This document shows positions 1 through 11,232 of a stretch of DNA of 11,232 bases, piece after piece (positions within the stretch are counted from its first letter, which is position 1; the number at the start of each line of letters is the position of its first letter). Location of the stretch: NCBI GenBank assembly GCA_005801425.1, contig SYDY01000045.1, forward strand, positions 1-11,232, given 5' to 3'. The notes below the pieces were generated by a model. The model did no database searches and had not been told where the DNA came from. It was given only the letters and a program-made list of their open reading frames with translations. The position numbers were made by a program, and so were the translations under genes. Source of the DNA: Bdellovibrionales bacterium. GTDB taxonomy: Bacteria > Myxococcota > XYA12-FULL-58-9 > SYDY01.

Positions 1-31
1 AGGTAGTGCTCTACCACTGAGCTACGCGCCT
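1..31 (-). tRNA. tRNA, 5' part only (possibly tRNA-Val), cut by window edge
   Basis: Read on the minus strand from 31 down to 1, the sequence gives a 7-nt acceptor arm (AGGCGCG), U8-A9, a D arm with stem GCUC/GAGC around AGUGGUA, then the 5' strand of the anticodon stem (CUACC). The anticodon, T arm and 3' end lie left of the window, so the isotype is not visible. The arm sequences resemble tRNA-Val(GAC) as I remember it, which is inference only. A promoter at 113-140 fits its transcription. Confidence 0.88.
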
Positions 32-112
32 AGAAACTATTTTCCACGATAAAGTGGTACTTTGATTCACACCGACGCTAATCGCCGACATTTCCCCCAA
101 AGCCCGTGTAGG

Positions 113-140
113 ATTACATTTTTTGAGATCTCTCTGTCAA
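113..140 (-). promoter_or_regulatory. Sigma-70 type promoter for the tRNA
   Basis: On the minus strand a perfect -35 box TTGACA (140-135) is followed after 16 nt by TGTAAT (118-113), five of six matches to the -10 consensus. It points toward the tRNA, leaving a leader of roughly 75 nt that would be removed by 5' processing. No other minus-strand gene lies between it and the tRNA. Confidence 0.65.
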
Positions 141-242
141 GACGAAAGAAAATGAGGCATATGAGGCAGATAAAGCGAGTGGGCATATTTATGTTACGAT
201 GATGTCCCTGTAAAAAAGAAATAACGTTGTTATGCTGGCACG

Positions 243-2492
243 ATGAATGGAATAATTACTGTTCGCACGAATTTATTAAGACGCGCCGCATTAAGCCTTT
301 GGCTATTGATTCCGTGTGCCTGCAGTTTTGAATCAACAAAAAACACCACCCAAGACACCCCGCCAGTCAATTCTGCACCTTCCCCAGCCATCATCGATCC
401 TACACCGCAACCAACCATTCTCTTTGAAACCCCGGAACCACTTGCTGTGATAAGCACAGATGACTGGCCTGTAAATCCGAAACCTCGTTTGGTCCATTGG
501 AATGGAGATCATGCGCTCGACATCTTGGTGGCAAAGGGGGGAGGCGTTTGGGTTTACCTCAATGCCGCAAAAGCCACCACCATAGAGTTTGAGGAGCCCC
601 AACAAGTGATGGCCGAAGGAAGCCCCATTGAATCAAAGAGCAACGCCGCCGTTGTCCTTATTGATGTCATTGGGGATCCCCAGCTGGATCTTATTCTTAC
701 TGAAGATAAAAAAATTACGATCTATGTCGGCATAAAAACTGAGGCAGGAACACATCATTTTTCGGGATCCTCAGTCAGCTATGACCTGCCAAGCGCATTT
801 GCATCATGGATGGACGCAGGCGATATCAATGACGATGGGTTGGTGGATATCATTCGTTGGACTGTTACGGGCACCGTTGACGCCATATTGAACACAGGCA
901 CTGCATCTCAACCTGATTTTTCGTCATCACCCCTCGCGATAACAGAACCTCTGTTTTACAATCTGAATCCACGATTGTTTGATTTTAATCAAGACCAAAA
1001 ATTAGATCTTAGTTTGGGATACAATTGGGGGTTTGTAGAAATACGAACCTTTGCATCAACCCAAACCGCGAGTGTGAATTACACACGTGATTTATTACTC
1101 ACGATTGACGGTCAACCCCTCAATAGTCACACGCTCACTGTTGATAATGCCATTCAAGAATTTGGAGATCTGGACCAAGACGGTATTTTGGATATTCTTC
1201 TCACTGGCCAGAATCACACGCTATCGTGGGCACGCGGATCAGATCCCAAGAATTTGTTTGACCGCATTGATCTGCCCGACAACGCGCGAGGACTCCATGC
1301 CTTGATTGCATCCGAGACAATACGAGCGCAAACCGTTCGAACACTGAACACAGCATTGCTTCTTGCAAAATCATCCATTGCGCACAACGCGATAAAGGAT
1401 GAGGTAAGAGCATGGTTAAAGAAGTATGAATTAGCGGATGATTTTAAAAAGTATAATCCAGATTCAGAAACACTTCTTGCATGGATTGTTGAAACCTTGT
1501 CCACCACTGTCGCGGTCAGTGCAGACGATACACACGATGAACGCATATCCGTGGCAGAGACACTTCAACTCCCTGCGCTGCACCGAAAAATTTGGACCGA
1601 TTTTGGATTGCTTGTTCTTGATAATTTTAGTGCAAGTAACCAACAATTGGAACTCATGTACACTTTCCTAAGCAATATTCCACGGCAGCTATGGCACGTA
1701 CAAATTACTATCATTGATTCTCTGGGCGGCGGCGAAACTTATTCTGCCTTACGAGGATCAACAATCCGCATCTCTGATACGGCGCTTGGGATTTCCGAAG
1801 ATTCATTCCCTTCTGATGCCCCCTATCGCGATTCAGCCGATCGATTTCTCCTGATTTTTGCCCACGAGATCAATCACACCGCGTTGGACGATGCATATAG
1901 ACAGACATGGTCGCCATCGGAGAATGAACGACAAAATGAAATTTTAGCACGTGCGGCAATGCCGTATCATATTGTTTTTCATCGACCTTATTCACGAGGC
2001 GTTGATTTGGTGGCTACCAAGCTGGCATGGAAACAAAACAACATATGGGATGGGAACGATGCAAACTGGGATAGCGCATGGGATGCATACTTCGATCGCA
2101 ATGGAACAGGCGGTGGCAAACTTTCCTGGAAAACCCACTTGCGTGGCAGCATCGCATTTTTCTTGCGCTCCCCACAAGAATCATTTGCTACGCTTGCGAA
2201 TCAATATTTTGACAATACATTGCTTATGCTTGAAACTGCCGTAAAACGTACCAAAGAAGGATATCCTGGTAATCTCGACCAGTTTTTCTTGATTATGGAA
2301 TATTACGCCAATGGTGAGCCCTCCGTAACATTTCATGATTTTGATAAGGGCGGCATTTATCACAAGCAAACCGCAGAACTCACCTACGATGCCAACGGTT
2401 ACGTTCACACGATTGCGGTTTCAGGGAGAATATTTACATTCAATCGCGATGAGCATGGATGGACGCAAGGTGCTTCTGTGACATGCAATTAG
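243..2492 (+). CDS. Predicted exported FG-GAP/VCBS-repeat protein with HExxH metallopeptidase-like domain
   Basis: This 749-residue protein starts with a basic stretch and hydrophobic segment (residues 11-24) ending at Cys25/Cys27. That suggests a lipoprotein or Sec signal, although the lipobox is imperfect. A Pro/Thr-rich linker follows to about residue 65. Residues about 80-325 contain repeated Asp-rich blocks of the FG-GAP/VCBS kind, for example DINDDGLVDI (194-203) and DLDQDGILDI (309-318), typical of calcium-binding beta-propeller blades. The C-terminal half is different. It contains HEINH at 541-545 inside a hydrophobic helix (FLLIFAHEINHTALDDAY) and a downstream SPQESFATLANQYF block with Glu646 that could be the third zinc ligand, as in gluzincin peptidases. 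Zinc binding and proteolysis are inferred from these motifs only. No clear Shine-Dalgarno precedes the ATG. The next gene begins 24 nt downstream. I do not recognise a named family for the whole protein. Confidence 0.88.
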   Translation: MNGIITVRTNLLRRAALSLWLLIPCACSFESTKNTTQDTPPVNSAPSPAIIDPTPQPTILFETPEPLAVISTDDWPVNPKPRLVHWNGDHALDILVAKGGGVWVYLNAAKATTIEFEEPQQVMAEGSPIESKSNAAVVLIDVIGDPQLDLILTEDKKITIYVGIKTEAGTHHFSGSSVSYDLPSAFASWMDAGDINDDGLVDIIRWTVTGTVDAILNTGTASQPDFSSSPLAITEPLFYNLNPRLFDFNQDQKLDLSLGYNWGFVEIRTFASTQTASVNYTRDLLLTIDGQPLNSHTLTVDNAIQEFGDLDQDGILDILLTGQNHTLSWARGSDPKNLFDRIDLPDNARGLHALIASETIRAQTVRTLNTALLLAKSSIAHNAIKDEVRAWLKKYELADDFKKYNPDSETLLAWIVETLSTTVAVSADDTHDERISVAETLQLPALHRKIWTDFGLLVLDNFSASNQQLELMYTFLSNIPRQLWHVQITIIDSLGGGETYSALRGSTIRISDTALGISEDSFPSDAPYRDSADRFLLIFAHEINHTALDDAYRQTWSPSENERQNEILARAAMPYHIVFHRPYSRGVDLVATKLAWKQNNIWDGNDANWDSAWDAYFDRNGTGGGKLSWKTHLRGSIAFFLRSPQESFATLANQYFDNTLLMLETAVKRTKEGYPGNLDQFFLIMEYYANGEPSVTFHDFDKGGIYHKQTAELTYDANGYVHTIAVSGRIFTFNRDEHGWTQGASVTCN

Positions 2493-2503
2493 GAATAATG
2501 TGC

Positions 2504-2516
2504 TATAGAACGCGTC
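2504..2516 (+). promoter_or_regulatory. Possible extended -10 element giving a leaderless endonuclease mRNA
   Basis: TATAGA at 2504-2509, preceded by TGC, resembles an extended -10 box and ends 7 nt before the ATG at 2517. No Shine-Dalgarno is present between the upstream stop (2492) and this ATG. Together these suggest transcription may start at or next to the start codon. No good -35 box is visible, so this is a tentative call. Confidence 0.3.
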
Positions 2517-3374
2517 ATGCAACGTCGTTTGTTCGGTGGGATTTTGTCCGTGGTTCTTTTACTTGTGGCTTTTTGGCAAGCGCAGAATACATCCGTACCG
2601 CATGATGCGAATGCATCAAACAATGCACCCCCACCAACCCCCACCCGGCCGGAGCCTTCCCTCGCGAAAGCGGGGGTGCCGACCTCCCCCGCAAGCGGGA
2701 GAGGATTTAACACTCGCATTGAGAATTTCGCAGAAGCCAAACGGCTTTTGCGCGAATCGATTTATAAAGATAACTACAAAACATTTTACTGTGCATGCGA
2801 TGTGGATCATGGCCGTGTTAATGTTTCAACCTGCGGATATCAAGCGAACACCAAGAAGCACGGGAACATACGCATTGAATGGGAGCATATTGTTCCTGCC
2901 TCCGTGCTTGGCAATTATTTGCCAGAATGGCGTGATGGGCACGTGCGGTGCACCCACCGAACGGGTAAGCATTTTCGGGGGCGTGAATGCGCTGGCCGTG
3001 TTTCTAAAAAATTTCAAATGCTAGAAGCCGATATGCACAATTTGGTGCCCGCACTTGGCCCGCTAAATCGTGCACGATCCAATCTGGCCTACGGAGACGT
3101 TCCTGGTGAAATGCGATCCTTTGGACGATGTGATTTTGAAATATCAAAAGAACGCGCAGAGCCCATGCCGTCCATTCGGGGATTTATCGCGCGCGCGTAT
3201 TTGTACATGAATATGGCATATCCTGAGTCAAAAATCATCCACGAAGGCAATCAAGCCATATTCACACGATGGGATCTGGAACACCCACCCGAACCGTGGG
3301 AATGCGAACGCAATACGAAGATCAAAAATATTCAGGGGAATGAGAATTCGTTTATTACGAAGCGATGTCCGTAA
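2517..3374 (+). CDS. endA: Endonuclease I (EndA/Dns) family secreted nuclease with repeat-encoded linker
   Basis: The 285-residue product is a non-specific DNA/RNA nuclease of the endonuclease I family, normally periplasmic or secreted. A hydrophobic N-terminal segment (residues 6-19) serves as signal or anchor. The catalytic domain runs from about residue 66 to the end. It shows FYCACDVDHG and CGY (90-108), the His-metal signature EWEHIVPAS (121-129, catalytic His124), ADMHNLVPALGPLNRARSN (171-189), RCDFEI (204-209), RGFIARAYLYM (221-231) and the C-terminal block ending QGNENSFI. In most relatives the RGxIAR block is RGDIAR; here Phe223 replaces the Asp. Six or more cysteines suggest disulfides and an extracytoplasmic location. 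Residues 41-63 are encoded by an inserted palindromic repeat, between signal and catalytic domain. The gene converges with the dab operon. The symbol reflects the family; orthology to a particular endA is not shown. Confidence 0.9.
   Translation: MQRRLFGGILSVVLLLVAFWQAQNTSVPHDANASNNAPPPTPTRPEPSLAKAGVPTSPASGRGFNTRIENFAEAKRLLRESIYKDNYKTFYCACDVDHGRVNVSTCGYQANTKKHGNIRIEWEHIVPASVLGNYLPEWRDGHVRCTHRTGKHFRGRECAGRVSKKFQMLEADMHNLVPALGPLNRARSNLAYGDVPGEMRSFGRCDFEISKERAEPMPSIRGFIARAYLYMNMAYPESKIIHEGNQAIFTRWDLEHPPEPWECERNTKIKNIQGNENSFITKRCP
2638..2704. repeat. Palindromic repeat copy A, in frame inside the endonuclease gene
   Basis: This GC-rich element contains two hairpins: CCCTCGC-GAAA-GCGGGGG (2659-2676, one G-T wobble) and CCTCCCCCGC-AA-GCGGGAGAGG (2683-2704, one mismatch). 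It shares the start CCCCCACCCG, the central GACCTCCCC and the end CAAGCGGnAGAGG with copy B at 3379-3424. It is translated as a Pro/Ser/Ala-rich linker, residues 41-63, without stops. Its composition resembles palindromic repeats widespread in alphaproteobacterial genomes. Confidence 0.8.
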
Positions 3375-3378
3375 AACA

Positions 3379-3424
3379 CCCCCACCCGTCGCTTCGCGAC
3401 GACCTCCCCATCAAGCGGAAGAGG
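3379..3424. repeat. Palindromic repeat copy B, between convergent genes
   Basis: This is a shorter relative of copy A lying in the 57-nt gap between the endonuclease stop and the last operon gene. It contains a perfect 6-bp hairpin CGTCGC-TTC-GCGACG (3387-3401) and a weaker second inverted repeat ending GCGGAAGAGG. On the minus strand the hairpin is followed about 12 nt later by TTTT, so it may act as a weak terminator or mRNA 3' stabiliser for the operon. Confidence 0.75.
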
Positions 3425-3431
3425 TTATATC

Positions 3432-4895
3432 TTAGTGCGCATGGCTTTCTGAGACGTCTGAAACCAGTTGTACCGCGACACTGGTGCGGGTATCCACCAA
3501 GGGTCCTGGAAATATTCCAGAAACAATCAACAAGACAACCAAGCCCACAAGGGCGAGTCGTTCGCGCAAAAGAAGATCCCACACGTAGCGTCCCTCAGGC
3601 GATGGGCCACCAAAAATGCGGAAAAAACAACGAAGTACATTGAAACCGTTGGCCGCTGTTGCCAGGATCATGGCAATCCCCGTCCATGGATGCGCATCAA
3701 GCGTACCGTGGGCGATGAGATCTTCGGCCACATAACCGAGTGTTCCAGGCAATCCCACCGAGGCCATACCAAGAATTAAAAAACAGGTTGCCAATATGGG
3801 GGCTTGCACACCAAGGCCATAAAATTTTCGCAGATCAATACGATTCACACGTGATTCAATGCATGCGATTGCGAGACCCAAACCTGTCAATGACAATCCC
3901 ATGGCAATCCACAACACCAACGCACCTGTGATGCCACTGATATTCGCACATTCAAGACCGACCAAGACCAAAGAACTTTGACTTACGACCATCCAGCCAT
4001 ACGCGCGACGCATATCACGCGCGCCAAGCCCCACGACCGCGCCATACAATGTCGCCACAAGTGCAATTTGGCCTACCCAGGGCATTGCTTCAGCACTTGC
4101 ACTTGGAAAAATGGCAAGCCCTATGCGGATCAAAACAAACAACGAGACCTGAGGTGCTGCAAGAAGCGCGACGGTGGATGTGCCTTCCCTATCTGCAAGA
4201 GATGGCATCCACGAATGAAACGGAAACACGCCTTTGCGTATCATCACTGCAATAAGAATGGCAGGAAGAACCCATCGCGGGATGTACGCTTCAATACCAT
4301 GGGCATCAAGAAGCGATGACGGTGCTAACACCTGCGCATCAACACCCGCTTGAATGATCCCCGCCACACCCGCAATAAAAAGAACGCAACTGAGCACAAG
4401 ATACGGCACGTGAATGTGACCGCCAAGGCTCCACATTGTGTGCCGTGAAGGCAAAAGAGGCATCAGTCCGATGACCCATGCCACCGCCACTAAAATCAAA
4501 TCCTCACTCAAAAACAACAGCCACACCGCGCACAATTGCCACAAAATAATTCCAATTCGCGCGGGCGTCATCAGCGCACGCGGTGTCGCCAACAAAGCTG
4601 ACAATGATAAGATCGATGCAAACGGCAAAAGCAATGCATTCAGTGAATCCACGGCAAGCAAAGGCTCTTCATGAAAACCGATCACGCGCAATGGATCGAC
4701 CCACGGGGTCGGATTCATGACATTGTAAAACAAGATAGTGGCAACAATACCTGCGATCGTAAACAGAGACGCAACCACCACCGCAAGCTTACGCGCAAGG
4801 CGTGGATCGGAGCCACGCCCGATCACAATCGCACAGAACAAACCGAAGGCTAGAAAAGCACTTAACCACGGCCATTCTAAGGTTCGGTACATCAT
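3432..4895 (-). CDS. NuoM/antiporter-like proton-channel subunit of the Dab-type operon
   Basis: This is a 487-residue polytopic membrane protein of the proton-conducting transporter family (NuoL/M/N, MrpA/D), hydrophobic throughout. Recognisable blocks are SEDLILVAVAW (130-140), RKGVFPFHSWMP (220-231), ARDMRRAYGWMVVSQSSL (292-309) and GLPGTLGYVAEDLIAHG (381-397). Several residues used for proton relay in complex I subunits are altered. The Glu of transmembrane helix 5 appears as Val141, the Lys before the PFH motif is Arg220-Lys221, and the His of the HG[LF] motif is Met332. Helix-12-region Glu391 remains. The ATG overlaps the NuoL-like stop as ATGA; its own Shine-Dalgarno is weak, so expression probably relies on translational coupling. 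Being last in an operon with DabA and a NuoL-like subunit, it is likely an extra membrane partner of that complex. A structural role instead of a proton-pumping one is possible. Complex I itself is unlikely, since no other nuo genes are present. Confidence 0.85.
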   Translation of the reverse strand: MMYRTLEWPWLSAFLAFGLFCAIVIGRGSDPRLARKLAVVVASLFTIAGIVATILFYNVMNPTPWVDPLRVIGFHEEPLLAVDSLNALLLPFASILSLSALLATPRALMTPARIGIILWQLCAVWLLFLSEDLILVAVAWVIGLMPLLPSRHTMWSLGGHIHVPYLVLSCVLFIAGVAGIIQAGVDAQVLAPSSLLDAHGIEAYIPRWVLPAILIAVMIRKGVFPFHSWMPSLADREGTSTVALLAAPQVSLFVLIRIGLAIFPSASAEAMPWVGQIALVATLYGAVVGLGARDMRRAYGWMVVSQSSLVLVGLECANISGITGALVLWIAMGLSLTGLGLAIACIESRVNRIDLRKFYGLGVQAPILATCFLILGMASVGLPGTLGYVAEDLIAHGTLDAHPWTGIAMILATAANGFNVLRCFFRIFGGPSPEGRYVWDLLLRERLALVGLVVLLIVSGIFPGPLVDTRTSVAVQLVSDVSESHAH

Positions 4896-6235
4896 GGCTC
4901 AACCCGCTTTGCATCGATATTTCCCGCCCAACGTTCTTCAATGCGTTCCAAGGACCCCGCGATTTTCATGAGTGGCCCCACGAGCGTGCTTTGCACGACC
5001 GCATCCATATCGCATCCACGCATGGCGGCCGTGTATAGCCATCGACGCAAACGCATGGGAAACAAAAATTCATATTGCCCCCCCCCTCGACTCAGGTCAC
5101 TGCCTCCCGTCGCTGCTTTAAGACGGTTGAATTCGCGCAATACGGTCGCGGAACGCAAAAACTGAAGGGTACGCAATGTTGCGTGTCCTCCCATGTGCAG
5201 CAAAGCAAAGAAATGGAATCCAAATCCTATTTCGACAAAAATAAGCCCAACCTGTGCCATGGCCGAATAGGCAAGTTGATTTTTTACATCACATTGCACG
5301 CGGCCAACCAACGTACCGTAAATCGCCGTTAAAAGACCAATGACCACAATACTCACCATGGTGATCGCGGATCGTTCAAGAAGCGGCGACATACGCAGCA
5401 GCAAGTAAGCGCCCGCATGAATGGAGATCCCACCGTAGAAAATGGCACTTGAGGGTGTCGGGCCTTCCATGGCACGCGGCAACCAATTACCAAACGGGAC
5501 TTGGCCCGACTTACCCATGGCAGCAAGCAAGAAAAGAAGACCAATCACATGGAGCGGCGCAGTGGGGATATCAGGAAGCCCCACAGGCCAATGGGCATGG
5601 GTAAATACCAAATCAAATTCAGCCGTGTGTGCGTAGTGATGAAGCAAAATAGCCCCAACCAACAAGCCCACATCGCAGATCCGATAAACGGCAAACGTAC
5701 GCAAACCATTGAGAACCGGCTCTTTACGATGTTGGAAAAAACCGATCAACAACGCAGAGGAAAGACCCACCAATTCCCAACCTGCAAAAAGCAAATCGAT
5801 GGTACCTCCCATGGCGAGGCAAAGCATCCCAACTAAAAACATCAACATCAAAAGAAAAAAACGTGCATAACCACTTTCATGATGTAGATAGCTTCGCGAA
5901 AACCGCCCAACAATGCCCGTTAGTATGCACGTGAGAAGAACAAAGGGCATGGACAACCGATCGATAAGAAAGACAATTTCAAATTCATAGTTGGCTGCGA
6001 TAAACCACGCGCCGAGATCCACAACCACCTGATCGGTATGATTGAACATCATCGCCATGGAAATGGTGATTGCTGCAAGCAATGATCCCAACTGCGCTGT
6101 GCCTGAAATACGCGAGATCATTAATTCTGAGGGTCTTCGCTGTATAAGTAAGTTGGCACCAAGCCAGAGAAAAGCAAGCGTAGGAAGAAGCAAAATGGTG
6201 ATTGCACATGCGGTAAAAAATTGCTCTGTGCTCAT
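4892..6235 (-). CDS. dabB: DabB-like NuoL-type membrane subunit
   Basis: This 447-residue polytopic protein of the proton-conducting transporter family is shorter than complex I NuoL (about 600). It is the probable ion-channel partner of DabA. Conserved blocks are AGWELVGLSSALLIGF (151-166, helix-5 Glu154), GKSGQVPFGNWLPRAMEGPT (241-260, Lys242), DVKNQLAYSAMAQVG (316-330) and HMGGHATLRTLQFLR (347-361). In the last block His347 and His351 are kept, but the Lys usual in NuoL is Arg355. PLHTWLP of NuoL is PFGNWLP here, losing a His. The C-terminal part after residue 380 follows a run of nine G bases coding Gly384-386. The ATG overlaps the dabA stop (ATGA) and is preceded by AGGAG (6247-6243) at 7 nt. 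In known DAB systems this subunit is thought to carry the ion flux that drives CO2 hydration by DabA; assignment here rests on family plus context. Confidence 0.87.
   Translation of the reverse strand: MSTEQFFTACAITILLLPTLAFLWLGANLLIQRRPSELMISRISGTAQLGSLLAAITISMAMMFNHTDQVVVDLGAWFIAANYEFEIVFLIDRLSMPFVLLTCILTGIVGRFSRSYLHHESGYARFFLLMLMFLVGMLCLAMGGTIDLLFAGWELVGLSSALLIGFFQHRKEPVLNGLRTFAVYRICDVGLLVGAILLHHYAHTAEFDLVFTHAHWPVGLPDIPTAPLHVIGLLFLLAAMGKSGQVPFGNWLPRAMEGPTPSSAIFYGGISIHAGAYLLLRMSPLLERSAITMVSIVVIGLLTAIYGTLVGRVQCDVKNQLAYSAMAQVGLIFVEIGFGFHFFALLHMGGHATLRTLQFLRSATVLREFNRLKAATGGSDLSRGGGQYEFLFPMRLRRWLYTAAMRGCDMDAVVQSTLVGPLMKIAGSLERIEERWAGNIDAKRVEP
5078..5086 (-). repeat. G9 homopolymer inside the dabB-like gene
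   Basis: Nine consecutive C on the plus strand read as GGG GGG GGG (Gly384-386) in the NuoL-like gene. The reading frame is intact on both sides as given. Runs of this length are prone to slippage during replication, and also to sequencing error. Confidence 0.95.
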
Positions 6236-9200
6236 GGCGAAACTCCTGCCGATCTTTCTGGTCGCGCAATGGCACTGCGTACAATACTAACACCCAGATT
6301 TTCACGATGTCCGAAATACCAATCTTGTGATCGCGCAATGGAAGGAAGTGGTTTTCCTCCACTCACCGTGCCGAACGAACCATGGGTATATTCTGAGACA
6401 ACGCCTGTATCTGGGTCAATCAATGCAAGCTGAACCCACCGATTGGAGATCGCACGACCCACCGCGGGTTGCCGTTCAGCAACACGCGCAATGGTTGCAG
6501 GGGTACCTTCTATAATCACGAGAAGCCGCATAGGCTCGTGAATTTCGACCATTTGCCATGGAAACCCTGTACGAAGATCGCTCATGGGGCCATTCATGAC
6601 CCCAATCAAACTCGTCACATTATGGGGAAGTTTGGAGCCTGCGCCGTAGCGTTCGTTGTCGATATAGGAAAGTCCGTATTCAAGATTAATATTCATTCCA
6701 ACGGGACCCATGGCGGCAAGAAGGCGAGAAATAATTTCCGCATCATGATCGATAGTCGGGTCGTAGGACACCAAAAACGCGCGACGATCCAAAAATAAAC
6801 CGCGTGTTAAGGATCGCCTTCCAAATACACACATCGCATTGCTTGCATTGCCATATTCGGCACGGGGCTGGGCAAGATCTTCGGCGCGGCCCTCGGCCGC
6901 AATCAATGTTTGTTCATCAGAATAATCGAGAGGAACATTTTCAAAACGTCGACATCGTTCGTGGGCATTTTGCATGCGTGCACGATCAAATGACGATTTT
7001 AAATACGCAAGATCTTCATGATGTGATGCAGGCACGTTTTCAAGATCAAACCACGAAATACTGTCGTTGCATGTGTCGTGATAGCCCGCCACAAACACCG
7101 TGGATCCGGGGATGGTGATACCTCGTTGTGCGAGAATTTCACGCACCTTTTGTTTGTTCGCCATGAGTGCAAACAAACGCGCATTGGGGCCACCTTTGCG
7201 ACCCGCGCATGCAGCACATTCGTAAGCCGATTCAAAAGGATTGTTCAGACTTGAGGATCCATGCCCAATCATGGAAATGATCCGTGCAAAACGGCGTGTA
7301 AGGCCTATATCTTGGAGAACACGTTCTACACGGTTGGCCATTTCCTCACTGGTAAATCCGGGAAATAGCGCCAAAGATCCCCGTTCTTCCGCATCGCGCT
7401 GAAGCGCAAGTTGTGTTTGAGGTTTAGGGAAAAATGATTTTTGAAACCAACGATTAAGACGACTGACCAGATGTGGATGCAATATTCGTACAGACATGGG
7501 TACAATCGCCAAAAGTCCAAGGCCACATGTGGCAAGCCATCCACGAAGTAAACCGCGTGAACCCACAAAAAAGTTAAGAAGTAAGGTGGCAATCACACGG
7601 CGACGTGCAAGATAACGTCTTTGTTTTGTGCTATCGTCACCTTCCATACTGAATTCACGCACTTCGTGTTCGGGTTTTTGAACCACAGGACACAAGGGCG
7701 CATGATATCCATCGTCAAGTCCGCGATACGCGACTGCCACACCAAAAAATCCACCGGTCCCATGCGTTTCTATATCGTGCGAGATCTCTTCAAGATAACG
7801 GCGCAAAGACTCTTCGCGCGCATCAATACAAAAAACCAACTGAAGCCTGGGCGGCGGAAGATGTTCAAGAGAAGGTGTGACTGTTTTTCGATACGTTCCT
7901 ATGGCTTGCAATATTCCCCTGCGATAATGGCACTCAAACGCCAAATGCCAGATCCTCCGACGTTCAACGTGATCAAAAACACGGATCTCATCTGTCACTT
8001 CCCTGATTTCTTGATCAGAAAGGTCAAGCAGATTCGGTGTGGAAATGCCGAGATCTTGGGCCACCTGGAACAAAGAAAATGCTTCCACACGACGTGGATC
8101 GGGGATAACCCGAAGAACCGATGCATCCGGTGTTGTCCACAATGCAGCCGCAGTCCCCACATGATCAAATTCTTTGTGTGCAAGAACCAACGCCGCTGCA
8201 TGATCAAACAACAACCGAACTGCCATAAATTCAGAAAACTTGCAGGGTGGACAGTGGTCTGGTGCAAGCTCTGGCTCACGCTGAAGCCGTCCAATCATGC
8301 CTCCCCAACCAGGAAGCGCAAGGGCTGTCTCTTGGATCACCATAGGCCACGACTCCTGCGGGTAACCCATGGCCTGTAAGCTCACAACGATGGACGCTTC
8401 TGCACCCAATTCTGCATGGTTGTTTTCACGCAATATTTTGCGCAGCTCGTGCCACAGCGGCGCCACGGCATGGGGACCTTTAAGGATCACATGCTGCATC
8501 GCTGCAAGAAGACCCAATGCCGCATCGGGCATGGGCCAGTAGGCAAGACCTTGATCTAAAAATGAAGCCAATATGGGAACAAGAACTTCATGAACCATAT
8601 CATCGAGATCACGCCTTGTGATGTCAAATAGTAAATCACGTATTCTGACATGATTTTTCTTCGCATCGTTTTTTCTTGGCGCAACACAGGACGCAACCCT
8701 GTACGTGCAAGCAGCCCACAAACTGGCCACTGTGCATGCTTGCGGTTGTGAACGCAGGGCCGATGCAATACCATGCGCCGTAGGCTCCGCACCAAGCCAT
8801 CGGCGTACGAGTTCCTTAGGGTCCATGCGATAGAAATGATCACGAAACAGCAATGCGGGATCGTCATGGGTATGAAGCTGCACCGAAAGCCAGGACGATG
8901 TTTCGGCGATCACCGCACGATTGGCCACTGGATCGAGATCCGGTAAAAACCAGCGAAGCAATCCGAATTCTTCAAGCTGCCAGGTAATCGAATCATCGTC
9001 GGGCTCAATCAGTCCGCGATGCAATAAAGCCCGGCGAAGCTCACGTCTTGAAAAACGCCCCCCAAGCAAAAGATCATCACCATGGGCATCTTCTGAAAAA
9101 TCGCGGGAGAGGATCGCTTCGAGATCCGTTTTATCAATACGCCCTTCTTTGAATTTTTCGCGGTACCAACTTTCGGGCATATACGGCTCACCACGAAACG

Positions 9201-9357
9201 TTTGAGAAGCCTTGATCGCCGCTTTTTCAAAGGGCAAGTGCTCGAAAGCTTCCCATATATTGTGGTGCACAAAGACACCAATGGGCCCCTGAGATGGGAG
9301 AAGCCGCACCGCATCGGCAAGGGCTTTGTTGATGGTTTCGTGAGCCGATGATGACAT
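6232..9357 (-). CDS. dabA: DabA (DUF2309/UPF0753), zinc-dependent CO2-hydrating subunit
   Basis: This 1041-residue protein belongs to the DUF2309/UPF0753 family, whose characterised members DabA and MpsB form a membrane-associated complex with a NuoL-like partner to capture inorganic carbon. N-terminal GPIGVFVHHNIWEAFEHLPF (24-43) is a family hallmark. The beta-carbonic-anhydrase-like zinc site is complete: CIDAR gives Cys510 and Asp512. IGHGSSSLNNPFESAYECAAC gives His699 and Cys714, with the same 15-residue His-Cys spacing as His524/Cys539 of Halothiobacillus DabA. I place the start at 9357, not at the longer in-frame ATG at 9390. The 9357 start forms TAATG with the sulP stop and has GGAGGAGG 8 nt upstream; residues 1-11 of the longer form would lie inside sulP. 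Length exceeds the roughly 800-residue well-studied DabA, so it belongs to the long subgroup. The stop overlaps the next gene as ATGA. Cytoplasmic, attached to the membrane through its partner. Confidence 0.93.
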   Translation of the reverse strand: MSSSAHETINKALADAVRLLPSQGPIGVFVHHNIWEAFEHLPFEKAAIKASQTFRGEPYMPESWYREKFKEGRIDKTDLEAILSRDFSEDAHGDDLLLGGRFSRRELRRALLHRGLIEPDDDSITWQLEEFGLLRWFLPDLDPVANRAVIAETSSWLSVQLHTHDDPALLFRDHFYRMDPKELVRRWLGAEPTAHGIASALRSQPQACTVASLWAACTYRVASCVAPRKNDAKKNHVRIRDLLFDITRRDLDDMVHEVLVPILASFLDQGLAYWPMPDAALGLLAAMQHVILKGPHAVAPLWHELRKILRENNHAELGAEASIVVSLQAMGYPQESWPMVIQETALALPGWGGMIGRLQREPELAPDHCPPCKFSEFMAVRLLFDHAAALVLAHKEFDHVGTAAALWTTPDASVLRVIPDPRRVEAFSLFQVAQDLGISTPNLLDLSDQEIREVTDEIRVFDHVERRRIWHLAFECHYRRGILQAIGTYRKTVTPSLEHLPPPRLQLVFCIDAREESLRRYLEEISHDIETHGTGGFFGVAVAYRGLDDGYHAPLCPVVQKPEHEVREFSMEGDDSTKQRRYLARRRVIATLLLNFFVGSRGLLRGWLATCGLGLLAIVPMSVRILHPHLVSRLNRWFQKSFFPKPQTQLALQRDAEERGSLALFPGFTSEEMANRVERVLQDIGLTRRFARIISMIGHGSSSLNNPFESAYECAACAGRKGGPNARLFALMANKQKVREILAQRGITIPGSTVFVAGYHDTCNDSISWFDLENVPASHHEDLAYLKSSFDRARMQNAHERCRRFENVPLDYSDEQTLIAAEGRAEDLAQPRAEYGNASNAMCVFGRRSLTRGLFLDRRAFLVSYDPTIDHDAEIISRLLAAMGPVGMNINLEYGLSYIDNERYGAGSKLPHNVTSLIGVMNGPMSDLRTGFPWQMVEIHEPMRLLVIIEGTPATIARVAERQPAVGRAISNRWVQLALIDPDTGVVSEYTHGSFGTVSGGKPLPSIARSQDWYFGHRENLGVSIVRSAIARPERSAGVSP

Positions 9358-10577
9358 TACGCACGCCTCCTCCGTTTGAACCCTGCCCACACCGCATGCA
9401 CCACAAGTCCTGCCGCCACGCCTTTAAGCAAATCGGTCGCAAGGATCATCGCAATCGTCACGATAAAGGGCAAAAAGGCATGCCATCCATCTTCCCACAT
9501 TTCTCGGAACACTTTAGGCGACGTCAGTTTAAAACCAATGGCAAGAAGAATGGCCGCCAAACATGACAGTGGAATACGATTGAGAAGTGTTGGTATGAAC
9601 ACCACGCACAATAATAACAAAAAGCCATGCACGATCGCAGAAAGCCGCGATTTTGCGCCAGCGTGGATATTGGATGAGCTGCGGACTATCACGGAAGTGA
9701 CAGGCAATCCGCCCAACAATCCAGAAGCCATATTTCCTACACCTTGGGCGCACAACTCGCGATTGGCGGGTGATTTTCTTTTTTTAGGATCCAATGAATC
9801 CGTTGCCGAGAGATTTAAAATGGTTTCAAGCGATGCCACCAAGGCGAGCGTTACCGCTGGCAGGATAATACGTGGACTTGTCAGTGACGAAAAATCGGGC
9901 CGGTACAACTGATTCACAAAATCACCAAAGTGCGCGGTGATGGGCACTTGAACCAAATATTTTTCCGCAAGCGTCCATGCGGTGGATCCGTGAAAAAACA
10001 AGGCGAGGATCCATGAACAAAAGACGCCCAACAGAACGACCAGCAACGCCACAGGTATAAGCGAACGCGAAAAACGTGGCATATAAGGCCACGCGATAAT
10101 CAGTGCCAACGATAAAAAACCAATAACCGTGGATCCTTCATGCCATCCTTGGCTTTTGGCATATCCAATCAAATACGGCGTTTGTTTGATGATCAAAATC
10201 AGCCCAATGGCGGCAAGCAAGCCTGTGATCACACTTTTGGGAACATATGCAATCAGGGCACCAGCACGTGCCAGTCCCAAGATCATCTGCAACACACCGG
10301 CAAGGATCAAGGCTGCCAAAAAAATATTAAAAGATCCCAACGCATCAATTTGGGTCGCAACGACCGCGGTGAGCCCCGCAGCAGGACCACTCACGCTGGT
10401 ATGTGAACCGCTCAATGCGCCAACGACAATTCCCCCCACGATGCCTGCCACAAGGCCTGCAAGTAACGGTGCACCGGAAGCCAAAGCAATGCCCAAGCAA
10501 AGTGGAAGTGCTACCAAAAAGACGACAAGGCCTGCGCTAAGATCAGCGATCAGCGGATTTTTTGTTTCTGTATTCAT
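9357..10577 (-). CDS. SulP-family anion (probable bicarbonate or sulfate) transporter without STAS domain
   Basis: This 406-residue membrane protein is the first gene of the operon. It shows the SulP core: DLSAGLVVFLVALPLCLGIA (12-31), SGSHTSVSGPAAGLTAVVAT (56-75), and ANRELCAQGVGNMASGLLGG (271-290) followed by LPVTSVIVRSSSNIHAGAKS (291-310). It ends in KRRRRA directly after the last hydrophobic segment, so the cytoplasmic STAS domain of typical SulP transporters (about 550 residues) is absent. SulP members include the bicarbonate transporter BicA as well as sulfate carriers. Fusion into an operon with dabA points to bicarbonate, but the substrate cannot be read from sequence. ATG at 10577 is preceded by AAGG (10589-10586) at 8 nt. 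The stop and the dabA start share TAATG. No convincing promoter is seen in the roughly 100 nt upstream, where only a C7 run (10637-10643) and a CCCCG/CGGGG hairpin stand out. Confidence 0.92.
   Translation of the reverse strand: MNTETKNPLIADLSAGLVVFLVALPLCLGIALASGAPLLAGLVAGIVGGIVVGALSGSHTSVSGPAAGLTAVVATQIDALGSFNIFLAALILAGVLQMILGLARAGALIAYVPKSVITGLLAAIGLILIIKQTPYLIGYAKSQGWHEGSTVIGFLSLALIIAWPYMPRFSRSLIPVALLVVLLGVFCSWILALFFHGSTAWTLAEKYLVQVPITAHFGDFVNQLYRPDFSSLTSPRIILPAVTLALVASLETILNLSATDSLDPKKRKSPANRELCAQGVGNMASGLLGGLPVTSVIVRSSSNIHAGAKSRLSAIVHGFLLLLCVVFIPTLLNRIPLSCLAAILLAIGFKLTSPKVFREMWEDGWHAFLPFIVTIAMILATDLLKGVAAGLVVHAVWAGFKRRRRA
9358..9373 (-). promoter_or_regulatory. Shine-Dalgarno that fixes the dabA start
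   Basis: GGAGGAGG at 9373-9366 on the minus strand lies 8 nt before the ATG at 9357 and inside the last codons of sulP. It is the strongest ribosome-binding site in the operon and favours the 1041-residue DabA over the 1052-residue reading. It implies high, independently initiated DabA synthesis in addition to coupling. Confidence 0.8.
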
Positions 10578-10681
10578 GTTTTAGACCTTACAGACGTGAC
10601 CCACAAAGCAAAAGTAAACTTTAGATAGCAGGACATCCCCCCCGCACATAAAACGGGGTCATAAGCGAATAGGATGCGTTT

Positions 10682-11005
10682 TTAAGAAATGGGCGGGCCG
10701 CGGGGATAGCCCACCACGGAGGTGCGGCTTATGGGAGATTGTCGTTCAATCGGTGTTTTGAGGAAGTAAAACAGTGAATTCGTAGGGACAGGCTGTAAAA
10801 CAACATCAACACCATGCGCATGCACACGGCGGCGTTTCTCTTCTTCTTTTTCGCTTTTTTCTTCGATGTCGCACAGTCCATCAAGAACATGTACAGATTG
10901 TTCGCATTGTAGCGCCGGTTCGCGAACCGACCTTGTCTCTGCGGGCGCTTCACGAAGCGCCCCTACAGGGACACATAGCATGATGATGTACAGAAGACCG
11001 TTCAA
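10682..11005 (-). CDS. Doubtful small hypothetical protein carrying a repeat-encoded segment
   Basis: A 107-codon reading frame from a TTG, without a visible Shine-Dalgarno; an in-frame ATG at codon 9 is an alternative. It begins with a short hydrophobic stretch (residues 4-11). Residues 13-33 are encoded by the palindromic element at 10908-10967, then come CEQSVHVLDGLCD (34-46), a Glu/Lys/Arg-rich block (48-60) and a tail I do not recognise. The stop lies 104 nt before the sulP start, in the same direction. It may be a small exported protein, or a decayed or non-coding stretch between the operon and the transposon remnant. No function is proposed. Confidence 0.3.
   Translation of the reverse strand: MNGLLYIIMLCVPVGALREAPAETRSVREPALQCEQSVHVLDGLCDIEEKSEKEEEKRRRVHAHGVDVVLQPVPTNSLFYFLKTPIERQSPISRTSVVGYPRGPPIS
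10908..10967. repeat. Palindromic (REP/MITE-like) element with TGTAG/CTACA ends
   Basis: A 60-bp element bounded by inverted TGTAG (10908-10912) and CTACA (10963-10967). It contains a perfect 14-bp palindrome CGGTTCGCGAACCG (10916-10929) and a hairpin GGGCGCTT-CACG-AAGCGCCC (10943-10962). The sequence type differs from copies A and B. It looks like a small non-autonomous palindromic repeat; other genomic copies are not visible here. Confidence 0.75.
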
Positions 11006-11117
11006 AGCAATTTGAGTGTAATGAAAGAAAGATCAAACAGCAAGACATGGGTTTAAATAGGCTATCGCGATAAAGTTTGTGCATACACGAACACCGTTCC
11101 GTTAAACCTATCCAAAT

Positions 11118-11232
11118 CTACCCGGGGGCAGATCCGGTGTTAACTTCCTGCTTCTTCGATGGTGGTTTCACCGAAACCTTGCGGCTTCGGCCAGAGCCCC
11201 CATCTCCACAGGCTGTCGCCATGAAACTCACG
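11118..11232 (-). CDS. tnpB: TnpB-like RNA-guided nuclease, C-terminal end only, cut by window edge
   Basis: The last 37 codons of a minus-strand frame end at TAG (11120-11118). The peptide contains ATACGDGGSG and, further on, VKPPSKKQEVNTG. An ACGxGxSG block followed by a KQE motif shortly before the stop is characteristic of the extreme C-terminus of TnpB proteins of IS200/IS605-type elements, after the RuvC and zinc-finger parts. Those catalytic parts would lie to the right, outside the window, so intactness cannot be judged. The same DNA forms hairpins expected of the overlapping guide RNA. Family assignment is from memory of this C-terminal pattern, over a short stretch. Confidence 0.62.
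   Translation of the reverse strand, partial: VSFMATACGDGGSGRSRKVSVKPPSKKQEVNTGSAPG
11121..11201 (-). ncRNA. Candidate TnpB guide RNA scaffold (reRNA/omegaRNA) overlapping the tnpB 3' end
   Basis: Read on the minus strand, GGGGGC (11201-11196) can pair with GCCCCC (11129-11124). This closes a domain that contains hairpin GGC-CGAA-GCC (11192-11183) and hairpin GGTTTC-GGT-GAAACC (11178-11164). UCUGG (11195-11191) could alternatively extend the closing stem with CCGGA (11137-11133). TnpB guide RNAs are known to arise from the 3' end of tnpB and run past the stop into the element's right end and flanking guide. Downstream, a 7-bp inverted repeat (11108-11102 with 11056-11050) may belong to that right end. 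The exact boundaries and the guide are not determinable. Confidence 0.42.

Follow-up and report, generated by a model that had tools for sequence, protein, structure and literature searches.

Clade C DabA operons with NuoL-like, NuoM-like and SulP genes: a possible carbonic anhydrase system with a proton path split between two antiporter-like proteins

A run of four genes in a Bdellovibrionales bacterium places a SulP-family transporter and two antiporter-like proteins beside DabA, which raises the question of whether their products work as one machine for inorganic carbon and what the second antiporter-like protein contributes. The window, that is the whole stretch of DNA analysed, was an entire contig of 11,232 bp from a 3.38 Mb draft genome of 121 contigs, and the upstream view therefore ended 655 bp before SulP. 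The SulP-DabA-NuoL-NuoM genes occupied positions 10577-3432 as four ORFs:

9357..10577, minus strand: SulP-family transporter, 406 aa, no STAS (PF00916)
6232..9357, minus strand: dabA, 1041 aa, clade C type, beta-carbonic-anhydrase-like cytoplasmic subunit (PF10070)
4892..6235, minus strand: NuoL-like DabB homologue, 447 aa, TM1-11 and a C-terminal lateral helix (PF00361 and PF00662)
3432..4895, minus strand: NuoM-like subunit, 487 aa (PF00361)

The SulP/DabA junction was TAATG, with the SulP stop TAA at 9359-9357, the DabA ATG at 9357-9355, and GGAGG directly 5' of that ATG. The ATG at 9357 is most likely the dabA start, in preference to the GTG at 9390 given by the ORF list. The DabA/NuoL-like and NuoL-like/NuoM-like junctions were both ATGA, the NuoL-like ORF overlapping dabA by 4 nt. 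Pfam scores were 173 bits for SulP (cut-off 23.2), 737 bits for DabA (cut-off 25), and 143 bits for the NuoL-like protein against PF00361. The ORFs, junctions, and Pfam domains all agreed with the initial annotation, which had described four coupled minus-strand genes joined by these junctions, with a SulP lacking STAS; no STAS domain was matched by Pfam in the 406 aa of that protein. An Rfam search of the window gave 0 matches, and promoter and terminator scans of the window gave signal at the level of shuffled sequence.

A zinc-site PF10070 subunit and an adjoining NuoL-type PF00361 subunit were both present, which would place the locus in the family of DIC-accumulating complexes (DAC/DAB), with a putative role in CO2 uptake. 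It resembled DAB2 of Halothiobacillus neapolitanus (DabA2-DabB2; PMC13144422) in pairing PF10070 with PF00361, in its Cys2His zinc site and Asp-Arg dyad, and in a NuoL-type TM1-11 with most of the proton-path residues. Unlike DAB2, the window had dabA before the nuoL-like gene, whereas the canonical loci checked had dabB upstream, and the operon added a NuoM subunit and SulP. MpsAB of Staphylococcus belongs to the same DAC superfamily and is also found in a heterotroph; it differs in consisting of two subunits with an argued use of sodium, and the sections of that paper available to us mention neither NuoM nor SulP (PMC8552792).

The arrangement with SulP and NuoM is no discovery, since its gene order was published in 2017. 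In the available sections of the COGNAT paper (PMC5700660), ybcC (dabA) upstream of a nuoL homologue defines clade C, and clade C ybcC often has COG0659 (SulP) and COG1008 (NuoM) neighbours. The window had this layout, with dabA upstream of the nuoL-like gene and COG1008 and COG0659 adjoining. Two premises of the initial annotation were thus mistaken: that DAB systems have two parts only, which overlooks the three-gene DAB1 as well as the COGNAT neighbourhood, and that SulP is separate from DAB, when SulP had already been described in such a neighbourhood. For clade C, those sections report the order of the genes and speculate on ion pumping; they propose no CO2 role, include no test of function, and contain no analysis of residues, truncations, or fusions (PMC5700660). 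We found no functional study or further analysis of the SulP/NuoM variant in the open-licence literature, a search that could miss work in subscription journals. The new and testable part is the reading of a split antiporter, together with the residue pattern and the natural fusions described below.

We investigated how constant the gene set was. A genome scan yielded 80 loci with DabA relatives at 38-45% identity, from Planctomycetota, Verrucomicrobiota, Acidobacteriota, Myxococcota, and others, to which we added more loci from the phylum of the window. The testable set consisted of the 69 clade C dabA genes with more than 3.3 kb downstream. Under a strict distance rule, 65 of these had nuoL and 59 had nuoM 3' of dabA. 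These counts describe clade C rather than all DabA, because resemblance to the window was the basis for choosing the loci and because many of them come from metagenome bins. When all cases were counted, nuoM followed nuoL in 63 of the 69; the additional four were L066 and L119, where overlong ORFs broke the rule, and L123 and L140, where NuoM was fused to NuoL. L074 had a broken dabA, and L115 was an expanded cluster. NuoM was genuinely absent from L010, L021, and L026, which had no NuoM or even NuoL adjoining dabA; these three loci count against the split-path reading. The recurrence of DabA-NuoL-NuoM is far beyond chance. In the DabA tree, clade C and canonical DabA were separated with a support of 100, the window branching deeply and on its own within clade C, which is a real, deeply branching class with members in Acidobacteriota, Verrucomicrobiota, Planctomycetota, and Myxococcota. 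The seven named canonical plasmid loci (Nitrobacter, Haloarcula, Mesorhizobium, Ideonella, Nocardia, Methylocystis, and Mycolicibacterium) had dabB upstream of dabA, and nuoM and sulP were absent. The suspicion that the additional genes are only sporadic neighbours of dabA was clearly dispelled for NuoM (63/69) and partly borne out for SulP, which was missing from 20 of 44 loci.

The position of SulP was dissected further. In the 44 loci with both flanks, SulP was present in 24, lying upstream in 14, downstream in 8, and divergent in 2. SulP was directly upstream of dabA in 26 of 73 loci, mostly overlapping or within 30 bp, and the accessory domains of dabA-linked SulPs varied (none, STAS, P-II, or Usp), five from Planctomycetota carrying a C-terminal P-II domain. 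The SulPs beside dabA were polyphyletic: on a SulP tree the "upstream" label changed at least 8 times, indicating repeated independent recruitment. The same tree made the window SulP sister to the SulP half of its own genome's fusion of SulP with carbonic anhydrase (CA), the closest relative found, a placement to be read with care because the branches are long. Unlike such SulP-CA fusions and BicA, the window SulP was a separate protein without STAS whose gene is coupled to dabA, and its score against the NCBIfam BicA equivalog was far below the cut-off (127.7 versus 880 bits). The initial annotation had proposed a single physical module that included SulP. One complex of all four proteins, joining bicarbonate import to CO2 hydration, would fit the close translational coupling that joins SulP to DabA in the window and the directly upstream SulP genes, but SulP was missing from too many loci, varied in place and accessory domains, and was independently recruited, and we consider such a complex highly improbable. 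SulP as a fixed subunit was ruled out by its absence and polyphyly. The convergent linkage of SulP and dabA instead favours a shared pathway over an obligate complex, and a functional partnership of the two around bicarbonate is likely, judging from sequence and gene context.

The remainder of the genome was consistent with such a pathway. Of its three SulP genes, one lay in the window, another was part of a fusion with a beta-CA, and the third came immediately 3' of a beta-CA in the gene run tsaC-CA-sulP-purE-purK. PurK and TsaC consume bicarbonate. No RuBisCO was found in the genome, which ruled out a carboxysome or RuBisCO context and makes bicarbonate supply for biosynthesis the probable role. 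The genome also had no PF00361 protein beyond the window's two; since these are its only ones, they do not serve complex I, and a role as complex I parts was ruled out.

The DabA subunit was compared with DabA2 using reference residues from the DAB2 cryo-EM paper (PMC13144422), with the DabA2 and DabB2 sequences read off alignments. The positions of interest were:

7828..7830, minus strand: DabA C510, zinc ligand (= DabA2 C351), followed by D512 and R514 (alignment)
7216..7263, minus strand: DabA H699 to C714, zinc ligands (= DabA2 H524 and C539) (alignment)
6847..6849, minus strand: DabA N837, at the DabA2 Leu658 position (alignment)
7432..7629, minus strand: DabA finger, residues 577-642, a hydrophobic helical hairpin (model and alignment)

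D512 and R514 aligned with the Asp-Arg dyad of DabA2 (D353/R355), and the Cys2His ligands and the dyad were retained in 111/111 clade C DabA. The DabA model had beta-CAs as all of its best structural matches (CsoSCA, Z 9.7), which points to a carbonic anhydrase fold by prediction; these came from a second aligner, Foldseek alone giving no match, and the DAB2 structure was not among the fold matches. Two features were unlike DAB2. The Leu658 position, where beta-CAs carry a transition-state Gln (PMC13144422), was Leu in all canonical controls, His in 110/111 clade C proteins, and Asn in the window; the active site also departed from DabA2 at position 356. The finger residue Glu444, whose replacement abolished DAB2 activity (PMC13144422), was present in 14/15 canonical and 8/8 named canonical DabA and absent from 111/111 clade C DabA, which had Ala, Pro, Gly, and others instead. 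In the window the Glu444 position fell at about C613 (alignment +/-2), with no acid nearby. A strongly hydrophobic finger segment was found in 108/110 long-form clade C DabA, and this retention of the finger counts against the split-path reading.

The NuoL-like subunit showed a complementary pattern of loss and retention. Its model (pLDDT 88.7) was predicted to contain TM1-11 and the lateral helix, and it matched complex I NuoL with Z 45-50 over about 410 of 447 residues, skipping TM12-15. Alignment and model agreed that TM12-15 are missing from the clade C NuoL-like proteins, of about 450 aa, unlike the 15-TM DabB of DAB2. One residue was of particular interest:

5774..5776, minus strand: NuoL-like E154 (= E. 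coli NuoL Glu144) (alignment)

Glu144, Arg175, Asp178, Lys229, Lys305, and His334 were retained in 93/93 clade C NuoL-like proteins, and His338 was also retained. Glu144, which in complex I takes part in an ion pair close to the interface between subunits (PMC13144422), was kept in clade C and lost in H. neapolitanus DabB2 (Ile151) and in 7/7 named canonical DabB. These residues bear on the direction and the ion. An exergonic DabA reaction might energise the membrane, or Na+ might drive the system or take part in Na+/HCO3- symport; the available part of the COGNAT paper proposed an ion-pumping enzyme (PMC5700660), MpsAB was argued to use sodium, and the clade C active site is unlike DabA2 at positions 356 and 658. 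Nevertheless, both the zinc site and the predicted fold match a carbonic anhydrase, DAB2 works without sodium (PMC13144422), and the H+-path residues are retained in NuoL, all of which makes a reversed direction or another ion very unlikely.

The NuoM-like subunit was degenerate at several key positions and had retained one:

3720..3725, minus strand: NuoM-like E391-D392, TM12 acid (E. coli NuoM Glu407 / NuoL Asp400 columns) (alignment)

Clade C NuoM-like proteins had lost the TM5 Glu144 and TM8 Lys265, and the TM7 Lys234 was mostly Arg; the window protein had Val, Arg, Gln, and Glu at Glu144, Lys234, Lys265, and Glu407. Unlike complex I NuoM, it thus had no TM5 Glu, TM7 Lys, or TM8 Lys, while its TM12 Glu was kept. 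The TM12 acid was retained in 65/66 NuoM-like proteins, the sole exception being the locus with the broken dabA. Two 1.8 Mb genomes of one family (G174 with L123, G179 with L140) carried nuoL fused to the C-terminal half of NuoM, and these fusions may reflect a single event. Each fusion protein comprised a complete short NuoL with its lateral-helix tail and then 150-210 aa of NuoM-like sequence, which matched the NuoM-like model at 40 and 51 bits and contained the TM12 acid. The N-terminal half of NuoM, degenerate elsewhere in the clade, was gone. In both loci the compact DabA had no hydrophobic finger segment left, and SulP overlapped or abutted dabA. We ruled out that the C-terminus is a retained NuoL TM12-15, because it follows the lateral-helix tail and matches NuoM-like rather than DabB or short-NuoL models; a weak match of L123 to E. 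coli NuoL (E 0.005) remained.

Two other roles for NuoM were weighed against these data. NuoM could have a structural or assembly role without any conduction, filling the space of the lost NuoL TM12-15, as its degenerate axial positions and its low conservation would allow (25-32% identity to the window protein versus 38-45% for DabA, the least of the three). The TM12 acid was held while the rest drifted, and it belongs to the half of NuoM that the fusions have kept, which renders a mere plug unlikely. Alternatively, NuoM could be a second complete proton pathway, so that two protons per CO2 provide a lower gear and a steeper bicarbonate gradient. The COGNAT authors, in the available sections, suggested this in general terms and linked the number of subunits to the ions moved (PMC5700660), machines like complex I do gain extra antiporter-like subunits, and at L115 dabA is accompanied by four antiporter-like genes, including two complete NuoMs that keep all four residues. 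An independent path, however, requires the TM5 Glu and TM8 Lys, neither of which the usual clade NuoM has. In addition, NuoL lacks TM12-15 and the fusions retain only half of NuoM, and we judge a second pathway distinctly unlikely.

The proposal of the initial annotation that the membrane part is a heterodimer of NuoL-like and NuoM-like subunits gained strong support from their near-constant adjacency, the retention of Glu144 only with a NuoM partner, and the two natural fusions. We propose that the two subunits dock as their counterparts do in complex I. TM9-13 of NuoM would form an outer half-path ending at the TM12 acid, from which protons would be handed to the Glu144/Arg175/Asp178/Lys229 network of NuoL. 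The inner half-path would be formed by NuoL TM4-8, with Glu144 and Lys229, the TM12-15 of this subunit being gone. Inward proton flow through this membrane part would make hydration one-way as DabA converts CO2 to HCO3- at its beta-CA-type zinc site, and the split path would substitute for the acid that the DabA finger provides in DAB2 through Glu444. A proton path shared by NuoL and NuoM would account for the near-constancy of NuoM, for the retention of Glu144 in clade C alone, for a NuoL that manages without TM12-15 and a DabA that manages without Glu444, and for the loss of one half of NuoM from the fusions. Because Lys305, His334, and His338 of NuoL are retained although they lie past the hand-over point, the path may continue as far as the DabA finger, and the conservation of Lys305 and the TM11 histidines means that it may also run through NuoL TM9-11. 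SulP would not be a subunit but a separate bicarbonate transporter that is co-translated with the complex and serves the same supply pathway, and HCO3- would feed anaplerotic and biosynthetic carboxylations in a heterotroph without RuBisCO. We give somewhat better than even chances to the overall description of the clade C system as a vectorial CA driven by the proton motive force, with a split NuoL-NuoM proton path and a separate SulP bicarbonate transporter. The more specific claim, that a single path over two degenerate antiporter-like proteins replaces the finger Glu and drives the vectorial CA, with the half-NuoM fusions as its minimum, is plausible and in our estimate a little short of an even bet.

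Cyanobacterial NDH-1MS (NdhF3-NdhD3-CupA) also combines NuoL-like and NuoM-like subunits with a CO2-hydrating protein. By analogy, the window system would work like NDH-1MS in outline; NDH-1MS differs in being driven by ferredoxin oxidation and in acting within the whole NDH-1. The window NuoL scored far below the cut-off of the NdhF3 model TIGR01960 (140.4 versus 588.7 bits), and to our knowledge CupA is not a PF10070 protein.

Together, our results show that a large and widespread branch of the family cannot use, in unaltered form, the Glu444 mechanism proposed on the basis of the DAB2 structure, and they link CO2 hydration to SulP transporters in a bacterium that has no RuBisCO. If the split path is true, about one proton would pass per turnover, not two. 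Clade C provides a compact system for the question of how protons cross antiporter subunits of the complex I type, be it by a complete channel in each or by half-channels shared between neighbours; in this clade two adjoining subunits seem to have lost opposite halves during evolution.

A whole-genome count of PF00361 genes returned two in total for the genome from which the window comes, both inside the window operon, and complex I antiporter subunits were not detected by this count. At a dabA locus of another genome (L115, G013:C104, 6017-15579), four antiporter-like genes were clustered with dabA, namely a complete NuoM, a 646-aa NuoL, a NuoM resembling that of clade C, and a second complete NuoM. 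This cluster was flanked by genes reading as ribosomal proteins L2 and S3.

Clade C dabA genes encoding 1049 aa were found at L021 and L026 (8947-12096), and neither NuoL nor NuoM was found beside dabA in the 21 kb covered. The shortest intact DabA among those seen consisted of 655 aa (L140, 9528-11495), with the finger, a hairpin region of DabA, almost gone. One contig (L073) carried a canonical dabB-dabA pair adjoining a clade C sulP-dabA pair, and at another locus (L025) a pair of clade C operons faced one another.

The window also contained the following features beside the operon:

243-2492, gene for a 749-aa protein with FG-GAP repeats, secreted or lipoprotein-like
2517-3374, endonuclease I gene
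3380-3430 and 10692-10990, GC-rich palindromes, e.g. GGGGCGCTTCGTGAAGCGCCC

The palindromes were present at both sides of the operon and are possibly repeats or terminators. In the N-terminal part of the endonuclease I gene, a stretch inside the reading frame, SLAKAGVPTSPASGRG, resembles a mobile palindromic repeat.

SulP was located downstream of NuoM in five Planctomycetota DabA-NuoL-NuoM loci (L055, L038, L070, L011, and L037), and carried a P-II domain at its C-terminal end; the SulP of L042 had a universal stress domain in place of P-II. Elsewhere in the window's own genome (L146, C81, 1750-6599), sulP was part of a tsaC, beta-carbonic anhydrase, sulP, purE, and purK run, i.e. genes of bicarbonate supply adjoined genes of bicarbonate users.
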